64,000 nt of DNA. Origin: Deferribacter autotrophicus. GTDB taxonomy: Bacteria; Chrysiogenota; Deferribacteres; Deferribacterales; Deferribacteraceae. Made by a program: the position numbers and the translations under genes. Below the pieces are notes generated by a model. It was not told the origin of the DNA, ran no database searches, and saw nothing but the letters and a program-made list of their open reading frames with translations. Positions 1-64,000 of the stretch are shown here, piece after piece (position 1 is the first letter of the stretch; each line of letters begins with the position of its first letter). The stretch is from assembly GCF_008362905.1 (NCBI RefSeq), contig NZ_VFJB01000009.1, forward strand, positions 124,001-188,000, in the 5' to 3' direction.

Positions 1-159
1 GCCCTTTCATTAAAGGCGCTGGGTGACCTAGAAAATGCAAGAGTCTTTTTTACGCTTGCATTGAAATTTTTGAATATTAATAGTACATTTGAGCCGTTAG
101 CTAACAAAGAAGCAATAAAAAAAATAATTTTAAATCATATAAATTTTAAATTATCTTAA
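1..159 (+). CDS. C-terminal end of a TPR-like protein (partial)
   Basis: An open frame runs from the first base of the window to a TAA at 157-159, giving 52 residues of a protein whose start lies outside. The visible part has the alternating small and aromatic residues of a tetratricopeptide helix pair (ALGDLENARVFFTLALKF), followed by a basic tail. TPR proteins are usually scaffolds. The stop lies 14 bases before the next ATG, so the two genes are probably co-transcribed. The TPR call rests on one repeat only. Confidence 0.5.
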   Translation, partial: ALSLKALGDLENARVFFTLALKFLNINSTFEPLANKEAIKKIILNHINFKLS

Positions 160-173
160 TAATGAGGTGAAAT

Positions 174-863
174 ATGACATTTAGGAAAAAAAATATAGTT
201 GCCATTGATGATGAAGAATCTGTTTTAATAAATCTTGAAAAAAAACTAAATAAATTTATTGAATGCAATTTCTATGGCTTTAAAAATTCAGATGAAGCGC
301 TAAATTTCATACGAGAAAACCATGTAGATTTAATTCTCCTTGATTTATTAATGCCTGAAAAAAGTGGTTTTGAAGTTCTATCTGAAATAAAAGATGATGA
401 AAACTTAAAAAGAATACCTGTCATAATACTCACAGTAAAAGCTGATGCTGAAGCCATTGACGAAGCCTTTGAAAGAGGAGCTGATGATTATATCTTAAAA
501 TCATCTTATGAAAATGAGCTTCTTGCAAGAGTAAAAAGGATTTTACGCACTAAAGAAATGGAAGAAGAGCTATTAAATTATGAAAGGGATAAGGTTGCAC
601 TCCAGCTTGGTGGAGGTATTGCCCATCACTTTAATCAACCTCTAACTGTTTTAACCATGGGATTTGAAATAATAAGAACTCTATTAGAAACTCAACATCC
701 AGAAGCTCTTAAGACTATCGATAAATATCTGAAGATGTGCGAAGATTCTGCTGAAAGAATTTCAAAGATTGTAGACAAATTATCCTCTCTAAAAAAATAC
801 AGTATTATGAAATATGTGGGAGATATGCATATTTTTGATCTCTCATTAGATAATGAGGATTAG
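174..863 (+). CDS. Response regulator receiver with DHp-like domain but no ATPase domain
   Basis: A 229-residue protein with an N-terminal receiver domain (about residues 6-122): acidic pair D12/D13, phospho-acceptor D57 in LLDLLMP, T87, and K109 followed by Ser rather than the usual Pro. A helical segment then carries GIAHHFNQPL, which matches the H-box of a histidine kinase DHp domain with H151 as the likely phosphorylated His. The protein ends after the second DHp helix, with no HATPase_c domain. It could therefore be a phosphotransfer or dimerisation partner for a separate kinase, or a truncated hybrid kinase. AGGTGAAAT precedes the ATG. The IS3 element begins 75 bp downstream, but the stop codon comes before it, so the IS did not simply cut the frame. 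Confidence 0.75.
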   Translation: MTFRKKNIVAIDDEESVLINLEKKLNKFIECNFYGFKNSDEALNFIRENHVDLILLDLLMPEKSGFEVLSEIKDDENLKRIPVIILTVKADAEAIDEAFERGADDYILKSSYENELLARVKRILRTKEMEEELLNYERDKVALQLGGGIAHHFNQPLTVLTMGFEIIRTLLETQHPEALKTIDKYLKMCEDSAERISKIVDKLSSLKKYSIMKYVGDMHIFDLSLDNED

Positions 864-989
864 TAGCTTTTTTAAAAAGGGATAATTTGCTGAGGATAAA
901 TTTTAACAGCAAAAAATATGGATTTGCTACAATAAAGTAGACAAAGAGTTAAGGAAGTATTAGACTAAAGGAGAAAGGCAGGTTCAGTT

Positions 990-1301
990 ATGATTAAATC
1001 AAGAAGAAGTTACAGCAAGGAATTTAAGCTGGAAGCGGTCCAACTGACACTTAATAGTGATAAGAGCGTAAAAGAGATAGCCTCAGATCTTGGCATATCG
1101 TATCAATTGCTTTGTAAGTGGCGTTCTGCTTACAAGTCTGATAATGAGGAATGTTTTCCAGGCAAAGGTAATTTAAAGCCATCGGAGAAAGAGTATCATG
1201 AGCTTCGCAAGAAGGTATTGGATTTGGAGGAGGAGCGAGAAATATTAAAAAAGGCGTTGGCCATTTTCTCATCAGCTCGCTCGAAAAATACAGGTTTATA
1301 A
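990..1301 (+). CDS. IS3-family transposase OrfA (HTH subunit)
   Basis: A 103-residue basic protein with an N-terminal helix-turn-helix (KEFKLEAVQL...SVKEIASDLGISYQLLCKWR, residues about 10-45) that binds the IS ends. A leucine-rich helix follows (YHELRKKVLDLEEEREILKKAL), used by this family for multimerisation. The slippery heptamer lies inside the EILKKA codons, so OrfA is both a separate product and the N-terminal part of the OrfAB transposase. AGGAGAAAGG lies upstream of the ATG. Confidence 0.92.
   Translation: MIKSRRSYSKEFKLEAVQLTLNSDKSVKEIASDLGISYQLLCKWRSAYKSDNEECFPGKGNLKPSEKEYHELRKKVLDLEEEREILKKALAIFSSARSKNTGL
1247..1253 (+). other. Programmed -1 frameshift site (A AAA AAG)
   Basis: The heptamer A_AAA_AAG lies in the orfA frame at 1247-1253, preceded 11 bases upstream by a Shine-Dalgarno-like GGAGGAG (about 1226-1235). 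Stepping back one base puts ribosomes in the orfB frame, which is open from here through the orfB ATG at 1310 (reading GVGHFLISSLEKYRFIRDN before MRNYS). This matches the known IS3-family mechanism for making the full-length OrfAB transposase. Confidence 0.85.
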
Positions 1302-1309
1302 GGGATAAT

Positions 1310-2161
1310 ATGAGGAATTATAGTGTAGAGAGAATGTGCCGATTATTAGGAGTGAGTCGCAGTGGTTACTATAAATGGAGATGTCAAGGTTTGAGTAAAC
1401 GAAGGATTTACAGGCAAAAATTATTATCTAAAATACGAGAGATATATGGGGACAGCCGGGGATTATATGGCAGTCCACGTATTCATGCCGAATTAATTCG
1501 TATTGGTTATAAATGCAGTCGCAAATTGGTTTCAGATATAATGCGCAAGGCTGGAATCAGGAGCAGGATTCGTAAGAGTTATAAACGAACAACAATCAGG
1601 AATTATAAGGATAAATACAGTGAGAATTTGTTGAAAAAGAATGATGTTATTCATGGTTCAGATTCTGTATGGGTATCAGATATAACGTATTTGAAAGTAT
1701 CAGGTGGTTGGAAATATTTAACGACGATAATGGATTTGTATAGTCGTAAGATTGTTGGTTATGCATTTTCTACTGGTATGAGTGCGAGAGAGACAGTGTT
1801 ACGAGCCTTTCGTTTTGCAGTTAAACATTGTGGAAGGATACCATCAATATTTCATTCAGATAGAGGGAGCCAGTATAGCAGTTTAGAATTTCGTAATGAA
1901 TTGAAGAGATTAAAGATTTCTCAAAGTATGACATCTGATGGCCATTGTTATGATAATGCGTATGCTGAGAGTTTTTTTAAGACTGTAAAGGTAGAATTGG
2001 TTCAGTTTCTGAAAGGTATGACGTGGGAAATGATGAAGAATGCAATTTTTGAATATATTGAATGTTTTTATAACCGGAAAAGATTACATTCTGGTATAGG
2101 TTATTTGACACCTGATGAGAAATATCAGAGTTTTTGTAAGTTAAATGAAATGATTGCTTAA
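1310..2161 (+). CDS. IS3-family transposase OrfB (DDE integrase core)
   Basis: A 283-residue integrase-fold (rve) protein with an N-terminal HTH_21 segment (MCRLLGVSRSGYYKW) and the catalytic triad: D in VWVSDITYLK, D in FHSDRGSQYSS, and E in DNAYAESFFKTVKVE. The ATG at 1310 follows the orfA stop by 8 bases, but the functional product is probably the frameshifted OrfAB. The C-terminus (YNRKRLHSGIGYLTPDEKY) is the family signature and is complete, and the stop lies inside the right inverted repeat. Confidence 0.93.
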   Translation: MRNYSVERMCRLLGVSRSGYYKWRCQGLSKRRIYRQKLLSKIREIYGDSRGLYGSPRIHAELIRIGYKCSRKLVSDIMRKAGIRSRIRKSYKRTTIRNYKDKYSENLLKKNDVIHGSDSVWVSDITYLKVSGGWKYLTTIMDLYSRKIVGYAFSTGMSARETVLRAFRFAVKHCGRIPSIFHSDRGSQYSSLEFRNELKRLKISQSMTSDGHCYDNAYAESFFKTVKVELVQFLKGMTWEMMKNAIFEYIECFYNRKRLHSGIGYLTPDEKYQSFCKLNEMIA

Positions 2162-2298
2162 CTTTGTGTCTAAAAAATGGTTGCAATTCCAATATAACAG
2201 ATTGCCAAATAGGCATAATCCAACAATGAGCTTACTAAACTCATCACCTTAAATTAGTATAATCAATGCTCGTTGTATAATAAAATCTGCTTTATATT

Positions 2299-3003
2299 TT
2301 AAAGCTCTTGATAAACCTCCTCAACAAATGATTTTAATTCCTCAAAATTTGGCTGTCTTTTCACAATCTCAGTGCCTATCACCACTCCATCGGCAAATTT
2401 TAAAATTCTCTCAACATCACCCCTGCTTCTTATTCCAAAGCCATACACAACCTTTTTACCAGTAACCTCTTTTATAAGTTTCACTTTTTCCTCATTTAAA
2501 CTTTTATTACCATCTGTAAATGTGCCAGTTGTTCCCTTTACCCCCACATAATAGATAAAATCTGCATCACTTCCTTTTAGACTTTCAATATCCTCAAGTC
2601 TGCTTGCAGGTGTCACAAAAGGGGTAATTTTGATTCTAAAATCTCTTTCTTTAAAAAATGTATGCATCCGGTTTGGTAAATCAGCTATGATTAAACCATC
2701 TAAGAAAGGTGTAAAATCTCTGCTAAACTCTTTTATCCCATAACTATATATTACATTTGCATAAGTCATCACATACTTTTTTTTATTGCACGAAATCTCC
2801 AATATTTTTTTCAAATCATTATAGCTCACTTTATCATGCACTTTTTCCACAGCCTCAGCTATCACTGCACCATCAGCCACAGGATCATTGAATGGATATC
2901 CAATTTCAATAAAATCAATTAAATTACTATTAATCAAATAATCATAAATTCTTCTAAAACTCTCTTTATCTGGATAATTCAAAACAATATATACCCCTTT
3001 CAT
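2299..3003 (-). CDS. trpA: Tryptophan synthase alpha subunit
   Basis: Cleaves indole-3-glycerol phosphate to indole and glyceraldehyde 3-phosphate; the indole is channelled to TrpB. A TIM-barrel protein with the catalytic residues E33 (FIEIGYPF) and D44 (DPVADG), and the C-terminal phosphate loop ([20 protein letters not shown]). At 234 residues it is about 30 shorter than the usual 265-270: it begins directly at the first beta strand and has a reduced C-terminus. The start ATG overlaps the trpB stop by four bases (ATGA). It is the last gene of the trp operon, and 126 bp separate its stop from the IS3 element. Confidence 0.96.
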
Positions 3004-4166
3004 ATCAACTCCTTTGCTTCATGTATAATATGCAAATCCTTATCCCCTCTTCCCGAAAGATTTATCAACACATTTTTACCTTTAAATTTTTCACAATTTT
3101 TAAGAACATAGGCAACAGCATGACTCGATTCTAAAGCTGGTAAAATCCCTTCATTCCTTGTCAACTCAAAAAAAGCTTTGAGAGCTTCCTCATCTCTCAC
3201 ACATTCATATTTCACTCTACCAATCTCCTTTAAATAGGCATGCTCTGGACCCACCCCAGGATAATCAAGCCCTGCAGAAATTGAATGAACCCTTGCAATT
3301 TGCCCTTCGTCTGTCTGAATCACATAAGAGAGACTACCTTGAAAAATCCCCTTTTTACCTTTTCCAATACTCATAGCATGGTTTCCAGGCTCATCAGAAA
3401 TACCACCTGCTTCTACCCCTATCAACTCCACATCTTTATCATCCACAAAACCTCTAAAAATACCTATGGCATTGCTTCCACCACCCACACAGGCCACCAC
3501 AACATCCGGCATAACCCCTTTTGTAAAAAAGTATTCTTTTGCTTCATTACCAATTACGGATTGAAAATGAGCCACTATTTCAGGAAATGGGTATGGCCCC
3601 ACTGCTGAGCCAATGAGATAATGTGTATTATCCACACTGCTAACCCAATCTCTAAGAGCAGCACTCACAGCATCCTTCAAAGTTTTACTCCCCTCATCTA
3701 CCACTCTTACCTCAGCACCTAGCATCCTCATCCTTTCCACATTCACAGCCTGCCTTTTTGCATCAACGCTACCCATATACACTGTGCACTCAAGATTTAA
3801 GAGTGCACAAGCTGTTGCAGTGGCTACACCATGCTGACCTGCACCGGTTTCTGCAATAACCCTGCTTTTCCCGATATATTTTGCAAGAAGAGCCTGACCA
3901 AGTGTGTTATTAATTTTATGAGCACCTGTATGAAGTAAATCCTCTCTTTTTAGATAAATATTTACCCCATATTTTTTTGAAAGATTTTTTGCAAAATATA
4001 CAGGGGTTGGTCTACCTGCATAATTTTTTAACAAATCATCAAGCTCTTCTTTAAATCTTTTATCATTTTTTATTTTAAGAAATGCTTTTTCAAGTTCATC
4101 AAGAGCAGGTATAAGGGTTTCTGCAACAAACTGGCCACCAAACTCACCATAAAATAATTTTTCCAT
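3000..4166 (-). CDS. trpB: Tryptophan synthase beta subunit
   Basis: PLP enzyme joining indole and L-serine to make tryptophan. It has the standard length (388 aa) and all hallmarks: [10 protein letters not shown] at the N-terminus, the PLP lysine K84 in HTGAHKINN, the ETGAGQHG loop, and the phosphate-binding GGGSNAIG. This is the TrpB1 type that pairs with TrpA. A good Shine-Dalgarno (GAGGTGG) lies just upstream of the ATG. In the ancestral order it should directly follow trpF, but about 1.8 kb of mobile and repeat DNA now separates them, so trpBA may depend on read-through or on a promoter in the insert. Confidence 0.97.
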
Positions 4167-4219
4167 TTTCCACCTCTATATTTTCTCCTTCATCTCCCAA
4201 AACAACAATAACAAAACTA

Positions 4220-4301
4220 CAGAGGGAAAACATTTTTCTCATTCTCGTGACACGTCCGGTGCCACTGCGAGGCAGGTTTCCCGAAAAATGTTTTTCCTCT
4301 G
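4220..4301 (-). repeat. Palindromic structured repeat, copy 1
   Basis: Long inverted repeat arms (4220-4239 and 4283-4301, CAGAGG-A-rich-CATTTTTC) enclose a conserved core. Read on the minus strand, the 35 bases 4272-4238 match the second copy at 32343-32377 at 32 of 35 positions, with three C/T differences. The core folds into a 28-nt hairpin (4244-4271, CTCG...CGAG outer pairs, six-pair inner stem). The arms of the two copies are unrelated in sequence, yet each is self-complementary. It sits 54-135 bases upstream of trpB in the same orientation. It could be a mobile non-coding element or a cis-acting RNA. There is no T-tract, so it is not a simple terminator. Confidence 0.7.
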
Positions 4302-4361
4302 TGTACATGCAATCTATCTATTATCAACTTCTAATTAGTCAACTATAAATATTAAAAATTA

Positions 4362-5561
4362 TTAAGATAATTTAGGCATATGAAAAACCTCTTTTTTTGT
4401 AAGCATGGCATAAAGTACACGCACAAGTTTGTTACACAATGCAATCATAGCTTTTCTATGAGGCATACCTTCCTCCTTCTTTTTCAAATAATACGCTCTA
4501 AAATACTCATTAAACTTCATAACACCACTTGCCATAAGATAAAGAATACGCCTAAGGGACCGGGATCCTTTTTTACTTATTCTGCCGTTACTATACATAC
4601 TTCCGGATTGTTTAATAGCAGGATCTATCCCGGCATAGGCAGCAAGTTTACCTTTGTTGGCAAATCTGTTTATATCTTTAATTTCTGCAAGAAAATGGGC
4701 AGCGGTAATATCATTAATTCCTTTGATAGAAGTAATAATCTCCATATCATCTTTTTTGGAAGATTTTATTTTATCAATAAATTCCTTCGTAATATTATCA
4801 AGTCGGCTATTAAGAAATATGAGCATTTCAACATCTTCTTTGATGACAGTAGCCCAGATATCAGAGGAAATACCAATGGAGGATTTAGCAAGGGATATGA
4901 GCTTCTGAGGGGTAATATTTGACTTATGTGCAAACTTCAATTCATCAAGAATCTTTTGAATATCATCTTCATTAGCATTCCTGATGATTTCAGCTGTAGG
5001 CATATGTTTAAGGATATGCAAAATGGATTGAGTAAATACATTGGCATTTGCCACAAGTTCAGGAAATACTACAGTAAGATGCTGTTTAAGCTGAGTCTTA
5101 ACTCTTGCAATCTGCTGAGTAATATGTTCTCTCATCCTGGCAAGTGCGATAATATCATTGGACTCAGGAAGAGCAAAATAATTGAAATGTTCAATATTCT
5201 TAGCTATAAATTTAGCAATGATAACAGCATCAATTTTATCGGTTTTGGTTTTTCTGAGAGTAACGGATTGGGCAAATTTTTTGATGAGAGCTGGATTAAT
5301 AAGACAGACATCTTTCTTTTTGGATACAAGGGATGCTAAGAGGTTAATGTGATAGCTGCCAGTAGATTCAAGAGCAATGATAGAGGAGTCATACTTTTTA
5401 ATCAAGTCATAGAAGCTGTTAAAACCATCAATGTCCATTTGAAATTCAGCTTCTTTGAGAAGTTCAAGCTTATTGTTAATAATAGCGCAATTAAACTTAT
5501 CTTTGGAAACATCAACACCTATAAAGAAAGCAAATTTGTCATTTTTCATGTCAAACCTCAC
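4362..5561 (-). CDS. IS110-family transposase (DEDD recombinase)
   Basis: A 399-residue protein with an N-terminal RuvC-like DEDD domain: D in FIGVDVSKDKF, E in ALESTGSYH, and the D...D pair in KTKTDKIDAVIIAKF. A coiled middle region follows. The C-terminal Transposase_20 domain (IKGINDITAAHFLAEI...LAAYAGIDPAIKQSGS, RISKKGSRSLRRILY) has the serine-rich stretch expected to hold the nucleophile. In this family the enzyme recombines DNA guided by a bridge RNA encoded beside the gene. The ATG could be 5561 or 5549 (MKNDKFAFFIG). No frameshift or stop is seen. Confidence 0.93.
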   Translation of the reverse strand: MRFDMKNDKFAFFIGVDVSKDKFNCAIINNKLELLKEAEFQMDIDGFNSFYDLIKKYDSSIIALESTGSYHINLLASLVSKKKDVCLINPALIKKFAQSVTLRKTKTDKIDAVIIAKFIAKNIEHFNYFALPESNDIIALARMREHITQQIARVKTQLKQHLTVVFPELVANANVFTQSILHILKHMPTAEIIRNANEDDIQKILDELKFAHKSNITPQKLISLAKSSIGISSDIWATVIKEDVEMLIFLNSRLDNITKEFIDKIKSSKKDDMEIITSIKGINDITAAHFLAEIKDINRFANKGKLAAYAGIDPAIKQSGSMYSNGRISKKGSRSLRRILYLMASGVMKFNEYFRAYYLKKKEEGMPHRKAMIALCNKLVRVLYAMLTKKEVFHMPKLS

Positions 5562-5571
5562 TTAAAATATT

Positions 5572-5700
5572 TTAGTCCCGAATCCAAACTCCCGTTTGAC
5601 AGTGGCTTGATAGCCAAATCAACCAATAGGGACTTTCGGGACGGGGGACAGACTAAATATGAAGCTTTTAAGCTTATTCCCACTGTAGTCCTCTGTCCCA
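5572..5700 (-). ncRNA. Candidate IS110 bridge RNA
   Basis: The region just upstream of the IS110 transposase, read on the minus strand, is rich in pairing. GGGACAGA (5699-5692) pairs with TCTGTCCC (5652-5645), enclosing a loop with AAGCTTTTAAGCTT. Next, GTCCCGAA (5642-5635) pairs with TTCGGGAC (5582-5575), enclosing smaller hairpins (GGCT/AGCC and AAAC/GTTT). Two internal loops within paired stems upstream of the gene are the layout known for IS110-group bridge RNAs (target-binding and donor-binding loops). The boundaries and the assignment of loops to target or donor are inferred; I could not fold it computationally. Confidence 0.5.
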
Positions 5701-5751
5701 TTCTTAATTCATTACATAATATAATTTTCTTATACAACAAAAAAACGTAGG

Positions 5752-5982
5752 AGTTGCCACTGAAAAGTGGCAACTAATTTATAATAATTGATTTATTTCA
5801 ATATTTCTATAAAAATTCCCCCAGTTTCTGAATAATTTTTACAAAAAAAATGGGGGATGTAACCCTTTTTAAGTATTTATAAAATGCATTTCATAAAACG
5901 AAAACTAAAATCATAAAAAATTTTTTATTGAATAATTAGTTCTCACTTTTTAAGTGAGAACTAATTACTAAATTGGCAACGC
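5752..5982. repeat. Non-coding repeat element with end hairpins
   Basis: About 230 bp between the IS110 leader and trpF, with a perfect 10-bp-arm hairpin at one end (5752-5775, AGTTGCCACT-GAAA-AGTGGCAACT) and a 16-bp-arm hairpin at the other (5933-5967, arms ending TTAGTTCTCACTT). The outer edges are similar and inverted (GGAGTTGCCA at 5750 and GGCGTTGCCA, reverse complement of 5970-5979). The 16-bp hairpin and its flank (TTTTTTATGATTTT) recur at 39787-39860 in the opposite orientation. No coding frame is seen. It looks like a small non-autonomous mobile element; function unknown. Confidence 0.55.
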
Positions 5983-5985
5983 CAG

Positions 5986-6537
5986 TTATTTTTCTGTCAT
6001 TGCATTTTTACATGCTTCAATAAATCTTTTCATTTTATCATAGCTTTTAATCCCGGGAGACTCTTCAACTGATGAGGACACATCTACACCAAAAGGCTTA
6101 ATCCTTTCTATCACGCTACGAACATTGTTTTCATCAAGACCACCTGAAAAAATCAGCTTCTCTCTATAATTGTATATCCAATCAGGTATATCCTCATCAA
6201 AAATACCTTTTCCCATACTTGCATCAAACATAAAATATTCATAATCTCTATGAGCTGGTTCAGCAGAAGAAGCATATATTAAGCCTTTAACTTTTCTGTA
6301 TTCATAAATTTGCACATAATCAAAAAAATTAGCACAATCCTTCATGTCATCATAAGTGAGGCTCACACATACTGTGAGTATTTTCCCTTTTGCATAACTA
6401 CTCAATTTTTTTGCGAAATCACTGGTCACATATCTTTTGCTTTTTGGATAAAGAACTACGCCAATAGCAGAAAAACCAAGCTCCACTGCCCAGTCAATCT
6501 GACAAAAATCTGTAATACCACAAACCTTTACAAACAT
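5986..6537 (-). CDS. trpF: Phosphoribosylanthranilate isomerase
   Basis: Converts N-(5-phosphoribosyl)anthranilate to the carboxyphenylamino-deoxyribulose phosphate used by TrpC. It is a compact 183-residue TIM barrel (family usually 200-220). The catalytic Cys lies in VKVCGIT near the N-terminus, the catalytic Asp in FMFDAS, and the C-terminal phosphate site reads GVDVSSSVEESPGIKS. The ATG overlaps the trpC 3' end by 10 bases and has GAGGGG upstream. The stop is immediately followed by the repeat element, which marks the break in the operon. Confidence 0.95.
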   Translation of the reverse strand: MFVKVCGITDFCQIDWAVELGFSAIGVVLYPKSKRYVTSDFAKKLSSYAKGKILTVCVSLTYDDMKDCANFFDYVQIYEYRKVKGLIYASSAEPAHRDYEYFMFDASMGKGIFDEDIPDWIYNYREKLIFSGGLDENNVRSVIERIKPFGVDVSSSVEESPGIKSYDKMKRFIEACKNAMTEK

Positions 6538-7280
6538 GAATACCCCTCAGATAATTCCTTTAACAACTCTACAGGATTATCACTTTTCATCAAAGATGTA
6601 CCCACAAGAAACATATCAGCCCCAGCCTCTTTAAATCTTTTTATATCTTCTTTAGTCTCAATTCCACTTTCAGCAATCTTGATATAATTACCCTTTATTT
6701 TGGACATCGTTTTCAACGCCTTTTCTTTATTCACCTTCAATGTGGTCAAATCTCTGCTATTGACTCCAAGAAATTTCACATCAAGGTCTTTTAACTTATA
6801 GAGCTCTTCATATTCGTGTATCTCCACAAGCACCTCAAGACCTAATTTCTTAGAATAATCAAACAATTTTTTTAGCTCATCACCTTCTAACATCGAAGCT
6901 ATGAGCAAAATTACATCAGCTCCATACTCATAAGCCAAATCAATCTGAACCTCATCAACAATAAAATCTTTACAAAGAATGGGCAAATTTACCGCACTAG
7001 AAATTTCTTTTAAAAATTTGAAATCACCATTAAAATAATTTTTATCCGTAAGTACACTAATAGCTGCTGCACCACCTTTTTCATACAACTCAGCCTGTCT
7101 TTTTACATCCACCTTCTTTATTTCACCAAGTGACGGAGAAGCCTGCTTCACCTCAGCTATAATCCTTCTATCAGGAAGAAATCTTTCAAAAGGGATAACC
7201 TCTTTAACTCTTTTCTCAGTTCCTTTTTTAAGTTCTTTAACCTCAGCTTTTTTAAGCTCATAAATCTTTTTTAAAAACAT
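6528..7280 (-). CDS. trpC: Indole-3-glycerol phosphate synthase
   Basis: Closes the indole ring by decarboxylation. A TIM barrel of about 250 aa with the conserved residues in IAEVKQASPS (Glu and Lys), LCKDFIVDEVQI (catalytic Lys), VEIHEYEEL, NSRDLTTLKV and IAESGI. I place the start at the ATG at 7280 because GAGGT lies six bases upstream; an in-frame TTG at 7292 is the only earlier option. It lies two bases from the trpD stop. Monofunctional, not fused to TrpF. Confidence 0.96.
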   Translation of the reverse strand: MFLKKIYELKKAEVKELKKGTEKRVKEVIPFERFLPDRRIIAEVKQASPSLGEIKKVDVKRQAELYEKGGAAAISVLTDKNYFNGDFKFLKEISSAVNLPILCKDFIVDEVQIDLAYEYGADVILLIASMLEGDELKKLFDYSKKLGLEVLVEIHEYEELYKLKDLDVKFLGVNSRDLTTLKVNKEKALKTMSKIKGNYIKIAESGIETKEDIKRFKEAGADMFLVGTSLMKSDNPVELLKELSEGYSCL

Positions 7281-7281
7281 T

Positions 7282-8274
7282 TTATACCTCAACAGCTGAT
7301 AGCATTTTCATCTTATTGTAACATTCACCACTTTTTATTTTTTCATACGCTTTCAAATATCCACTCTTCAAATCTATATCTTCTAAAAGATGAAGAGCAA
7401 GGGCAGTATTGAGTGCAAAAAGTTTGGCCACGTTTTCATCTTCTCCAGTTATTCCATTAAGAAAAAGTCTCTTTGCTTCAACTTCATCCCTTACACAAGG
7501 CATATCAAAAGGCTCAAAAAACTCCTCAGGGTTAACGGTTAAGTGCTCGGCCACCCCATTAACAATCTTGTAGCAGATTGTCATATCCTTTGTTGAAACT
7601 TCGTCATATCCATCTTTTGATGAATAAACTATAAATTTCCTATTCTTAAACCTTGTTACTGCCTCAGCATAAACGCTCAATTTGGATGAATCCCCCACAC
7701 CTATTATCTGATACTCTGGCTCTGCAGGATTTGCTAAAGGTCCAAGAAGATTAAAAATTGTGGGCACCATCAAATCCTTTCTTATTGGGGCAACATACTT
7801 CATTGCAGGATGAAAATTTGGTGCAAAAAGAAAAACAAAATTGTGGTTATCAAAAAACTTTTGAGCTTCATCAAGCGCCATTTTCACAGGGATACCAAAA
7901 GCTTCATAAATATTTGCAGAACCTACTCTACCACTTATAGCCACATTTCCATGCTTTACTACAGGATATCCCATGGACGAAAGTATAATAGCCACTGCTG
8001 ATGACACATTCACACAACTTTTACCGTCACCACCAGTCCCACATGTATCAATACATCTTTGTTTGCTGTGTTCAAATCTAATTTTATATTTGTTTAATAC
8101 TTTAGCCGCTGCAAAAATCTCATCAGCACTTTCCCCTCTCATTTTCATAGCTATTAATGCTCCACCTATCTGAGCATCACTTAAACTGCCAGTCATCATT
8201 GCATCAAAGAATAATAATGCTTCATTCTCAGTAAGTTTTTGCCCACTATATACTTTTTTGATTATTTCATTCAT
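7282..8274 (-). CDS. trpD: Anthranilate phosphoribosyltransferase
   Basis: Transfers the phosphoribosyl group of PRPP to anthranilate. Standard 330-residue length with the helical N-terminal domain, the glycine-rich PRPP/Mg site CGTGGDGKSCVNVSSA, the VVKHGN loop, and NLLGPLANP. It is a free-standing enzyme, not fused to TrpG. The ATG overlaps the trpG stop by four bases (ATGA), so translation is probably coupled. Confidence 0.97.
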   Translation of the reverse strand: MNEIIKKVYSGQKLTENEALLFFDAMMTGSLSDAQIGGALIAMKMRGESADEIFAAAKVLNKYKIRFEHSKQRCIDTCGTGGDGKSCVNVSSAVAIILSSMGYPVVKHGNVAISGRVGSANIYEAFGIPVKMALDEAQKFFDNHNFVFLFAPNFHPAMKYVAPIRKDLMVPTIFNLLGPLANPAEPEYQIIGVGDSSKLSVYAEAVTRFKNRKFIVYSSKDGYDEVSTKDMTICYKIVNGVAEHLTVNPEEFFEPFDMPCVRDEVEAKRLFLNGITGEDENVAKLFALNTALALHLLEDIDLKSGYLKAYEKIKSGECYNKMKMLSAVEV

Positions 8275-8834
8275 GTCACATCCTCCCTACATATTTTTAT
8301 AAAATTATTAACAATTTGTAAGCCATACTCACTTTTGATAGATTCTGGATGAAACTGAACTCCATAGAGCTTTTCCTCATTAAACTCTATGGCCATAATT
8401 TCATTATCAGATAACGCCCTCGCACAGACAAACTGCTCACTTACTTCTATAGCCAGAGAATGGTAACGAACAGATTTAAATCTATCAGGTAACCCCTTCA
8501 AAATCCTTGAGTCATTAGTTTTAACTATCTCATCAATCTTCCCATGCATAATAGTCTTAGCACTGCGAATTATTCCGGTTTTATAATAGGCAATACACTG
8601 CATACCAAGACAGACGCCAAAGATAGGCTTTTTCCCGGCATATTCCTCAATATATTTCATTGAAAAACCAGAATTTTGAGGATTTGATGGCCCCGGCGAA
8701 ATAATTATTCCTTCATAATTTGATGCATCTTTAAATTCATCATTTTTTATCACATCAAGATCAACACCTGCCTCTTTAAAAAGTGCAAAAAGGTTGTAAG
8801 TAAAAGAATCGTAATTATCTACCAGTAAAAACAT
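8271..8834 (-). CDS. trpG: Anthranilate synthase glutamine amidotransferase subunit
   Basis: Class I glutamine amidotransferase supplying ammonia to TrpE. It contains the oxyanion motif SPGPSNP, the nucleophile Cys in FGVCLGMQ, and the His-Glu pair in FHPESI. The start chosen is the ATG at 8834 (MFLLVDNYDSFTYNLF), which matches the family N-terminus and has GGAG seven bases upstream; a GTG at 8840 is possible. The gene overlaps trpE by 20 bases. It may also serve as PabA; no pabB is visible here. Confidence 0.95.
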   Translation of the reverse strand: MFLLVDNYDSFTYNLFALFKEAGVDLDVIKNDEFKDASNYEGIIISPGPSNPQNSGFSMKYIEEYAGKKPIFGVCLGMQCIAYYKTGIIRSAKTIMHGKIDEIVKTNDSRILKGLPDRFKSVRYHSLAIEVSEQFVCARALSDNEIMAIEFNEEKLYGVQFHPESIKSEYGLQIVNNFIKICREDVT

Positions 8835-10284
8835 GACCACTCTCCATATTTTTTGTTACTTCTATTGCTTTGAACAAAGCCCCCAACTTGTTTTCTACCT
8901 CGTAAAATTCCTTTTTAGGCACACTGTCATACACAATACCTGCTCCCGCCCTCAATACCATTTTCCCTTTCAGGAAAGCAGCACTTCTGATGGTAATGCA
9001 CGTGTCCATATCCCCTGCAAAAGAGAAATATCCAGCACATCCTGCATAAAACCCCCTTGCACTCCTTTCATACTCATCTATCAACTCCATAGCTCTCACC
9101 TTTGGAGCACCTGAAACTGTGCCAGCAGGAAACGTTCTGATAAATAAATCCAGATTGCTTATTTCTTTCTTTTTCACTCCCTCCACTTCTGAAACTATAT
9201 GCACCACATGGGAATATACCTCAGGGATAAAAGCAGAATTAACTTTTACCGTTTCCGGATAACAACCGCTATAAAGATCATTTCTTGCAAGATCCAAAAG
9301 CATAAGGTGTTCTGAAATTTCTTTTTCATCATTTAAAAGACTATTTTTTACAGACTCTATATCTTTTTCCACAGGATAAGTGCCTGCAATGGGTTTTAAA
9401 ATTGCTTTATTATCTTTGATTTTTAGATGAATTTCTGGGGATGAACCACATACAATGTAATCTTCAAATTTAAAGAAAAACATGTACGGCGAAGGGTTTA
9501 TATTGCGTAACGCTCTGTAAAAATTAATGGGATTTATAAACCCTTCTACTTCATATTTATTTGATATAACAACCTGTATTGCTTCACCATTAATTATTTC
9601 TCTCTTCACTTTCTCCACAATTTCTATGAAATCTTCCTTATCAAAATCCTTTTTTATAGAGATAATTTCATCTGAGTTTGACAGGTCAAAGTTTACCCTG
9701 TGAAGCTCATCCACCATTTCAATGGTTCTACCCAGTCCCATTCGGTAAGCTTCTTCCAGATCTAAATCTGTCTTTACCACTGAAACAGCATAAAATTTAT
9801 TTAAATGATTATCAAAAACGTAAAACTCATTTATCAATGCCAATCCCATAAGTAACTCATCAGGTTCTTTTATCCTCTTACGCAAAATTCCCATGTAATT
9901 TGCCATTTCATATCCAAAAAAACCTACATAACCACCGCAGAAATCTCCTATATTTTCATCTCTCATCCCATTAAATGCATTCATCTCATAATTTAGGTAA
10001 TCAATGGGATTTAAAAGAATCTCACTTTTTTTACCATTTGCAACTTCAATAAGTTTCCCCTTTTGAAACAGTAACACTTTTTCAGGCCTTTTTGCAAAAT
10101 ATGTGAATCTTGAAAAACTCTTATCAATGTTCGCACTTTCTAAGAGATATAAAAATTTCTCATTGGAAAAATTTCTAAGAAGCGAAATGGGAGTATAAAT
10201 ATCTCCCACAATTTCCCTGACAATGGGAATATGAGTGTATTTTTCTGACAATTTATTAAATTCATCAAAAGTAATGTTTATCAT
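8815..10284 (-). CDS. trpE: Anthranilate synthase component I
   Basis: Converts chorismate to anthranilate, the first committed step. A 489-residue protein with the N-terminal regulatory domain holding the LLES motif (FLYLLESANI) that binds tryptophan, so feedback inhibition is expected. The C-terminal chorismate-binding domain carries GSSPEIHLK, LKPIAGTYP, the RTFPAGTVSGAPKVRAME signature and GRAGAGIV-like ARAGAGIVYDSVP. GGAGG lies seven bases upstream of the ATG. Transcription into the gene passes two terminators and the leader peptide region described separately. Confidence 0.96.
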   Translation of the reverse strand: MINITFDEFNKLSEKYTHIPIVREIVGDIYTPISLLRNFSNEKFLYLLESANIDKSFSRFTYFAKRPEKVLLFQKGKLIEVANGKKSEILLNPIDYLNYEMNAFNGMRDENIGDFCGGYVGFFGYEMANYMGILRKRIKEPDELLMGLALINEFYVFDNHLNKFYAVSVVKTDLDLEEAYRMGLGRTIEMVDELHRVNFDLSNSDEIISIKKDFDKEDFIEIVEKVKREIINGEAIQVVISNKYEVEGFINPINFYRALRNINPSPYMFFFKFEDYIVCGSSPEIHLKIKDNKAILKPIAGTYPVEKDIESVKNSLLNDEKEISEHLMLLDLARNDLYSGCYPETVKVNSAFIPEVYSHVVHIVSEVEGVKKKEISNLDLFIRTFPAGTVSGAPKVRAMELIDEYERSARGFYAGCAGYFSFAGDMDTCITIRSAAFLKGKMVLRAGAGIVYDSVPKKEFYEVENKLGALFKAIEVTKNMESGHVFTGR

Positions 10285-10301
10285 TTCAACCTCCAGTTTT
10301 C

Positions 10302-10340
10302 AAAAAAAAAGGCCGTGAGATTTTTCATCCCACGGCCCTT
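10302..10340 (-). terminator. trp leader terminator 2
   Basis: On the minus strand, GGCCGTGGGA pairs with TCTCACGGCC (ten pairs including one G-U) around an A-rich loop and is followed by nine T. It ends only 18 bases before the trpE ATG. Its 5' arm AAGGGCCGTG is also an exact complement of CACGGCCCTT in the 3' arm of terminator 1, so the two hairpins can exchange strands. It may be a second stage of the attenuator or a backup. Confidence 0.85.
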
Positions 10341-10353
10341 AAAGTCTGTATAC

Positions 10354-10392
10354 CAAAAAGGGCCGTGTGGCTGTCCACCACACGGCCCTTTT
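10354..10392 (-). terminator. trp leader terminator 1 (attenuator 3:4 hairpin)
   Basis: On the minus strand, AAAAGGGCCGTGTGG pairs with CCACACGGCCCTTTT around the loop TGGACAG, followed by a T-run. The arms are perfect over 15 pairs. The top of the hairpin (TGGTGGACAGCC, 10379-10368) copies the Trp-codon region of the leader peptide gene, so the same upstream strand (10406-10417) can bind either one. This is the logic of a transcription attenuator. Confidence 0.93.
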
Positions 10393-10405
10393 AATCGCAC
10401 ATCTA

Positions 10406-10417
10406 TGGTGAACAGCC
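10406..10417 (-). promoter_or_regulatory. trp attenuator segment 2 (antiterminator strand)
   Basis: The minus-strand sequence GGCTGTTCACCA pairs with TGGTGGACAGC in the Trp-codon region (10440-10430, eleven pairs with one G-U). It pairs equally with TGGTGGACAGCC in terminator 1 (twelve pairs with one G-U). It begins at the leader stop codon, so a ribosome that reaches the stop would cover it, favouring termination, while one stalled on the Trp codons frees it, favouring antitermination. Confidence 0.88.
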
Positions 10418-10494
10418 TACTTATCCAATGCTGTCCACCACCAAGCTTTAAAATTTGATGTCAAATTAGCGTTAAAAAATATTGAACTCATCAT
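10417..10494 (-). CDS. trpL: trp operon leader peptide
   Basis: A 25-residue frame beginning ATG ATG at 10494 and ending TAG at 10417. It carries three consecutive Trp codons (residues 18-20, in FKAWWWTALDK), positioned so that they overlap attenuator segment 1. There is no clear Shine-Dalgarno; the likely promoter lies so close that the mRNA may start at or next to the ATG (leaderless translation). An in-frame stop upstream excludes a longer peptide. Three Trp in 25 residues directly ahead of trpE makes chance very unlikely. Confidence 0.92.
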   Translation of the reverse strand: MMSSIFFNANLTSNFKAWWWTALDK

Positions 10495-10499
10495 ATGTA

Positions 10500-10529
10500 A
10501 AATATAACAACATACTTTTCATTTGTAAA
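10500..10529 (-). promoter_or_regulatory. Probable trp operon promoter
   Basis: On the minus strand, TTTACA and TATATT are separated by 17 bases and end six bases before the ATG ATG of the leader peptide. Both boxes are close to the sigma-70 consensus. No Trp-repressor-like palindrome is obvious over it, in keeping with control by attenuation. A weaker TATAAT further upstream (near 10600) is an alternative. Confidence 0.55.
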
Positions 10530-10774
10530 GGACTTTTTTATTTTGAGCACCCCAAAATCTACAAAATTACGCAAAAACAATACATTGGAAATACATTATA
10601 ACAACTCAACGCGCTTATACTGAAAAAATTATTATGTAGATTGCTTCGTCGCTAGCGCTCTTCGCAAAAACTTAATACTTAATGCTTAGTGCTAACGTCG
10701 AACTTTGAACCTTGAACTGTTTATATTTCCCTATTTCACTATCTCTTCACAAAAAACGGTGTAACTCCAGTTTT
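10530..10774. other. Intergenic region between flagellar block and trp promoter
   Basis: No gene is seen. It contains degenerate short repeats (CTTAATACTTAATGCTTAGTGC near 10670) and ACTTTGAACCTTGAACTG (about 10702-10720), close to ACATTGAACCTTGAACTT near 32190. It ends with GGTGTAACTCCAG (10758-10770), which resembles the terminal repeat of the element at 32231-32467 (GGGGTGACGCCAG). No convincing terminator for the flagellar block was found. Confidence 0.5.
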
Positions 10775-11611
10775 TTATACAATCGTCTCAAAATGCCCTA
10801 AAGATGATATCAACTTTGAATCGAAATCAAACTCTTTTTCTATTTCTTCCACTTTAAGTTCTTTCCAGTTTAATCTAACATTTTCAATATTTATCTGATT
10901 TATCAATTCTTTAAACCTACTTTCCGTAAATATAGTACCTGTTATTTCTCCTTGAAATTCTCTTAGTTTAACCATTATTGTCCCAAGTTTGGAAAAAGTT
11001 GTTTTTATCGTAATATAAAAACCTTCTCTACTTTTTTTTATTTTAATCTCTCCATCCTTTATGCCATACTCCACTGATTTAAAGGGCAAAAAAATCTCCC
11101 CATGCATTAAAAGATTTACCTGTAACTTCAAAAACATATCTTTTAAGTTACTATTATCTTTATAAATAAGCCCCTTCACATCGTTAGACACATCCTCACC
11201 ATCAGCAATCTTCTTTTCAAAAAACAAACCGCTATCCTTTATTAATTTCATTATCTCTTCTTTGTCTAACTTTTTTAAATCAAAGTGAGTAAAAGATCTT
11301 AGAAATTTAAAAATCTCATCTTTACTAAATTTTACAGCAATCTTTTTTAAAAAAATTGCGTCAAGATTTTGAACCGGCTCTTTTACAGTTTTCAGCTCTA
11401 AAAATGGTTCTGTTTTTATAACTTCAGCTTTAAATTTAGATAAAGTAATCTCAGAATTAATCATAGCTTTTAAAAGTTTCCCTTTAATACTTACTACAAA
11501 CCGGTTTTTATCAATTAATCTTATTACTTTTACATTTACTACTTCACCTTTTTTCAACGGAGGTAGTTCTTTACTGAGAATATGTGAAAGATTACTGTTC
11601 TCAATTTTCAT
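10775..11611 (-). CDS. FliK-like flagellar hook-length control candidate
   Basis: A 278-residue Lys-rich protein. The N-terminal part (about residues 20-65, GEVVNVKVIRLIDKNRFVVSIKGK) looks like a small beta domain. The C-terminal part (about 190-250, FSKLGTIMVKLREFQGEITGTIFTESRFKELINQ) has the pattern of the Flg_hook domain of FliK, where LG-x-V-x-V-x-L is followed by a helix. Family members measure hook length and switch export specificity by contacting FlhB. It is the last gene of the flagellar/chemotaxis block and overlaps the gene before it by 11 bases. The match is by eye and only moderate. Confidence 0.5.
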   Translation of the reverse strand: MKIENSNLSHILSKELPPLKKGEVVNVKVIRLIDKNRFVVSIKGKLLKAMINSEITLSKFKAEVIKTEPFLELKTVKEPVQNLDAIFLKKIAVKFSKDEIFKFLRSFTHFDLKKLDKEEIMKLIKDSGLFFEKKIADGEDVSNDVKGLIYKDNSNLKDMFLKLQVNLLMHGEIFLPFKSVEYGIKDGEIKIKKSREGFYITIKTTFSKLGTIMVKLREFQGEITGTIFTESRFKELINQINIENVRLNWKELKVEEIEKEFDFDSKLISSLGHFETIV

Positions 11612-12023
11612 AGAGCAATTTTAAAACAAGATTAACTTCTGTAACAGATATATTTAAATCTTTGGCAATTTCTGAAACGTTTTTACCACTTTTATAAAGA
11701 GCTATAATTTGAGATTTCAAATCCTTTTCTGACGGAACAGATGAGGAAATTGCCTCAAGCCTGTTTATTTTTGCATCAATTAGATCCACAAGATCTTCAA
11801 GCAAAGCTTCCTTTTCTCTAAGATTATTATCGATTTGTTCTGAAACCCTCTCACTCTCCACTAGTAATTCTTTCAAGTCATTAACAATGATCTGCACATC
11901 CTCATAGGATATATCAATTAGTTTTTTTTCGATAGATTTTAATTTTACTAACAAAATAAAAATAAAAATATATAAAATACCTATCAATAAAAAAGCGATT
12001 ATTAAAATCAAACTATAATTCAC
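11601..12023 (-). CDS. Membrane-anchored coiled-coil protein with C-terminal HTH-like helices
   Basis: A 140-residue protein with an N-terminal membrane helix (YSLILIIAFLLIGILYIFIFILLV), a long coiled coil (about 30-95), and a C-terminal helix-turn-helix-like segment (IIALYKSGKNVSEIAKDLNISVTEVNLVLKLL). This layout matches the DUF2802/DUF6115 families often found beside flagellar genes; their function is unknown. The start is GTG at 12023 with GAGGT upstream. It may tether a regulator to the membrane rather than bind DNA. Confidence 0.65.
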   Translation of the reverse strand: MNYSLILIIAFLLIGILYIFIFILLVKLKSIEKKLIDISYEDVQIIVNDLKELLVESERVSEQIDNNLREKEALLEDLVDLIDAKINRLEAISSSVPSEKDLKSQIIALYKSGKNVSEIAKDLNISVTEVNLVLKLLYEN

Positions 12024-12034
12024 TTATTACCTCA

Positions 12035-12820
12035 TCAGCTTTGCAATGCTTTTTTTATAAGTTCTCTATCCTTTTCAAAAACAAATTTTATTATATCTTC
12101 TCTCAATTCATAATCTATATATTTAAACTCGACCCCGTATATATACCCTTTAGGTGTTTTAAATTCTGTAACTATCTTACCTAAGGCATAAAACTTAACC
12201 CTATTCATCGCCTCTCTTATATCACCTTCAATATATAAATACAAATCTTTATTGATTTGCTCTGGTGAGAAAAAACTTAAACCGCCACCGCTGATATCAA
12301 TTGCATCAACCAACATGAAATCTAAGTCCACCTCTTTGTCCCCTACCATCTCAAGAATAGCATCCAGCTTTAAATCAATTTCTAATAAAAATCTCAGAAC
12401 ATATTGCATGTTAGTAGTTTCTTTTTGGATTATATTTTTTATTTTATTTGACATTGTTGTTTTTGCCTGAATACTCTTTCTATCTATTAACCTCTTAAAT
12501 TCACTCACTGAATCCATGTCAATCAATTTAATATAGTAATTACCTTTATAATCTATACGATAATGCTCCCTTTTTAATCCTTTTTCTATTTTTGAGGTTA
12601 TTTTAAAGTAATATATATCTTTATCTTTTCTCGTATACTCTACATCAGCTCCAACCAAAACATCCCCTTCATACCACAATGCATTAATTTTCAATGAATC
12701 CATAAATAAATCTTCACTTAAGCTGTTTGATTTTATACCAAAATTTCTTTCATCCACAAACATAGCATAAACTGTTTTTACATCTTCTGGTTGATAAACC
12801 TTTAAAATAACTTTATTCAT
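12035..12820 (-). CDS. PilZ-domain c-di-GMP receptor, atypical with helical insertion
   Basis: Contains both c-di-GMP motifs of PilZ: R84-E-H-Y-R88 (RxxxR) and D175-I-S-G-G-G180 (D/NxSxxG). In ordinary PilZ domains these lie about 25-30 residues apart; here about 87 residues separate them, filled by a helical stretch (SNKIKNIIQKETTNMQYVLRFLLEIDLKLDAILEMV). A helix in that place recalls the tetrameric tPilZ variant. The N-terminal 80 residues resemble a YcgR-N type beta domain. It probably links c-di-GMP to motility as a flagellar brake or regulator. It is co-transcribed with the small gene upstream (3-base gap). Confidence 0.8.
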   Translation of the reverse strand: MNKVILKVYQPEDVKTVYAMFVDERNFGIKSNSLSEDLFMDSLKINALWYEGDVLVGADVEYTRKDKDIYYFKITSKIEKGLKREHYRIDYKGNYYIKLIDMDSVSEFKRLIDRKSIQAKTTMSNKIKNIIQKETTNMQYVLRFLLEIDLKLDAILEMVGDKEVDLDFMLVDAIDISGGGLSFFSPEQINKDLYLYIEGDIREAMNRVKFYALGKIVTEFKTPKGYIYGVEFKYIDYELREDIIKFVFEKDRELIKKALQS

Positions 12821-12822
12821 AC

Positions 12823-13110
12823 CTAACCCTCTGTATCTATTATTTTGCCCACTTCTTCTTCTATAATAAATTTTCTTTTTTTACTCATCACTTTTTTATC
12901 ACTAGACTTACCTTTCATAAACTTATTTACTCTCTTTCTACTATCAATTACGGGCATTTCAATCTTTTTAATATTCGTAATAACCGATAAATTAACCAGA
13001 TTACCTTCTATGAATTCTTTAGAAACAAAACCATATTTATTAAAACTACTCTTATCAAGAACATCCTGAACTTTTTCAGGAAAACTTATCTTCCCTATTA
13101 CATGTTGCAA
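12823..13110 (-). CDS. Small basic protein of unknown function
   Basis: A 95-residue frame in the tight gap between cheR and the PilZ gene, rich in Lys (a KGKSSDKKVMSKKRKF stretch). No family is recognised. The only usable start is TTG at 13110, with AGGG nine bases upstream. The 5' end of the frame may be different, but the frame is kept open between two closely packed genes, which supports it being real. Confidence 0.5.
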   Translation of the reverse strand: MQHVIGKISFPEKVQDVLDKSSFNKYGFVSKEFIEGNLVNLSVITNIKKIEMPVIDSRKRVNKFMKGKSSDKKVMSKKRKFIIEEEVGKIIDTEG

Positions 13111-13137
13111 GTCTTTTGGCCCTATCCCATTCTTCTC

Positions 13138-13974
13138 TCACTTGTTTTTTATGTACACAATACCAGTTCTAAAATTATTCATCTCAAATTTATCACTGAG
13201 TCTATTCATTGTCTCAGAATGTCCTAAAAATAAATAGCCTGGATTATTTAATGAGTTATAAAAATGCTCTATCACCTTTTTTTTCGTCTCTACATCAAAA
13301 TATATCAGTACATTTCTACAAAAGATGACATCACATTTACCTATTTTCAAATAAAGGGCTCTTTCAGTTATATTCCCTTGCATAAATCTAACCATACGCT
13401 TAATTTCATTGGATAAATAGTAATTAAATCCATCTTTTTTAAAATACTTTGCAATAATCTTTGGATCCACTCCTCTAAATGATACAGAACGAAAAATACC
13501 TTCTTGTGCAGTCCTAACAACGTCAGTATTTATATCTACCCCAATAATATCAAATCTCGCTTTTGTATCTAGCATCTTTTCTTTTAACGCCATTGCAATA
13601 CTATAAGGTTCTTCTCCAGTGGAACAAGCAGCTGATAAGATTTTAAAGCTTCTCTTTCCTTTTTGAATTTCTGAAGGAATGACCTTACCAACTAGATAAT
13701 CTATTTGCCCTTTTTCTCTAAAAAAATATGTTTCATTAATTGTTACTAAATTTATTAACCTCTCTAGTTCACCCTTCCCTCTTGAATTATATTTAAGATA
13801 ATAAATATAATCCTTAAAAGAAGTGAAGTTATGCTCATGAAGTAATCTAGATAATCTATTTTCCAATAAATATTTCTTGTTTTGAGTGAAAAAAATACCT
13901 GAATGTTTATAAATTAATTCTGCAAGTTCAAAAAACTCATCATCTTTAATTTTTATTATTCCAGAATTAATCAT
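13138..13974 (-). CDS. cheR: Chemotaxis protein methyltransferase
   Basis: Methylates glutamates of methyl-accepting chemotaxis proteins using SAM. Has the N-terminal helical CheR_N domain and the SAM-binding core (ILSAACSTGEEPYSIAMAL, VDINTDV, IFCRNVLIYFD, LFLGHSETM). Normal length at 278 aa. The ATG overlaps the stop of the STAS-HEAT gene by four bases. CheB is encoded about 10 kb upstream in the same block. Confidence 0.96.
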   Translation of the reverse strand: MINSGIIKIKDDEFFELAELIYKHSGIFFTQNKKYLLENRLSRLLHEHNFTSFKDYIYYLKYNSRGKGELERLINLVTINETYFFREKGQIDYLVGKVIPSEIQKGKRSFKILSAACSTGEEPYSIAMALKEKMLDTKARFDIIGVDINTDVVRTAQEGIFRSVSFRGVDPKIIAKYFKKDGFNYYLSNEIKRMVRFMQGNITERALYLKIGKCDVIFCRNVLIYFDVETKKKVIEHFYNSLNNPGYLFLGHSETMNRLSDKFEMNNFRTGIVYIKNK

Positions 13975-15389
13975 AACTCTCCCAATAATGAATATATTTT
14001 TTCTTTTACAAATTTGTTACTTTCACCTTTTAAATGCTCATTTAAAATATTTTCTAAATCTGCAATATTGATCTTCCCAAGAACTTCTACTGCCTTGTAT
14101 CTAACTAACCAACTTTCATCTTTCAAACACTCTAGTGCTATATCTTTAACTTTATCTCCTAAAACCAAATAAAGTGAGTTAAGAGCTTCTTTTCTAATAT
14201 CCTCATTTTTTTCAGAAAGTGCCTGATATAAAAAATCTGCACAGTCAGCACCTATTTTTCCAAGAGCCTCAATAATAGCCAATTTCACATTTTCAGCTAC
14301 ACTATGATAAACCTTCATTAAATAATCTGCACAACTCTTATCCTTGCACAATTCTCCCACAGCTTTGGTAGAAAAATATCCTACCATACTATCAGAATCT
14401 GTAACTTTCTTTAAAATATCTTCTATTTTCGATACAGCATTTATCCTCACTAATGATGAAGCAGCAGTCTCTCTAACAATATTAGAATTATGAGATAGAT
14501 AGTTAATCAAAATATCTTCCACTTCCTTTTTATTAAAAAAGGAAAGCATTTTTATAATATAGGCAATAAGTAGTTCATTCTTTTCTGTTTCTAACTCCCT
14601 TTTAACAATTTTATAACATTTATCATCATTTATTAGGGTAAGCGCCTGAATCACTATCTTTTTCAATCTCTCATCTTTTCTTTCCAGTAGCTCAGCTAAT
14701 CTTTCAGCATCATCTTCTTCTGCTAACAAAGCAATTGTAGCAGCTGCAGCCTCAGCCACATCCACAAACTCACTGTTTAAGAAAGGATATATCTTTTCTT
14801 TAGACTCAAAATCTTGAAACCAGCCCAAGACAGTTATTGCTGCTTTTACCACATTTCCCACTTCATCTTGTAATGCTGCTCTAACATCTTCTAAAAAATC
14901 ATAATCGTGAGCTTTCCCTACGGTTAATATTGCATACTCTTTTAAGATAGGATCATCACTTTTAATCAGACTTTTCATCAAAGACTTATAATTGTCATTA
15001 TAATTTTCCGCGATAAAATCCGACACTTTATCTGCAAGCTCCACATCTTCAAAGAAGCTTATCAATTCTTCTGGTGTATAAGAAGTAAAATCTCGCTCGA
15101 TTTTAAAGATTGAATATAGATTTGTTAATTCAAGCAACTGCACAATACTTTCATTAACATTTACAAGGATGAGATTTAAACTCCTCTCCTTACAAAATTT
15201 ATTCAACTGTACAAAACCAGTCAAAACTTTACTTTGAATATATTCGCAGCTTTTTAAATCAAGCCTAACTTCTCTTATATCGTCAAAGGATTTCAACTCT
15301 TCCACAATATTTTTAAAATCATTAGAAGTAATATTTGGGCTTAAAATAACCTTTAAAACATCACCTTTTTTATCCCATCTATATGACAT
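13971..15389 (-). CDS. STAS domain protein with HEAT repeats
   Basis: A 472-residue protein. Residues about 1-105 form a STAS-like fold (VRLDLKSCEYIQSKVLTGFVQLNKFC), but the usual Ser of anti-anti-sigma factors is shifted or absent. The remainder is a chain of HEAT-like alpha repeats of about 30 residues (ILKEYAILTVGKAHDYDFLEDVRAALQD, VAEAAAATIALLAEEDDAERLAELL, and so on). HEAT repeats are protein-binding scaffolds. It lies between a classical STAS protein and CheR and follows an SpoIIE phosphatase gene, suggesting a partner-switch that meets the chemotaxis machinery. The exact role is unknown. Confidence 0.75.
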   Translation of the reverse strand: MSYRWDKKGDVLKVILSPNITSNDFKNIVEELKSFDDIREVRLDLKSCEYIQSKVLTGFVQLNKFCKERSLNLILVNVNESIVQLLELTNLYSIFKIERDFTSYTPEELISFFEDVELADKVSDFIAENYNDNYKSLMKSLIKSDDPILKEYAILTVGKAHDYDFLEDVRAALQDEVGNVVKAAITVLGWFQDFESKEKIYPFLNSEFVDVAEAAAATIALLAEEDDAERLAELLERKDERLKKIVIQALTLINDDKCYKIVKRELETEKNELLIAYIIKMLSFFNKKEVEDILINYLSHNSNIVRETAASSLVRINAVSKIEDILKKVTDSDSMVGYFSTKAVGELCKDKSCADYLMKVYHSVAENVKLAIIEALGKIGADCADFLYQALSEKNEDIRKEALNSLYLVLGDKVKDIALECLKDESWLVRYKAVEVLGKINIADLENILNEHLKGESNKFVKEKIYSLLGEL

Positions 15390-15392
15390 AAA

Positions 15393-15713
15393 TTACCTCA
15401 ATGCATCATTTTCGGTAGGAAAAATCTTAAATATCTTATCTAATCCTGTGAAAGAAAACATCTCCTTTAAATCACTTGATAAATCACAAATTCTTAAATT
15501 TTTCTTATTCTTATTGCTTTGTTTGTATAAATCTATAATTTCTCTCAATCCTGAACTATTCATATAAACAACACCTTTGAATGAAAGAACAACTGTATCC
15601 ACATCATTGAAAAACTTTAACACTTCATTTTTCATTGCCTGCCCTGTTTGAGCATTGATTTCCCCTGTCAAATAAACAACTTTTTTCCCCGCAATATCTT
15701 TCACTTCGTACAT
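15393..15713 (-). CDS. STAS-domain anti-anti-sigma-type protein
   Basis: A 106-residue single STAS domain with the conserved phospho-acceptor region VVYMNSSGLREIIDLY, where one of the two Ser residues is the likely regulated site. Such proteins bind a kinase/anti-sigma partner when dephosphorylated by an SpoIIE-type phosphatase, and that phosphatase gene lies two bases upstream. No RsbW/SpoIIAB-like kinase is in the window, so the partner may lie elsewhere or be unconventional. Confidence 0.9.
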   Translation of the reverse strand: MYEVKDIAGKKVVYLTGEINAQTGQAMKNEVLKFFNDVDTVVLSFKGVVYMNSSGLREIIDLYKQSNKNKKNLRICDLSSDLKEMFSFTGLDKIFKIFPTENDALR

Positions 15714-15715
15714 AA

Positions 15716-17302
15716 TTAAACCTCCTTCTTCTTTATTATGAATATTGTTATATCATCTTCAAATGGTCTACCCTCCGTAAACTCTTTTACATCCTCCATT
15801 ATATATTTTATTATATCATCACACTTTTCATTGTGAAACATAATTATCTTATTTATTAATCTATCATATCCATACTGTTCATCATTTTTATTCATAGCTT
15901 CTACCAATCCGTCAGTATACATGAATGCAATATCACCATTATCAAAGGTAAAACTCCCCTCTTCATATTCCACCATATCAAAAGTACCTAAAAATAATCC
16001 ATTTGCTGTAACTTTTTTTACAACCATTTCCGATTTATCAAAATAAAGTAGAGGATTATGACCTGCACTCGCATAATTGCACTCACCAGTAAGACTGTTC
16101 ATTACAAGATAAAACATAGTAACAAAATCGTTCGTATAGATATTATCACACAAAATTTCATTTACCATATTTAGGGCCTCTGCTGCAGATATCACATCAT
16201 AAGTATAAGAGCGCATTATAGCTCTCGTAATTGCCATTATTACTGCAGCAGGAATCCCGTGACCGCTAACATCAGCCACAGTAAATCCCCAATAACCGTT
16301 GCTCATCTCAATACAATCAAAATAATCACCACCTGCTTGCTCAGCAGGAGTATAAAAAGCTCCAAACTCATACCCTTCTATTTCCGGTAATTTTTCAGGT
16401 AAAAGACTCGACTGAATCTCACCTACTTGGCGCAACTCCTCATCAATAATCTCTTGAGCTTTTTTAAGCTTCTCATTCATTTTTAATAAATCTTCATTAA
16501 GTTTCATCATCTGATGCTGTTTCTCTTTTAAATCCTGCTGTTGCCTTTTAATTTCATCAAGAAGCAAAATCTCTCTTGTTGTATCACGTATACTTTCAAC
16601 AATATAATCATCAAATCTATTAAACTGCAGGGTAAGAGTTTTCTTATTAACTTTTCTAACAGATTTTGTTATTTTTTTGTCTATTAAAGGACATTCTTTA
16701 CATGGCTCAGAAAAACCATAAACTTCATAACACTTACCTGCTCTTAGTTCATCAGAATGTTTCCCAACGAACTCAGATATTTTATAATTTAAAATATTTA
16801 TTGAATAATCCTTTTCTACTACCATTAAACCGTCACTAATGCTGTTTATTACTTTAGTTAAAAACCGATGCTTTTTCTCAACCTCCAGTTTTTTAAGATT
16901 TAAAATTACATTGTTTGCTTTTAACTCCTTTGCTTGATGTGTAAGTTTATCTACCAATACCTTTCCTTCAGTAATATCATCAAAAACTTCTACAAAATAT
17001 CTATCACCAACACATTCAAATTTTCCTCTAAAAATCTTTCTAAAACCTCTAAAATCAATAGTATCGTGTATAATATCTTTAGCAAAACATTTTTCCTTTA
17101 AATAGGACAACGGACAATTCTCACAAGGTTCTGTTCTTTTAAATAATACTGAATAACATTTTTTCCCTGTGACTTGAGATGGAGTCTTATTTGTTAATAA
17201 CTTTAACTTATTGTTTACAAACTGAATACTATAATTTTCATCAATCACCATAACTATTTCATCAACACTGTCTAGCAGTGCAGAAAAATCAAAACCTTTC
17301 AT
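15716..17302 (-). CDS. PAS-PAS-SpoIIE serine phosphatase
   Basis: A 528-residue protein with two PAS-like domains (about 5-120 and 150-245). Each carries a C-x(n)-EPCENCPL or EPCKECPL type cysteine motif, suggestive of metal or redox sensing. A coiled coil follows (about 250-295), then a PP2C/SpoIIE phosphatase domain (about 300-525) with metal-binding Asp in GGDYFD, ADVSGHGIPA, SAGHNPLL, YTDGLVEA and DDITIFII. It should dephosphorylate STAS proteins such as its neighbour. Its ATG overlaps the preceding gene by four bases. Confidence 0.92.
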   Translation of the reverse strand: MKGFDFSALLDSVDEIVMVIDENYSIQFVNNKLKLLTNKTPSQVTGKKCYSVLFKRTEPCENCPLSYLKEKCFAKDIIHDTIDFRGFRKIFRGKFECVGDRYFVEVFDDITEGKVLVDKLTHQAKELKANNVILNLKKLEVEKKHRFLTKVINSISDGLMVVEKDYSINILNYKISEFVGKHSDELRAGKCYEVYGFSEPCKECPLIDKKITKSVRKVNKKTLTLQFNRFDDYIVESIRDTTREILLLDEIKRQQQDLKEKQHQMMKLNEDLLKMNEKLKKAQEIIDEELRQVGEIQSSLLPEKLPEIEGYEFGAFYTPAEQAGGDYFDCIEMSNGYWGFTVADVSGHGIPAAVIMAITRAIMRSYTYDVISAAEALNMVNEILCDNIYTNDFVTMFYLVMNSLTGECNYASAGHNPLLYFDKSEMVVKKVTANGLFLGTFDMVEYEEGSFTFDNGDIAFMYTDGLVEAMNKNDEQYGYDRLINKIIMFHNEKCDDIIKYIMEDVKEFTEGRPFEDDITIFIIKKKEV

Positions 17303-18270
17303 CCTTTAACTACCAACATTATTAATAATATTAAAAAGATAATAATAAACAAAACTGAAGATACTAACAATCTCACAGATAATCGTTTATTTTCATCAAT
17401 ATATTCTTTTTTATACTGATCAATCTCTTCCTCTATTTTGCTAAATCTATCAAGATATTCTTCAATCTCACTTTTGTATTTCTCCACATCTTCCATTGGT
17501 TCATATTCTATGATGGCTCCAATATACATGATTAACAGCTTTACATAATTAAATAGATCTACTTTTAAGTATTGAAATTTATCCATAAAACTATATGTAG
17601 AAATAACAATTAAATTAGGAAGTAATTTAAACTGTTCCCTTTTTAATCTCTCTTTTATATCATCAGGTATTTCATCATAATTTTTTATATTTGAAATTAT
17701 GTTCTTAATTGGTTCATAAAGAGATATATACTTATCAACTATATCTTTTATCAAATTTATTCTAATCACATTCTTTTCTTTAGGTAGTTCTCTGCTACGA
17801 AGATAATTTCTAATTAAAACAAAACCAGATGGAATCTTCACTTGTTTTCTTACATATTTCTTTTTAGGAATTTTTTTCTTATCCAAAGCAATCAACGTTT
17901 CAATAATTTCATCAGTTGTAAAAATAAAATGCCCTTCATCATCTAAAATCTGTCTATCGCCATCCTTCAATGAACCATTAGTGAAAAAGAACAACTTTGT
18001 AAGATTGTTGTCATTCATAACTCTAAGCACTTCTACAACAGTATCAGAAGCCACATCTTTGCTTTCTTTAACAACCTCCACCCACACCAAAGCCTCATCG
18101 TCACTTCTTTTATGTTTCCAAATCTCACACCTAGTTTTATTTGGGATCTCTCTGATACTGATATGAAATGCATAATGAAAATCATCCATTATCTCGGCAA
18201 CATAATTATAAAAATTAGCAATGTTGATATCATACAAATCTTTTGGATCTATTTTTCTAATCTGATTCAT
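17299..18270 (-). CDS. Unknown membrane-anchored protein
   Basis: A 323-residue protein. The N-terminal half contains CEIWKHKRSDDEALVWVEVVKES and LTKLFFFTNGSLKDGDRQIL, whose beta-strand pattern recalls the restriction-endonuclease-like fold (Mrr-type, V-E-V-K core), but a catalytic set is not convincing. A helical middle and a coiled coil (EKYKSEIEEYLDRFSKIEEEIDQYKKEY) lead to a single C-terminal membrane helix (VSSVLFIIIFLILLIMLV). It lies between an OmpA-like protein and the phosphatase. Function unknown. Confidence 0.6.
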   Translation of the reverse strand: MNQIRKIDPKDLYDINIANFYNYVAEIMDDFHYAFHISIREIPNKTRCEIWKHKRSDDEALVWVEVVKESKDVASDTVVEVLRVMNDNNLTKLFFFTNGSLKDGDRQILDDEGHFIFTTDEIIETLIALDKKKIPKKKYVRKQVKIPSGFVLIRNYLRSRELPKEKNVIRINLIKDIVDKYISLYEPIKNIISNIKNYDEIPDDIKERLKREQFKLLPNLIVISTYSFMDKFQYLKVDLFNYVKLLIMYIGAIIEYEPMEDVEKYKSEIEEYLDRFSKIEEEIDQYKKEYIDENKRLSVRLLVSSVLFIIIFLILLIMLVVKG

Positions 18271-18880
18271 AAAGCTCTACCCGTCTATTTTGAACAGCTC
18301 CTTCAAAACTATTAGATACTAAAGGATAAAACTCACCTAAACCAACAATTTTTGCATTTTCATCAATATCCGCATATTTTTTTAAAAGATCCTTTACAAA
18401 CTTTGCTCTTAATATAGATAACTCATAATTATTTTTATACTTATCATTGGGGTTTACTGGCAATGAATCGGTATGGCCATAAATATAATAAACTTTATTC
18501 TTATCTAATGATTTAATAAAGTTTATCGTGTCATTATCTAAATTAAATGAAAATGCTCCTTTATCGAAATAAAAAGTTTTTATAAGCTTCAATTTTGCAA
18601 AATCAGTTTGTAATGCATTTTTTACTACACCATTGTCTACCTTTTGTTTATATTCCGTTGATTCAATCCTCTCTACACTAATAACTTTCCAGCCATTCAA
18701 TGAAACTTCTTCTTTAGCATCTTCACTACTTTTACTGTATACGTAAAAAGATGTGATTATAGAACCAGGTTTCTCTGCAATAACCTTAAATTTATATTTT
18801 TCATCTCCACCAGATATATTGATACTTAACAGGACGATCAACAGACTTAGGTAGAAGTTTCTTATAATTTGTCTTTTCAA
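18257..18880 (-). CDS. OmpA-like periplasmic protein
   Basis: A 207-residue protein with a signal peptide (FYLSLLIVLLSINISGG) and a C-terminal OmpA peptidoglycan-binding domain (YYIYGHTDSLPVNPN...NYELSILRAKFVKDLL...VGLGEFYP...NRRVELYES). The OmpA core places it at the cell wall; in a flagellar/chemotaxis setting a MotB-like anchoring role is possible, but there is no partner MotA here. The start is a TTG at 18880 with AAGGGA eight bases upstream. It overlaps its neighbours by 14 and 80 bases. Confidence 0.82.
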   Translation of the reverse strand: MKRQIIRNFYLSLLIVLLSINISGGDEKYKFKVIAEKPGSIITSFYVYSKSSEDAKEEVSLNGWKVISVERIESTEYKQKVDNGVVKNALQTDFAKLKLIKTFYFDKGAFSFNLDNDTINFIKSLDKNKVYYIYGHTDSLPVNPNDKYKNNYELSILRAKFVKDLLKKYADIDENAKIVGLGEFYPLVSNSFEGAVQNRRVELYESD

Positions 18881-19097
18881 TTTTAAAATCCCTTAAAGCC
18901 TTTTTAAATTCAAAATCGGAATAAGTCTTAACAATCTTTAACTCTTTTATTACATCTGCACCACCATTATAAAAATAAAAAGATTTGTAATCCAACTTGC
19001 TTACAGTTTGAAACCTCCTATCCAAGGTGGTAACCTCATAAACAAACACAAGTAAAAGAAAAATTATACTATTTTTTATAAATTGAATTAAGTTCAT
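18801..19097 (-). CDS. Small membrane or exported protein, uncertain
   Basis: A 98-residue frame with an N-terminal hydrophobic helix (FIKNSIIFLLLVFVYEV) and a Lys-rich remainder. It fills the otherwise empty 188 bases between cheA and the OmpA-like gene, but overlaps cheA by 29 bases and the OmpA-like gene by 80. Its ribosome site is weak. The composition is protein-like, so I keep it at modest confidence. The OmpA-like gene could alternatively start later. Confidence 0.45.
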   Translation of the reverse strand: MNLIQFIKNSIIFLLLVFVYEVTTLDRRFQTVSKLDYKSFYFYNGGADVIKELKIVKTYSDFEFKKALRDFKIEKTNYKKLLPKSVDRPVKYQYIWWR

Positions 19098-21162
19098 TTA
19101 TCTTATTTAAAATGTCATCCAAACCTACAGGTTTTGTTAGAAACGCGTCTATACCGTATGCAGAAAACTTTTTACTATCGTTAACTTCCCCTCTCGATGA
19201 AATTGCCAAAATAGGTCCATTATATCCAGCTTCTCTTAAAGACCTTGACAGCTCAAATCCGTCCATTCCTGGCATAAAAATATCAGTTATTATCATATCC
19301 ACGTCAAAATTTTTAATTGCAGCTATAGCATCTTTACCATTTGTAATTTCTATCACATCTATCCAACCTGTACCACTCAATAACCTTTTCATAATTTTTC
19401 TATCAGTGGCAGAATCATCAACAAGCATAAGTCTTAATCTTTTTTCATTTACAGATTCTGTCGTAACACTTTTACTTTTCTTTTTTCTTGGAATTCTTGG
19501 CATCTTTGATGCGATATCCATTATCCCTGCGACATCAAGTATCAGCCGTACGGTACCATCACCCATTATAGTAGCACCTGCTATTCCTACAGTTCCACCC
19601 AAATATTCACCCAATGACTTGATTACAATTTCTTCCTGTCCTATAAGTCTATCAACCACAAATCCCACACGTTTTTCAGCCAATGCTACCACTACTACAT
19701 ACATTTCATTGCTGAAAGTGGGCTCTAACTCAAAAACTTCATTAATCCTTACCAAAGATAATACGGATTCTCTTAATTTTAAGACTTCTCTTCCTTCAAA
19801 ATTATGTATTTCATTTTCATCAATCTTTACAGTTTCAATCACAGATACAATGGGAACTGCAAAAACCTCACCAGACACTTCCACCAAAAGTGCCTGTATT
19901 ATCGCTAGAGTTAGAGGTAATTTCATCCTAAAGGTAGTTCCTTTATCAATTTCTGACTCAATTTGTATAATACCATTCAGCTTTTCAATATTAGTCTTAA
20001 CCACGTCCATTCCTACACCACGGCCAGAAACTCCAGTAACCTTTTCTGAAGTGGAAAAACCTGGTTTAAAAATAAGTCCAAAAGCTTCTTCTTTACTTAA
20101 TGTTTTAGCTTCCTCTGGCGTAATAACCCCTTTTTCAATGGCTTTCTTCTTGAGTTTTTCAGGATCCATCCCCCTTCCATCATCACGTATCTCTATAACA
20201 ATATGATTACCTTCGTGATATGCTGTAAGATAAACTGTCCCTTTTTCTGGTTTACCCTTTTTCAATCTCTCCTCAGGTGGCTCAATACCATGATCAACAG
20301 CATTTCTCAGCATATGAATTAAAGGATCACCTATCTCTTCCACTACCGATTTATCAAGCTCTGTATCCTCTCCCGAAATAATTAAATCTATCTCTTTGTT
20401 AAGCTCTCTGCATAAATCTCTAACCATTCTCGGGAACTTATTGAATACCTTTCCAATGGGGACCATCCTTGTTTTCATTACGGCCAATTGTAATTCTGTT
20501 GTAATAAGACCAAGATGTGAAGTGGTCTCAATGAGTTGCTCTACCAAAAAGTCGCCATCAAATTTTTTTTCAAATTCTGCTGATATCTGAGCAATTCTGT
20601 TTCTACTTAAAACAAGTTCACCCACAAGATTCATCAATGTATCAAGTCTGTTTACATCTACTCTGATTGTTTGCTCTATAGCCTTTGTTATTTTACTTAT
20701 CTGTGAAGGCTCATTTTTCTTTGCAGTCTTTGATTTTTCTGCTTTTTGAACATCCTTCTGGGGTTCTTTCTTTAATGCCTTACCTTCATTTACCAATTTT
20801 AATTTTTTTACAATTTCTGTTGTATCTGTAGAATCAGTACCATTCTTTATATCCTCGACAATTCTTTTCACACAATCAACAAATTCCAAAAGAACATCCA
20901 TCACCTCTGTAGTAACTACCATATCCCCTTTACGTAACTTATTTAATATCTCTTCTGCTACATGGGTAACTTCTGTTAATTTATCGAAACCTAAAAAAGA
21001 TGATGATCCTTTGATTGTATGAGCAGCACGAAAAATTTTATTTAATAAATCCAAATCATCCTTTCTTTGCTCAAGTTCCACAAGATCTTGATCAAGCTGT
21101 TCTATAAGTTCTTCTGTCTCAATTAAAAAATCCTGTATTAAATCACTCATTTCATTATTCAT
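19069..21162 (-). CDS. cheA: Chemotaxis histidine kinase CheA with C-terminal receiver
   Basis: A 697-residue kinase. Order: Hpt/P1 with AAHTIKGSSSFLGF (phospho-His), a low-complexity linker instead of a P2 CheY-docking domain, P3 dimerisation (LMNLVGELVLSRNRI), P4 ATPase (HMLRNAVDHGIEPPEER, GRGMDP, GRGVGMDVV), P5 CheW-like, and an extra C-terminal receiver domain (MLVDDSATDRKIMKRLL, MIITDIFMPGMDGFEL, FLTKPVG). Lack of P2 plus an attached receiver suggests the receiver acts as a phosphate sink or that CheY docks differently. No separate cheW gene is seen in this block. Confidence 0.96.
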   Translation of the reverse strand: MNNEMSDLIQDFLIETEELIEQLDQDLVELEQRKDDLDLLNKIFRAAHTIKGSSSFLGFDKLTEVTHVAEEILNKLRKGDMVVTTEVMDVLLEFVDCVKRIVEDIKNGTDSTDTTEIVKKLKLVNEGKALKKEPQKDVQKAEKSKTAKKNEPSQISKITKAIEQTIRVDVNRLDTLMNLVGELVLSRNRIAQISAEFEKKFDGDFLVEQLIETTSHLGLITTELQLAVMKTRMVPIGKVFNKFPRMVRDLCRELNKEIDLIISGEDTELDKSVVEEIGDPLIHMLRNAVDHGIEPPEERLKKGKPEKGTVYLTAYHEGNHIVIEIRDDGRGMDPEKLKKKAIEKGVITPEEAKTLSKEEAFGLIFKPGFSTSEKVTGVSGRGVGMDVVKTNIEKLNGIIQIESEIDKGTTFRMKLPLTLAIIQALLVEVSGEVFAVPIVSVIETVKIDENEIHNFEGREVLKLRESVLSLVRINEVFELEPTFSNEMYVVVVALAEKRVGFVVDRLIGQEEIVIKSLGEYLGGTVGIAGATIMGDGTVRLILDVAGIMDIASKMPRIPRKKKSKSVTTESVNEKRLRLMLVDDSATDRKIMKRLLSGTGWIDVIEITNGKDAIAAIKNFDVDMIITDIFMPGMDGFELSRSLREAGYNGPILAISSRGEVNDSKKFSAYGIDAFLTKPVGLDDILNKINELNSIYKK

Positions 21163-21171
21163 TATAATCTC

Positions 21172-21807
21172 CTAAAGACCAAATTCTTCAAGTAATTTAT
21201 CTACTAATTCTTGGTCCTCTAACACCTCTTTCTTTTCTTTCACTTCACTCAGTTTTTCTGGATCAAGTTTATTACTTTTTAACCCAAGCTTGATTATCAA
21301 ATCCGCAATTCTATTTTCTATCTCATTCAAAATCATCATAAGTTTATCAATTTTTTGCTTGGTTATATCTTGAAACTCTAAAGCAGCTATCATATCAAAG
21401 CAGATATCCTCCCCTTCCATAACCGAATCTTTGATCCCATTTAAATAAATTTTTGCCCTATCAAAATCTCCATTTTTAATTGCTTCTTTCAACCCTTTTA
21501 AACTTTCTTTAATAGAATCTATATTAAAGTTAATTTTATCAATCTCACTTAAAATTGATTCAGTAGCATTTTTCATATCATTGATTATTTCACGCAAGAT
21601 CTTCTCAAATAAAGGTAAATCCTCGTAAGCATCAGAAAAAGCATCATCTACTATTTTAAGCTTTTTCAAAGCTTCATTAAAATACTGAGCAATTTGAAAT
21701 AATTCGCTCTCTGGTTTAATATTAATCTCTATTAAATCGTAATCCCCACTATTAATCTTTTTTGCAATATCAATTAATTCATTTAAATCGTTTAAATATT
21801 CACTCAT
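21172..21807 (-). CDS. cheZ: CheY-P phosphatase CheZ
   Basis: A 211-residue all-helical protein. The signature IAALEFQDITKQKIDKLM carries the conserved Asp and catalytic Gln of CheZ (QDFQDLTGQ in E. coli). The last residues (QELVDKLLEEFGL) match the C-terminal CheY-binding helix (DQVDDLLDSLGF). It accelerates CheY-P dephosphorylation. The ATG at 21807 is preferred over a TTG at 21819; the former follows the cheY stop by one base. CheZ outside the Proteobacteria is less common but known. Confidence 0.92.
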   Translation of the reverse strand: MSEYLNDLNELIDIAKKINSGDYDLIEINIKPESELFQIAQYFNEALKKLKIVDDAFSDAYEDLPLFEKILREIINDMKNATESILSEIDKINFNIDSIKESLKGLKEAIKNGDFDRAKIYLNGIKDSVMEGEDICFDMIAALEFQDITKQKIDKLMMILNEIENRIADLIIKLGLKSNKLDPEKLSEVKEKKEVLEDQELVDKLLEEFGL

Positions 21808-21808
21808 T

Positions 21809-22186
21809 TTAATATCCAAGCAGTTTAAATACCTTCTCCTTTAACGTATCTGGTGTAAAAGGTTTAACCACATAATTGTTTACACCACTTTTTAATGCTA
21901 TCAAGATATCTTCCTTAGCTGCTTCTGTAGTAACCATTAAAATAGGTATTTCATCATACTCTCTATTCGCTCTAACTGTCTTAACAAAAGTTAACCCATC
22001 CATTTCAGGCATATTCCAATCAGTTATGATAAGGTCTACTTTGTTTTTTGATAAAACTTCCAATGCCTCAACACCATTAGATGCTTCTAACACATTTGAA
22101 AACCCTATTTTATGTAGTGTATTCTTTATAATTCTTCGCATTGTTGATGAATCATCAACAGTTATAATAACGTCATCGTAAGCCAT
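21809..22186 (-). CDS. cheY: Chemotaxis response regulator CheY
   Basis: A 125-residue single receiver domain with the acidic pair in ITVDDSSTMRRI, the phospho-acceptor Asp in IITDWNMPEMDGL, Thr in MVTTEA and Lys in VVKPFTPDTLKEKV. Phosphorylated CheY binds FliM/FliN to change rotation. AGGAGGC precedes the ATG. A 72-base gap separates it from fliN/Y upstream, the largest gap in this part of the block, so an internal promoter is possible, though I see no strong one. Confidence 0.97.
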   Translation of the reverse strand: MAYDDVIITVDDSSTMRRIIKNTLHKIGFSNVLEASNGVEALEVLSKNKVDLIITDWNMPEMDGLTFVKTVRANREYDEIPILMVTTEAAKEDILIALKSGVNNYVVKPFTPDTLKEKVFKLLGY

Positions 22187-22258
22187 TAAAGCCTCCTAAA
22201 ACTGTATTTAAAAATTAAATACATCTTAACTTAAGTTTATTCAAGATTTTTCAATAAA

Positions 22259-23134
22259 TTAATCTTTTAATTTTTTTATCCGTTCAGCTCTACTAACAAT
22301 CTCTTGAATTCTCAGGCCAAAATACCCGTCTACCACAACCACTTCTCCTCTTGCAATAACCTTATTATTCACCAATAGCTCTACTGGTTCATCGGCGTAT
22401 TCCTCTAACTCTATAATTTTACCTGGCCCAAGCTCCAAAATATCTTTTAAATACATTTTTGTAGAACCAATTTTAACAGAAACAGGTATTTCCACATCAA
22501 GCAAAAGATCTATATTACCCCCAATTTCAATTTCCCCCTCCTCACCTAAAGTACCTGTAAAATCACCAAAATCAGGTGAAATATCATCTGCCTCATCTTT
22601 AAGGCTTACCATATTATTAAACTTAGCATCTACAAAAAATATATATTTTGAATCAATCTTATCAGCTTTAAGGTCAAATGTGATCCCAGAAATCTCATCC
22701 TCAAAATCTGGTTTCTCATATGTAACATCAACCACAGAAAAATTAAATTTTTTACCAACATAACCAGATAAAGGAACATTCAACGATGATATAATTTGAT
22801 TTGTCAATTCCTTAGCAGCATCTCTTGTCTCATCATCAAGCTCATCTTTCGATTCTCCTTCCCCCATCATCATATAATCAACTAATGCTGTTATATCTTT
22901 CAAATTAAAAATAAATCCACAAAATAAGTTATTTTCACTATCTTCACCCCTTATAAAAATAGGGTTTTCTATATCTCCGATAATATCATCAAAGTAGCCT
23001 GTATAAAACTCTTCCACCTGCAAATTTACATCTTGATTTATCACAGTCTGTAAAGAACTTGAAAAATGCTCTTTAATTAAACTTACTACTTCCTTTAGTT
23101 TTGGCATTTCATCTAAATTAATTATATTTTTCAC
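22259..23134 (-). CDS. fliY: Flagellar motor switch protein FliY/FliN with CheC-like domain
   Basis: A 291-residue protein. The C-terminal 80 residues form a FliN/SpoA domain (LLLDVEIPVSVKIGSTKMYLKDILELGPGKIIELE...GLRIQEIV). The N-terminal 200 residues resemble CheC/FliY: the phosphatase motif D-x3-E-x2-N is present in TRDAAKELTNQII. It may thus both form the C-ring and dephosphorylate CheY-P, alongside CheZ. The start is GTG at 23134, overlapping the fliM stop by four bases. Confidence 0.88.
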   Translation of the reverse strand: MKNIINLDEMPKLKEVVSLIKEHFSSSLQTVINQDVNLQVEEFYTGYFDDIIGDIENPIFIRGEDSENNLFCGFIFNLKDITALVDYMMMGEGESKDELDDETRDAAKELTNQIISSLNVPLSGYVGKKFNFSVVDVTYEKPDFEDEISGITFDLKADKIDSKYIFFVDAKFNNMVSLKDEADDISPDFGDFTGTLGEEGEIEIGGNIDLLLDVEIPVSVKIGSTKMYLKDILELGPGKIIELEEYADEPVELLVNNKVIARGEVVVVDGYFGLRIQEIVSRAERIKKLKD

Positions 23135-24135
23135 GAACCTACCCCAACTTTATTTTCTTCAATGATTCTTTTAAGTTTAACTCCTTTTTTAACACCTGAA
23201 ATACCTAGTTCAACCTCGTACTTCCTCAAGTTATTAACATATAATATCGCAGGCAAAGATGCTTTATTATTTAAAATTACAGTATCTCCCGCTTTTAATG
23301 ATAAAATCTCATTTACTGTCAAAACGTTTTCACCCAATATTGCATGAATATTTACTAAAATATCTTCCAATAATTGGTATATCTGTTCTTCATAATTTCC
23401 AAACTTACCTTTCTTACCACCTATTATCCAATCCTGTGAACTAATCTTCCCTAAAATTGGTTCCAAAGTTATTGCAGGAAAACAAAGATTTATTAAACCA
23501 GATGCTTCTCCAAACTTTAATTCAAACACAATTAAAACCACAACTTCATTTTGAGCAACAATTTGTATAACTTGAGGACTATTTTCACTAACTTCCTTTT
23601 TAAATTTCACATTAGGAATAACTTGTCTCCAAACATCTTCTAGCTCTTTAAGGAGAAGATTAATTACTCCATCTAATAGCTTTTGTTCCAAATCGGTTAA
23701 TTCACGCAATTTGTATAACGGCTGGCCCGTTCCACCCAACAACTTGTCAACAATAGGAAAAACTATAGAAGGATTAATCTCCAAAACTACATTTCCTTCC
23801 AGTGGAATCATGCTTACCACATTAAAACTTGTGGGATCAGGAAGAGACATCAAAAATTCACCATATGTCATCTGATCCACACTAACCAGATTTATATCTG
23901 TAATCGCTCTTAAAACATTAGACAACGCTGAGCTGAAATTTCTAGCAAATTTATCATGCAAGTTCCTGATAGAACGAAGTTGTTCTTTAGAAACCCTATC
24001 AGGTCTTCTAAAATCGTATACCGATACTTTCTTAGGAACAAACTCTAAAGTATCAACCTTCTTTTCATCCAGCCCTTCTTCAGCTACTGTAGATAAAAGA
24101 GCATCAATTTCTTCTTGACTTAAGATATCAGCCAT
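23131..24135 (-). CDS. fliM: Flagellar motor switch protein FliM
   Basis: A 334-residue C-ring protein. The N-terminal CheY-P-binding motif is LSQEEIDALLS (residues 4-14). The middle domain has the conserved DKFARNFSSALS and the GGxG region (KLLGGTGQP). The C-terminal SpoA domain (LEDILVNIHAILGENVLTVNEILSLKAGDTVILNN) binds FliN. It is 17 bases downstream of cheB. Confidence 0.96.
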   Translation of the reverse strand: MADILSQEEIDALLSTVAEEGLDEKKVDTLEFVPKKVSVYDFRRPDRVSKEQLRSIRNLHDKFARNFSSALSNVLRAITDINLVSVDQMTYGEFLMSLPDPTSFNVVSMIPLEGNVVLEINPSIVFPIVDKLLGGTGQPLYKLRELTDLEQKLLDGVINLLLKELEDVWRQVIPNVKFKKEVSENSPQVIQIVAQNEVVVLIVFELKFGEASGLINLCFPAITLEPILGKISSQDWIIGGKKGKFGNYEEQIYQLLEDILVNIHAILGENVLTVNEILSLKAGDTVILNNKASLPAILYVNNLRKYEVELGISGVKKGVKLKRIIEENKVGVGS

Positions 24136-24152
24136 ATTCTATCCATTTTTTT

Positions 24153-25232
24153 TTATTTACAATAATATTCAATTCTTTCAGCAATCTTATCTAAAGGAAC
24201 CACTTCATCAGCTATTTTTGCTTCTACCACAGCCCGTGGCATCCCGTATACCACACAAGTTTCATCATTCTGCGCAATTACAATACCACCTTTCTGCTTC
24301 AACTTTTTCAACCCTTCTTTTCCATCAGACCCCATACCAGTCATAATCACCCCAAGGCCATTACCACCTATACACTCAACAGCAGAACTCACCATCACAT
24401 CAACATTTGGTATATGTAGCACATTCTTAGGTTCTTCTGTAACTTCTGTATAATAATTCGTCCCAATTTTACGAACCTTTAGGTGAAATCCACCCTTTGC
24501 AATATAAACCACATTTGGCTCAATTTTTTCTTTTCCTTGAGCTTCTATCACAGTCAATTTGCTCAAAGAATCAAGTCTGTTAGCCAAAGACTTTGTAAAA
24601 TTTGGTGGCATATGTTGAACAACTAATATTGGTTTGTTTATATCTGGACTTATCTGTGGTATAACACGCTGCAATGATTGAGGACCACCTGTCGATGTCC
24701 CTATCAAAACCATATTAATAGGAACTTTTTTTACAGGTCTACTTACAGGTTGAGTTTGTACAGGTTTAACCTCTGTATGCTCTCTTTTGAAAGTAACAGC
24801 TTGAGCTCTATGAGGAAAAATTCCAGTTATTCTTTTCCTTGCAAAATGCTTTATTTTTTCAATTAAATCTCTCTCTATTTTCATTACCGTCAAAGTAGCA
24901 AAAGATTTATCTTTCGGAATAAAATCAACCGCACCTAATTCCAATGCTTTAAGAGTAGCCTCTGCCCCCTCAGTTGTTAACGAACTCACCATTATTACCG
25001 GTCTGGGAAACTTTTTCATTATTATTTCTAAAGCTTCAAGCCCGTTCATAACAGGCATTTCTATATCAAGAGTAACAATATCTGGATTTAATGACTCAAC
25101 TAACTCAATAGCTTCCTTACCATTTCTAGCAAAACCTACCACATCGATTTCAGGGTCTTTTCTTAACATTGTTTCTATAGCTTTTCTCATAAAAGCTGAG
25201 TCATCTACAATCAACACCTTTATCTTATTCAT
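24153..25232 (-). CDS. cheB: Chemotaxis protein-glutamate methylesterase CheB
   Basis: A 359-residue enzyme that removes methyl groups from, and deamidates, chemoreceptors. The N-terminal receiver has VDDSAFMRKAIE and VTLDIEMPVMNGLEAL, the linker is about 40 residues, and the C-terminal esterase has the catalytic Ser in LIGTSTGGPQSLQ, the His in VVQHMPPNFTKSLA, and the Asp in MTGMGSDGKEGL. It overlaps the fliA 3' end by eight bases. Confidence 0.97.
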   Translation of the reverse strand: MNKIKVLIVDDSAFMRKAIETMLRKDPEIDVVGFARNGKEAIELVESLNPDIVTLDIEMPVMNGLEALEIIMKKFPRPVIMVSSLTTEGAEATLKALELGAVDFIPKDKSFATLTVMKIERDLIEKIKHFARKRITGIFPHRAQAVTFKREHTEVKPVQTQPVSRPVKKVPINMVLIGTSTGGPQSLQRVIPQISPDINKPILVVQHMPPNFTKSLANRLDSLSKLTVIEAQGKEKIEPNVVYIAKGGFHLKVRKIGTNYYTEVTEEPKNVLHIPNVDVMVSSAVECIGGNGLGVIMTGMGSDGKEGLKKLKQKGGIVIAQNDETCVVYGMPRAVVEAKIADEVVPLDKIAERIEYYCK

Positions 25233-25953
25233 AATATTTCCTTAACCTCCTCTTAAGCTTATCCACTACACTGTTATGAATCTGACACACTCTCGATTCT
25301 GAAATACCTAAAACTTCCCCAATCTCCTTCATAGTTAATTCTTCATAATAATAAAGTGTAATAACAAGCCTCTCTTTCTCTTTTAAACTTTCAATTTCTC
25401 TTGCTAATATATTTATTAATTCACGTTTTTCTATATTTTCTTCCGGAGTTAAAATATCACTCTTAATAAAATCAACTAATGAGCTATTTTCATCATCTCC
25501 CACAACTGTATCAAGACTTGTCTTATCAGAGTTTTCAATCAGCTCTAGCAGCTTATTAACCTCGTCTTCTTCCATGTTGTATTCTTTTACCATTTCTTCA
25601 ACCGTTGGTTTCCTTCCCAATTTTGTTGATAATTTTGCAATTTTCTCTTCCAAATCTTTGACCTTGCTACGCATTCCTCTCGAAAGGTGATCCAAACTTC
25701 TAAGGCAATCTAAAATTGCACCTTTTATTCTTCGCTCAGCATACGCTTTAAAATCAACACCTTTCGATTTGTCATATCTATTTAATGCTTCCACAAAGCC
25801 ATAACATGCCGCAGAATAAATTTCGTCCACATCAACACTATCCGGTAGAGTATTTACAGCTCTAATAACCCATGATTTTATTTTAGGGATAAATTCGTTA
25901 ATCAATTCTTCTTGATTTAAGTAATTGTTGTTTAATTTGTAGTAACTACTCAT
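25225..25953 (-). CDS. fliA: Flagellar sigma factor sigma-28
   Basis: A 242-residue FliA/WhiG sigma factor. Region 2 (DEIYSAACYGFVEALNRYD...FKAYAERRIKGAILDCLRSLDHLSRGMR) and region 4 (LPEKERL-type ESLKEKERLVITLYYYEELTMKEIGEVLGISESRVCQIHN) are both complete. It directs transcription of late flagellar and chemotaxis genes. No FlgM gene is seen nearby. It overlaps neighbours on both sides (4 and 8 bases). Confidence 0.96.
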   Translation of the reverse strand: MSSYYKLNNNYLNQEELINEFIPKIKSWVIRAVNTLPDSVDVDEIYSAACYGFVEALNRYDKSKGVDFKAYAERRIKGAILDCLRSLDHLSRGMRSKVKDLEEKIAKLSTKLGRKPTVEEMVKEYNMEEDEVNKLLELIENSDKTSLDTVVGDDENSSLVDFIKSDILTPEENIEKRELINILAREIESLKEKERLVITLYYYEELTMKEIGEVLGISESRVCQIHNSVVDKLKRRLRKYYE

Positions 25954-26156
25954 ATTATTTTTCTGTAATTATTAAACATTTCCTCAATGTATCGAAAGAA
26001 ATATTTTGCTATATTGTATATTACTATAAAAATTAACAAATCTCTAAAAAAAACCGAGCAACTTACTTCGTCCAAATGTATCACTTTATAAGTAAAAGAT
26101 ATTATAAACACTAAAGATGCAATGAGCAATGCCACATGTCCATAAATTCCTCTCAT
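25950..26156 (-). CDS. Small two-helix membrane protein in flagellar operon
   Basis: A 68-residue protein with two hydrophobic segments (ALLIASLVFIISFTYKV and LLIFIVIYNIAKYFF). It sits one base from flhG and overlaps fliA by four bases, so it is clearly in the operon. Short membrane proteins at this position occur in other flhF-flhG-fliA operons; their role is unknown. No known motif. Confidence 0.75.
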   Translation of the reverse strand: MRGIYGHVALLIASLVFIISFTYKVIHLDEVSCSVFFRDLLIFIVIYNIAKYFFRYIEEMFNNYRKII

Positions 26157-26157
26157 A

Positions 26158-27009
26158 TCAGCCTCTCATAACAAAGAATTCTTCCATATTGATACTTCTG
26201 TTTTTATCATTAAATATCAAAACATTATCAGCAATCTTGTTCAAATCTTTGGCATATTCGCTCATCGGAAAAACTTCTGACAGAATTTTTTGCTTTGTTA
26301 CTGCTTTTACAAGTTTTTCATCCCTTCTTATAAATCCTAATAATTTAACATCTTTTTTTAAAAAATTTATAATAACCTTTTTTAAATTCTCATAAACCGT
26401 TTCAGCTTGATCTTTCCCTTTGACCATATTTATAACAAAATATGGAGTAATAGCTTTATTTTTATTATGGACAACCTTAATCAATGCATAAGCATCAGTT
26501 ATTGCTGTGGGTTCTGGAAGTGTTATAACTATAAAAAGATCAGAAAAAAGAACAAACCTGAGAACATTCTCAGCAATTCCAGCAGCTGTATCAAAAATTA
26601 TATAATCATAGCTTTTATCAAGCATCACAAACATATCCAAAATCTTTTCAAAAGTTTCCATTTCAAAGTGTGCCAACTCCATAAAACCACTTGAAGCAGG
26701 AAATACGTCAATCCCTTTTACATTCTTTATTATTATCTCATCCACTTTTGCATTATTCAAAATAAAATCCTTAACTGTTTTCATTGGTGCAATATTTAAA
26801 ATTACATCCACATTAGCAAGTCCCAAGTCAGCATCAAAGAGAAGAACTTTTTTCCCTCTCCTTACAAGCTGATAGGCAAGATTTACCGCAAAATTTGTTT
26901 TTCCTACACCACCCTTGCCACTTGAAACAGATATATAAATAGACTTTCTATTCTTAGCCCAAGCCATTTTTCTTAAAAGGCCTGCCTGATCAGTCACTAC
27001 TCTCTCCAC
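26158..27009 (-). CDS. flhG: Flagellar number regulator FlhG (MinD-like ATPase)
   Basis: A 283-residue ParA/MinD-type ATPase with the deviant Walker A SSGKGGVGKTNFAVN, switch motif LLFDADLGLANVD, and YIIFDTAAGI. Controls flagellar number together with FlhF, and binds FliM/FliY in studied species. The start is GTG at 27009, overlapping flhF by 13 bases. The C-terminus (MSEYAKDLNKIADNVL) may hold the membrane-targeting helix. Confidence 0.94.
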   Translation of the reverse strand: MERVVTDQAGLLRKMAWAKNRKSIYISVSSGKGGVGKTNFAVNLAYQLVRRGKKVLLFDADLGLANVDVILNIAPMKTVKDFILNNAKVDEIIIKNVKGIDVFPASSGFMELAHFEMETFEKILDMFVMLDKSYDYIIFDTAAGIAENVLRFVLFSDLFIVITLPEPTAITDAYALIKVVHNKNKAITPYFVINMVKGKDQAETVYENLKKVIINFLKKDVKLLGFIRRDEKLVKAVTKQKILSEVFPMSEYAKDLNKIADNVLIFNDKNRSINMEEFFVMRG

Positions 27010-28160
27010 ATCCTCTGAATTTCGTTTAACAACTTTATAGCAATCTTCCTGCCATCTGGTATCTCTAAATCTTCAGGTACATTTTGCCCTGTGGAAAGCA
27101 GTAACAGCGGTACCTTTTTAATAATAGGAACATTAATCAATGGTCCAAAATGCCTGGTTTCATCAAGTTTTGTAAATATTAAATATTCTGGATGCAACAT
27201 TTTATATCTGTCAAAGGTGTCATACATCTCAGCATGATTTGAACTCATAGATAACACTAAAACCGTTGTAATTAATGGGCTTGCATCTAAAAAAGTAGCT
27301 AATTCTTTGATTTGTGCATCATCATATTGACTTCTCCCCATAGAGTCCACAAAGATGTATTCAAAATCTTTAAGCTCAGCAATATGAGACTTTAATTCTT
27401 CAGGCGTTGATGCAACCTTTAATGGTATATTGACAATTTCTGCATATGTTCTGAGTTGCTCTACAGCACCAATCCTGAAAGTATCAATGGTAATCAGTGC
27501 AACTTTTTTTTGGAATTTAAGGCTCAAATTTGCAGCAATCTTTGCAATAGTAGTTGTTTTGCCAACACCTGTTGGCCCCACCATTGCTACAATCTTTTGC
27601 TTAAGTGATGTAAAATAATCTTTTTCAACAGGAATAAGATCTCCCAATAATTGTACGACAATTTTTTTTATCTGAGCCTTACTAAAATCTGCAGATATTC
27701 TTTTCTCTATTTTTTTCAAAAATTTATATGCAATAATATCATCAACACCATTTTTTACCATAACACTGTAAAAAGAACCTAATCTTTCAGGCAGGTCAAT
27801 GCCACTAAATTCTGTTTTACTCTGATTTTTCATCTCTGCTAGTTGTCTTTTAATTTCACTTATTTCTTTTAAAACTACTTCAAACTTATCAAGTCCAAGT
27901 CTATTTATGAGCTCTTCAATATCAATATCAGTTTTTTTACTTTCTACAGTATTATCAGTTAGTTTCTCTTTTTTACTTTTAACCTCTGGTTCATAATCAA
28001 TAGCAGCAGTCACCTCAATTATTGGCCTTGAAAAGAGGCCAAAACTTCCATTTTTAACAATCTTTTTGGTGGATAAAATAACTGCATCAGGCCCTAAATC
28101 TTTTTTTATTAATTCGATAGCTTCTCGCATATCATAAACTTCATATTTTTTTATCTTCAT
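26997..28160 (-). CDS. flhF: Flagellar placement GTPase FlhF
   Basis: An SRP-type GTPase that sets the site of flagellar assembly. It has an N-terminal B domain (KKYEVYDMREAIELIKKDLGPDAVILSTKK), a helical N domain, and the G domain with VGPTGVGKTTTIAKIAANL, TIDTFRIGAVEQLRTYA, VDSMGRSQYD and FTKLDE. The ATG at 28160 overlaps the flhA stop (TGATG); a GTG immediately before is also possible. FlhF with FlhG suggests polar flagella. Confidence 0.95.
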   Translation of the reverse strand: MKIKKYEVYDMREAIELIKKDLGPDAVILSTKKIVKNGSFGLFSRPIIEVTAAIDYEPEVKSKKEKLTDNTVESKKTDIDIEELINRLGLDKFEVVLKEISEIKRQLAEMKNQSKTEFSGIDLPERLGSFYSVMVKNGVDDIIAYKFLKKIEKRISADFSKAQIKKIVVQLLGDLIPVEKDYFTSLKQKIVAMVGPTGVGKTTTIAKIAANLSLKFQKKVALITIDTFRIGAVEQLRTYAEIVNIPLKVASTPEELKSHIAELKDFEYIFVDSMGRSQYDDAQIKELATFLDASPLITTVLVLSMSSNHAEMYDTFDRYKMLHPEYLIFTKLDETRHFGPLINVPIIKKVPLLLLSTGQNVPEDLEIPDGRKIAIKLLNEIQRMWRE

Positions 28161-30235
28161 CACTTAATCTCCACTGTTCCCAATGACTCAATTTGAACAT
28201 TCTCAGAAATCTCATTATGAGAAATAACATAAAGATTTGGTACAAATTTTTCCACAAATCTTCTAAAAGGAAACCTTATAGGTGGTGATATTACCAAAAC
28301 AGGATTAAATCCTTGTTCAGTTATCTCTTTTGTTTTATTTATAAGCTGTTGTAACAGTTTCTGTGCAGTAGTTGGCTCCATCACCACTTCCCTTCCATCA
28401 TCTCCCTGCTGAATATTCTGAGCGATCATCTGCTCAATTTGAGGTGCTAAGGTAAAAACATACAGCCTACCATCCGGCGCTAAAAGACTTTCTGTAATTT
28501 GCCTTTTCAACGCAGTTCTAACCTTCTCCGTAAGATACTCAATATCTTTGTTTTGTGTCCCATAAGATGCAAGTGTCTCCAAAATAGTAGGCAAATTTCT
28601 AATAGAAACTCTCTCTTTTAATAAATTCTGTAAAACCCTTTGAACCAGACCAATATCTAAAATATTAGGTATCAAATCCTCAACAAGCTTAGGATACTTT
28701 TCTTTTAACCTATCAATCAACTCCTGAGTTTCCTGTCTTCCAAGCAATTCATAGGCATATGTCTTAATTATCTCTGTTAAATGGGTAGATATTACCGTAG
28801 ATGGATCTACTACCGTCATCCCCTCAAGCTCAGCTTTCTCCTTCTCAATCTCATCCACCCATTTCGCATCTAGATTAAAAGCTGGTTCTTTTGTAGGTAT
28901 ACCATCAATATTTTCAAGATCTCCTTCGGGGTTCATAACCAAGTATTTATCTGGATATACTGTACCAGATGCTACCTTTACCCCTTTTATAAAAACCAAA
29001 TACGAATTTGGATCAATCTGTAAATTATCTCTAATTCTAATTGGCGGAACAATAAATCCCATTTCCATTGCAATTTGCCTGCGTATCGATTTAATCCTGT
29101 TTAAAAGAGTCCCACCTCTATTTGTATCAACAAGAGGAATCAGATTAAAACCTATCTCAAGCTCCATCAAATCAATATCAAGAAGCTCTTTAACCATCTC
29201 TTCTTCTGGCGTTTCTTCAGCTTCTTCCTCTTCTTTCTCTTCAGCCTCAGCAGAAACACCCTCCTTTACATTCCTCATCATATAACCCATACCAAAAAGA
29301 AGAATAGCAAGTAATATAAAAGAGACCTTAGGCATCCCAGGAATTATTGCAAAGAAGAAAAGTATTCCACCCGCAACAAATAAAATTTTTGAACTTTGAA
29401 ACAACTGACTTATCAACTGTCTCCCTAAATCAGCTTCTCCTCCTGCTCTTGTCACCACAATACCAGCAGCAGTGGAAACTATCAGCGCTGGAATCTGACT
29501 CACAAGCCCATCCCCAACTGTCAAAATGGTAAATCTTTTTGCTGCATCACTTATCGTCATACCATGCTGAGCCACACCAATAATAAGACCACCTACAATA
29601 TTAATTGCAGTGATAATTAATCCAGCAACCGCATCTCCCCGCACAAACTTGCTGGCACCATCCATAGCTCCGTAAAAGTCAGCCTGTCTCTGTATCTCTT
29701 CCCTACGCTTTCTAGCAGTCTGCTCATCAATCAAGCCTGCATTCAAATCAGCATCAATGCTCATTTGCTTACCTGGCATTGCATCAAGAGTAAATCTGGC
29801 AGCAACTTCTGCAACCCTTCCAGAACCCTTTGTAATAACTACAAAATTTATAATTACAAGAATTAAAAATATTATAAAACCCACTACAAAGTTGCCACCA
29901 ACAACAAATTGACCAAAAGCTTTAATCACAGCTCCAGCAGCCTCTTCCCCTTCACTACCATGGAGTAAGATTCTTCTTGTTGTGGCTACATTTAGCGAAA
30001 GCCTAAAAAGTGTTACAATTAGTAATACGGAAGGGAACGTAGAAAACTCAAGAGGCTCTTTTATGTAAACCGAAACAAGTAATATTATCACTGCCAATGT
30101 AATACTCAGTGTTAGAAAAAAATCTAAAAGAAGTGCAGGCATTGGTAAAATCATAACAATCAAAATGCCTACAATAGCAAGAGCTATAAGCATCTCTGAT
30201 TGTTTAAAATATTTCATAATCATATTTTCAGCCAT
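28160..30235 (-). CDS. flhA: Flagellar export component FlhA
   Basis: A 691-residue core protein of the flagellar type III export gate. The N-terminal half holds eight predicted membrane helices and the conserved FHIPEP region (LEFSTFPSVLLIVTLFRLSLNVATTRRIL; GDAVAGLIITAINIVGG; GDGLVSQIPALIVSTAAGIVVTR). The C-terminal cytosolic domain forms the docking platform for export chaperones. Length is normal. Confidence 0.97.
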   Translation of the reverse strand: MAENMIMKYFKQSEMLIALAIVGILIVMILPMPALLLDFFLTLSITLAVIILLVSVYIKEPLEFSTFPSVLLIVTLFRLSLNVATTRRILLHGSEGEEAAGAVIKAFGQFVVGGNFVVGFIIFLILVIINFVVITKGSGRVAEVAARFTLDAMPGKQMSIDADLNAGLIDEQTARKRREEIQRQADFYGAMDGASKFVRGDAVAGLIITAINIVGGLIIGVAQHGMTISDAAKRFTILTVGDGLVSQIPALIVSTAAGIVVTRAGGEADLGRQLISQLFQSSKILFVAGGILFFFAIIPGMPKVSFILLAILLFGMGYMMRNVKEGVSAEAEEKEEEEAEETPEEEMVKELLDIDLMELEIGFNLIPLVDTNRGGTLLNRIKSIRRQIAMEMGFIVPPIRIRDNLQIDPNSYLVFIKGVKVASGTVYPDKYLVMNPEGDLENIDGIPTKEPAFNLDAKWVDEIEKEKAELEGMTVVDPSTVISTHLTEIIKTYAYELLGRQETQELIDRLKEKYPKLVEDLIPNILDIGLVQRVLQNLLKERVSIRNLPTILETLASYGTQNKDIEYLTEKVRTALKRQITESLLAPDGRLYVFTLAPQIEQMIAQNIQQGDDGREVVMEPTTAQKLLQQLINKTKEITEQGFNPVLVISPPIRFPFRRFVEKFVPNLYVISHNEISENVQIESLGTVEIK

Positions 30236-30247
30236 TTAATTACACAC

Positions 30248-31321
30248 CTACTGATTGGAAATTTTCTTATTTTTCATTTTATATACAAAGGCAAGTATTT
30301 CAGCAACAGCTTTATAAAGATTTTCAGGAATTTCATCACCTATATCCACCTGAGAATAAAGGGACCTTGCAAGAGGTGGATCCTCATGAATAAACACACC
30401 ATGGTTTTTGGCAATCTCTTTAATTCGTTGAGCAATAAGCCGTTGCCCCTTTGCCACTACCTTTGGGGCTTTATCCTTCCCCGTTTCATACTTTAATGCA
30501 ACAGCATAATGAATAGGATTGGTAATTACAACATCAGCCTTTGGTACCTCTTCCATCATCCTTTTTCTAGCCATTTCACGCTGCATATTACGAATCCTCT
30601 GTCTGATTAAAGGATCCCCTTCCATTTGCTTAAATTCCTCTTTTACTTCCTGTTTTGTCATTTTTAAATCCTGCTCATACTGCCACTTTTGATAGAAAAA
30701 ATCTAAAATAGCCATTATTAAAATCAACAAACCTATTTTAAAACACAACTCAAAAATCAACTTACCTAAAAAAGCCATACTGGAAAAAGGATCCGTATCA
30801 GCAAGATTGAGGATAGTAACCATCCTCCCTTTTATGATGTAAAATGCCACTATCCCCACTACAAAAATCTTAAATAAAGATTTTAGAAGCTCTGCAAAAC
30901 TTCTTTTCGAAAACAGGTTTGAAAAACCGTTTACCGGATTTAGCCTATCCCATTTTGGCTCCAATGCTTTAGGTGATATAATAAATCCAAATTGTGCAAT
31001 ATTAACCAAAACCCCCACCACAAGCATCAGTGCAAAAAATGGTGCAAGAACTCTCAGTATAAACTGAATGCTAAAATCAAATACCTGTATAGCAATCTCT
31101 TTATCAATACCAGGCCTCGAAAAATTCAAAACATGATTAAGAAACTTTTCAAAATTTTCTATAAAAACTGGTGTGTAAAAATACAAAAAAAGAACACTCA
31201 CCAAAAAAGTTACTGCCGTAGATAGTTCTCTACTTTTAGGAACATTACCTTCCTCAATGGCCTTTTGCCTTCTTCGCGGCGTAGCCTCTTCAGTTCTTTC
31301 AGCATCACTTCTTTCCGGCAT
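30248..31321 (-). CDS. flhB: Flagellar export switch FlhB
   Basis: A 357-residue export gate protein. Four membrane helices follow a basic N-terminus (ERTEEATPRRRQKA). The autocleavage site reads VVITNPIHYAVALKY (N268-P): the usual NPTH has Ile in place of Thr. Cleavage occurs between Asn and Pro, both kept. The switch changes export from rod/hook to filament proteins, normally with FliK. It overlaps the fliR stop by one base (TGATG). Confidence 0.96.
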   Translation of the reverse strand: MPERSDAERTEEATPRRRQKAIEEGNVPKSRELSTAVTFLVSVLFLYFYTPVFIENFEKFLNHVLNFSRPGIDKEIAIQVFDFSIQFILRVLAPFFALMLVVGVLVNIAQFGFIISPKALEPKWDRLNPVNGFSNLFSKRSFAELLKSLFKIFVVGIVAFYIIKGRMVTILNLADTDPFSSMAFLGKLIFELCFKIGLLILIMAILDFFYQKWQYEQDLKMTKQEVKEEFKQMEGDPLIRQRIRNMQREMARKRMMEEVPKADVVITNPIHYAVALKYETGKDKAPKVVAKGQRLIAQRIKEIAKNHGVFIHEDPPLARSLYSQVDIGDEIPENLYKAVAEILAFVYKMKNKKISNQ

Positions 31322-32106
31322 CAGCCACCCAGCATTCTAAAAAGTTGATCAATACTTTTAAAGTATTGATATAATATTTTCTCAAAGACTGTATAGAAAT
31401 ATGTTAGGCTTAACAAAAGAACAACTAACCCAAAGGCTATCTGAACAGGAAACCCCACAATCAATATATTCATCTGTGGTACAAGACGAGCCATTATACC
31501 CATAACCACATGTAACAGCAAAAGAGTCACAAATACAGGAGCAATAATCTTAATGGCTGTTAAAAATATAGAACCAAACTCACTTACGAGAAAAAAGTAA
31601 CTTTTACTATCAAATACAAACAATCCTAATGGAACAGTATTAAAAGAATAAGCAACTGCTTTTATAATCAGTCTGTGCCCTCCAATTGCTAAAAAAATCA
31701 AAATCATAATGATATTCTGAAACTGAGCAATGATGGAAACTTGTGTATTTGTTTGAGGGTCAAGAATATTTACTACACCAAACCCCATTTGAAACCCTAT
31801 AAGCTGCCCTCCAAACTGAACTCCCGTAAAGATAAATCTTGCAAGCAATCCTGTTGCAACCCCTATCAATAACTCTTTTAAAACAATTAAAATAAACAAC
31901 ACAGTTGAGACATTTTGAAAAGAAAGTATCGGAACATTACTAACAATTAGCAATCCAATTATAATAGAAAAAAAGAGGCGTAAACGTAAATCTACTACAC
32001 CACTACCAAATACAGGTGCAGTAAACAAAATACCACTTATCCTTATAATTACTAAAAAAAAAGTTATTAAGTAATCAACATTCAACAAACTCTCAATAGA
32101 ACCCAT
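31321..32106 (-). CDS. fliR: Flagellar export component FliR
   Basis: A 261-residue export gate membrane protein with about six hydrophobic segments and the family core (RISGILFTAPVFGSGVVDLRLRLFFSIIIGLL; ELLIGVATGLLARFIFTGVQFGGQLIGFQMGFGVVNILDPQTNTQVS). It is the first gene of the visible flagellar block; its expected partners FliP and FliQ are not in the window. The upstream 400 bases hold repeats rather than an obvious sigma-28 or sigma-54 promoter. Confidence 0.95.
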   Translation of the reverse strand: MGSIESLLNVDYLITFFLVIIRISGILFTAPVFGSGVVDLRLRLFFSIIIGLLIVSNVPILSFQNVSTVLFILIVLKELLIGVATGLLARFIFTGVQFGGQLIGFQMGFGVVNILDPQTNTQVSIIAQFQNIIMILIFLAIGGHRLIIKAVAYSFNTVPLGLFVFDSKSYFFLVSEFGSIFLTAIKIIAPVFVTLLLLHVVMGIMARLVPQMNILIVGFPVQIAFGLVVLLLSLTYFYTVFEKILYQYFKSIDQLFRMLGG

Positions 32107-32230
32107 TACACCTCACATTCTAACAAATCCATCCCACTCTACTCTCACACAATAATTTCTCCTCCCTCTCAACTTGCCACCTAACCTAGAACATTGAACC
32201 TTGAACTTCCTATTTCCTTTATTCCTAACC

Positions 32231-32467
32231 CTGGCGTCACCCCATTTTTTACAAAATCTCGTTTATATATGCTAGAGTTAAAATATCTTCCGGGTTTAAA
32301 TCCCCAAAAATGAGCCATAGACGGCGGTTTTAGAGGGATTTACCTCGCAGTGGCACTGGATGTGCCACGAGAATGAGGAAGATATTTTATCTCTGGCTTT
32401 TTTCGCGTAATTTATTGAAATTAATAACATCTTCTTGTTCTGTGTCAAAAAAATGGGGTGACGCCAG
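32231..32467. repeat. MITE-like element with 20-bp terminal inverted repeats
   Basis: A 237-bp non-coding block whose ends are exact inverted repeats over 20 bases: CTGGCGTCACCCCATTTTTT at 32231-32250, with its complement ending at 32467. Flanking copies of TTATTCCTA occur on both sides, though with a three-base offset on the left, so a target duplication is only suggestive. It carries no coding frame of note and encloses the structured repeat at 32279-32389. Similar end sequences (GGTGTAACTCCAG at 10758, CTGGTGTAAC reverse of 40233-40242) hint at a family. Confidence 0.7.
32279..32389 (+). repeat. Palindromic structured repeat, copy 2
   Basis: 13-bp perfect inverted repeat arms (32279-32291 TAAAATATCTTCC and 32377-32389) enclose CGGGTTTAAATCCC, a spacer with ACGGCGG, and the 35-nt conserved core 32343-32377. 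The core hairpin 32344-32371 has the same 28-nt length as copy 1. In copy 1 the stem has a G-U where this copy has G-C. This orientation is opposite to the surrounding genes, so it is not a leader of either neighbour. Confidence 0.7.
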
Positions 32468-32525
32468 TTATTCCTACTCTCCTTCATTATTCACAATTCA
32501 ACATTTAAAATTCATCATTCTTAAT

Positions 32526-33497
32526 TCACTCTTCACCACCTAGAATCTTCATATACTGAACTCTTTCAAGACTTTTAAACTCTTCAATAGTATCAATACC
32601 CTTACCTTTAATATCTTTAATTGAAGCCATATTTAAGTCGTCCATAATTTCATTAAGCTCTGTTAATAAATTCTCTGCATATTTAATACCATTCTTATAA
32701 AAGACCGATGCAAGCTCTACCACAGATGCACCCATAAAAATATGTTCCAATATTTGTTTTGCATTATGAATCCCCCCTGTCGCAGCAATGTCAATATCAA
32801 CCTGTTTATGAACAATCCCTACCCATCTAAGTACCTGATAAGTTTCAGTATCACTGCTGAAATAATTTACTAGCATAAATTTCTCTTTCTCAATATCATA
32901 CGATAATTGATAATACCTGTTAAACATCACTATACCATCAGCACCAGCATCCTTTAAACTTTTCACCATATATGGTATTGAAGTAAAATACCATCCAATT
33001 TTTACTGCTACCGGAATGTTCAAACTCGTCTTAACGTTTTCCACGATGTTTAAGTATCTTTTTTCTACCTCTCTTGGATCATCATTTATATTGAAAGAAA
33101 TATAAGAAATATTAAGCTCTAAACCATCAGCACCAGCATCTTCAATAGACTTTGCATAATCAATCCATATTTCAGAATCAATACAATTGACACTTGCAAA
33201 AACCGGAATCTTTACACGTTTTTTAGCTTCTTTTATCAAATCAAGATACTTTGAGGCTCCATACATAAGCCCTGCTGAAGAATATTCATATTCATAAGCT
33301 TCTGGGTGAAAATCATTTGAAACTGCACCCATTTCAGATTTAATCTCTTCTTCAAATAAAGACTTCAAAACTACTGCAGAAACACCAGCACTTTCAGCTT
33401 GACAAATATTATCAACATTCTTTGTTAAAGAACAACTTGCTAATATAATTGGGTTTTTCAATTCATACCCAAGATAAAATGTCTTCAAATCAGCCAT
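32526..33497 (-). CDS. Dihydroorotate-dehydrogenase-like flavoprotein
   Basis: A 323-residue TIM-barrel of the DHODH/PreA superfamily: N-terminal LGYELKNPIILASCSLTKNVDNI, IPVFASVNCID, GADGLELNISYISF, VKIGWYFTSI, AATGGIHNAKQILEHIFMGASVVELAS. The catalytic-loop position, Cys or Ser in true class 1 enzymes (N-x-S-C-P), reads NISYIS, so orotate formation is doubtful. Such proteins are usually annotated only as dihydroorotate-dehydrogenase-like. It is not with pyr genes but 10 bases after ftsK. Confidence 0.8.
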   Translation of the reverse strand: MADLKTFYLGYELKNPIILASCSLTKNVDNICQAESAGVSAVVLKSLFEEEIKSEMGAVSNDFHPEAYEYEYSSAGLMYGASKYLDLIKEAKKRVKIPVFASVNCIDSEIWIDYAKSIEDAGADGLELNISYISFNINDDPREVEKRYLNIVENVKTSLNIPVAVKIGWYFTSIPYMVKSLKDAGADGIVMFNRYYQLSYDIEKEKFMLVNYFSSDTETYQVLRWVGIVHKQVDIDIAATGGIHNAKQILEHIFMGASVVELASVFYKNGIKYAENLLTELNEIMDDLNMASIKDIKGKGIDTIEEFKSLERVQYMKILGGEE

Positions 33498-33507
33498 CTC
33501 TTACCTC

Positions 33508-35622
33508 TCATTCTTTTATTAAAACTTCTCTTGGTTTTGATGTCCCGTCACTTGGAGCTATAATCCCTTGTCTCTCCATAATTTCCACGATTCTCGCAGC
33601 TCTATTATAACCTATCCTTAAATAACGTTGAATCATAGAAATGGACGCAAAGCCTTTCTCTTTTACAAGCTCTAAAGCTTCATAGTACTTATCGTCAAGT
33701 TCACTCTCATCTACTCCGTTAGTGTCCTCACTCTCATCCCTTACAAGTTCCATATTGTAGACAGGTTCTGCGACCCCTTTTAAATAACTAACCACCCTAT
33801 TAACTTCACTTTCACTTACAAAACATCCGTGAATCCTAATCGGCTCACTACTACCTGGTGGTATAAAAAGACTATCACCCTTTCCAAGTAAAACTTCCGC
33901 ACCATTTTGGTCAAGAATTGTTCTTGAATCTGTCTTTGATGAAACCCTAAAAGAAAGTCTTGCAGGCATATTCGCTTTGATAATTCCGGTAATAACATTA
34001 ACAGACGGTCTTTGTGTGGCAAGAACAAGATGAATCCCCACAGCCCTTGCCATTTGGGCAATTCTAATAATAGCCTGCTCCACCTCTTTACCCGCAACAA
34101 TCATCAAATCGGCAAACTCATCTACAACTACCACGAGAAATGGTAGCTTCTCAAATCCTTCCTTTTCAGCTATTTTGTTGTAAGAATTTATATTTCTTAC
34201 CTTTTTTTCAGCAAGAAGAGCATACCTTTGTTCCATTTCTTCCACAACATTTTTCAAAACATTCGCTGCTTTTCTCGGATTAACTACAACGGGTGCTGCA
34301 AGATGAGGAATTCCGTCATAAACGCTTAGCTCCACCATCTTTGGATCAATCATCACAAACTTTACTTCCTCATAGGAGGATTTATATAAAATTGAACAAA
34401 TAATCCCGTTTATCGATACACTTTTACCGCTACCAGTAGTACCTGCAATAAGTAAGTGCGGCATTTTTGTCAAATCGGTAATGTATGGTTTACCAGAAAT
34501 ATCTTTTCCAAGGACAATAGTAAGAGGAGAGTTGCTCTTAACAAATTGCTCAGAAGCTAACAACTCTTTCAAATATACAGTCGCTCTTTTATCATTAGGT
34601 AATTCAATTCCTACAACCGATTTCCCAGGAATGGGAGCAATTATCCTCACACTTACCGCACTCATTGCAAGAGCAAGGTCATCTTCAAGATTCGCAATTT
34701 TACTGATTTTTATTCCAGGAGCAGGCTCAAATTCATACAATGTTACTACAGGACCAGGTTGGATATCTTTGACCTTTCCCTCAACACCAAAGTATCTTAG
34801 TTTTTCCTCTAAAACTGCAGCATTCCTTTTCAGCTCGTTTTCAGATACTGTAAAAACTTTACCATTATAATCATCAAGCAAATCTATGGGCACAGTATAT
34901 CTCATTTTTTTGGCTTCTTTTACATCTGACATCGGAGATATTTTTATGTCATCTTCTACAATTATTTTATCAATTTCCATAACTTCATTTGCTTGCTCAT
35001 CTTTCACGTCTTCTTTTTTCTTTTCACTTTTATTTTTTTTCCTTTTAGAAACTACATTTTTATTTTCTCTTTTAAAACTAATCTTTTTTATAAAACTAAA
35101 ATCAAATCCCTTAAGCGCTATATCATTTAAAGCAAAAAACAAAGAAACAATAATCCCAAAAAAGGTCAAAATAATGCCGCCTATTTTACCAAAAAAACTT
35201 TCGATATAATAATGAGAAAAAATACCTAAAACCCCCCCTGCAAACTTTCCTTTGAAGAAAATATCATGTTCCCCTACAATACCACTAAAAAAAGCTAAAA
35301 ATACAGATAGAGCAAAAAGCGAGACAAATCTTGAAAACAGTTTAAACCAACTTTCATTTCTCCAAATATCCCTGACAACAAAAATAGATGCTATCACAAA
35401 TACAAGTGCACCCCAACCAAAAATTGTACCCATTAAATCAGCAAAATACGCACCAATTTTACCAAATCCATTGTTGACCTTTAGACTCAAATCTGTAAAA
35501 ACCAAATTGCTAAATGACGGATCACTCTCTGAATATGTAAACAGTGATATTGCAACAAAAATAAAAATAAATACTGCTATTAAGAGCTTTAATATCTTTC
35601 TTTTTTTTTCATCTAAAGCCAT
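33508..35622 (-). CDS. ftsK: DNA translocase FtsK
   Basis: A 704-residue septal DNA pump acting in chromosome dimer resolution. Four N-terminal membrane helices, a Lys-rich linker (SKRKKNKSEKKKEDVKDE), the alpha/beta motor with Walker A AGTTGSGKSVSINGI and Walker B FLVVVVDEFADLM, and the C-terminal winged-helix gamma domain (KGFASISMIQRYLRIGYNRAARIVEIMERQGII) that reads KOPS sites. Overlaps uppP by 10 bases. Confidence 0.97.
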   Translation of the reverse strand: MALDEKKRKILKLLIAVFIFIFVAISLFTYSESDPSFSNLVFTDLSLKVNNGFGKIGAYFADLMGTIFGWGALVFVIASIFVVRDIWRNESWFKLFSRFVSLFALSVFLAFFSGIVGEHDIFFKGKFAGGVLGIFSHYYIESFFGKIGGIILTFFGIIVSLFFALNDIALKGFDFSFIKKISFKRENKNVVSKRKKNKSEKKKEDVKDEQANEVMEIDKIIVEDDIKISPMSDVKEAKKMRYTVPIDLLDDYNGKVFTVSENELKRNAAVLEEKLRYFGVEGKVKDIQPGPVVTLYEFEPAPGIKISKIANLEDDLALAMSAVSVRIIAPIPGKSVVGIELPNDKRATVYLKELLASEQFVKSNSPLTIVLGKDISGKPYITDLTKMPHLLIAGTTGSGKSVSINGIICSILYKSSYEEVKFVMIDPKMVELSVYDGIPHLAAPVVVNPRKAANVLKNVVEEMEQRYALLAEKKVRNINSYNKIAEKEGFEKLPFLVVVVDEFADLMIVAGKEVEQAIIRIAQMARAVGIHLVLATQRPSVNVITGIIKANMPARLSFRVSSKTDSRTILDQNGAEVLLGKGDSLFIPPGSSEPIRIHGCFVSESEVNRVVSYLKGVAEPVYNMELVRDESEDTNGVDESELDDKYYEALELVKEKGFASISMIQRYLRIGYNRAARIVEIMERQGIIAPSDGTSKPREVLIKE

Positions 35623-36404
35623 ACTACTGCAACTATCCCCACAATTAAACAGTATATCGCAAATATCTTTAAATTAGCTCTTTTCACAAAGTTAATAACC
35701 ATGGAGAGTGCTATCAAACCACTAATAAATGCCGTAGCCATACCAAATAGATATGCATTTAAATTATTCAAACTCACTATATTCACATCCCTTAATTGCA
35801 GCAATGTAGCACCAAAAATAGCTGGGATAGACATTAAAAACGAAAACTCTGCAGCTTCTGCTCTTTTCACTCCTAAAAAAAGAGCAGTAGCAATAGTGGA
35901 TCCCGAACGCGAAATCCCTGGTACAACTGCTAAACCTTGAACTATTCCAATAATGAAAGCCTTAGCTCCATCAATCTCAAGATGCCCCTTACTTTTATCT
36001 GATAAATAAAGAATTATTGATGTTATTATTAAAGCATACCCAACATAAACTATCTTTGAAAATAAAACCTCCGCATACTTATCCAAAAATAAACCGATAA
36101 TTGCTGTGGGTATTGAAGCAATGATAATTCCCCATAAAAACCTTTTATTCTCATAATATGCCACTCTATATTTCCTCATAAAAAGCCCTAAAAAGGCAAT
36201 AATAATTTTTCCTATTCTTTTTCGGAAATAAACAAGTATAGAAAGCAAAGTAGCAAAATGTAGCAAAATATCATAAAGAATACCAGGTTGATTAAAATTC
36301 TTCATTAAGCTTTGAGCAATCACCAGATGACCACTTGAACTTACTGGTAAAAATTCAGTCACTCCCTGAATAAATCCGAGAAGTACTGCATCACTAATAT
36401 TCAC
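35613..36404 (-). CDS. uppP: Undecaprenyl-diphosphatase
   Basis: A 263-residue membrane enzyme that recycles the undecaprenyl lipid carrier for cell-wall synthesis (BacA family). Both active-site motifs are present: the QGVTEFLPVSSSGHLVI segment and PGISRSGSTIATALFLG. About eight hydrophobic segments. It is 11 bases downstream of the RNase J gene and overlaps ftsK. Confidence 0.96.
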   Translation of the reverse strand: MNISDAVLLGFIQGVTEFLPVSSSGHLVIAQSLMKNFNQPGILYDILLHFATLLSILVYFRKRIGKIIIAFLGLFMRKYRVAYYENKRFLWGIIIASIPTAIIGLFLDKYAEVLFSKIVYVGYALIITSIILYLSDKSKGHLEIDGAKAFIIGIVQGLAVVPGISRSGSTIATALFLGVKRAEAAEFSFLMSIPAIFGATLLQLRDVNIVSLNNLNAYLFGMATAFISGLIALSMVINFVKRANLKIFAIYCLIVGIVAVVWL

Positions 36405-36415
36405 TTTTCACTCCT

Positions 36416-38002
36416 TTATATCAAATATTTTACAATAGGTCTTTTATCGAATCTTCTTTTAAAGAATCGTTTTACAATTTTCTCTACAAGCTCCTCTCGA
36501 GGAATATCCATATCAATCAGATTATCTACCAAAAAATTATACAACATTATAATATCTCTTCTCTCAAGCTTAAAACCGATAATTTCAAAATTAAAGTCTC
36601 CATTAATTTCCTGTACAAGCACAATCCCATCCCTTGAAAGATGCTTCTTTATCTTTAAATCTTCCTCACTTAAAATAAAATCACCTCTTCCATCAATATA
36701 TCTTCTACCAACTTCTATTTTGCCTTTGCCAAACAGTTTCTCATCCTCAAAAATTATAACATCACCATCTTCTACAAAAATACCTTCAGTTTGAATATCA
36801 TAATGCACTTCTTCCAACAGCTCAATGTGAGTTTTCATGTGCCTAAATTCACCATGTATCGGTATCAAATACTTTGGTCTTATAAAATTTAATAACAATT
36901 TTGCTTCCTCTTTAGATGCATGTCCAGACACATGTATTTTCTTCTCTTCTATATCCACCACTTTTGCGCCATAATAATAAAGCTTATTTATTGTGTTGTT
37001 TAAATTCAGTTCATTTCCCGGAATAACCCTTGCTGAAATAATAAAAAGATCTCCTTCTTTTGCTTTTAAACTTTTTCTTTCATTTGCAGCTATTTTGTAA
37101 AGAGTCGAATTTACCTCACCCTGACAACCTGAAATTATATAGCAAATTTTATCATCGTCTATTTTGTTAGCCTCTGTTAAACTAACCATCAACTCATTGG
37201 AAAAATTTAACAAGCCTAATTCCCTGCCAATTTTTACACTTTTAATCACTGAAGTACCATCAACCACCACTCTTCTACCAATTTGCTGGCAAATTTCTAT
37301 AACCTGCTTAATTCTATCAATATTTGAAGAAAAAGTAGTAAAAAAAACACGCCCCTTTGCTTGAAGAAAAACATCTAACAAATCATTGAAGACAGAAGAT
37401 TCTGATGGTGTAATCCCATCATTAATAATATTCGTAGAATCTGATAATAATACAGTAATTCCTCTTTTCCCAATCTCCATAAATCTATGAACATCAAAAG
37501 GTTTCCCATTTACAGGAGCTTGATCCATTTTATAATCAGAAATATGCAATGCTTTAAAATCTTCATTTTCAATATAAAGTCCAAAAGTATCCTGAATAGA
37601 GTGTGTTACTCCTACAAATTCAACTTTAAAATCACCAAAATTATAAATATCACCATCATGTACAACCGTATCTTTTACTTTAATCTTTCTCTCTTTTAAT
37701 TTGTGTTCAACAAGCCTTAACGTTAACTCCCCTCCATAAATAGGCAATTCATATTCTTTAAGAAAATAGCTCAATCCCCCTATATGATCCTCATGACCAT
37801 GAGTTAGTATTATTCCGCAAAGCTTATCTTTGATTTTATCAATATATCCCCAATCAGGAATAATCATATCAATACCTGGATAACTACTATCTGCAAATTT
37901 CACACCACAATCTACAATTATTGCACTATTGTCACTTTCATAAAGATACATATTCATACCAATTTCGCCTGCACCACCGAGAAATATTATTCGAGATGAC
38001 AT
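36416..38002 (-). CDS. rnj: Ribonuclease J
   Basis: A 528-residue metallo-beta-lactamase/beta-CASP ribonuclease. Motifs: LTHGHEDHIGGLSYF (two zinc ions), SDSTN, FTTFSSNIDRI, HVSGHASKEE and PIHGEFRH. The C-terminal domain is complete. RNase J acts in mRNA turnover and 5'-end processing. It directly abuts the UbiB-type gene. Length is near the family norm of about 550. Confidence 0.93.
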   Translation of the reverse strand: MSSRIIFLGGAGEIGMNMYLYESDNSAIIVDCGVKFADSSYPGIDMIIPDWGYIDKIKDKLCGIILTHGHEDHIGGLSYFLKEYELPIYGGELTLRLVEHKLKERKIKVKDTVVHDGDIYNFGDFKVEFVGVTHSIQDTFGLYIENEDFKALHISDYKMDQAPVNGKPFDVHRFMEIGKRGITVLLSDSTNIINDGITPSESSVFNDLLDVFLQAKGRVFFTTFSSNIDRIKQVIEICQQIGRRVVVDGTSVIKSVKIGRELGLLNFSNELMVSLTEANKIDDDKICYIISGCQGEVNSTLYKIAANERKSLKAKEGDLFIISARVIPGNELNLNNTINKLYYYGAKVVDIEEKKIHVSGHASKEEAKLLLNFIRPKYLIPIHGEFRHMKTHIELLEEVHYDIQTEGIFVEDGDVIIFEDEKLFGKGKIEVGRRYIDGRGDFILSEEDLKIKKHLSRDGIVLVQEINGDFNFEIIGFKLERRDIIMLYNFLVDNLIDMDIPREELVEKIVKRFFKRRFDKRPIVKYLI

Positions 38003-39676
38003 TTACAACCTTCCTGATTTAAAATAACCAATTGCTAACAATATCCCCATCATCATGGAAGCAAAAAGACCTGCAATACCAAAAGCTGAAATACCATAAA
38101 TTTTTGGTCCAAAATTTTCTATCAACATTATAGTACTTGAAAAAACTGTAAAAGCAATCATTATACTAAAACCTAACCTGTTTGATGCTCTATCATGATG
38201 CTTGATATACTCATCAAGCTCCTTGATTATAACATTTACTCCTAATTCAGCATTTTCAATTTTTTTTACCAACCTCTTATAGTTTTTAGGAAAATTTTCA
38301 ATTACATATTTGTAATCAGCAATAAGTCTTTTAAAATCATTTAATAAAATGTCAAACGAAAGTTCATGTTTGATCACTTTATATGCATACTCCTTTGCAT
38401 ATTCAATCATGTTAAAATCAGGATACAATTTTCTACCAGTAGCTTCTAAAAACATAAAAGTCTTCATAATTAAAAAATAATCTTTAGGAAAATAAAACTT
38501 AAATTTTTTCCCAATTACAAATATCCTTTCAATACTTTTCTTCATATTTACTCTTTCAAGTTCTTTACCATAAACAGGAAGCAATAAATCGGTAAGTTCA
38601 CTTTTTATCTTTCTAATATCTTGATCTTCATTAATAATTCCAAAATTTACAAATTCATCAACAAGTGCTTCAATATCAAACTCTATTAAACACTTAAATA
38701 AATGACTCAAATGTATTAATAACTCTCTATCTATCTTCCCTACAATACCAAAATCAAAGACAACAATTCGTCCTTTCTCATCTATCACAAAATTCCCTGG
38801 ATGAGGATCTCCATGAAAAAGATGTAAATCAAAAACCTGCTGCATATAAAAATCTACACCAACTTCAGCAATTTCTTTAGTATCAAAACCAGCCTTTTTT
38901 AATCTTTCTATTTCATCAATAGGGATACCAGAATGATAACTCATTACAATGACATCATCATTACTTATATCTTCAAAGACTTCAGGAATCACAATTTTTG
39001 AATTATCTTTGAAGAATTCTTTAAATCTTTTCATATATGCAATTTCAATTTCAAAATCCAACTCTTTCTGCAATTGGTTGTAAAACTCTTCCAGATACTC
39101 ACTTATTCTCAATTCCGCTGCTTCTTCGATATATCTCTCTGCAGTCTTTGCAATCCACAATGCAATTGCAAAATCGGTTTCAACCTGTTCTTTTATCCCC
39201 TCCCTTTTTATTTTTAAGACAACATCTTGACCATTCTTCAAACGTGCTCTGTGCACCTGAGCAATGGAAGCAGCTGCTAAAGGAGTTTCTTCAATATAAT
39301 CAAAATATTTAGATGGTTCTTTGTATATTCTCTTTAACTTTTCATTTATTTTTTCAAAAGGGATAGAAAGAACTGAATCCTGTAATTTTGAAAGTTCCTG
39401 AGCAAGTTTAGCTGGGATTAAATCATCCCTTGTGCTTAACATCTGCCCAAGTTTTATAAAAGTAGGTCCAAGAGTTTCAAGCATTTCTCTGATACGAACT
39501 TCTACAGGTAATGCAGACGTTCTCTTATATCTTCCAAACGTTATGATTTTTTTCCCAAAACCAATCAAAGATGACAAATAAATATCATCTAGATATTTAC
39601 CAAAACCGTGGCTAGCTATTACAAAAAGAATCTCTTTTAATCTATTAATATTACGAAAGGTCCTAATAAAATTCAA
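38003..39676 (-). CDS. ABC1/UbiB-family atypical kinase
   Basis: A 557-residue protein-kinase-like protein. It has the invariant KxGQ motif (FIKLGQMLSTRDDLIP), the Ala-rich loop (LAAASIAQVHRARL), the catalytic-loop region FHGDPHPGNFVI, and VFDFGIVGKI. Two membrane helices close the C-terminus. UbiB/AarF proteins support quinone synthesis or extraction; no quinone biosynthesis genes are adjacent. The start is TTG at 39676 with GAGGTG upstream. Confidence 0.93.
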   Translation of the reverse strand: MNFIRTFRNINRLKEILFVIASHGFGKYLDDIYLSSLIGFGKKIITFGRYKRTSALPVEVRIREMLETLGPTFIKLGQMLSTRDDLIPAKLAQELSKLQDSVLSIPFEKINEKLKRIYKEPSKYFDYIEETPLAAASIAQVHRARLKNGQDVVLKIKREGIKEQVETDFAIALWIAKTAERYIEEAAELRISEYLEEFYNQLQKELDFEIEIAYMKRFKEFFKDNSKIVIPEVFEDISNDDVIVMSYHSGIPIDEIERLKKAGFDTKEIAEVGVDFYMQQVFDLHLFHGDPHPGNFVIDEKGRIVVFDFGIVGKIDRELLIHLSHLFKCLIEFDIEALVDEFVNFGIINEDQDIRKIKSELTDLLLPVYGKELERVNMKKSIERIFVIGKKFKFYFPKDYFLIMKTFMFLEATGRKLYPDFNMIEYAKEYAYKVIKHELSFDILLNDFKRLIADYKYVIENFPKNYKRLVKKIENAELGVNVIIKELDEYIKHHDRASNRLGFSIMIAFTVFSSTIMLIENFGPKIYGISAFGIAGLFASMMMGILLAIGYFKSGRL

Positions 39677-40278
39677 AATTCACCTCTTCTGATATTTTAG
39701 CACAAAACACTCATATATCAATACACAAGTATTAAAAAGAAGTTAGGAAAAAATCAAATATCTCTATCTATCAATTTTATAAAATATAAATTAGTTCTCA
39801 CTTTTTCAGTGAGAACTAATTTAAAAATAATATTTTTTTATGATTTTGCTAGTTTTTATCCCACAATTAATAAAATTTTATATTTTATATAATTTTTTGT
39901 AAACTCAGCATTTTCGGGGGTTCTAAAGGGGGTGCTAACCCCCTTTAAGTTACACCATTACAAATGCTATAAATAAAGTATTTTTTAATTATTAATAAGA
40001 TATACTTTTTCAGCAGAAACGAATTAATCAGTAATAACTGCTGAATGATAAATTTTTTATTCTCTGGAACCTAAGTGATATTTGTTAATTCGCGTCGCCC
40101 TTTCGAAAAGAGTAAAAAACTTTGACCGCTGTCTTTATATTTAAATATTAAATTCTATTTTTACTGCTTTTTCATAGAAAAACTCAAAAAAACTCATAAC
40201 TTACTGTCATAATATATAAATTTTATATTGAAGTTACACCAGAATAAATAATCTTGTCGCAATATTGCAAATTAAACA
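39677..40278. other. Gene-free region with hairpin repeats
   Basis: About 600 AT-rich bases between citG and the UbiB-type gene, with no coding frame. It holds a 16-bp-arm hairpin (39787-39823), a GGGGGT-GCTA-ACCCCC-type hairpin (about 39929-39944), and TTCAGCAG/CTGCTGAA (40009-40045). AAGTTACACCA occurs twice in the same direction (39947 and 40231). Part of it (39787-39860) resembles the repeat beside trpF in inverted orientation. No clear promoter for the UbiB-RNaseJ genes could be picked out. Confidence 0.5.
39787..39823. repeat. Recurrent TTAGTTCTCACT hairpin
   Basis: Perfect inverted repeat with 16-bp arms (TAAATTAGTTCTCACT and its complement) around a five-base loop. The same hairpin sequence occurs at 5933-5967, and a related one with a changed stem at 5752-5775. 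The downstream flank TTTTTTATGATTTT is shared with the trpF-side copy. It is not followed by enough T to be an obvious terminator. Confidence 0.65.
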
Positions 40279-41148
40279 CTAAAAAAGTAATGTGATGCCA
40301 GTCTTTTTAGCGTAAAAAAATCCCACACATATTCCCAAAATATCAGCTACTCCCCCCATGGTAAGATTCAATTTTTGATATTCCCTATTTATGCTTATAA
40401 GCAAATTTTTATAATTTTCCCCCAATAAAATCGATCGTTCAATTTCAAAACCATCTCTTTTCAATCTTTTTAAGCCTTCTATACCACATCTGCGAATAGC
40501 AGTTGTATCTTCCACAGTCTGCATCAACCTCGCTAACAAATAAAAAAGAGAGGTTTTAATATCTTTCGAAAAACTGTAGTAAAAAGACAAAGCCGGCAGT
40601 CCTTCTTCAAATACAGAAGGCAGTCCTTTCAGACATTCATTAGCAATACCACCAAAAGTGTTAGTAAACTTTTTATCATCTGAAAAATGCTCTTTAGACA
40701 ACTCTATTATCTTTAACCTTATATTATCCTGACTATCATCAGAAAGATATAAACTGCATAACAATAAACCACTCAAAAAAATATAGCCCTTATGAGTGTT
40801 TGTTCCAAACATATCATACATTCTTGTTTCTGCTTTTATCCCAATCTGTTGCAAATCTGCAAAACTAAAGCCATCGCAAAGCCCCGTAATTAGCTCATCA
40901 TGATAATCTTTCATAATTAAAATAGATCTATACATCTTGTCAAAATCAAGATCTCTATGAGAACCAGAATCAATTAAATCTACAAGACCGGGCTTTGGCG
41001 TAAGAAACAGCTCTACCAATGCACCTATTCTAAGAAAGTAAGCTACTTTTTTTAGATAAGAAGTTTTCGATGATTTCAAAAACACGTTTGACAAGTTCAT
41101 CCTCTCTGTGTTTTCTTTCAGTGATGCATTCGTAAGCCAGTTTATCAC
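40279..41148 (-). CDS. citG: Triphosphoribosyl-dephospho-CoA synthase
   Basis: Makes the precursor of the citrate lyase prosthetic group from ATP and dephospho-CoA. Family motifs are LVELFLTPKPGLVDLIDSGSHRDLDF and GTNTHKGYIFLSGLL. The start is uncertain: the frame opens at a GTG at 41148 and has an ATG at 41100, both inside citX. In family members the conserved region starts nearer the N-terminus than here, so the true start is probably within the citX 3' end, with translational coupling. Last gene of the citrate lyase operon. Confidence 0.9.
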   Translation of the reverse strand: MINWLTNASLKENTERMNLSNVFLKSSKTSYLKKVAYFLRIGALVELFLTPKPGLVDLIDSGSHRDLDFDKMYRSILIMKDYHDELITGLCDGFSFADLQQIGIKAETRMYDMFGTNTHKGYIFLSGLLLCSLYLSDDSQDNIRLKIIELSKEHFSDDKKFTNTFGGIANECLKGLPSVFEEGLPALSFYYSFSKDIKTSLFYLLARLMQTVEDTTAIRRCGIEGLKRLKRDGFEIERSILLGENYKNLLISINREYQKLNLTMGGVADILGICVGFFYAKKTGITLLF

Positions 41149-41569
41149 AAATTAAGCATTTTCTCTCTGAAAGTCCCAAATCTTTCCGTTTAATCTGCCT
41201 TGCAGAAACATCATAGACATCAATGTCAAAAAGCCTGCAAAAATCGAACATCTCTTCTATTTCAACCATCTTCCTCTTTATATGGCAAACATCTCCATTC
41301 ACGATAAAAAGAGCATAATGGCCCAGAGTATCCACTCCATCCTCGATAAGCTGAACATCTTTTACCTTGGTGCATATAAGTTTTATACCAAAAGAAGCAA
41401 GTTCTTTTGTCCCAGGTAATGCTTTATTTTCCCCAGGGATATTCAAAGAAAAAAAGACCACAGGTATTTTAACTCTTTGCAACAATTCACATATCTTTTC
41501 CTCACGCTTTTCTCTATCCAATAATAAATCATTCCTTAACTTTTCTAACGACATCGATGATAGATCCAT
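41030..41569 (-). CDS. citX: Apo-citrate lyase phosphoribosyl-dephospho-CoA transferase
   Basis: Attaches the prosthetic group to CitD. A CitX-family protein of about 180 residues with VVFFSLNIPGENK, GHYALFIVNGDVCHIKRKMVEIEE, DIDVYDVSARQIKRKDLGLSERKCLICDKLAYEC and the C-terminal helix. Starts possible at ATG 41569, ATG 41554 or TTG 41581; all lie inside the citF 3' end. CitX and CitG are fused in some bacteria, and here their genes overlap. Confidence 0.88.
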   Translation of the reverse strand: MDLSSMSLEKLRNDLLLDREKREEKICELLQRVKIPVVFFSLNIPGENKALPGTKELASFGIKLICTKVKDVQLIEDGVDTLGHYALFIVNGDVCHIKRKMVEIEEMFDFCRLFDIDVYDVSARQIKRKDLGLSERKCLICDKLAYECITERKHREDELVKRVFEIIENFLSKKSSLLS

Positions 41570-43067
41570 CCCTGTATTCAATCAATGCTACTACTTCATC
41601 TTCAAAATCCAGAGGCTTTGGCCTGCCAGTTATCGCATAAATTTCCTTTTGCAACTCGCTTATGTCCTTTACAGGAAGCTTTCTCTTTATCAACTCCTTC
41701 TTCAAATCTTCATGTTTATCATTAACAGCAATTCCCCTTTCCGTCACAATAACATCTACAGTTTCTCCAGGAGTAGTGATTGTAGTAACTTCATCTCTTA
41801 TTATAGGAAGTCTTCCCCTTATTGATGGAGCCACGATAATTGCAAGTTTTGCTCCAGCTGCAGTATCGCTGTGTCCACCTGTATTGTGAAGAAGATAACC
41901 GTTTGATTCAGTGTTTACGTTAACATTGAAATTGACATCAACTTCGGTGGCACCCAATATAACAGCATCCAACTTATTTACAACAGCACCACAATTAAAA
42001 GGATTTGCATACATATCTGCGCTTATTTCTATATGATTCATATTTTTCCCAATAGACTGAACAGCCTTTAAATCAAAACACTGAACGTCAAAAAGAACAT
42101 TAAACAACCCAGCTTCCAACATCTCTACAAAATATCCCGTAATACCACCACATCCAAAACTTCCCTTTATCTTCTTCTCAATCATTTTATTTTTAACATT
42201 TTCTGCTACTGCAAGAGAGATCCCACCACTACCTGTTTGAAAAGAAAATCCATTCTTAAGCAGCCCCGATGCCTCAATTACCTCTGCTGCATATTTTGCA
42301 ATTATCAATCCTACAGGATCCTTAGTTATCCTTGTTGTGGTTGAAACAATTTTTTCTGGATCACCCAATTTATCCACAGTTACAACATAATCTATCAATG
42401 TCTGCGGAATGCTTATCGGTGAAACTGGATATTCTACTAAATTGTCAGTAACAGCAATCACAGTTTTTGCATACATAGCATCGGTATGTGCATATCCAAG
42501 GCTACCACACGCCGAAGGACCAAAATAACCATTTATATTACCATACTCATCACAGGTAGGTGCAGCAATAAAAGCTACATCTATCTCAACGTCTCCTTCA
42601 ATTACAGACCTTGCTCTGCCTCCATGTGTTCTAACAGTAACAGGGCACTTCAATTCTCCTTTTGATACAAGCTCACCTATAGGGCCATTCACTCCACATT
42701 CAAAACCGGCAATAACCCCTTTTTCTATATATGGTATGAGAGCAGCATGAACGGGATGAATGGAACTGGAAGCAATTTTTATCCCTCTAATACCCAACTC
42801 ATCAATCTCTTTTATAATCATATTCAGCAGGTAATCCCCATTTCTCAAATGGTGATGAGTTGAAATAGTCATTCCATCCTTCAAACCAGCAGCTAAAATT
42901 GCATCTTTAAGACTTTTTAGCAGCTTTTTGTGTCCAGGGCCTACTCTTTTTAGAGATTTTTCCGCTCTTTTCCCTTTCGGCATAAGACTATATGGATCTT
43001 TATAAGGGATAAGTTTTTTTCCATTAAAACTTTCAGGTATAATCCTGCCCAAACTATTCTTCACCAT
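41529..43067 (-). CDS. citF: Citrate lyase alpha subunit (citrate:acetyl-ACP transferase)
   Basis: A 512-residue subunit that exchanges acetyl for citryl on the CitD thioester. It has the CoA-transferase-like fold: DGMTISTHHHLRNGD, FECGVNGPIGELVSKG, HGGRARSVIEGDVEIDVAFIAAPTCDEYGN, SFGCGGITGYFVEMLE, and NTGGHSDTAAGAK. Length matches the family. Overlaps citE by 14 bases. Confidence 0.96.
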   Translation of the reverse strand: MVKNSLGRIIPESFNGKKLIPYKDPYSLMPKGKRAEKSLKRVGPGHKKLLKSLKDAILAAGLKDGMTISTHHHLRNGDYLLNMIIKEIDELGIRGIKIASSSIHPVHAALIPYIEKGVIAGFECGVNGPIGELVSKGELKCPVTVRTHGGRARSVIEGDVEIDVAFIAAPTCDEYGNINGYFGPSACGSLGYAHTDAMYAKTVIAVTDNLVEYPVSPISIPQTLIDYVVTVDKLGDPEKIVSTTTRITKDPVGLIIAKYAAEVIEASGLLKNGFSFQTGSGGISLAVAENVKNKMIEKKIKGSFGCGGITGYFVEMLEAGLFNVLFDVQCFDLKAVQSIGKNMNHIEISADMYANPFNCGAVVNKLDAVILGATEVDVNFNVNVNTESNGYLLHNTGGHSDTAAGAKLAIIVAPSIRGRLPIIRDEVTTITTPGETVDVIVTERGIAVNDKHEDLKKELIKRKLPVKDISELQKEIYAITGRPKPLDFEDEVVALIEYRDGSIIDVVRKVKE

Positions 43068-43977
43068 AGATTACCTCTTCATCAATGTCTTCATCAATCA
43101 AACCTAAAGAATAGGCAGTCTTTAATACTCTTACCGCTCTTCTTACTACAGGAGCATCAACCATTTTACCATTCAACGATACAACACCTGTACCCATCTC
43201 CCTTGCTCTCTCAATAGCTTCAACAACCTGTAAAGCATATTCAATTTCTTCTTTGCTAGGAGCAAATACATCATGTACAACATCTATTTGTCTGGGATTA
43301 ACCAGAGATTTACCCGTAAATCCCAACTTTTTAATAAGCTCAGTTTCTTTCCTAAGCCCATCCATATCACTTACATCAGCAAAAATCGTATCAATTGCCT
43401 GGATCCCTGCAGCTTTTGCCGCCCATACTACCCTTGTTCTTGCATGAAACAATTCCTCACCGCTCTTGGTTCTCTCAATTTCCATACTTGCTGTATAGTC
43501 TTCCGCACCAAAAGCTAAGGCGATTACACGTTTTGATGAACGAGCTATTTTTATAGAATTAATAACACCCAAAGCACTCTCTATTGAGGGGATTATTTTG
43601 AAATGACCAATTTCAAATCCAAGCTCTTCCTCAAACTCTGTCAAAACTGTATCCAATCTTTCTACAATCTCAGGAGTATCTGCTTTTGGAAGCCTGATAC
43701 CATCAGGTTTCTCTGGTAACACTGCCTTCAAATCTTCATACCACCATTTACTATCAATTGGATTAATTCTAATGAAAATTAATTGTTTTCTATCATGAAA
43801 TATCTTTAAAAAGCTTTTTACCAAAATACGTGCAGCATCCTTTTCATTTATTGGAACTGCGTCCTCTAAATCTATAATCACGCCATCACAGTCAAATATC
43901 GGGATATTTTGCAGCATTGAGGGCATATTACCAGGAACATAAAGTAAGGATCTTATAAGCTTAAAATTTTTTGCCAT
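43054..43977 (-). CDS. citE: Citrate lyase beta subunit (citryl-ACP lyase)
   Basis: Cleaves citryl-ACP to oxaloacetate and acetyl-ACP. HpcH/HpaI aldolase-type barrel with RSLLYVPGNMPSML, CDGVIIDLEDAVP, RINPIDS, PKADTPEIVE, IPSIESALGVINS, and GAEDYTASM. The start is the ATG at 43977 (GAGGAG four bases upstream), not the TTG at 43989. With CitF and CitD it forms the complete lyase. Confidence 0.95.
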   Translation of the reverse strand: MAKNFKLIRSLLYVPGNMPSMLQNIPIFDCDGVIIDLEDAVPINEKDAARILVKSFLKIFHDRKQLIFIRINPIDSKWWYEDLKAVLPEKPDGIRLPKADTPEIVERLDTVLTEFEEELGFEIGHFKIIPSIESALGVINSIKIARSSKRVIALAFGAEDYTASMEIERTKSGEELFHARTRVVWAAKAAGIQAIDTIFADVSDMDGLRKETELIKKLGFTGKSLVNPRQIDVVHDVFAPSKEEIEYALQVVEAIERAREMGTGVVSLNGKMVDAPVVRRAVRVLKTAYSLGLIDEDIDEEVIYGEE

Positions 43978-43978
43978 T

Positions 43979-44446
43979 TTACTCCTCAATAAAAATAGTT
44001 TTTACACCGCCACTTTTAGATCTATATCTTTCAACTCCACTAGCAAGAATCTCTGTAACAACCACTTCACAAGTAGCGAACACCTCTGCATCAAACAAAT
44101 GCCCACCCAAAACCTCGCCAGATGATTTGGCAACCAAAATATGTAAATGACAATCAACTTTATCGTCCTCTGTGGGAAAGATATTGCCTTCTAATCCAAG
44201 CAGTTCCAAGGGACCCTCAACTCTATGAATGTGCATCCTAGGCTCGGTAATTGGAAGCTTTGCACCTGTCTTTATCCCTCTGAATACAACATCTTTTACT
44301 GAACCAACGGCAGAAACTACCACAGCATTTTTAATTTTTACCTCTGTAGCAAACTCTATCAACTTCTTAACAATACTCTCTTTAGGAGAGATTTTGATAA
44401 TAAATCTTCTGCCCTGGCTACACTCTTTATACCACATTCCTTCCAT
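43979..44446 (-). CDS. PCC/DUF296-domain protein within the citrate lyase operon
   Basis: A 155-residue PCC (PPC/DUF296) domain: FIIKISPKESIVKKLIEFATEVKIKNAVVVSAVGSVKDVVF, EGPLELLGLEGNIF, DCHLHILVAKSSGEVLGGHLFDAEVFATCEVVVTEI. The His residues in HLHI and GGHL match the metal-binding site of this fold. PCC proteins range from plant DNA-binding proteins to small bacterial proteins of unknown role. Its position between citD and citE with one-base spacing suggests a function tied to the lyase, perhaps regulation; not a standard cit gene. Confidence 0.85.
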   Translation of the reverse strand: MEGMWYKECSQGRRFIIKISPKESIVKKLIEFATEVKIKNAVVVSAVGSVKDVVFRGIKTGAKLPITEPRMHIHRVEGPLELLGLEGNIFPTEDDKVDCHLHILVAKSSGEVLGGHLFDAEVFATCEVVVTEILASGVERYRSKSGGVKTIFIEE

Positions 44447-44449
44447 AAT

Positions 44450-44710
44450 CTACTCCGCTCCTCTTCTCACAGCAGTTTCAACCCTTGCTTCTATACTATA
44501 ATCCAACGCTCCCCTATCAGAAATTTTGAAATACCCCTTTTCAACATTTAGTCTTTTCAGCACATCCATTACCCTTTCTCTAATCAAATCCTCAAATTGT
44601 TTTTTCACGGTGGATTCTATTTCTATTTTTAACTCATGAAATGGTTCTACAAATACCATCAAGTCTGATGACTGCATGGTACCTGCTTTTGCCTTTCTTT
44701 TGATCTCCAT
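44450..44710 (-). CDS. citD: Citrate lyase acyl carrier protein (gamma subunit)
   Basis: An 86-residue acyl carrier holding the phosphoribosyl-dephospho-CoA group. The motif KAGTMQSSDLMVFVEP contains the Ser that carries it, and IESTVKKQFEDLIRERVMDVL and GALDYSIEARVETAVRR match the family C-terminus. I start at the ATG at 44710, with GGGGAG seven bases upstream, overlapping the citC stop (TGATG). A longer frame from 44740 is open but unlikely. Confidence 0.94.
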   Translation of the reverse strand: MEIKRKAKAGTMQSSDLMVFVEPFHELKIEIESTVKKQFEDLIRERVMDVLKRLNVEKGYFKISDRGALDYSIEARVETAVRRGAE

Positions 44711-45723
44711 CAGTGTCTCCCCTTTATATTTATCGAACATAACTTTTCTTTTTCTTTCAAATCCAACAAATAGTTATAAGTAACATCTGGGACCAAATTC
44801 TTTATTTCTTCTATTCTGTTTTCTGCCAAGAATTTTCTCACTTTTGATGCACTAACAAACCCCTCACCATTTTTAAGCCTTTCGATCTCAACAAGCTCAA
44901 TACCGTATGAAGGTAGTATCTTCTTCATCATCTCATTATATGTGTTAGTAATGTTACAATACGGTTCTGTCCCAACAAACCTTTTTCGAATATAAAAAAA
45001 TGGAGCAAAGTATTTACAGAATATTTTTAGATCAACTTCTATCTGAGAAATCATAGTATCTTTTTTGTCATGCAAAAAATAGGATGGGAATGTAACACTA
45101 CTGACAGCATAAGGCCCTGTATTTAAAACAACAACATTTTTTAAATCTTCCACACCTTTTTTCACCAGCTTATATCTGTCTTCAAAGGAGAAAGTTGACC
45201 TGTCCTCTCTCACAACAAAGACATATAACCAATCAACCTCTTTTGATGCTCTCTCAATTAAATATCTGTGTCCTTTGGTGAAAGGATTACAGTTTACAAC
45301 AACCCCTCCATTTTCACCTTCATGCACATAATCTTTATATCTGTTTAAAAATGTATTTATATCATTTCCATATTCTAACAGAGCAGCTTTAGATGTGGTG
45401 ATGAGCAGTTTAAAATTCAATGCGGTAAAACTTTCTATATTTGAAGGAAGAGTAAATAGAAATAAATGCTCATATCCTGCCCTGTAACATCTATCAATTA
45501 GCTCGGTTAAAATAAGGCCCAATACATCCTGATTTTGATAATCCTTATCAACAGCTACCATTTTCAAAACATTTTTGTGGTAAGCTCCAGTTCCTATTAA
45601 CTTTTCTCCTACATATACCCCAATAATCTCATCATATGTATCTTCAAAAGACAGTCCAAAACCATTTAGAAATTTTCTTGCTTTTTCAATCTGATTTTCC
45701 GTGAGTAAATCAATTATTCTCAT
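44710..45723 (-). CDS. citC: Citrate lyase ligase
   Basis: Activates the lyase by acetylating its prosthetic group (ATP, acetate). 337 residues: N-terminal GNAT-like domain (about 1-110), then a nucleotidyltransferase domain with VVVNCNPFTKGHRYLIERAS and a C-terminal KVRKFLAENR-type motif. It is the first gene of the cit operon. The 634 bases upstream hold no regulator such as CitAB and no citrate carrier gene. Confidence 0.95.
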   Translation of the reverse strand: MRIIDLLTENQIEKARKFLNGFGLSFEDTYDEIIGVYVGEKLIGTGAYHKNVLKMVAVDKDYQNQDVLGLILTELIDRCYRAGYEHLFLFTLPSNIESFTALNFKLLITTSKAALLEYGNDINTFLNRYKDYVHEGENGGVVVNCNPFTKGHRYLIERASKEVDWLYVFVVREDRSTFSFEDRYKLVKKGVEDLKNVVVLNTGPYAVSSVTFPSYFLHDKKDTMISQIEVDLKIFCKYFAPFFYIRKRFVGTEPYCNITNTYNEMMKKILPSYGIELVEIERLKNGEGFVSASKVRKFLAENRIEEIKNLVPDVTYNYLLDLKEKEKLCSINIKGRH

Positions 45724-46327
45724 AAACGTTACCTTTTTATGGAGTTTATAAAATTACAAATATTATTTCCATATTTTTTTATTATAACATAAATTTACAA
45801 CATTATTATATTTTTTAAACATATTTATTGAATTTATCAATAATCTTTTTTGCTGCTCTTAAAAAAAGAAATTAACAATCTACCTTCAATTAAATACATT
45901 TATAATATTATTTTAGAATTCCTATACTATACTCCTTGCGTTTCATCCAAAGTAATACAATAAAAGAGGCTTATAATAGTCATCTTAACAACTCTCTGAA
46001 ATTAAATCCCCTGTTAAAATTAATTCAAAATCCCACCTTTAGGTACTTTAAATTCCTTTGTTAATTTTTATTATTTTCACTCTTTGTAAACGTGGGTAAA
46101 GATAATCAGCAACTTTCCTTTTTTACTGAAAACTTATCCTGATCTATAAATTTTTCCATAACAGAATATTTACATACTAAAAACCTAGTCCCTTCATCTC
46201 TATTTAACAAAATCAATAAATGTCAGCAAAATATCCCCAATAAAGTTTTTATTCCAATTCGTGGATAAGCAAGATCTGAAAAATTCTTCATCAATAAAAT
46301 GTTCATTTTTTGAAAAAAACATAATTA
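45724..46327. other. Gene-free region upstream of citC
   Basis: About 600 AT-rich bases. I see no intact gene. On the minus strand, short protein-like stretches in different frames (for example CKYSVMEKFIDQDKFSVKKE near 46110-46180, continued after a frame change by VADYLYPRLQRVK) suggest a decayed gene, but the evidence is thin. The citC promoter should lie near 45740-45850, where several TATAAT-like boxes occur without a clear -35. Confidence 0.35.
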
Positions 46328-46355
46328 AGGAAAAGGCAATGTGCTGCCCCTTCCT
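46328..46355 (-). terminator. Terminator after the CstA-type gene
   Basis: On the minus strand GGAAGGGGCA pairs with TGCCTTTTCC (two G-U pairs) around GCACAT, followed by TTAATT. It begins a few bases after the stop codon of the CstA-family gene. The T-tract is short, so termination may be partial. Confidence 0.65.
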
Positions 46356-46357
46356 TT

Positions 46358-47779
46358 TTAACTTACATTTTCCGCTTCAACAATTTTAGGAAATCTAAAT
46401 TTCATCATAAATGTGATAAAAGACAATATCGCCACAACAATACCGATTATTGTAGAAGTGTTCAGATTTAATCCAAAACCAATCTTAGCATAAGCAAGGT
46501 AAGTTGTAACAACAGCTGTCATAAATGTTGCAGGTATTGTTGCTATCCAGTGCAATTTGCCCTCTTTAATGAGATATGCTGCAGCAGCCCAGAGTGTCAC
46601 CGTTGCAAGTGTTTGATTTGCCCAGCCAAAGTATCTCCATATAACTCCAAAATTGGACTTTGAAATTATGAAACCTACAATAAAAAGAGGAACTGCAATT
46701 AATAATCTTTTAACACCTTCTTTTTGAGAAATTTTAAGAAATTCTGCAATTATGAGCCTTGCACTACGAAATGCTGTATCACCAGAGGTGATAGGGAGTA
46801 CAACAACACCAAGAATTGCAAACAATCCTCCTACTGCGCCAAGCAAAGTAGTAGATATATCTTTAACTACCAGCGCAGGCCCCCCTTTCGCAAGAACAGC
46901 GTTCAACGCCTCTGGATTATTGTAAAAAGACATACCCAGCGTCGCCCAAATCAAAGCAATTAAACCTTCACCAACCATTGCTCCATAAAACACCATTCGA
47001 CCATACTTTTCATTTGGTAAGCATCTTGCCATCATAGGAGATTGTGTTGAATGAAAACCACTAATAGCACCACAAGCAATTGTTATAAACATCAAAGGCC
47101 AGAGAGGTAAATGTTTAGGGTGCAAATTTGTCAGAGAAACCTCTGGGTAGAAATGATACCCCTTCACCATCAATGCTGTAATCAAGCCCACAGCCATAAA
47201 AAGTAATATCGCGCCAAAAAGAGGATAAACCTTACCAATAATTTTATCAATTGGAAGGATTGTAGCAATAAAATAATACGCAAAAATAACAGCTACCCAC
47301 AAAGCTGTATTTGCTCCTGAAAGATTAGCAAGAAGTTTTGCTGGTCCAAGTACAAAAACTATTCCAACAAGCAGCAATAAAACTACAGAAAAGACTCTCA
47401 TAAACTGCTTAAATCCAAAACCAAGATTTTCCCCAACAATATCCGGAATACTTGCCCCTTTATACCTGATGGAAAGCATACCTGAAAAATAATCATGAAC
47501 CGCACCAGCAAAAATTGTACCGATAACGATCCATATCAGGGCAATAGGCCCATACAATGCTCCCAATATAGGACCAAATATTGGCCCCAAACCAGCAATA
47601 TTCAGTAACTGAATTAAGAATATTTTTTTCGGAGACATCTCCACAAAATCAACACCGTCATTCAATTCTTTGGCTGGAGTGATACGGTTTGGATCTGAGC
47701 CAAAAATCCTGTCAACTATCTTACCATAAATGAAATATCCGCCAATTAACAGCGCTACACATGCAAAAAATATTAACAT
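46358..47779 (-). CDS. cstA: CstA-family carbon starvation / pyruvate or peptide transporter
   Basis: A 473-residue polytopic membrane protein of the CstA family: PAKELNDGVDFVEMSPKKIFLIQLLNIAGLGPIFGPILGA, HDYFSGMLSIRYKGASIPDI, FHSTQSPMMARC, and DTAFRSARLIIAE. This is the short form, lacking the long C-terminal extension of E. coli CstA/BtsT (about 700 aa). The start is ATG 47779 with GGAGGTGA upstream. Related proteins import pyruvate or peptides. The upstream LytS/LytR pair probably regulates it, as BtsS/BtsR regulate BtsT in E. coli. Confidence 0.9.
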   Translation of the reverse strand: MLIFFACVALLIGGYFIYGKIVDRIFGSDPNRITPAKELNDGVDFVEMSPKKIFLIQLLNIAGLGPIFGPILGALYGPIALIWIVIGTIFAGAVHDYFSGMLSIRYKGASIPDIVGENLGFGFKQFMRVFSVVLLLLVGIVFVLGPAKLLANLSGANTALWVAVIFAYYFIATILPIDKIIGKVYPLFGAILLFMAVGLITALMVKGYHFYPEVSLTNLHPKHLPLWPLMFITIACGAISGFHSTQSPMMARCLPNEKYGRMVFYGAMVGEGLIALIWATLGMSFYNNPEALNAVLAKGGPALVVKDISTTLLGAVGGLFAILGVVVLPITSGDTAFRSARLIIAEFLKISQKEGVKRLLIAVPLFIVGFIISKSNFGVIWRYFGWANQTLATVTLWAAAAYLIKEGKLHWIATIPATFMTAVVTTYLAYAKIGFGLNLNTSTIIGIVVAILSFITFMMKFRFPKIVEAENVS

Positions 47780-47903
47780 ATTGTCACCTCCCAACATTCT
47801 TAATCAACAAAATAAAAAAATTTTTTAGCTGTTTAAATTGACACTTGTTTAAGAGGCACTATTTTTTTATGAAAGGTAAGAAAATGAAAATAAGCGGAAT
47901 TAA

Positions 47904-48617
47904 CTAAATACCTAACACTTCTTTCAATACCTTAAAATATCTTCTGCTTACAGAAACACGGAATTTGTTGTGAGTGATAATTATAGCAGAACCATTTTCT
48001 TGAAGAAGTATTTCATCAATTTTATCAAGATTTATAAGATATTGCTTATGACATCTGAACAGATCAGTTTTTTGTTCTATTGTCTTCAACGTTAAATCAG
48101 TAAAATACTCTCTCTCTTCTGTAACAATATGCACACCTGTAATATCAGATTTTACATACTGGATCTCATCCACATCAACAAGTTTTATAACGTTTTTTAT
48201 ACTGCAAGGAATTTTTGAAAGTTTTCCCATATTATAATGAGGTTTGCTACCTTGAATCAAAGCTCCACGAATTTTTTCAATCGTCTTACTTAATCTCTCT
48301 TTTTCAACCGGTTTTAACACATAATCAAGAGCATCCTCTTCAAACGCCTTAATGGCATACTCGTCATAAGCAGAGACAAAAACAACATAAGGAATTTTTT
48401 CATCATCAATCAGTTTTAACATATCAAAACCATCTATTCCAGGCATCTGAACGTCCAAAAAAATGATATCAGGCTTAAACTTATTTATAATTTTGATACC
48501 CTCAAAAGCATTTGAACATTCAGCAATTACCTCGATTTCCTCAAATTCATCAAGTAAAAACTTCAACTCTTGTCTTGCATAATGTTCATCATCAATTATA
48601 ACTGCCTTTAGTTTCAC
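47904..48617 (-). CDS. LytTR-family response regulator (BtsR/LytR-like)
   Basis: About 237 residues: receiver domain (IIDDEHYARQELKFLL, IIFLDVQMPGIDGFDML, VSAYDEYAIKAFE, DYVLKPVEKERL), then a LytTR DNA-binding domain (IQYVKSDITGVHIVTEEREYFTDLTLKTIEQKTDLFRCHKQYLINLDKI). Likely start GTG 48617 with AAAAGGGG upstream; GTG 48623 is possible. It is coupled to the kinase gene upstream. A 124-base gap before cstA probably holds its target site, which I could not define. Confidence 0.92.
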   Translation of the reverse strand: MKLKAVIIDDEHYARQELKFLLDEFEEIEVIAECSNAFEGIKIINKFKPDIIFLDVQMPGIDGFDMLKLIDDEKIPYVVFVSAYDEYAIKAFEEDALDYVLKPVEKERLSKTIEKIRGALIQGSKPHYNMGKLSKIPCSIKNVIKLVDVDEIQYVKSDITGVHIVTEEREYFTDLTLKTIEQKTDLFRCHKQYLINLDKIDEILLQENGSAIIITHNKFRVSVSRRYFKVLKEVLGI

Positions 48618-50314
48618 AAGCACCCCTTTTCCGGTAGTACTATCTTCACTTTTGTCATCTCACCATCTATACACTCAACAAAAACACCATATTCTGATCC
48701 ACAAAGGTTTTTTATTCGTTTATCAACAATCTTCATACCCAATCCATTTTTATTTTTAAAAAGATTGTAAGCCCCAGCGTTATCCTTTATTTCAATAATG
48801 CATTTAGAGTCATCTTTATAGGCAGAAATGCTTAAAATTCCACGATTAACCATTTTTGAGATGCCATGTTTTATCGCATTTTCTACAATAGGTTGCAATG
48901 TAAAGGTTGGTATTTTTAAATCCATGAGAGATTCATCTATATTCCAAAATACTTTCAATCTGTCACTAAAGCGAGCCTCTTCAATAAACAGATAAGATTT
49001 AACGTGCTCTATTTCATCTGCTAATAAAGACAAATCACTATTCCTTTTAAGATTTTTTCTGAAATAGTTCGAAAGATGTATTAAAAGGTCCTTTGCACAC
49101 TCTGGTTTTGTTCTTACAACTGAAATGATAGTATTCAACGCATTAAACAAAAAATGAGGATTTATTTGAGCCTGTAAAAGTTTAAGCTCTGATTTTACAA
49201 GTAAGTTTTTCTGTTCCTCATATTTTGATATTAAAAGCTGTGTAGATAATAGATTTCCGATACCTTCACCAAACGATTTATTTATATTCAAAAATGTTCT
49301 TGATTTTGGTTCGTAAAGTTTAATAGTCCCAATCACTTCATTTTCTAGGATTAACGGTACAATAAGGACAGAACCTAAAGGACAATTTTCTTTTATACTG
49401 CATTTGTATTTCAATTTCACACCATCAATAAAAATGACTTTTTTTTGCTCAATTGCTTCAATAGTCCTTTTTGAAGATATATATTCACCTGGCAAGTGAT
49501 GGTCAGAACCTAACCCTTCAAAAGTAAGCACCCTTTTTTTATCAGTAATCGCAACCGCTCCAACGCCTGTTTCTTCTAATATAACTTTAGCTAAATTACT
49601 TACAGTTTCTTTATTGAATCCTTTAGATAAAATATTCAACGTTTTTTCGGCAACATTCAAGGCTTTTTTTGAAAATATTGAACCATATTCATCAAGCATG
49701 TTTTTTTGGTCTTTCAAGATACTTATAAATAGTGCAGAACCAAAGGAATTTGCAAATATCATTGGAATAGCAATTATTTTTACTAAATCTAAAGCTTCGC
49801 TAAAAGGTTTTGATAATAAAAGAATTATTATCATCTGTATAGTTTCACCAACAAATGTCACAGCAAAAGCAACTTTATAGGAAAATATTAAGTCTGACCT
49901 GCCCTTTTTAGTTAAATAGTAATTCATCAAACCGCCAATAATGCCCTCAGTTGTTGTAGATACACCACAAGAAAATGCAGTAAATCCTCCTATAAAATAT
50001 CTATGTAATCCTCCAGTAAATCCAACCAATCCTCCAAGCAAAGGTCCCCCTAAAAGTCCAGCCATTATAGCACCTATCGCTCTGGTATTCGCAATAGCAT
50101 CCTTAATAGGTACACCAAGATATGTGCCCAAAATCGTAATTGTAGAAAAAAACAAATAAATAAAAAGCTTATCACTCAAACTCTGCTTTTTAGTAATTAA
50201 GGGTTTAAAAGCTGGAGTTTTGCTATAAACATAAGCAATAACAGCAAAAAATGACATTTCTAACAATAAAGAAAACAAAATATGCATGAGCTTAAAATAA
50301 ATTTTTTTATTCAT
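48614..50314 (-). CDS. LytS-family sensor histidine kinase (BtsS-like)
   Basis: A 566-residue kinase with an N-terminal multi-helix 5TM-LYT domain (about 1-195, with GGLVGFTGGLHRYFIGGFTAFSCGVSTTTEGIIGGL), a GAF domain (about 225-350), then the His_kinase domain (LKLLQAQINPHFLFNALNTIISVVR with phospho-His) and an ATPase (LQPIVENAIKHGIS, GLGMKIVDKR). The 5TM-LYT-GAF-kinase order is that of BtsS, a pyruvate sensor. It is divergent from the Rrf2 regulator. Confidence 0.93.
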   Translation of the reverse strand: MNKKIYFKLMHILFSLLLEMSFFAVIAYVYSKTPAFKPLITKKQSLSDKLFIYLFFSTITILGTYLGVPIKDAIANTRAIGAIMAGLLGGPLLGGLVGFTGGLHRYFIGGFTAFSCGVSTTTEGIIGGLMNYYLTKKGRSDLIFSYKVAFAVTFVGETIQMIIILLLSKPFSEALDLVKIIAIPMIFANSFGSALFISILKDQKNMLDEYGSIFSKKALNVAEKTLNILSKGFNKETVSNLAKVILEETGVGAVAITDKKRVLTFEGLGSDHHLPGEYISSKRTIEAIEQKKVIFIDGVKLKYKCSIKENCPLGSVLIVPLILENEVIGTIKLYEPKSRTFLNINKSFGEGIGNLLSTQLLISKYEEQKNLLVKSELKLLQAQINPHFLFNALNTIISVVRTKPECAKDLLIHLSNYFRKNLKRNSDLSLLADEIEHVKSYLFIEEARFSDRLKVFWNIDESLMDLKIPTFTLQPIVENAIKHGISKMVNRGILSISAYKDDSKCIIEIKDNAGAYNLFKNKNGLGMKIVDKRIKNLCGSEYGVFVECIDGEMTKVKIVLPEKGCL

Positions 50315-50397
50315 TTACACAAGAGTAAAATTATCCTAGCACGCAGATAGGTGCAAAAATATTTACAACCCATCTTTGAAATTCAACTAAAATGATA

Positions 50398-50424
50398 TTG
50401 ACAAAAATATTTCATTATTATAAT
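50398..50424 (+). promoter_or_regulatory. Promoter of the rrf2-cco operon
   Basis: TTGACA (50398-50403) and TATAAT (50419-50424) both match the sigma-70 consensus exactly, with a 15-base spacer, shorter than the optimal 17. A short spacer often means control by a regulator. The -10 box is followed directly by the palindrome described next. Confidence 0.7.
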
Positions 50425-50447
50425 TGTTTACTAGAGAGGTAAACAAT
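50423..50447 (+). promoter_or_regulatory. Palindromic operator or start-site hairpin at the rrf2 gene
   Basis: ATTGTTTAC-TAGAGAG-GTAAACAAT: nine-base perfect inverted repeats with a seven-base spacer, overlapping the -10 box on one side and the rrf2 start codon on the other. Size and place fit autorepression by the Rrf2 protein. As RNA it would also form a hairpin with the ribosome site (AGAGAGG) in its loop, so translational control is an alternative. Confidence 0.7.
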
Positions 50448-50883
50448 GTCTGGTTTTATATCAAGAGAAGCAGATTACGCTATAAGGATTGTTGCATATC
50501 TTGCAGGCAAGAAGGGGAAAACAAAAATCAGTGAAATATGTGAAAAGCTATACCTTACCAAACCCATTGTCATAAAAATCATTCATAAACTAAATAAGTG
50601 CAATATTGTTGAAACACTTACAGGGAAAAATGGAGGAGTTACCCTTATAAAAGATATTTCCGAACTAAGCATCTATGAAATATTAACATGTATAGGTTTA
50701 AATAGCAGTTTCAACATCTGTGTAGACAAACCAGAAATCTGCAAACTAAATCCAATTTGTAACATAACCACATTTTTCAAAACTATACAAGATAACATAA
50801 TCCATAACCTAAAAAGTGCTAAGATAAAAGACTTCATCTTTGATGACGACCAGTTAAATATAATCAAATTAAATAACAGATAA
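50446..50883 (+). CDS. Rrf2-family iron-sulfur regulator
   Basis: A 145-residue winged-helix regulator. The N-terminus (READYAIRIVAYLAGKKGKTKISEICEKLYLTKPIVIKIIHKLNKCNIVETLTGKNGG) is typical. Three Cys at 92, 99 and 105 (ICVDKPEICKLNPIC) match the Fe-S ligands of IscR/NsrR/RsrR types, though spacing differs slightly. It likely senses oxygen, NO or Fe-S status, and controls the cbb3 oxidase operon that starts 18 bases downstream as well as itself. Confidence 0.92.
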   Translation: MSGFISREADYAIRIVAYLAGKKGKTKISEICEKLYLTKPIVIKIIHKLNKCNIVETLTGKNGGVTLIKDISELSIYEILTCIGLNSSFNICVDKPEICKLNPICNITTFFKTIQDNIIHNLKSAKIKDFIFDDDQLNIIKLNNR

Positions 50884-50901
50884 ATATTTAAGGGGGTCGA
50901 T

Positions 50902-52308
50902 ATGAACGAATATCAGTATGATTATGAAACTGTCAAAGGTTTCATAATCTCCGCAATCTTCTGGGGTGTTGTTGGCTTGGTAATAGGGTTATGGATATCC
51001 ATTCAGATGTGGAATCCTGACTGGAACATTGCTCCATACTTTACCTTTGGCCGCCTAAGAACAGTCCACACCAACATTCTTGCTTACGGTTTGGGAATAG
51101 GTGCTGAGTTTGGTATATTTTATTATCTCGTCATCAGGCTAACTAAAAGACCTTTAGTTTTTCCTAAACTAGCGAGATTTCACCTTTATCTGTTTAACAT
51201 AGGCATTGCTGTTGCTGCTATCACTCTTTTTGCTGGAATGACTCAGTCGCTCGAGTATGCAGAGTTTGAATGGCCTATTGATATTGCAATAGTAATTCTA
51301 TGGGTCATCTTTGCAATTAACATCTTTGGCACAATCATAAAAAGAAAAGAAGAACAAATGTATATTTCACTATGGTACATTATCGCGACAGTCATTACAG
51401 TAGCAATTTTATATATTGTAAATAACCTTTCAATTCCTGCCAGTCTAACCAAGTCTTATCACCTTTTTGCTGGTGTAAATAGTGCAAATGTTGAATGGTG
51501 GTTCGGGCACAACGCTGTTGGTTTTCTTTTCACCACACCTATACTTGCGATGTTTTACTATTTTCTGCCCAAATCAACAAAATTGCCCATTTACAGCCAT
51601 AGATTGTCAATAATTTCTTTCTGGTCATTAATTTTTGCATATCTTTGGACTGGTGCACACCATCTTGTTTATACACCGCTGCCAGATTGGCTGCAAACCT
51701 TAGGTATTGCATTTACCCTCTTCTTAATAGCTCCTTCATGGGGATCTGTTATAAACGGTTATTTTACCGTTGAAGCTGATTGGTCTGTAATGAGAAAAAA
51801 TTATCTTACAAAATTTTTCATTGCAGGCATAACATTTTATGGACTCCAAACAATTCAGGGGCCTTCTCAGGGAATAAGAGTTATAAGCTCACTGATTCAT
51901 TACACAGACTGGGTGCCAGGTCACGTTCATATGGGAACAATGGGCTGGGTTACTATGACAATTTGTGCATCAGTCTACTACATCATTCCACATATCTACA
52001 AAACTAAAATCTATAGTGAAAAAATAGCAAATATTCACTTCTGGCTAGTTTTAATTGGTCAACTCATGTTTTCCATCACAATGTGGATTACAGGTATTCA
52101 GCAAGGTTCAATGTGGAAAATGACAAATCCTGATGGCACATTGAAATACACATTCATGGAAACTCTAGTAAGAAATTATCCATACTGGGAAATGAGAACA
52201 GTTGCTGGAATTATTTTTGTGATAGGGATGCTGTTTTTTATCTACAACATTTTCATGACAATGAAGAAAGGCAAAGAAGCGCTCGCCACTTCACAAGTTG
52301 CAGCTTAA
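50902..52308 (+). CDS. ccoN: cbb3-type cytochrome c oxidase subunit I
   Basis: The catalytic haem-copper subunit: 468 residues with 12 predicted membrane helices. Metal ligands are seen in FGRLRTVHTNILAYG (low-spin haem His), WWFGHNAVGFL (CuB His), GAHHLVY (CuB His pair) and DWVPGHVHMGTMGW (haem His pair). High-affinity oxygen reduction with proton pumping. AAGGGGG lies upstream. First structural gene of the operon. Confidence 0.97.
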   Translation: MNEYQYDYETVKGFIISAIFWGVVGLVIGLWISIQMWNPDWNIAPYFTFGRLRTVHTNILAYGLGIGAEFGIFYYLVIRLTKRPLVFPKLARFHLYLFNIGIAVAAITLFAGMTQSLEYAEFEWPIDIAIVILWVIFAINIFGTIIKRKEEQMYISLWYIIATVITVAILYIVNNLSIPASLTKSYHLFAGVNSANVEWWFGHNAVGFLFTTPILAMFYYFLPKSTKLPIYSHRLSIISFWSLIFAYLWTGAHHLVYTPLPDWLQTLGIAFTLFLIAPSWGSVINGYFTVEADWSVMRKNYLTKFFIAGITFYGLQTIQGPSQGIRVISSLIHYTDWVPGHVHMGTMGWVTMTICASVYYIIPHIYKTKIYSEKIANIHFWLVLIGQLMFSITMWITGIQQGSMWKMTNPDGTLKYTFMETLVRNYPYWEMRTVAGIIFVIGMLFFIYNIFMTMKKGKEALATSQVAA

Positions 52309-52318
52309 GGGGGTTGAT

Positions 52319-53206
52319 ATGGAAAAAAAGAGTATATACAGCAAACCAGTAATTTTTTCTATTGTGGCAGCTGTTGCTGTTTTGATAGGTACTTTTGTAA
52401 CCATGTTTTTACCCATGTTCACAGAACAGATGCACCCAAAACTAATAAATTTAAAACCATACACAGCATTGCAGTTAGCCGGTAGAGACATCTACCAAAG
52501 AGAAGGCTGTGTAAACTGTCATACCCAAACAGTTAGACCTCTTAAAGCAGAAGTATTAAGATACGGAGATTACTCTAAAGCTGGTGAGTTTGCTTATGAT
52601 AGACCATTCTTATGGGGCTCTAAAAGGACAGGTCCAGATTTGGCAAGAATAGGTGGTAAATATCCTGATGAATGGCACTATCAGCATCTGGCAAATCCTC
52701 AGGCATTTTTTCCACAATCAAATATGCCAAAATATGACTTTCTGGCAAATAGGAAAATTGATGCTAAAGAAGTTGAAAAACATATGAAAGCACTTGGCTT
52801 TCCTTACTCCAAAAAAGAGATTGAACAATTAAAAGATATGACTGAGATGGATGCCCTTGTAGCATACCTGCAAACCATAGGCACAGCTGTTGCAAAGAAA
52901 AATATAGTCACTTTCGATGAGTCAATGGTTGAAGAAACAAGCCCGCTTGCCGGGGTGCCTGATGCGATCAAGGAAGGTAAAAAACTATATATGAGAGAAT
53001 GTGCAGGTTGTCATGGCCAAAATGCAGAGGGCAACATAGGTGGCTCTTTAAGAGATTACGCAGAGGCTGAAATGCCTGACAAGGATACATTTCTAACAGT
53101 AGCAAATGGGATTGAAGAGGCTATGCCAGGTTTTGCCAATAAGCTCACTAAAAAACAGATCTGGTCCCTTGTTGAGTTTATAAAAAGCCTAAAACCTAAA
53201 AACTAA
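52319..53206 (+). CDS. ccoO: CcoO with fused C-terminal CcoP-like cytochrome c domain
   Basis: A 295-residue protein. Residues 1-190 are a typical CcoO: one membrane helix (11-31), haem motif CVNCH at 64-68, GPDLARIGGKYPDEWHYQHL, MDALVAYLQTIG. Beyond the usual end is a second cytochrome c domain with CAGCH at 228-232 and axial Met in EEAMPGF (269), like one haem domain of CcoP. Standard CcoO is a one-haem protein of about 200-240 residues. The start is ATG 52319 after AAGGGGG. The next gene supplies only the CcoP membrane anchor. Confidence 0.93.
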   Translation: MEKKSIYSKPVIFSIVAAVAVLIGTFVTMFLPMFTEQMHPKLINLKPYTALQLAGRDIYQREGCVNCHTQTVRPLKAEVLRYGDYSKAGEFAYDRPFLWGSKRTGPDLARIGGKYPDEWHYQHLANPQAFFPQSNMPKYDFLANRKIDAKEVEKHMKALGFPYSKKEIEQLKDMTEMDALVAYLQTIGTAVAKKNIVTFDESMVEETSPLAGVPDAIKEGKKLYMRECAGCHGQNAEGNIGGSLRDYAEAEMPDKDTFLTVANGIEEAMPGFANKLTKKQIWSLVEFIKSLKPKN

Positions 53207-53222
53207 AACCTTGGAGGTTTTT

Positions 53223-53414
53223 ATGTACAACGAAGAATTTGACAACTTGGAAACATTTGAAAGAGAAGATACAAAAAATAAGTTGCCAATCGCCTGGGTA
53301 ATACTTTTTGTGGGGTTAATAATTTTTGGCATATATTACGTGATTGCCTACACTCCAGCAATAAGCGGCTGGTCACAAGAAAAGGCATATTTAGAATCGA
53401 TTCAAAAAAAGTAA
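53223..53414 (+). CDS. CcoP N-terminal anchor as a separate small protein
   Basis: 63 residues: an acidic N-terminus (MYNEEFDNLETFEREDTKNKLPIAWVILF), one membrane helix (AWVILFVGLIIFGIYYVIAY), and PAISGWSQEKAYLES. This matches the FixP_N/CcoP N-terminal segment (x-D-N-x-LPxWW, then TM, then P-x-x-xWSQ), with the two haem domains of CcoP missing. Its gene follows ccoO by 16 bases, has GGAGG upstream of the ATG, and ends with a normal stop. Together with the fused CcoO it suggests a rearranged CcoP. Confidence 0.85.
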   Translation: MYNEEFDNLETFEREDTKNKLPIAWVILFVGLIIFGIYYVIAYTPAISGWSQEKAYLESIQKK

Positions 53415-53430
53415 GGGAGCAGAGGCTCCC
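53415..53430 (+). terminator. Short hairpin between the CcoP anchor and CcoQ-like genes
   Basis: GGGAGC-AGAG-GCTCCC followed by TTATTC, immediately after the stop of the anchor gene and 22 bases before the next ATG. The T-tract is poor, so it may act as a weak terminator or an mRNA processing/stability element that lowers expression of the maturation genes relative to the oxidase subunits. Confidence 0.45.
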
Positions 53431-53452
53431 TTATTCAAAAAAGAGGTGAAAA

Positions 53453-53599
53453 ATGGCTGGTGATTTAATAGCTTATCTAATATTTGGAATTACATTAGTT
53501 GTCCTTTTTGTTTTTATAATTTTCTTTTACTACTCCAAAAAAAGGCATCATAAGGTTGAATCTCCAAAATACAAAATCTTAGAAGATGATGATGAATAG
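53453..53599 (+). CDS. ccoQ: CcoQ-like small membrane protein with CcoS-like tail
   Basis: 48 residues: one membrane helix (IAYLIFGITLVVLFVFIIFFYY) with a basic end (SKKRHHK) and the acidic tail SPKYKILEDDDE. Position after the CcoP anchor and the helix-basic layout fit CcoQ, a small cbb3 stability subunit. The tail, however, is nearly that of CcoS (GPKYRILDDDDE in the gene at 55314), so it could be a CcoS paralogue. AGAGGTGA lies upstream. Its end overlaps the start of ccoG. Confidence 0.75.
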   Translation: MAGDLIAYLIFGITLVVLFVFIIFFYYSKKRHHKVESPKYKILEDDDE

Positions 53600-54791
53600 T
53601 TATCAAACTTACCGCAAAATTGTCAGAACAGTTCTCATTATTATCACAGCAGGATTACCGTTTATTAAAATTAATGGCAACAGTGCATTAAGATTTGATA
53701 TTCCGACCCTAAAGCTTTTCTTTTTTGGACAAACAATTAGAATTGACAATTTTTTTACTATCCTGATCTTTTTTCTCTTTTTAACATTCCTCTTCATTCT
53801 TATTACGATGCTATTTGGCAGGATATGGTGTGGCTGGCTATGTCCACAAAGTGTGACATTAGAAATCACCTCTTTCATGGATAAGTTTAACAAAAAATCT
53901 ACAATTAATAAGCTTTTATCAATCATTGCGTTAATATTTTTCAGTGTTATAATTTCCACAAATATTTTGTTGTATTTCATACCTCCTGAGCAGTTTATAC
54001 ATTCATTTAACAAAGTCACTTTCTATTTTCTACTATTTATCGCTGCAATAATTTTTCTTGATTTACTGCTCGTAAGATACAGGTTCTGCGCAACAATATG
54101 CCCATACTCAATGCTTCAATCAGTTCTTATAGACAACAACACACTTGTCATTGCCATGGATCCTGACAGAAAAAATGAATGTATAAACTGCTTAAGATGT
54201 GTAAAGATATGTCCCACTGGAATTGATATCAGAAATGGTTTGAACTCAGCATGTATAGCATGTGCCAAGTGCATAGATGAATGTTCAAAGACAATGACAA
54301 AACTTAACAAAACCACTTTAATTGATTATCGATACGGCATTCAAAACAAACCAAGGTTTTTAAGAACAAACATCGTAATTTTATCTGCGATTTCAGCAAT
54401 TTTTCTAGCAATATTCATTTTTTCAATGTCAAGATTGAACAACTTGCAGGTTGAAATTATCCCAAACAACCACTTTCAACCAAGATACACCAACAATTTT
54501 GCGATAAACTCCTACAACTTCATATTTGAAAACAACAGCAACAAAGAAATAAATACAGAGCTTTCAATAAAGAATTTAGACAGGTATTACATTCTTCCAA
54601 CAAACAACTTTATTATACCACCTTCAGAAAGAATCAGTAAAATTATCTATATAAAGATACCAAAATTACTGCTGGAAAATAAGCATTTTTTAAACTTAGA
54701 CGTTTCAATCAAGCTAAAAAATTCTGATAAAATCATATCCAAAACAATAAGTTTTAGAAAACCAATAACAAGGCGAGGAAAAAAGAGATGA
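53586..54791 (+). CDS. ccoG: cbb3 oxidase assembly protein CcoG (FixG/RdxA family)
   Basis: A membrane ferredoxin-like protein of about 400 residues, thought to reduce copper for delivery to the oxidase. It has the FGRIWCGWLCPQSVTLE motif, five membrane helices, two 4Fe-4S motifs (CINCLRCVKICPTG and CIACAKCIDECSKT), and a C-terminal immunoglobulin-like periplasmic domain. Three consecutive ATG (53586, 53589, 53592) compete as start and overlap the upstream stop; the third seems best. Confidence 0.95.
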   Translation: MMMNSYQTYRKIVRTVLIIITAGLPFIKINGNSALRFDIPTLKLFFFGQTIRIDNFFTILIFFLFLTFLFILITMLFGRIWCGWLCPQSVTLEITSFMDKFNKKSTINKLLSIIALIFFSVIISTNILLYFIPPEQFIHSFNKVTFYFLLFIAAIIFLDLLLVRYRFCATICPYSMLQSVLIDNNTLVIAMDPDRKNECINCLRCVKICPTGIDIRNGLNSACIACAKCIDECSKTMTKLNKTTLIDYRYGIQNKPRFLRTNIVILSAISAIFLAIFIFSMSRLNNLQVEIIPNNHFQPRYTNNFAINSYNFIFENNSNKEINTELSIKNLDRYYILPTNNFIIPPSERISKIIYIKIPKLLLENKHFLNLDVSIKLKNSDKIISKTISFRKPITRRGKKR

Positions 54792-55219
54792 AACAGATGA
54801 TTGCATTATTATCAGCAGGAGCAATGCTGCTTTTTATCACCTTTTATTTTGGAATGAAATACTTTGATGGTAAAAGTGTTGCAAAACCTTATAATGAAGC
54901 CTTGCACTATGATAAAAACAATTCAATAATAAAAAATTACAACCTCAAAATCTCAATCCAAAATATCTCCACCAAAACAAACCTATGCACACTTAAGTTC
55001 AAAATCCTATCCAACAACAAAAAATCTTTTAAGATCGAAAATATAAAAATTAGCCGACCAGTTGAAAATGAAATTATAAAAATAATATCTTATAGAATTT
55101 TTGAAAATTCAGGAACAATCCAGTTTAATTTTTCCAAAAAAGGATACTATATTCTGACAGTAAACCTAAAATTAGACAATTATCAATTAACCCTTAATAA
55201 ATCGTTTTATATAAATTAG
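54788..55219 (+). CDS. ccoH: cbb3 oxidase accessory protein CcoH (FixH family)
   Basis: 143 residues with an N-terminal membrane helix (MIALLSAGAMLLFITFYFGMKYF), the typical SVAKPYNEALHYDK segment and a small periplasmic beta domain. FixH/CcoH is required for stable cbb3 assembly. It overlaps ccoG by four bases (ATGA) and is followed by a very short gene. Confidence 0.86.
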   Translation: MKQMIALLSAGAMLLFITFYFGMKYFDGKSVAKPYNEALHYDKNNSIIKNYNLKISIQNISTKTNLCTLKFKILSNNKKSFKIENIKISRPVENEIIKIISYRIFENSGTIQFNFSKKGYYILTVNLKLDNYQLTLNKSFYIN

Positions 55220-55231
55220 AGGAGGTGTATC

Positions 55232-55312
55232 ATGAAAATAGGCACAATTGTTATGATTCTCTCATTGATAGCTATGTTATTAATACCACTTTTGATAGCA
55301 TTAAAGTTTTAA
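55232..55312 (+). CDS. 26-residue single-helix membrane peptide
   Basis: A 26-codon frame that encodes little more than one hydrophobic helix (VMILSLIAMLLIPLLIALKF). It has a strong ribosome site (GAGGAGGTG, 6 bases before the ATG) and lies between ccoH and ccoS with gaps of 12 and 1 bases, so it is probably translated. No family is recognised at this length. It may be a CydX/CcoQ-like small oxidase or assembly subunit. Confidence 0.65.
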   Translation: MKIGTIVMILSLIAMLLIPLLIALKF

Positions 55313-55313
55313 A

Positions 55314-55457
55314 ATGAGCTCACTTTTTATACTAATTCCGATAAGTCTTTTACTGGGTTTTGCAGCATTATTCCTTTTTTTGTGGGCAGGAAAAACAAAT
55401 CAGTTTGACGACATAGAAGGCCCAAAATACAGAATTTTAGACGATGACGACGAATAA
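55314..55457 (+). CDS. ccoS: cbb3 oxidase maturation protein CcoS
   Basis: 47 residues: a membrane helix (LFILIPISLLLGFAALFLFLWA) then GKTNQFDDIEGPKYRILDDDDE, the clear FixS/CcoS signature (QFDDLEGP-x-x-x-IL-x-DD). CcoS is needed for cofactor insertion, next to the copper ATPase CcoI. There is no good ribosome site; the start is one base after the stop of the small peptide gene, so translation is likely coupled. The ccoI start overlaps its end. Confidence 0.9.
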   Translation: MSSLFILIPISLLLGFAALFLFLWAGKTNQFDDIEGPKYRILDDDDE

Positions 55458-57924
55458 TATTGTAGTCTGCAAACACTGCTTACTAAAAATCAATAAAAAT
55501 GCAGCTATCAAAGAAGAAATCGATGGTGAAACCGTCTATTTTTGCTGTGCTGGATGCAAAAACGTTTATCATATATTGAAAGAAGGTGGTTTTGAATCAT
55601 TCTATGAAAAGAGAAAAAATTACAAACCTGGTCCACCACCAGAAGTCACTGTAACAGAAGATTTATTCATTGAAGACATTAAAGAACTGGATGACGAATA
55701 TGAAATAGAACTGTTATTAACAAACATAAGGTGTGCTTCATGCATATGGCTCATTGAAAAATATCTGCAAAAATTATCAGGAATCACCTACATCAGGGTC
55801 AATTATGCCACTCATAAAGCCAAAATAAGATGGAAAAAAGAAAAAACAACGCTAAGAGAAATCATAAACAAAATTCAATCCATAGGTTACTGCCCGCTAC
55901 CAGCATCCCACACATCCACAGATAATATTCTTGCAAACGAAAAAAAAGATTATTTCTACCGTTTTAGTATTGCAGCATTTTTCACAATGCAAATAATGAT
56001 CTATTCTTTTGCTCTCTATGCCGGATATTTTCAAGGGATTGACCCAGAACTCAAACATCTATTTCAAATAATTGTCTGGATACTTGCCACCCCTGTGGTT
56101 TTTTATTCTGGCTGGCCATTCATGAAAAACACCCTGCTTTTCCTAAAACAACGAAAATTTAATATGGATACCTTAGTGTTTCTAAGCTCTTTCACCGCTT
56201 ACGTATATAGCGTAATAGCAATATTTAACGGCAAAGAAGTTTATTTTGACACATCTTCGATGATTATTACCCTGATTTTGCTTGGAAGATTCATAGAGCT
56301 AGATGCCAAAGCCAAAGCTACGAGAGAACTGTCACTTCTTTACTCTCTACAACCAAAACAGATAAAACTTTTAAACAATTTTAACTTAAAAGACTACCTT
56401 GCCGGTAAAATAAAACCTGTAATTACACCTCTCTCAAATGTTACGATAAACAGCTACATTGAAGTGCATCCAGGAGAAACAATCCCGGTGGATGGAAAGC
56501 TAATTTCAGGTGAAACAGAGGTTGACGAGTCTATGCTGACTGGAGAAGCATTGCCTGTGAAAAAGGGAGATGGTACACATGTCTTTGCTGGCACAATCAA
56601 TCTAAATAGCAGAATTGTTATCAAAGCAACTGTTCATCCAAAGGAAACAGTACTTTCAAAAATCATCGATGCCGTCCAACAAGCCCAGCAATCCAAGATT
56701 CATATACAAACACTGGCCGAAAAAGTAATAGGTATTTTTGTCCCAGCAATTCTGCTCATAAGTTTTTCAACATTTATATTTTGGTATTACACTTACGGTG
56801 CCACTTTAACTGCACTGATGAATGCAATTTCTGTGCTTGCAATAGCATGTCCATGTGCACTTGGTCTTGCAACACCACTTGCCATTTTGGTTGCTATCTC
56901 AAATGCTACAAAAAACGGTATCATCATCAAAAATGGACAAATTCTGGAACTTTTACCCAAGTCAAAACACTTTTATTTCGATAAGACCGGCACTCTAACC
57001 ATAGGAAAGCCAGAAATTATCAAAATCATCCCCTTTGGTATATCAGAAGAAGATGTGCTTAAATATGCAGCATCTGTTGAAAGGTTATCTTCTCATGTTC
57101 TGGCAAAAGCTGTAACCTCTGCCTACACTGGAGAATTCATCAATATTGTTAAAAGTAAAGAACTTCCAGGAAAGGGAGTAGAAGCCAGCGACGGCACTAA
57201 TTTATACTATGTGGGCAACTTAAACCTTATGAAAGAAAAGAATATACACATTGACAGCACTGTCTTAGAAATATTTGAAAAATATGCCAAAGAAGGTTAT
57301 CTGACCATCTTCGTTGCAAAAAATGATGACATACTGGGATTAATACTTCTTTCAGATAAAATAAAACAAAGTGCTTCATCAGTAATAAAATTTTTACTGG
57401 CCCAGAAAAAGAAAATCACGGTAATAACTGGAGACAATTACTTTTCAGCTGCCAAAATAGTCAAAACCTTAGGGTTAAATGTCAATCTAATAACTGATAT
57501 AACCCCACTTGATAAAGCCAAAATAATTAAACATTCAAAAGAAATGAAAGAACTACCTGCCATGATAGGAGATGGCATAAATGATGCCCCCGCTTTAAAA
57601 GAAGCAGATATTAGTATAGCCATGGGTAAAGGCACAGACATTGCAATTGAGAGCTCAGACGCAGTGCTTTTGAACAGTGACATAAAACTCTTGATTTACT
57701 TTCATAAACTTTCACAAAAAACAATGAACATCATCAAAGGTAATCTCTTCTGGGCTTTCTCTTACAACATAATTGCCATACCTCTTGCGGTAAGCGGCAA
57801 AATACACCCCATTATCTCTGCCGCATCAATGAGTATAAGCTCCTTGTTTGTTGTTTTTAATTCACTGAGAATAAAACTCTTAAAAGCTGATACCAGAGTA
57901 GATAAAGAATCCACCCATAGCTAA
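55444..57924 (+). CDS. ccoI: Copper-transporting P-type ATPase CcoI (FixI)
   Basis: An 826-residue P1B ATPase that exports copper for cbb3 assembly. N-terminal metal-binding region with CKHC (9-12) and FCCAGCKNVYHIL, an HMA domain with IRCASCIWLI, the membrane CPC motif (IACPCALGLATP), the phosphorylation site FDKTGTLTIGKP, TGE actuator (ESMLTGEALP) and MIGDGINDAPAL. Overlaps ccoS by 14 bases, and its 3' end overlaps the convergent TauE/SafE gene by 45 bases. Confidence 0.95.
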   Translation: MTTNNIVVCKHCLLKINKNAAIKEEIDGETVYFCCAGCKNVYHILKEGGFESFYEKRKNYKPGPPPEVTVTEDLFIEDIKELDDEYEIELLLTNIRCASCIWLIEKYLQKLSGITYIRVNYATHKAKIRWKKEKTTLREIINKIQSIGYCPLPASHTSTDNILANEKKDYFYRFSIAAFFTMQIMIYSFALYAGYFQGIDPELKHLFQIIVWILATPVVFYSGWPFMKNTLLFLKQRKFNMDTLVFLSSFTAYVYSVIAIFNGKEVYFDTSSMIITLILLGRFIELDAKAKATRELSLLYSLQPKQIKLLNNFNLKDYLAGKIKPVITPLSNVTINSYIEVHPGETIPVDGKLISGETEVDESMLTGEALPVKKGDGTHVFAGTINLNSRIVIKATVHPKETVLSKIIDAVQQAQQSKIHIQTLAEKVIGIFVPAILLISFSTFIFWYYTYGATLTALMNAISVLAIACPCALGLATPLAILVAISNATKNGIIIKNGQILELLPKSKHFYFDKTGTLTIGKPEIIKIIPFGISEEDVLKYAASVERLSSHVLAKAVTSAYTGEFINIVKSKELPGKGVEASDGTNLYYVGNLNLMKEKNIHIDSTVLEIFEKYAKEGYLTIFVAKNDDILGLILLSDKIKQSASSVIKFLLAQKKKITVITGDNYFSAAKIVKTLGLNVNLITDITPLDKAKIIKHSKEMKELPAMIGDGINDAPALKEADISIAMGKGTDIAIESSDAVLLNSDIKLLIYFHKLSQKTMNIIKGNLFWAFSYNIIAIPLAVSGKIHPIISAASMSISSLFVVFNSLRIKLLKADTRVDKESTHS

Positions 57925-58539
57925 CATTACAATCACACTCACAAAATTAAAAATAATCTTATTTCGCATTATAAAGTTGCCAAATACAGCAGCAACCATC
58001 ATCGCAAATGTGGTGCCAAATCCAAAGAGTATCATTGCCATAATGCTAAAAAAAATGCTCCCCTTTGATGCAGAACCAATCAGAGCACTGTATAGTAATC
58101 CACATGGCAGTAATCCAAGTACCAATCCCAATGCAAAAGGACTGGAAGGCTGAATTTTCTTCAATAAGCTCATAACATTATTACCAACAATTTTATCTTC
58201 AAATTTTCCTATAAAATTCTTTCCAACAAGTGTCAAAAACGCATAAACAATCAAAAAAGAACCTGCTACAACAGCAGAAATCTTTTGCACACCAATAAGG
58301 CCTCCTGCAATATTTACAATGCCACCAAAGATACCTGCAACAAACCCTAAAATCGAATAGGTTATCACTCGGCCAAAATTATAGAAAAAATGAGGCTTCA
58401 GTAAATTCCAATAACCAATCTGGCCATTTGCAAACCTGCTTGAAGTGTAAAGCACAAAAGGATGACACATGGCAATGCAGTGACCAAAACCTCCAAAAAA
58501 ACCAAGACTAAAAAAGCTGAAAAGCTCAATCAAATTCAT
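57880..58539 (-). CDS. TauE/SafE-family membrane protein of the cbb3-associated type
   Basis: A 219-residue protein with six membrane helices and the motifs FFGGFGHCIAMCHPFVLY and GLVLGLLPCGLLYSALIGSA. This subfamily (sulfite exporter TauE/SafE, or DsbD-like copper proteins such as CcoA-associated HCxxMC proteins) is often encoded next to ccoI; the Cys, His and Met in GHCIAMC suggest copper handling. It overlaps the downstream end of ccoI tail to tail and shares a four-base overlap with the gene before it. Confidence 0.8.
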   Translation of the reverse strand: MNLIELFSFFSLGFFGGFGHCIAMCHPFVLYTSSRFANGQIGYWNLLKPHFFYNFGRVITYSILGFVAGIFGGIVNIAGGLIGVQKISAVVAGSFLIVYAFLTLVGKNFIGKFEDKIVGNNVMSLLKKIQPSSPFALGLVLGLLPCGLLYSALIGSASKGSIFFSIMAMILFGFGTTFAMMVAAVFGNFIMRNKIIFNFVSVIVMLAMGGFFIYSGISF

Positions 58540-58961
58540 TTCATATCAAAGATAAATACCCTTTCATATTCTTTCCCATTGTACTCAAATTCCACCTTAC
58601 TATACCACCTTTTACCACCCATCATGCATTTTGGCAAAACAACCTTCACATAATAATAACCATCTTTAAATATCAAAGGATACTCAAAATCTCCCATATC
58701 CATTTTCATATTAAATTTTACCTCAGCATCGTCTACTTTAACCATTTTACCATCTTTAAGAAACTTAAAGGTAAAGACAATCTCTTTTAGAGGTTTTGCA
58801 GGACGAGTCATTGAAATAAATAACTCTACATCATCAGCTTCAAAACTTATATCAGAAATAGAAACATCAATAGATTTGTCGTATTCAACAACAAATCTAT
58901 CCCCTGCAAAAGAAGATAATGATAATAGTAAACAAAAAACTGCTATTCCTAAAAACCGCAC
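58536..58961 (-). CDS. Exported Met-rich protein, FixH/YtkA-like
   Basis: 141 residues with a signal peptide (FLGIAVFCLLLSLSSFAGD) and a beta-rich domain holding VKFNMKMDMGDFEYP and VVLPKCMMGGKRW. The pattern M-D-M-G-x-F and the Met/Cys cluster resemble the YtkA/FixH fold and could bind Cu(I). Paired with the membrane protein downstream, it probably takes part in copper supply to the cbb3 oxidase. Function inferred only. Confidence 0.65.
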   Translation of the reverse strand: MRFLGIAVFCLLLSLSSFAGDRFVVEYDKSIDVSISDISFEADDVELFISMTRPAKPLKEIVFTFKFLKDGKMVKVDDAEVKFNMKMDMGDFEYPLIFKDGYYYVKVVLPKCMMGGKRWYSKVEFEYNGKEYERVFIFDMK

Positions 58962-59259
58962 ACCTACCTCCTTATTTAAATTATTCTAATTATATTTACT
59001 TGACAAAATTTTTCAACATTAGATTGTACCTTGTGTCATCTCAAAATTTAAAAAAAAGTATAAAAAATGGAGATTCTGAAATCTATAAAAGGAATAAGGC
59101 GTTAAAAAGATAATATTTTTGGTAATTTTAGAAATGAATGAAAGTTATTCTCGCCGTAGGATGAAGTATTGGGGATATTTTCTTTCTGTTTTGCGTAATA
59201 AACGTAAAGAAAAATATAGTATGCAGGAAGATAAAAATCTTACACAAAATTATCTATGA
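58962..59259 (+). other. Region before the IS256 element with one weak small frame
   Basis: About 300 bases. An open frame at 59134-59259 would give a 41-residue basic peptide (RRRMKYWGYFLSVLRNKRK in the middle), but it has no ribosome site and ends against the IS256 target duplication. An inverted repeat ATATTTTCTTT/AAAGAAAAATAT (about 59175-59216) overlaps it. I cannot assign a function. Confidence 0.25.
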
Positions 59260-60648
59260 ACATTGTCAACCTACATTATTTTGGCTCTGTAACTAAAACT
59301 GTGTAAATCCTCCTGAAAATATGTTAACTAAAGAAGGAACAGGAGGATTTATATGTTTATCAACAAGGATGAAATAAGAAGAATGTTTAAAGAAGGTAAG
59401 CTTAATACCCAAGAAGATTTGCAATCGGTATTATCTTCAATTATTAAGGATGTAGTAGAAACAATTTATGAGGGAGAATTAACAGAATTATTTGGTTATC
59501 CCCGTTATGACAAATCATCTAAAGAGACAAACAATTCACGAAACGGATACAGCAATAAGAAAGTAAAATCAAATTATGGAGAGATAGAATTATCGATTCC
59601 AAGAGACCGTAATGGGGAATATGATCCAAAAATAGTGAAAAAACGTCAGACAGATATTACAGGTATAGAAGAACATATAATTTCAATGTATGCCAAAGGT
59701 ATGACAACAAGAGATATCCAGGCCACATGGAATCTTTATACGGTCTTGAGTTTTCAGCTGAGGCAATCAGTAGGATTACAGATAAAGTTCTTGAAAGAGC
59801 AAAAGAGTGGCAAAATAGGCCCTTAGAGCCAATTTATGTAGTAGTATTTCTTGATGCATTATTTTACAAGATGCGAGTTGATGGTGTTATAAAAAACGTA
59901 GCAATTTACGCAATAATAGGCATTACACTTGAAGGTAAAAAAGAATGTCTTGGTATATGGATAATGGAGACTGAATCAGCGAAATTTTGGTTGTCAGTAT
60001 TAAACGAACTTAAGAACAGAGGTGTTGAAGATGTTCTTATATTCAGTATAGACGGTTTGCCAGGTTTAAATGAAGCTATCAAGGCGGTATATCCAGAATC
60101 TGAAATACAACGATGTATAGTTCATCAGGTAAGAAACTCACTGAAATTTGTATCTTATAAAGACAGAAAAGAATTAGCAAAAGACTTAAAGGCCATTTAT
60201 GCATCTCCAACGGAAGAAGCTGAAAGAGTTGAATTAGATAGATTAAATGAAAAATGGGGGGAAGAAATACCCTAACGTGATAAAGTCATGGGAAACCCAT
60301 TGGTTGGAACTTTCAACGTTATTTAAATATCCACTGGAAGTTAGAAAGTTTATTTATACTACTAATCCCATAGAGAGTTTTAATAGCAAATTGAAGAAGG
60401 TTACTAAAAATCGAGGGGTATTTCCTACAGAGGAATCATTGTTTAAATTGCTATATTTAGCGATAAATGACATATCTAAAAAATGGAATGGCAGGCTAAG
60501 GGATTGGTCAAAAATATATCCGCAATTGTATATTTACTTTCAGGAAAGGATTGACAGGTTTATAAATGGTTAATATGGTAGATAATAAAATGGGGATTTA
60601 CACAAATAACGTTACAGGGTCGGGTGACACAAAAAAGTTGACATTGTC
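59260..60648 (+). mobile_element. Decayed IS256-family element with 8-bp target duplication
   Basis: ACATTGTC flanks the region on both sides (59260-59267 and 60641-60648), the 8-bp duplication expected for this family. Inner imperfect terminal repeats read GGCTCTGTAAC...TGTGTAAATCC (59282-59309) and, on the other strand, GACCCTGTAAC...TGTGTAAATCC, matching at about 21 of 28. Length of about 1.37 kb is normal. The transposase gene inside has two frameshifts. Confidence 0.82.
59353..60573 (+). pseudogene. IS256-family transposase with two frameshifts
   Basis: Reads as a full-length mutator-type transposase of about 405 residues when two frame changes are corrected. A one-base loss near 59722 (after MYAKGMTTRDIQA, expected HMESLYGLEFS) and a one-base gain in the G6 run at 60256-60261 (NEKWG, then KKYPNVIKSWETHW) restore the frame. 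Catalytic Asp residues sit in VVFLDALFYKMR and FSIDGLPGLNEAI. Ends complete (TTNPIESFNSKLKK...FINGW-type). Sequencing error in the G-run cannot be excluded, but the first shift is not in a homopolymer. Confidence 0.88.
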
Positions 60649-60902
60649 CTTACAACTTGAACTGTATAAAGAAATTTATTTACATATTTTTTTATTTCAT
60701 CAAAATTGTACACACCTGCTTCCCACTTTTTAGCCATAAATTCTCTTACACCTTCAGCAACAACAATAATATTTCTGGCCCTTTCTACCTAGGATGCTAT
60801 AGCAGCTTTTTTTGCCATTTTTGCACTAAAAATAAACAATATGCTGAAAGAAATAATCATAACAACAGAGATAATTATTGCTAGTTTCAATTTTAGATTT
60901 AT
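60641..60902 (-). pseudogene. Decayed sensor protein N-terminus (DUF3365-like), cut by IS256
   Basis: On the minus strand a protein-like frame begins with a membrane helix (LAIIISVVMIISFSILFIFSAKMA) and continues as VERARNIIVVAEGVREFMAKKWEAGVYNFDEIKKYVNKFLYTVQVVRTM. That is the pattern of the haem-binding Tll0287/DUF3365 sensor domain of chemoreceptors and kinases. The expected start codon is ATA (60902-60900), six bases after GGAGG; an in-frame TAG lies at 60791-60789; and the frame is cut by the IS256 target site. Not functional. Confidence 0.7.
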
Positions 60903-61022
60903 ATATACCCTCCTACCTTAAAAAAACATTATAAAAAATATATTCAAATAATCCTATAAACACTATCATTGACTTTTCTTATAAAAACCATATTTAATAA
61001 GTTAAAACTAACGAGTTAAATA
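60903..61022 (+). promoter_or_regulatory. Probable promoter of the two-component operon
   Basis: TTGACT and TATTTA, separated by 16 bases (about 60971-60998), lie 25 bases before the ATG of the kinase gene. There is no strong ribosome site (AACGAGTTAAATAATG). The rest of the gap is AT-rich without other features. Confidence 0.4.
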
Positions 61023-62159
61023 ATGAATAAAAAGTTTGATATTAAAATGCTTTACATCCCTGGTGGGTATCTACCGTTTTTTCTCACTGTTATTGGTACT
61101 GCAATTGTAAGCTATTTTCATTTTAACTTACCTTATAAAGCAAGTGTTATTCATTACACTCATTATTACTTCTTCTATCTTATTGTCATTTATGGAGCAG
61201 TTAAATTTGGAATACTTGGTGGAATCCTCTTTTCTATGGTTCTTTCATCCATTTACAACTTTGATGTCTATCTTAATCTTTTTCGATTGCCACACTATTT
61301 AATAAAGCCATTTATAGAAGTGTTGATGATTTACACTGTTGGATTGTTAACAGGCGTTTTGTCCCAAAAACTCTACAATGAAAACTTAAAACTTAAAATG
61401 CTGACAGAAGAGCTGCAAGAATCCCTTGAACTACTAAGAAAGAACACAGAAGAAAAATTAAAAATGGAACGAGAAATAGCCAAAAGTGATAGACTTAGGG
61501 TGCTTGGTCAATTAAGCGCAGGAATTGCGCATGAAATAAGAAATCCTTTAGCAGCAATAAAAACAGCTGCTAACATGTTAAAAAATGGTAAATATAAAGA
61601 AGAAACTTTACAGATTATTATAAAGGAAATCGACAGGCTAAATGAATTTTTAGAGCGGTTTTTACAATATGCTAAATTTGGAAAACGATTTAATGAAAAA
61701 ATAAATATCAAAATTTTTATTGATGAAATTATGGATTTTGTAAAATTGATAAATAAAGACTATCCTAATGTTCAGGTTAATACAAATATTGCGCTTAATG
61801 AAAACGTGTTTATTCAGGGTGACTTAAACTATTTAAAACAAGCTTTTATAAATATATTTGCAAACTCATTTGAGGAGTTAAAATCTGTAGATAAAGGACA
61901 AATCGATTTTTCTGTCAAAGTTGAAGATGGAAAAATAAAATTTATCATTAAAGATAATGGTAAAGGCTTTGAAAATGATAACCTTGAAAAAGTTTTTGAA
62001 CCCTTCTACACAACAAAAAATGATGGTACAGGTCTTGGCTTAACTATAACTCACAAAATTATCAAAGAACATGGTGGATCAATTATTATAGAAAACGACA
62101 ATGGTGCTAAAATTACCATAGAGTTAGAGGTTTTAGAAAATGAAAATTCTACTAATTGA
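61023..62159 (+). CDS. Membrane sensor histidine kinase
   Basis: A 378-residue kinase with four or five membrane helices in the first 120 residues (GGYLPFFLTVIGTAIVSYF; YYFFYLIVIYGAVKFGILGGILFSMVLSSIY; VLMIYTVGLLTGVL), a short coiled coil, HisKA (LGQLSAGIAHEIRNPLAAIKTAANML, phospho-His) and HATPase (NIFANSFEEL, DNGKGFE, TTKNDGTGLGLTI). There is no separate periplasmic sensor domain, so the membrane region itself probably senses. The gene overlaps its regulator by 20 bases. Confidence 0.93.
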   Translation: MNKKFDIKMLYIPGGYLPFFLTVIGTAIVSYFHFNLPYKASVIHYTHYYFFYLIVIYGAVKFGILGGILFSMVLSSIYNFDVYLNLFRLPHYLIKPFIEVLMIYTVGLLTGVLSQKLYNENLKLKMLTEELQESLELLRKNTEEKLKMEREIAKSDRLRVLGQLSAGIAHEIRNPLAAIKTAANMLKNGKYKEETLQIIIKEIDRLNEFLERFLQYAKFGKRFNEKINIKIFIDEIMDFVKLINKDYPNVQVNTNIALNENVFIQGDLNYLKQAFINIFANSFEELKSVDKGQIDFSVKVEDGKIKFIIKDNGKGFENDNLEKVFEPFYTTKNDGTGLGLTITHKIIKEHGGSIIIENDNGAKITIELEVLENENSTN

Positions 62160-63474
62160 AGATAATGTATCATTAGCCACTTTGATGAAAATGATGCTTG
62201 AAGATGCTGGTTATGATGTTGTTCATAAAGACGATGGGCTTGAAGGTTTAAAAACTTTTGAAAAAGATAAGTTTGACATCGTAATAACTGATATAAGGCT
62301 ACCTGGAGTAGATGGATACACAATATTAGAAAATATTATCTCCAAAAATACAAATATCCCTATAATTATTATAACTGCTTATGGGAATATACCTGATGCT
62401 GTTAAAGCTATTAAATCAGGAGCTTTTGATTACATAACTAAACCTTTTGATAATGAAGAATTCCTGATAACGGTTGAAAAAGCTGCAAAATATAAAATGC
62501 TAAAAGATGAAAATTCAAATCTCAAAGAAATTTTAAAAAACTCATTTAATGTGGAAATAATAGGAAAAAGCAATGCTATGAAAAAGGTTTTGAATTTAGC
62601 TGAAACCGTTGCACCCACAAATGCACCTGTACTGCTCGTTGGAGAGAGTGGTACTGGTAAGGAGTTGATAGCTAAAAAAATTCATTTGTTAAGCAGCAGA
62701 GCTGACAAACCATTTATTGCAATTAACTGCGCAGCCATCCCAGAAAATTTATTCGAAAGTGAGCTCTTTGGTCATAAAAAAGGATCTTTTACTGGTGCCC
62801 ATAAAGACAAAAAAGGTAAAATTGCTGAAGCAAACAAAGGGACAATTTTCCTTGATGAAATAGGGGAAATGCCTCTTAATATCCAAGCAAAAATTTTAAG
62901 GTTTTTACAGGAAGGAGAAATTGAACCAGTTGGAGAGACCAAAGCTATTAAAGTAGATGTGAGAGTAATTGCTGCAACAAACAGAGACCTCAAATCTCTA
63001 GTAGATAAAGGAGATTTTAGAGAAGATTTATTTTACAGATTAAACGTCTTCCCAATAAACCTTCCACCATTAAGAGAAAGAAAAGAGGATATACCCGAAC
63101 TTATAAATTATTTTAAGACTAAATATGGATTTAAAAATACAAAGATTAGTGAAGAAACATTAAAAAAATTAAAAAATTATGACTGGCCTGGCAACATTAG
63201 AGAACTTGAAAATCTAATATATAGATTATGTATAATGGCTCAAAATGGAATTGTTACAGATGATTTACTCCCTCCTGAAATCGGAGACAATATAGCAAAA
63301 TGTTTCGATTTAAATCTGCCTGACGATAAACTTGATTTACAACAGTTAGAAAAAACATTGATTCTTAAAGCACTTAACAAGTTCAATGGGAATAAAAGTA
63401 AAACTGCTGATTATCTCTGTTTACCAAGGCATGTCTTATTATATCGACTTGAAAAATTCAATATCAAAGACTAA
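62140..63474 (+). CDS. NtrC-family sigma-54 response regulator
   Basis: 444 residues: receiver (IEDNVSLATLMKMML, ITDIRLPGVDGYTIL, TKPFDNEEF), AAA+ domain (LLVGESGTGKELIAKKIH, GTIFLDEIGEMPL, arginine finger region REDLFYRLNVFPI) and a C-terminal Fis-type HTH (LILKALNKFNGNKSKTADYLCLPRHVLLYRLEKF). The sigma-54 contact loop reads GSFTGA instead of GAFTGA. It activates an unknown sigma-54 promoter. Paired with the kinase just upstream. Confidence 0.95.
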   Translation: MKILLIEDNVSLATLMKMMLEDAGYDVVHKDDGLEGLKTFEKDKFDIVITDIRLPGVDGYTILENIISKNTNIPIIIITAYGNIPDAVKAIKSGAFDYITKPFDNEEFLITVEKAAKYKMLKDENSNLKEILKNSFNVEIIGKSNAMKKVLNLAETVAPTNAPVLLVGESGTGKELIAKKIHLLSSRADKPFIAINCAAIPENLFESELFGHKKGSFTGAHKDKKGKIAEANKGTIFLDEIGEMPLNIQAKILRFLQEGEIEPVGETKAIKVDVRVIAATNRDLKSLVDKGDFREDLFYRLNVFPINLPPLRERKEDIPELINYFKTKYGFKNTKISEETLKKLKNYDWPGNIRELENLIYRLCIMAQNGIVTDDLLPPEIGDNIAKCFDLNLPDDKLDLQQLEKTLILKALNKFNGNKSKTADYLCLPRHVLLYRLEKFNIKD

Positions 63475-63525
63475 CTTTTCGCAAAGATAAATAGAAATCT
63501 TAAGTCGATTTAAAACTTTAACCAA

Positions 63526-63942
63526 TTAGTTTATTTTAAACACCTTATACTCTAACTCTTTACTCTTATACACTTTTTTAAAAAATATAAAATATAAAAC
63601 AATAACTACAACTGTTGCTACTGGTGTCAGTATATTATCATTAGCACTCAGTGATGATGTTATAGCTGCAGTAAATAATGCCAAAAACACAGGAACGATG
63701 TAAATCATAAATATTGAGCTGTAAAAGCTATTCTTTTTCAAACCAACATTTACAGTCTCACCCTCTTTAAGATCTTCTAAACATTTTACCTCAATAAATG
63801 TATAATTATCCCCTGTAGAGCAACAGGACTGATTATCATCACAAGAACCACATGCTGAACTTCTCATTACTTTCAAAACTGCCTTCCCATCAGGCTTAAT
63901 TTTTATAACTCGAGCCTTATGCAAAACATATTTACTGCTCAT
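63526..63942 (-). CDS. RseC/MucC-family SoxR-reducing protein
   Basis: About 138 residues with the Cys-rich segment SSACGSCDDNQSCCS (four to five Cys, Fe-S like) in the cytosolic N-terminal part, and two membrane helices (SSIFMIYIVPVFLALFTAAIT and LTPVATVVVIVLYFIFF). RseC proteins work with the Rnf/Rsx electron-transfer complex. The start is ATG 63942 with AAGGAGG upstream, not the longer frame. The genes before it lie outside the window; an rnf cluster would fit. Confidence 0.88.
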   Translation of the reverse strand: MSSKYVLHKARVIKIKPDGKAVLKVMRSSACGSCDDNQSCCSTGDNYTFIEVKCLEDLKEGETVNVGLKKNSFYSSIFMIYIVPVFLALFTAAITSSLSANDNILTPVATVVVIVLYFIFFKKVYKSKELEYKVFKIN

Positions 63943-64000
63943 AATAACCTCCTTCAATAAAAATGTTGTCATTCTTCTCCTTTGCAACATTTAAAAGCTC
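63932..64000 (-). CDS. C-terminal end of an unidentified gene (partial)
   Basis: On the minus strand a frame is open from the window edge to TAA at 63932-63934, giving ELLNVAKEKNDNIFIEGGYY plus EQ. It overlaps the rseC start by 11 bases and contains its ribosome site, which is common in this genome. Only 22 residues are visible, so neither family nor reality is secure. Confidence 0.4.
   Translation of the reverse strand, partial: ELLNVAKEKNDNIFIEGGYYEQ

Follow-up and report, generated by a model that had tools for sequence, protein, structure and literature searches.

The trp operon in the window (the whole 64-kb stretch of DNA analysed here) is preceded by a trp attenuator with two terminators whose arms are cross-complementary, as the first-pass annotation had observed. 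The most probable reading (probability about 0.7) is that this leader is a six-segment ribosome-sensing 'domino' attenuator, in which pairing of segments 2 and 3 frees segment 4 of the first terminator (T1), and pairing of segments 4 and 5 disarms the second (T2). The anatomy of the leader, its conservation and the covariation of all three helices are directly visible in the sequences compared. The feature is real and conserved, and the modelled relay is its likely mode of action.

Architecture of the trp leader

The leader occupies positions 10494-10285 of the minus strand, upstream of trpE, and every element named in the first-pass annotation was located there; all leader coordinates below refer to this strand. 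A predicted promoter (TTTACA-17-TATATT with an extended TG, 10501..10529) would place the transcription start near 10494. Directly after it comes trpL (10417..10494), a leader ORF of 25 codons that encodes MMSSIFFNANLTSNFKAWWWTALDK and ends in FKAWWWTALDK, with the three consecutive Trp codons at 10443-10435 and the stop codon TAG at 10419-10417.

Segment 1 (TGGTGGACAGCA, 10429..10440) lies inside trpL and is a partner of segment 2 (GGCTGTTCACCATA, 10404..10417; GGCTGTTCACCA at 10417-10406 as originally delimited), which alternates between segments 1 and 3. Segment 3 (TGTGGTGGACAGCC, 10369..10382) forms the loop and upper stem of T1 and pairs with segment 2 over 14 pairs to give the antiterminator. 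T1 itself (10355..10392; AAAAGGGCCGTGTGG-tggacag-CCACACGGCCCTTTT) has a computed folding energy of -30.1 kcal/mol and a short T tract, and its 3' arm holds segment 4 (CACGGCCCTT, 10358..10367). T2 (10302..10340; AAGGGCCGTGGGAT-gaaaa-ATCTCACGGCCTTT, then a T run) has a computed energy of -22.7 kcal/mol, with segment 5 (AAGGGCCGTG, 10331..10340) in its 5' arm and segment 6 as its 3' arm. The annotated match between the two terminators is exact: segments 4 (10367-10358) and 5 (10340-10331) are perfect reverse complements and form an uninterrupted 10-bp helix of about -23 kcal/mol.

The 1:2, 2:3 and 3:4 pairings are mutually exclusive, with energies computed for all leaders; in the window leader these are -19.9 kcal/mol for the 1:2 hairpin and -27.6 kcal/mol for the 2:3 region. 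Together with a WWW run in trpL ahead of trpE and intrinsic terminators between the leader ORF and the first gene, this exchange is that of a trp-type attenuator, and simulation of the window leader shows a switch with ribosome position, in line with the classical exchange first proposed. The sequence TGGTGGACAGC is present in trpL and again in T1, so segment 2 can indeed pair with either copy. This repeat had been singled out as a copied Trp-codon sequence; the repeat is real but ordinary, and it is expected because in every attenuator segment 2 has both segment 1 and segment 3 as partners.

Where upstream sequence is available, the trpL ATG of most leaders lies 5-9 nt past the -10 hexamer. 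Because of this short distance, the trpL mRNA is probably leaderless, with the ribosome probably loading at the mRNA 5' end. The Sinorhizobium meliloti trpL is described as leaderless (PMC7298713), and the two are alike in a trpL that apparently starts at the mRNA 5' end and in trp attenuation. In the part of that source considered here, a single terminator is drawn and a tandem relay is not described, whereas the present leader has two terminators.

A proposed relay between the terminators

When tryptophan is plentiful, a ribosome that completes trpL would cover segment 2, allowing T1 (3:4) to form. T1 would halt most polymerases, and those that escape would then reach T2 (5:6), which would be available to them since T1 keeps hold of segment 4. 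When tryptophan is scarce, a ribosome stalled on the Trp codons would cover segment 1, and segment 2 would pair with segment 3, breaking T1 and freeing segment 4. The emerging segment 5 would then be captured by segment 4 before segment 6 exists, and T2 would fail too because its base could not close beside the U run. A single stall would thus open two gates in series, with tight shut-off and full opening expected as the termination and tryptophan response of the operon.

A relay that acts as the model suggests would explain how a leaky attenuator is made tight without loss of full induction: the two terminators would multiply the block at high tryptophan, and their common strand would lift both at low tryptophan. 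It would also offer a natural, testable example of series-coupled RNA switches, retained in six families of the order, and a rule by which attenuators could be engineered.

The two terminators and their complementarity are conserved

A search for trpE over 60 relatives, followed by inspection of the upstream DNA, gave 23 leaders with intact trpL, T1 and T2, drawn from six families (f1, f2, f3, f5, f6 and f8) within the order of this genome; a further leader, L012, is cut by a contig end and was left out of this set. A pattern search over the order covered 46 genomes, and the leader set is complete for that collection. The WWW run, T1 and T2 are present in 23/23 complete leaders, one of which has WWWW; in L009 the position of T2 was assigned manually. 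In almost every leader the G+C stem of T2 runs straight into about six Ts or more, a tract that is interrupted in L008. The related genomes therefore retain the second terminator, and the complementarity of the arms is preserved through compensatory changes; the loss of either had been named beforehand as grounds for rejecting the proposal.

For covariation, the arms were aligned manually without gaps in 20 distinct rows (A1), and all counts from this alignment are limited by shared ancestry: 97.2% of 4:5 cells are paired, with changes on both sides at 7/9 pairs and 16 double-changed cells, where shuffles give 4.2 and reach 16 in 0/500; the control pairing of the T1 5' arm with the T2 3' arm, which the relay model does not need, has 82.8% of cells paired and 5 double-changed cells; and the T1 and T2 stems together have 94.6% of cells paired, with changes on both sides at 17/24 pairs. 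Sliding the partners of the 4:5 helix lowers the paired cells to 26-51%. Core variants that are matched between segments 4 and 5 include GGCCGTG, AGCCGTG, GGCTGTG, GGCCC and GGCCGC. In L020 and L023, a C-to-U change in segment 5 matches an A in segment 4 and the T2 3' arm stays G, so that 4:5 is Watson-Crick at a position where T2 has G.U. Genus g6 at first looked unrelated and was considered as a counter-example, but this was rejected: its T2 is rebuilt and very stable (-27 to -30), and an uninterrupted 4:5 helix persists through G.U pairs, although this helix contains many wobbles and is far less stable than T2.

When substitutions are collapsed by genus, 12/12 segment 5 transitions keep pairing, against 76% by chance (about p=0.04), and 5/5 segment 5 transversions, all at the helix end, lose it; the comparison with the control pairing gives a Fisher p=0.08. 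This collapsed test is only suggestive, and template-switch correction between inverted repeats could also hold the arms similar in the absence of selection. An arm swap test between genomes gave a mixed result, because most genomes have an identical core.

Other leaders differ in form. Family f7 is mostly without this trpE. Leaders judged T-box-like by eye (GGTGGCACCGCGG) were seen in family f4 only (L030 and L071), where they lie ahead of trpE; that of L030 has no Rfam match at gathering score. In L029, from another family of the phylum, a trpL with a WRWW run is followed by a strong hairpin without a U run and one terminator, and the terminator contains CGGTCGTGG, a possible pairing partner for CCACGATCG of the first hairpin; this leader is perhaps a relay with one terminator. 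In L008, L011, L017 and L019, insertions of palindrome-rich repeats separate T2 from trpE, and T1 and T2 remain in place.

Folding simulations of a possible kinetic relay

In equilibrium folds of most leaders, that of the window among them, T2 is favoured over the 4:5 hairpin, and the relay would therefore have to work kinetically, with segment 5 emerging before segment 6. We used an approximate, heuristic model of co-transcriptional folding, built on constrained folds and findpath barriers at 50 nt/s. With the ribosome stalled at the second Trp codon (W2), the modelled values for the window leader are 0.03 for T1 and 0.01 for T2, and both are 0.98 with the peptide finished and the ribosome at the stop codon. 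Hiding segment 4 during the stall returns T2 to 0.98. T2 is thus not always the winner in this leader: it is suppressed in the co-transcriptional fold when segment 1 is covered, and returns when segment 4 is unavailable. Six T2 variants that are about as stable but lack the 4:5 match were also simulated, and their T2 values under stall were 0.98, 0.93, 0.74, 0.48, 0.00 and 0.75; they replaced an initial inverted-T2 in-silico mutant that misfolded and was uninformative. With altered rates or a W3 stall, T2 in the window leader rises to 0.06-0.55, and to 0.2-0.55 when refolding is assumed to be faster or the stall is at W3.

The W2-stall simulation was run on a sample of 15 leaders. The on/off pattern is clear in six (L001, L003, L010, L016, L020 and L023, with less clean controls in L003 and L020), partial in L002 and L018, and seen in L006 at W3 only. 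It is absent in L005, L007 and L009, where T2 still forms under stall. Three leaders are uninformative: the model does not open even T1 in L022 and L024, and L013 has no T2 in the finished-peptide state. Because the leaders split in this way, the simulation is supportive of the relay but not decisive. The first-pass suggestion that the freed 3' arm of T1 disarms T2 is accordingly supported, within two limits: conservation, compensatory changes and the window simulation favour it, and the equilibrium advantage of T2 and the weak 4:5 helix of g6 do not. The proposed comparison of 4:5 with T2 likewise comes out for T2 at equilibrium in most leaders and against it in the kinetic simulation of the window leader.

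Alternative explanations for the second terminator

The main competitor to the relay is a classical one-terminator attenuator followed by an uncoupled, constitutive backup T2, whose likeness to T1 would stem from an old duplication and have been preserved since then as template switching, or conversion, acted on the short inverted repeats. T2 does resemble T1 in most genomes, and the equilibrium preference for T2 over 4:5, the very stable T2 of g6 beside its weak, wobble-rich 4:5 helix, and the weak significance of the collapsed substitution test are all as this reading would have it. A strong uncoupled T2 would, however, block the operon even under starvation, and plain copying predicts equal retention of the two cross-pairings, whereas 4:5 is kept at 97% and the T1-5':T2-3' pairing at 83%. 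L020 and L023, moreover, hold 4:5 as Watson-Crick at the cost of G.U in T2, and g6 has rebuilt T2 yet retains 4:5 uninterrupted. We consider an uncoupled backup unlikely, though it deserves to be taken seriously.

T2 might instead be a non-terminating hairpin that guards the 5' end of a processed trpEGDCFBA mRNA or affects trpE translation, a reading that fits its location shortly before the ribosome-binding site of trpE (10294-10290). This is improbable: nearly all T2 copies have the T run directly after the G+C stem, which a stabilizing hairpin does not need, and the Shine-Dalgarno sequence lies outside T2. Least credible of all is a resemblance due to chance, or to features that terminators of this genome generally have in common. 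Terminator arms commonly have an A-rich/GC/U-rich layout, but a GGCCGTG-N3-20-CACGGCC hairpin occurs at two sites only in the 2.5-Mb genome, namely T1 and T2, and a generic genome terminator was rejected on that ground. In the window leader, the 4:5 duplex (-23.0 kcal/mol) beats all 2000 dinucleotide-shuffled T2 5' arms (mean -12.6; p=0.0005). The retention of 4:5 in 23/23 leaders, compensatory changes included, adds to counts that already refute chance. In a scan of the window, T1 and T2 are the sole tandem terminator pair among 11 terminators.

Relation to known leaders

Ribosome-mediated trp attenuators have been described for Corynebacterium and Streptomyces (PMC1262725). The present leader is like the Escherichia coli trpL-type attenuator in its Trp-codon leader peptide, its 1:2, 2:3 and 3:4 pairings, its position upstream of trpE, its GC-rich terminator with a U run, and the similarity of segments 1 and 3, which both pair with segment 2. 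It differs in two additional segments, 5 and 6, which make up a second terminator; segment 4 is complementary to the 5' arm of that terminator. Tandem terminators in ribosome-controlled leaders are already known: going by the description of ermK of Bacillus licheniformis in PMC4335068, on which our comparison is based, that attenuator has two adjacent Rho-independent terminators, with ribosome stalling in a leader ORF controlling read-through of both. Its signal is a macrolide rather than tryptophan; two adjacent terminators are present in both, and joint control is argued here from conservation and folding models. The rimP leader of some Gammaproteobacteria also has tandem terminators, with a potential anti-terminator (PMC2965389), but lacks a Trp-codon leader peptide and belongs to another gene and phylum. 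Anti-antiterminator relays are known as well, for example in vmlR (PMC9226507).

In the open-licence literature we found no paper on the trp operon attenuator of Deferribacter, and no amino-acid operon in which an arm released from the first terminator disarms a second one. We think the odds somewhat favour the joint claim that a conserved relay evolved in the order, whereby the opening of the first terminator actively breaks the next via a common strand and one stall opens both, and that such a cascaded RNA switch is previously undescribed for amino-acid operons. Rfam gave no family at gathering score for window positions 9800-11000 or for the whole loci of L002 and L023; matches with E<1 (U11 and others) fall under the cut-off and are caused by hairpins. 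A T-box identity was rejected for the window leader, which has no Rfam match at gathering score and carries a leader peptide instead. No comparable attenuators were seen at hisG, ilvD/ilvB or pheA of the same genome.

The trp operon and its surroundings

The first structural gene, trpE (8815..10284, minus strand), is named from its sequence and operon context. The rest of the operon (2299..8840, minus strand), whose trp genes were named from sequence, comprises trpG (8271-8840), trpD (7282-8274), trpC (6528-7292), trpF (5986-6537), an IS110-type gene, trpB (3000-4166) and trpA (2299-3003), in that order. The IS110-type transposase gene (4362-5561) separates trpF from trpB and has the same orientation as the operon genes, and an IS3-type orfA/orfB pair (window 990-2161) adjoins the trpA end. 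The sequence ATGGGGTGACNCCAGAA has 68 copies in the source genome (<=2 mismatches), for example at about 32229-32469 of the window. Often the copies form inverted pairs with a spacing of about 220 or 1500 bp, and they probably mark the termini of an IS and of a short non-coding element related to it. Near the trp (about 10553), pheA and ilvD promoters there are degenerate copies of the sequence.
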